This document shows positions 1 to 5,564 of a DNA stretch of 5,564 nucleotides, piece by piece. The notes below the pieces were generated by a model that saw only the letters and a list, made by a program, of their open reading frames with translations, did not search any database and was not told where the DNA came from. Made by a program: the position numbers and the translations under genes. The stretch lies in the NCBI GenBank assembly GCA_019417795.1, contig DXUR01000209.1, forward strand, positions 1 to 5,564. The letters run 5' to 3'. How positions within the stretch are numbered: the stretch's first letter is position 1; each line of letters begins with the position of its first letter. This DNA comes from Clostridiales bacterium (lineage in GTDB: Bacteria; Bacillota_A; Clostridia; Oscillospirales; Oscillospiraceae).

Positions 1-1
1 T

Positions 2-127
2 ACCACTATATTCACAACTAAAGCGCATGCAGAGATCGAGCTGTCTGCGCCCGAGAACGCTCAAATGGGTGCAGCGGCGCAAGCTTACAGTGCGTTTTCC
101 CCTGTAAACTCCATAATTTATATTTGA
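2..127 (+). CDS. Possible 3' end of an upstream gene (partial, unrecognised)
   Basis: The frame starting at base 2 is open from the window edge to a TGA at 125-127 and gives about 41 residues, including the plausible stretch AEIELSAPENAQMGAAAQAY. The residue mix (Ala, Glu, Gln, few Arg or Cys) looks more like protein than the competing minus-strand frame, which is also open. No family can be recognised from so short a tail. The stop lies 14 bases before the promoter -35 box, consistent with a gene ending just upstream of a new transcription unit. It could equally be a chance open frame. Confidence 0.3.
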   Translation, partial: TTIFTTKAHAEIELSAPENAQMGAAAQAYSAFSPVNSIIYI

Positions 128-141
128 AATCATAATTTTCC

Positions 142-170
142 TTGCCTTTGCCGGAAGATTGTGCTATATT
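142..170 (+). promoter_or_regulatory. Sigma-A type promoter, extended -10
   Basis: A -35 box TTGCCT (142-147) and a -10 box TATATT (165-170) are separated by exactly 17 bases. The -10 is preceded by TG one base upstream (TGCTATATT), an extended -10 element. The preceding 110-140 stretch is AT-rich, as an UP-like region would be. Transcription would start near 176-178, directly at the foot of the hairpin at 182-213, and give a leader of roughly 70 bases before the riboswitch. Placement ahead of an aptamer and terminator supports the call. No start site has been mapped. Confidence 0.6.
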
Positions 171-181
171 TTGCTGCGAGT

Positions 182-213
182 AAAGGAAGCGATGAGATCG
201 TTTCGCTTCCTTT
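182..213 (+). other. Strong 11-bp stem-loop at the 5' end of the leader
   Basis: Bases 182-192 (AAAGGAAGCGA) and 203-213 (TCGCTTCCTTT) are perfect reverse complements, closing a 10-base loop. If transcription starts near 177, this hairpin sits at the extreme 5' end of the RNA, where such structures commonly protect mRNA from decay. Only three T residues end the 3' arm and the next base is G, so it is a poor intrinsic terminator. It might still be a remnant terminator of the upstream gene. Confidence 0.55.
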
Positions 214-219
214 GCATAT

Positions 220-237
220 ACGGAATATAGATTCCGT
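220..237 (+). other. Small 6-bp stem-loop between leader hairpin and riboswitch
   Basis: ACGGAA (220-225) pairs with TTCCGT (232-237) around a six-base loop. It lies in the spacer between the long hairpin and the aptamer. It has no T-tract. Its role is unknown and it may only insulate the aptamer from upstream pairing. Confidence 0.4.
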
Positions 238-249
238 TCTCAAAATCTC

Positions 250-345
250 ATATTTTGGCAAAACCGCCGAAAGGCGGCGACGCAAAGCCAGATGGGTCTA
301 ACGCCTCTCCGAATGGAGAATACGCTATGACAGCCGGTTGCACCC
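250..345 (+). promoter_or_regulatory. Cyclic-di-GMP-I (GEMM-I) riboswitch aptamer
   Basis: The segment carries the hallmarks of the class I c-di-GMP riboswitch. First, GGCAAAACC is followed by a 5-bp stem (CCGCC 264-268 with GGCGG 273-277) capped by a GAAA tetraloop (269-272). Next comes the family signature GACGCAAAGCC (279-289), whose GCC (287-289) can pair with GGC (257-259). Then GGGTCTAA (294-301) leads into a second hairpin (TCTCC 306-310 with GGAGA 315-319). The 3' conserved part CTATGACAGCCGGTTGC (325-341) corresponds to the GGUAG-GCCGGGUUACC element of the family. The GAAA loop normally docks into a receptor in the second hairpin. The aptamer senses c-di-GMP in the cytoplasm. It lies 25 bases before an intrinsic terminator, so the likely output is transcription control of the downstream genes. 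Outer boundaries are approximate. Confidence 0.88.
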
Positions 346-369
346 TTACTGATGTATTCGCTTGTCACT

Positions 370-403
370 GCTCCGTCCGGCTTTGCTGGAACGGAGCTTT
401 TTT
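370..403 (+). terminator. Intrinsic terminator, expression platform of the riboswitch
   Basis: GCTCCGT (370-376) pairs with ACGGAGC (391-397), and the stem continues with CCGG (377-380) against CTGG (386-389) with one G-T pair and A390 bulged. The stem is followed by six T residues (398-403). Two alternative pairings could prevent it forming: AGCCGG of the aptamer 3' strand (332-337) is the perfect complement of CCGGCT (377-382), and GAATAC (318-323) of GTATTC (354-359). This suggests that aptamer folding and terminator folding are coupled. The simplest reading is that c-di-GMP binding frees the terminator and switches the operon off, but the direction is not proven by sequence. Confidence 0.8.
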
Positions 404-407
404 CGTG
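393..407 (+). promoter_or_regulatory. Candidate RBS and GTG start embedded in the terminator
   Basis: GGAG (393-396) lies in the 3' arm of the terminator stem and is followed after 8 bases by GTG (405-407), which is in frame with the zinc-ribbon protein. It is the first credible start after the terminator. If used, the hairpin would both stop transcription and hide the ribosome binding site. No better in-frame start with a Shine-Dalgarno sequence is visible before the first repeat, and the first in-frame ATG after the terminator is at 582, inside that repeat. Confidence 0.4.
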
Positions 408-1508
408 AGGGGGTGGCTGACGATCCGACGAACATTTCGAGCGTTTTGCACCGAACAGGGAAAATCTGAGCTGCTCGCACAGTGGGACGGCGAAAAGAAC
501 GCACCTCTGACGCCGGACGATGTGACTTTCGGCAGCCACAAAAGAGTCTGGTGGACATGCCCGAACGGCCACTCGTGGCAGGCCATGGTTTACACCCGCA
601 GCGAGGGAACAGGCTGCCCCTACTGCACGGGGCGCAAGGTTACGCCTAAACAGGGCGGCCTGGTGAAGCAGTTTCCACTGCTCGCGGCAGAGTGGGACGT
701 CGAGAAGAACACGCCTCTGACGCCGCAGGATGTCACGACCGGTAGCCACAAGCTCATCTGGTGGAGATGCCCGAAAGGGCATTCCTACCGTTCCGCCGTC
801 AAGACGCGGGTGCAGGGCAGCGGTTGTCCCTACTGTGCGGGAAAGAACGTCCTGCCAGAGGAAACCTCCCTTGCGGCTGAGTATCCGTCGATCGCGAAAG
901 AATGGGATGCGGCAAAAAACGTGCCTCTTTTGCCTACGCAGGTGATCTCCGGCACAAGGCGCAAAGTCTGGTGGCGCTGCCCAAAAGGCCATTCATGGCG
1001 CGCGGCGGTGTATTCGAGGACCACCCTCGGCACGGGCTGTCCGGTCTGCACCGGCCGGCAGGCGTTGGCCGGTGAAAACGACCTCGCGACGCTGTACCCC
1101 GACATTGCCGCGCAGTGGGACGAGGAGAAAAACGGTGCGCTTCATCCAAACAATGTCACCGCGGGCTCGAACCGCCGCGTGTGGTGGCGATGCGAAAAAG
1201 GCCATTCCTACCGCGCCGTGATCGCGCAGCGCGTGCAGCGCGGCGACGGCTGCCCTTACTGCGCCAACCGAAAGGTGCTGCCGGGGTTCAATGATCTTGC
1301 GACCGCAGCGCCGCTCGTCGCGAAGCAATGGCACGAAACCCTCAACGGTGCGCTGACACCGGAGATGGTCACAGCTGGCAGCCACAAAAAGGCGTGGTGG
1401 CAGTGTTCCTACGGCCACGTCTGGAAAGCTGCGATTTATTCCCGCGCGGGCGTGCAGCAGTGCGGATGTCCCGTCTGCGCCGGAAGAACCAAGCGCAAAA
1501 CCAAGTAA
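405..1508 (+). CDS. Five-repeat zinc-ribbon protein (DUF4379-like)
   Basis: The protein is about 367 residues if it starts at GTG 405. It consists almost wholly of five tandem repeats of the treble-clef/zinc-ribbon type known as DUF4379 (Pfam PF14311). Each repeat reads W-D-x-x-K-N, then L-x-P-x-x-V-x-x-G-(S/T), WW-x-C-x-x-x-H, and GCPxC. The putative zinc ligands are a Cys-x3-His pair and a Cys-x2-Cys pair, for example C52, H56, C71, C74 in repeat 1 and C334, H338, C355, C358 in repeat 5. All five sets are complete. The protein ends shortly after repeat 5 in a basic tail (RTKRKTK), with no nuclease or helicase domain. There is no signal peptide, so it is probably cytoplasmic. Nucleic-acid binding is a reasonable inference for such ribbons, but the function is unknown. 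The frame is also open upstream to TTG 255 through the riboswitch and terminator, but that extension is structured RNA. It is GC-rich and precedes the adhesin by 53 bases, so the two are probably cotranscribed. Confidence 0.82.
   Translation: MRGWLTIRRTFRAFCTEQGKSELLAQWDGEKNAPLTPDDVTFGSHKRVWWTCPNGHSWQAMVYTRSEGTGCPYCTGRKVTPKQGGLVKQFPLLAAEWDVEKNTPLTPQDVTTGSHKLIWWRCPKGHSYRSAVKTRVQGSGCPYCAGKNVLPEETSLAAEYPSIAKEWDAAKNVPLLPTQVISGTRRKVWWRCPKGHSWRAAVYSRTTLGTGCPVCTGRQALAGENDLATLYPDIAAQWDEEKNGALHPNNVTAGSNRRVWWRCEKGHSYRAVIAQRVQRGDGCPYCANRKVLPGFNDLATAAPLVAKQWHETLNGALTPEMVTAGSHKKAWWQCSYGHVWKAAIYSRAGVQQCGCPVCAGRTKRKTK
465..1487 (+). repeat. Five tandem 70-71 residue zinc-ribbon repeats
   Basis: The anchor tryptophan of the WDxEKN-type motif falls at 483, 693, 903, 1116 and 1329, giving periods of 70, 70, 71 and 71 codons. 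Each unit has the order WDxxKN, P-x-x-V-x-x-G, WW-x-C-x3-H, R, GCPxC. Repeat 5 is the most diverged, with WHETLN in place of WDxEKN and an extra Cys before its GCPVC. The units are similar in protein but differ at many bases, so they are old duplications rather than a recent expansion. Confidence 0.85.
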
Positions 1509-1513
1509 ACCCA

Positions 1514-1529
1514 GCCCGCGGAGGCGGGC
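1514..1529 (+). other. Intercistronic GC hairpin
   Basis: GCCCGC (1514-1519) and GGCGGGC (1523-1529) form a 6-bp all-GC stem with a GGAG loop (1520-1523), starting 6 bases after the stop of the zinc-ribbon gene. It is followed by an A-rich, not T-rich, stretch, so it is not a normal intrinsic terminator. It may be an mRNA stability or processing element that lets the adhesin message be maintained separately from the upstream gene. Confidence 0.5.
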
Positions 1530-1548
1530 AAAAGATAAAGAAAACTTT

Positions 1549-1555
1549 AGGAGGT
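1549..1555 (+). promoter_or_regulatory. Strong ribosome binding site of the surface protein
   Basis: AGGAGGT lies 6 bases before ATG 1562, a near-perfect match to the anti-Shine-Dalgarno sequence at good spacing. It decides the start: the overlapping ATG at 1557 would read only Met-Lys before a TGA. Confidence 0.9.
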
Positions 1556-1561
1556 AATGAA

Positions 1562-4500
1562 ATGAAACGGCGATTATTGGCGAGCTTACTAACGCTTGTC
1601 ATGATGCTGAGCCTGCTACCTACGGCGGTTTTGGCATTAGATGAGGCACCTACGCAGGGGACTCCGACTGAGGTTTCTCAGGAAGCCCAGAACGGAGATC
1701 AACAGCAACAGAAGACGGAAGCGGAACCGCAGGAGCAGTCGAAAGAAATTTCCTCTGAGGGCGGCGAGCTGACCACGGGCAGCTATGTTCTGAACAAGGA
1801 TGTTGAGCTGCGGGCAGACCTGACCGTCCCAGAAGGTGCTGTTGTCACGCTTGACCTGAACGGCCACACGCTGAAGGGTACCGGCAATGGCAGTGTCATT
1901 GTGGTAAACAGTAAGGGTGAGCTGACTGTGAAGGACAGCAGCAACAACAGCGGTAAGATCACCGGCGGCAATGCTTTAAAAGAAAATACATCTATTAATA
2001 GTAATACTTATAATGGTGGAGCTATTTATGTGGGTGAAGAAGCCAAATTGACCATGACTGGCGGTACCATTACAGAAAACAAAGCGTTTAATGGCGGAGG
2101 CATTTATATGGGCAAAGCCGCTGTTGTTGTGATCACTGGCGGTGAAATTTCCAACAATAAATCTCTCCGTGATGGCGGCGGTGGCGGCGGTGCTATCTAC
2201 GCTTATGGAGAAGGCGGCAGCTTAAATATTGAAGGCTGCAAACTCAAAAACAATACTGCGGTCTATCAGGGTGGCGCTATTTTTACTGACGGGCCGACTT
2301 ATGTGGGCGTAAATACAGAAATATCGGGGAATACAGCGGCCCATGGCGGCGGTATTTGTGCAAACGATTATCTTAAAATTACTGGCGGTGTCATTTCCAA
2401 TAACACCGCAACAGGAGAAACCGGAACAACAGCAGGTAAGCCTATTTACGGTGGCGGTGTTCTTGTAAATGGTGCGACTTTAGATTTAGAAGGTGGTGTC
2501 ATTTCTAATAACAAGGTCGTAATGTCTACAACGCTACCGACAAAGGGTGGCGGCATTTACTGCGATGTAAAGGGTACCATCAATATTCAAGGTAGTCCTG
2601 TTGTAAAGGAAAATACAGCCAATGATCAGGCGCAGAATATCTATTTGGAAAGCAACAGAGTTCTTAATTTGTCCGGCAATGTGGGGACTGATGCTGAACT
2701 GAATGTTACATTAAGTTCTGAAATTGGCCGCGTTACAAATGTAACAAATTATTCTCTTGCAAACGGAGTAATCAAGCCGGATGATCAGAACCTTGTGGTT
2801 ACGGTCAGAGATAGTGATGTGTATCTGACAAAGAATGTCGATGAAAATGAAGCAATTTGCTCGATTCAAGTTGAAAATAAAACGGTTTATTTTGATACTT
2901 TAGACGCAGCAATGGCTTCGCTTCCTTCTGATGATAATAAAGTGACCTTGCTGAAGAACTGTGAGTTGACCTCTACAATTGTTGTCCCCGAAACAGAAGT
3001 AGTTCTTACCAGTAACGGCCCTATTACAATTGAGTGGCCAAATGCCACAAATTATTTGTTCTATATTCCCGCAAATGCTAAGTTAACAGTTGAGGGCAAT
3101 ATTACTATTCAGGGGAACTATGCCGAGCAGTCAGCGAATTCTAAGAATGAATACTTGCGTGCATTTGAAGTTCTTGGAATACTGAATATCGGCAAAAAAG
3201 ATGGGAACACCGTGGATTCTCCCGTAGTAAAAGATTTCAATACCATATGTGTTGGATCTGACAACAAGCTGAAAGCTACATATAGCTACGGAGCAATTGA
3301 GGTTAGTAATGGTGGTACGTTAAATTTTTATAGTGGAACCCTGAAGAATAACGCTGCGAATATTGGTGGCGCGATATACGCAACAGGCCAAAATTCGGTT
3401 GTAAATCTTTATGGCGGAGAGATCACCGAAAATAAAGCGTACAGAGGCGGTGGTGTTGCTGCTAAGGGAGGCGCAACTGTAAATCTTGCCGGTACAACAA
3501 TTAGTAAAAATACAGCGACTTCAATTATTGGCGATACAACAACGCATAGGGTGGACAATGCTGGAGGCGGCTTGTATATTGCTGGTGCCAACTTAAATAT
3601 TACTGCAGGTGAGATCAAAGAGAATGTAGCAGATAATAGCTACGGTGGAGGTCTATTTGCTGAAGGACAAAGCACCTATGCAAAGATGTCTGGCGGAAAA
3701 ATTGTTGGCAATGTAGCTACTGCAACTACTGGCGAGTCCAGTGTTTATATCGGCCGAGGTGGTGGAGTTAATATTGCTTCTGGTGCGGAATTTACATTGT
3801 CTGATGGTGAAATAAGTAACAATGAAATCCGTGATACGGTTGAAAACAGCAAAAATATTGCTACTGCCGGTGCTGGCGTGATTGTAGAAGGTACGTTCAA
3901 TATGACAGGCGGGACTGTCAGCGGAAATAAGAATGCACATTACGGTGCTGGTTTATATATTACCGTTAAAGGAACTGCAAACCTGACTGGTGGCACTATT
4001 ACTGGTAACGAAGCAAAAACGGCTGGTGGTGGCGTTTATCTCGCGAATAGTGTCGCACACGGAGAAAGGCTGACAGTTGCAAATACACCTGTTATTAGTG
4101 ATAATACGGTTAATGGTGCAGCAAATAATCTTTTTATAGTTTCTGGTAAGACTGTCGAGTTAACCGGCGAGATGAGCAACGGCGCAGCCATCGGCGTGAC
4201 CACACAGGCTAACCCCGCAAACGACAATCCTATTCAGATCACTACCGCGGAAACCGGCACCGACTATTACAAGGATGCCGCCAGTTACTTCATCCCCGAT
4301 GCGGCCAAAGTGATCGCACAGGCGAATGAAAGCGGCAACTATGTGGAACTGGCCTATACAGCGGATACCTACCACAAGGTAACGCTGGATTTGTCTCACG
4401 CCAGCGTTTCTATCGGCAGCCCCACCACGATGGTCAAAGGCGGTGAGTCTTGCACGATCGGCATTAAGGCCGACGAGGGCTACACACTTCCGGTTGAAGC

Positions 4501-5564
4501 ACCGAGCGGAGTAGCAAGTTATAATTGCGATAACAGCAAGACCACTGCAAATGTCACGGTTACGCCCACCGCGAACACCAATATAACAATCGAAGCTGTA
4601 GCCAACCGCTACAAGGTAGTGTTCAACGGCAATGACAGCACCAGCGGCAGTATGGCTGCGCAGGCCATGACTTATGATGCTACCAATAATCTCACGGCAA
4701 ATGCGTATACCAAAACCGGTTGTAATTTTGCGGGCTGGTCTACCACCAAGAATGGCAGCTGTGAATATCCCGACAAGGCTTCTGTTAAGAATCTAACTGC
4801 CGAAAACGGTGGAACGGTGACCCTGTATGCCATCTGGACAGAAAAGACTCCAATTCATAAATTTGACGATGGCGACACTGCCATTCAGAGCCACAAGTAT
4901 GATGGTAAGGCCAAGCAGTATGTGCTGACCAGCGCTGTTAATGACTTTGTTATTGCGTATCAGAAGAACGGCGCAAATATTAAGAACCCGACCAATGTCG
5001 GCACCTATGATGTCATCATCTCCCGCGCGGAAGACGCTACCTATGCGGCGTTCAGCCAGACCATCACCGGCGGCCTTGTGATCACGGCGGCGGATTATCC
5101 TGTTACCGTCTCTGCGGACAGAACGGCAGTGACGGGCGGCGGCACGGTCAAGCTGACTGCCTCCAGCTCTGTTGAAGGGATCACGGTGACCGGTATCACT
5201 TGCAGTGATCCCAGCATTACGGTAACGTCGAACGGTGGCGGTTCTTATTCCGTGATCCTCCCCGGCGTGACCAAGACCTATACCTTTACAGCCGAGGTTA
5301 CAGGCGATTTGAGCAACTATGGCAACGGTCCCGCCACCTGCACGGTTTCCGTGACCCGTCGCCACACTTCTTCCGTTACCCCCGGCAACACCGTTTCCGT
5401 CCCCTCCACCCCGAGCGGCACGGTGACGGTTAACCCGTCCACCGCTTCCAAGGGCGAGACCGTGACGATCACGACCAAACCCAGCGAGGGCTATGAGCTC
5501 GGTTCCATCGAGGTTCTCGACAAGAACGGCGATTCGCTCAAGCTCAAGGATCTCGGCAACGGCA
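1562..5564 (+). CDS. Large secreted beta-helix / InlB-repeat surface adhesin (3' partial)
   Basis: The frame is open from ATG 1562 to the window end: 1334 codons with no internal stop. Residues 1-25 are a signal peptide (MKRR, a hydrophobic core, then TAVLA with likely cleavage after A25). Residues 26-65 form a Gln/Glu/Pro-rich linker. Residues 74-423 are beta-helix block 1 and about 434-925 block 2. Both carry 24-39 residue coils built on GG[AG][ILV]Y, [LM]xGGxI and xNN/xxN motifs. Then follow a divergent InlB-type repeat (about 937-1014), a classical InlB B-repeat / Flg_new (1016-1093, with NFAGWSTT and VTLYAIWT), an MBG/YDG-like domain (about 1113-1178, KYDGKA and NVGTYDV), an Ig-like stretch (about 1179-1262) and the first half of another divergent repeat (about 1266 on, TPSGTVTVNPSTASKGETVT). 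The protein is exported and probably cell-surface bound through a C-terminal anchor beyond the window. SLH domains are common in such clostridial proteins, but none is seen here. Adhesion or polymer binding is inferred. Expression is probably under the upstream c-di-GMP riboswitch. The central part is AT-rich compared with both ends. Confidence 0.94.
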   Translation, partial: MKRRLLASLLTLVMMLSLLPTAVLALDEAPTQGTPTEVSQEAQNGDQQQQKTEAEPQEQSKEISSEGGELTTGSYVLNKDVELRADLTVPEGAVVTLDLNGHTLKGTGNGSVIVVNSKGELTVKDSSNNSGKITGGNALKENTSINSNTYNGGAIYVGEEAKLTMTGGTITENKAFNGGGIYMGKAAVVVITGGEISNNKSLRDGGGGGGAIYAYGEGGSLNIEGCKLKNNTAVYQGGAIFTDGPTYVGVNTEISGNTAAHGGGICANDYLKITGGVISNNTATGETGTTAGKPIYGGGVLVNGATLDLEGGVISNNKVVMSTTLPTKGGGIYCDVKGTINIQGSPVVKENTANDQAQNIYLESNRVLNLSGNVGTDAELNVTLSSEIGRVTNVTNYSLANGVIKPDDQNLVVTVRDSDVYLTKNVDENEAICSIQVENKTVYFDTLDAAMASLPSDDNKVTLLKNCELTSTIVVPETEVVLTSNGPITIEWPNATNYLFYIPANAKLTVEGNITIQGNYAEQSANSKNEYLRAFEVLGILNIGKKDGNTVDSPVVKDFNTICVGSDNKLKATYSYGAIEVSNGGTLNFYSGTLKNNAANIGGAIYATGQNSVVNLYGGEITENKAYRGGGVAAKGGATVNLAGTTISKNTATSIIGDTTTHRVDNAGGGLYIAGANLNITAGEIKENVADNSYGGGLFAEGQSTYAKMSGGKIVGNVATATTGESSVYIGRGGGVNIASGAEFTLSDGEISNNEIRDTVENSKNIATAGAGVIVEGTFNMTGGTVSGNKNAHYGAGLYITVKGTANLTGGTITGNEAKTAGGGVYLANSVAHGERLTVANTPVISDNTVNGAANNLFIVSGKTVELTGEMSNGAAIGVTTQANPANDNPIQITTAETGTDYYKDAASYFIPDAAKVIAQANESGNYVELAYTADTYHKVTLDLSHASVSIGSPTTMVKGGESCTIGIKADEGYTLPVEAPSGVASYNCDNSKTTANVTVTPTANTNITIEAVANRYKVVFNGNDSTSGSMAAQAMTYDATNNLTANAYTKTGCNFAGWSTTKNGSCEYPDKASVKNLTAENGGTVTLYAIWTEKTPIHKFDDGDTAIQSHKYDGKAKQYVLTSAVNDFVIAYQKNGANIKNPTNVGTYDVIISRAEDATYAAFSQTITGGLVITAADYPVTVSADRTAVTGGGTVKLTASSSVEGITVTGITCSDPSITVTSNGGGSYSVILPGVTKTYTFTAEVTGDLSNYGNGPATCTVSVTRRHTSSVTPGNTVSVPSTPSGTVTVNPSTASKGETVTITTKPSEGYELGSIEVLDKNGDSLKLKDLGNG
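2015..2650 (+). repeat. Beta-helix block 1: seven GG[AG]-type coils
   Basis: Motifs of the GGAIY / GGGIY / GGGVL type begin at residues 152, 178, 208, 237, 262, 297 and 329 of the surface protein. They are usually followed about ten residues later by TGGxI or EGGxI and then NN or EN. This is the pattern of a right-handed parallel beta-helix in which each coil contributes one rung. The block ends with SPVVKENTAND followed by NIYLE and a leucine/asparagine strand, which looks like a capping element. Coil lengths vary from about 25 to 35 residues, with loops inserted. Confidence 0.8.
3290..4138 (+). repeat. Beta-helix block 2: nine GG[AG]-type coils
   Basis: Coils begin at residues 577 (YGAIE), 602 (GGAIY), 629 (GGGVA), 668 (GGGLY), 695 (GGGLF), 733 (GGGVN), 770 (GAGVI), 795 (GAGLY) and 822 (GGGVY). 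They carry the same [LMF]xGGxI and xxN follow-ups as block 1. The block is introduced by its own entry segment (about 442-480, VYFDTLDAAM and VTLLKN), a common start of pectate-lyase-like folds. It ends in TPVISDNTVNG and NLFIVSG, matching the cap of block 1. This supports two homologous domains in series rather than one continuous helix. Confidence 0.8.

Follow-up and report, generated by a model that had tools for sequence, protein, structure and literature searches.

A class I c-di-GMP riboswitch downstream of a putative invertible promoter in the leader of a DUF4379–giant surface protein operon of a Clostridiales bacterium

A c-di-GMP sensor in the leader of a giant surface protein operon raises the questions of the direction in which it acts and of whether it is the only switch to which the operon is subject. 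The stretch of Clostridiales bacterium DNA analysed here, called the window (5,564 nt, contig DXUR01000209.1), had been described in an earlier note as carrying at nt 142–403 a complete control unit, in which an extended -10 promoter, a GEMM-I aptamer and an intrinsic terminator precede two genes without a visible promoter of their own. The promoter scan retrieved the sigma-70-type promoter at nt 142–170 of the plus strand (TTGCCT-17-TATATT, 9/12 matches, with TG before the -10 box). It was the sole plus strand promoter-like site within nt 1–2870, and the two genes indeed show no promoter of their own between nt 171 and 2870. Since the whole window holds 12 promoter-like sites and its shuffled versions already give 5.3 (sd 2.5), such a single site is weak when taken alone.

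The genes downstream agree with the operon that had been proposed. The first one (nt 423–1508, plus strand) encodes a zinc-finger protein with five DUF4379 domains (PF14311, 347.8 bits against a cut-off of 24.5, E 3.4e-106, five zinc-finger stretches), whose closest organism-named homologue among the 120 listed of 7734, a zinc-ribbon protein (P0051, 91%), comes from Hominenteromicrobium sp. and suggests a gut Oscillospirales bacterium as the probable source. It is followed by a Shine-Dalgarno sequence, AGGAGG (nt 1549–1554, plus strand), and by the open frame of a giant surface protein with GGAIY-type repeats, which starts at ATG 1562 and runs off the window at nt 5564 on the same strand, for at least 1334 aa. 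The N-terminus of this protein looks, by eye, like a signal peptide, the Listeria-Bacteroides repeat (List_Bact_rpt) was matched in Pfam and the C-terminus lies beyond the window. SLH is present in the corresponding proteins of the relatives L006 and L030, and none was found in the open-ended frame of L010.

Covariance-model analysis identified the c-di-GMP-I (GEMM-I) aptamer at nt 247–345 of the plus strand (RF01051; score 57.2 bits, gathering cut-off 35, E 1.3e-9). The match spans the full model (1–87) and is the only one to Rfam in the window at gathering scores. By hand alignment, G258, A285 and C341 appear to correspond to G20, A47 and C92 (Vc2 numbering), which we take to be the ligand-contacting bases of this class, so that the contacts would be kept. 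Near its 3' end the aptamer departs from the consensus at one conserved base, with A342 in the place of C. A perfect 11-bp stem-loop located further upstream in the leader (nt 182–213, plus strand), found by inverted-repeat search, had no Rfam match at gathering scores. Downstream of the aptamer, an intrinsic terminator with a 12-bp stem and six U (nt 370–403, plus strand, -20.4 kcal/mol; the core given by the scan is shorter, nt 379–398) consists of the pairs 370–376/391–397, extended by 377–381/385–389, and of TTTTTT at nt 398–403. Terminator-like sites number 12 in the window and 6.3 (sd 2.8) in shuffles, and it is therefore from its position that this terminator gains weight. The stretch that encodes it is also conserved, since 72 of 74 homologues sharing the residues read from ATG 327 have the same 12 residues across the terminator. 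The Shine-Dalgarno-like GAGGGGG at nt 407–413 of the plus strand would be present only in the read-through RNA.

As to the direction of the switch, the earlier note had predicted, from the simplest folding, that c-di-GMP turns it OFF, and this prediction is strengthened by a specific antiterminator which that note had not named. A repeat search showed that the aptamer core at nt 282–295 (GCAAAGCCAGATGG) is complementary at 13/14 positions to nt 373–386, within the 5' arm and loop of the terminator (both on the plus strand): the conserved core GCAAAGCC pairs with GGCTTTGC of the arm and loop, followed by one mismatch and five more pairs, one of them G-U. The predicted helix would thus be in competition with the aptamer core as well as with the 5' arm of the terminator. 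It replaces a 6-bp candidate found by eye between the aptamer 3' strand (nt 332–337) and nt 377–382, which was abandoned for the longer, 14-nt one. The duplex has a free energy of -23.2 kcal/mol, compared with a shuffle mean of -14.2 (sd 2.7), and was equalled in 5/1000 dinucleotide shuffles of nt 346–403; since nine aptamer tiles were tested against the expression platform, with those at 277 (z -3.1) and 247 (z -2.8) standing out, we read this as moderate support. The latter tile (nt 247–266), at the 5' edge of the aptamer, likewise shows unusually strong pairing with the platform.

When transcripts of increasing length were folded at equilibrium, the antiterminator had a probability of 0.97–1.00 at 3' ends 385–393, when the terminator is still incomplete, and of 0.54 at 3' end 397, with a mixed outcome beyond and the terminator winning from 417 on. 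For the complete segment 240–403, ligand-free folding prefers the terminator (MFE -57.8, compared with -53.8 when the antiterminator is forced) and disfavours the aptamer (-48.3 when forced; probability of the pair 288–337 at most 0.06). The OFF direction rests, accordingly, on kinetics and on the ligand and tertiary energy that lie outside the folding model, and we infer that the switch must act during transcription, with energy supplied by the ligand. The computation supports a transcriptional OFF switch whose antiterminator is mutually exclusive with both the aptamer and the terminator. Without ligand, the core would pair with nt 373–386 as soon as these have emerged, the terminator would be blocked and the polymerase would read through. 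With c-di-GMP, the aptamer would keep its core, the terminator would form and transcription would end before the ribosome binding site.

The opposite behaviour, an ON switch in which c-di-GMP binding promotes read-through, is known for the class I switch Bc2 ahead of an adhesin gene in Bacillus thuringiensis, shown to be ON in the accessible part of the report (PMC4933901), and the corresponding design does occur in the loci collected here. In a terminator scan of 29 loci, 15 had a terminator. In 5 of them its 5' arm shares bases with the 3' strand of the aptamer, in the other 10 it lies downstream, as in the window, and both ON and OFF terminator designs seem to be in use. For the window we consider the ON reading improbable and set it aside, because its terminator and aptamer do not overlap: the terminator begins 30 nt downstream of the 3' strand of the aptamer, so a bound aptamer would leave it unblocked, and a strong competing helix takes up the aptamer core. 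An OFF switch, the direction we retain as a prediction, had been regarded in the earlier note as contrary to the usual rule for adhesins. A class I switch of the OFF type ahead of an adhesin gene is, however, not without precedent. The class I c-di-GMP switches of one species are described as OFF switches in the part of a report available (PMC11477304), and the direction alone is not new, since surface proteins are already known to be controlled by class I switches.

Such control is indeed ordinary among the relatives. A regular expression collected 51 aptamer-like cores, some of which are surely not real (L017, L055), and a frame of at least 80 codons was found within 700 bases of 44 of them, tandem cores being counted twice. 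According to a simple rule, 27 of these 44 frames have a signal-peptide-like start, on which we base the view that class I riboswitches commonly control secreted or surface proteins in this group. An antiterminator signal at p ≤0.05 was present in 9/51 cores including the window, with about 2.5 expected; the terminator scan covered 29 of the 51 cores and seven of these nine, of which three have a terminator (window, L143 and L150) and four have none. Tandem class I aptamers ahead of giant signal-led proteins were seen in L181 (nt 5565–5897), L193 and L179. Among the loci examined, a riboswitch directly before a DUF4379 gene was found only in the window and in Oscillibacter sp. ER4 (L089), where no repeat pair and, by the scan, no terminator were detected and the antiterminator p was 0.45. 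Of 48 further genomes, 10 matched RF01051, but always on a different contig from the DUF4379 match found or at a distance of more than 100 kb from it. A c-di-GMP-I-GGC aptamer (RF03167) was also observed in Oscillibacter sp. ER4 directly before a leucine-rich-repeat surface protein (L084, nt 1500–1586, minus strand).

The setting of the riboswitch points to a second, heritable switch. Between promoter and aptamer, at nt 220–237, the window carries an 18-base palindrome, ACGGAATATAGATTCCGT, resembling a recombination site and proposed here as the right arm of an invertible element that would carry the promoter. It is the only match of the window to the site pattern ACNRAATNNNNATTYNGT, for which 200 shuffles gave a mean of 0.01, an optimistic figure as the pattern was drawn after both the relatives and the window site had been seen. 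Searching with the DUF4379 protein yielded 80 genome loci (best segments up to 75%) plus further genome matches, and genome searches with the zinc-finger gene gave a best match of 82% over 349 bases, in G006. The gene had no match in plasmids or phages, an exact pattern had none in viral contigs, and two distant loci for DUF4379 were found in the latter.

Eight loci were laid out, and several of them showed the same order, with a gene for a 281-residue tyrosine recombinase, about 250 bases, the DUF4379 gene and a giant protein with a signal-like start. Inverted repeats bracket those bases in 10/14 loci inspected. For a systematic count, loci were deduplicated and required to have ATG, GTG, TTG or ATC followed soon by an aromatic residue or K and then C; of the 45 retained, 5 with fewer than 500 upstream bases were excluded, and an inverted repeat pair was found upstream of the DUF4379 start in 26 of the remaining 40 loci, compared with 3/133 control stretches from the same loci. 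In 23 of these 26 loci the left repeat is preceded by the end of a tyrosine recombinase match, in 22 of them within 20 bp, the identity of the recombinase having been checked with Pfam on L006, L030 and L179. The repeat-bearing loci with no recombinase match are L061, L122 and L128, and the pairs of L061 and L122 may be due to chance. A recombinase match was also present in 2/14 loci without repeats (L005 and L007). Enough downstream sequence was available in 21 repeat-bearing loci, of which 15 show a signal-led frame of at least 300 codons, one a transporter-like frame and five none.

Between the repeats, the promoter with the better score points towards the operon in 8/26 loci and away from it in 18/26, a comparison made across loci, with one genome per species, and in some of which the two strands score alike. 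The distance from the -10 box to the repeat is 34–64 in 22/26 relatives (48 in L010). The repeats often fit ACNRAATNNNNATTYNGT, which occurs 44 times in 1,151,048 bases, with some places counted twice, and 32 of these occurrences stand two to a locus; for L192 and L193 the pattern had to be relaxed. Repeats, recombinase and promoter are together, as far as can be read from sequence, marks of invertible promoters in these relatives.

The window agrees with this picture in several respects. Its nt 221–241 share 20/21 bases with nt 5830–5850 of L010, an arm of the repeat pair of that locus, and 49 bases separate the end of its -10 box from the site at nt 220. No partner arm was found by inverted-repeat search in nt 1–219, where the best candidate was a 9/10 AT-rich match at nt 115–124. 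The spacing of 251 bases seen in L010 would put the start of the other arm about 30 bases before window base 1, and with the spacing of 24/26 pairs (232 or more) the left arm would likewise fall before that base; inversion is for this reason a matter of inference, the second arm being placed outside the window. No recombinase is visible in the window, in which the frame at nt 2–127 showed no Pfam match or convincing relative. This frame ends at TGA 127 and may be due to chance or be the tail of an upstream gene.

These absences, together with the riboswitch–DUF4379 locus of ER4 that lacks a repeat pair, would suit a plain class I OFF riboswitch behind a fixed promoter, with nt 220–237 forming only a hairpin of the leader or being a recombination site that is no longer active. 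We hold this to be somewhat unlikely, because the site fits the repeat pattern of the relatives, at 0.01 expected in the window, and the 49-nt promoter spacing agrees with 22 of the 26 relatives. Given the site, the -10 spacing and the spacings of the relatives, the promoter together with the right arm would agree with an invertible promoter turned to ON, the other half of which would lie outside the window. The parts of the control unit proposed for nt 142–403 stand, but the unit seems to be larger than this interval suggests, since the palindrome sits between promoter and aptamer and such sites flank the promoters of the same operon, beside a recombinase, in relatives.

The reading that we favour, and regard as reasonably probable, is that an invertible promoter feeds a class I OFF riboswitch, with the two switches arranged in series before the DUF4379–giant surface protein operon. 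The promoter, in an invertible DNA element with its right arm at nt 220–237 and its left arm upstream of the window, would decide whether the leader is transcribed; a neighbouring tyrosine recombinase would flip the element, and the window would carry the ON orientation. Since the switches are in series, the operon would be on only if the promoter faces inward and c-di-GMP is low, and since the promoter element comes before the riboswitch, any synthesis of the sensor RNA would itself depend on the phase.

Both kinds of control have been combined in Clostridioides difficile, as far as described in the accessible parts of the reports. In the flgB leader, the class I OFF switch Cd1 is followed by an invertible element without promoter, the flagellar switch, flipped by RecV (PMC5386303, PMC8844915); it resembles the window in joining a class I OFF switch with a tyrosine-recombinase invertible element in one leader, with a surface structure as output, but promoter and riboswitch stand there upstream of the promoterless element, whereas in the window the proposed element contains the promoter and is followed by the riboswitch. 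The cmrRST leader joins a c-di-GMP riboswitch with an invertible promoter, the cmr switch, each acting independently (PMC8844915), and differs in that the riboswitch is of class II, is ON and stands upstream of the element, and in that regulator genes take the place of a surface protein as output. The Bc2-cap leader of B. thuringiensis shares with the window a class I riboswitch with terminator ahead of an adhesin gene, but is experimentally ON, and the accessible part of that report mentions no inversion site (PMC4933901). If our reading is true, heritable control by DNA inversion and responsive control by c-di-GMP would be stacked in an order opposite to that of the two C. difficile leaders, and would act on the surface proteins of gut commensals that have received little study.

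The recombinase–repeat-flanked DUF4379 loci (L003, L006, L030 and others) share with the window the operon, the type of site and the promoter spacing, and differ from it in the riboswitch: upstream of their DUF4379 genes no class I riboswitch was found by the aptamer pattern over L001–L082 or by Rfam on 11 loci. Riboswitches do occur at another point of the arrangement in G709 and G079, two genomes in the genus group of G006, in both of which a recombinase and a repeat pair occur together with class I riboswitches and a giant protein of surface type. G709 (L179) carries the recombinase (Pfam), a repeat pair at 7422/7666, a small gene, class I aptamers at nt 8374–8460 and 8467–8600, and a 911-residue signal-led protein with no Pfam match. 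G079 (L193) carries a repeat pair at 2048/2293, the small gene in one or two copies, two class I aptamers and a 1890-residue signal-led protein, with a recombinase 91% identical to that of G709. In both genomes the riboswitches sit after the small gene. A pattern made of a half site and GGCAAA was rejected as too loose (124/400 genomes); the GGCAAA of the single match followed up, G079:C18, is not a riboswitch, but this match led to the module of that genome. In the place of DUF4379, behind the repeat-flanked promoter, L179 (nt 7703–8194) and L193 (nt 2337–3011 of the reverse complement) have a different small, presumably zinc/AP2-like protein, which in L179 showed no Pfam match.

We give about even chances to the broader view, in which the AND gate of the window (promoter inward and low c-di-GMP leading to the giant surface protein) would be one form of a widespread and seemingly undescribed module of Oscillospirales-type Clostridia, made of tyrosine recombinase, invertible promoter, small zinc-binding protein and giant surface protein, with riboswitches placed at different points and with weak DUF4379 starts, AUC among them. 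A literature search, with most subscription papers outside its reach, returned no title on a recombinase–DUF4379–surface protein operon; the mentions of DUF4379 concerned, by title, fungal gene transfer and phage introns. A ACNRAATNNNNATTYNGT site with a promoter about 35–65 nt inside would provide a sequence rule for finding such modules.

The first gene would probably be translated from an AUC codon. On the alignment of relatives, its start is probably ATC 423–425, which stands 9 bases after the Shine-Dalgarno-like GAGGGGG; purine-rich stretches are seen by eye at a similar distance in DUF4379 relatives. Translation might otherwise begin at GTG 405, in which case the hairpin would also hide the ribosome site, or at ATG 327, which lies inside the aptamer, a proposal that concerns the start only and is compatible with the other readings. 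Each of these codons has a GGAG 8 nt upstream (nt 393–396, in the terminator arm, and nt 315–318, respectively). Moreover, 74 of the 120 homologues listed (of 7734 found) begin with the residues encoded by the window from ATG 327, for which reason gene callers probably start there.

We nevertheless judge these upstream starts unlikely, because of three observations. At the codon homologous to 423, 76 aligned DUF4379 stretches have mostly start-type codons (ATG 25, TTG 18, GTG 11, ATC 8, other 14), the 76 including places counted twice and the 14 rows with other codons, like the GTG of L055, looking like internal domains. The eight ATC rows correspond to six places, and in four of these (L016, L118, L119 and L122) only two codons, neither of them a start, separate an in-frame stop from ATC, with conserved residues immediately after it, making AUC initiation hard to avoid there. 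Finally, all 74 close homologues keep Ile at the homologous position, and variation is seen nearby, at residues 27, 29, 30 and 35, among the 73 that were aligned, these having been chosen by TI near the start (P0093, dropped from the 74, has TI too) and the codon itself being visible, among the window and the 74, only in the window. A search of the literature on bacterial AUC starts found nothing on the DUF4379 family, which would allow direct tests of AUC as a start codon.

Two minor observations concern the neighbourhood of these loci. In L016 (nt 1722–2357) and L118 (nt 2505–3296), judging from the N-terminal sequence only, a serine-resolvase-like gene lies upstream of the ATC-start DUF4379 gene, in the usual place of the tyrosine recombinase. 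L181 carries at nt 2450–2521 of the minus strand a NiCo riboswitch (RF02683), which is unrelated to the module.
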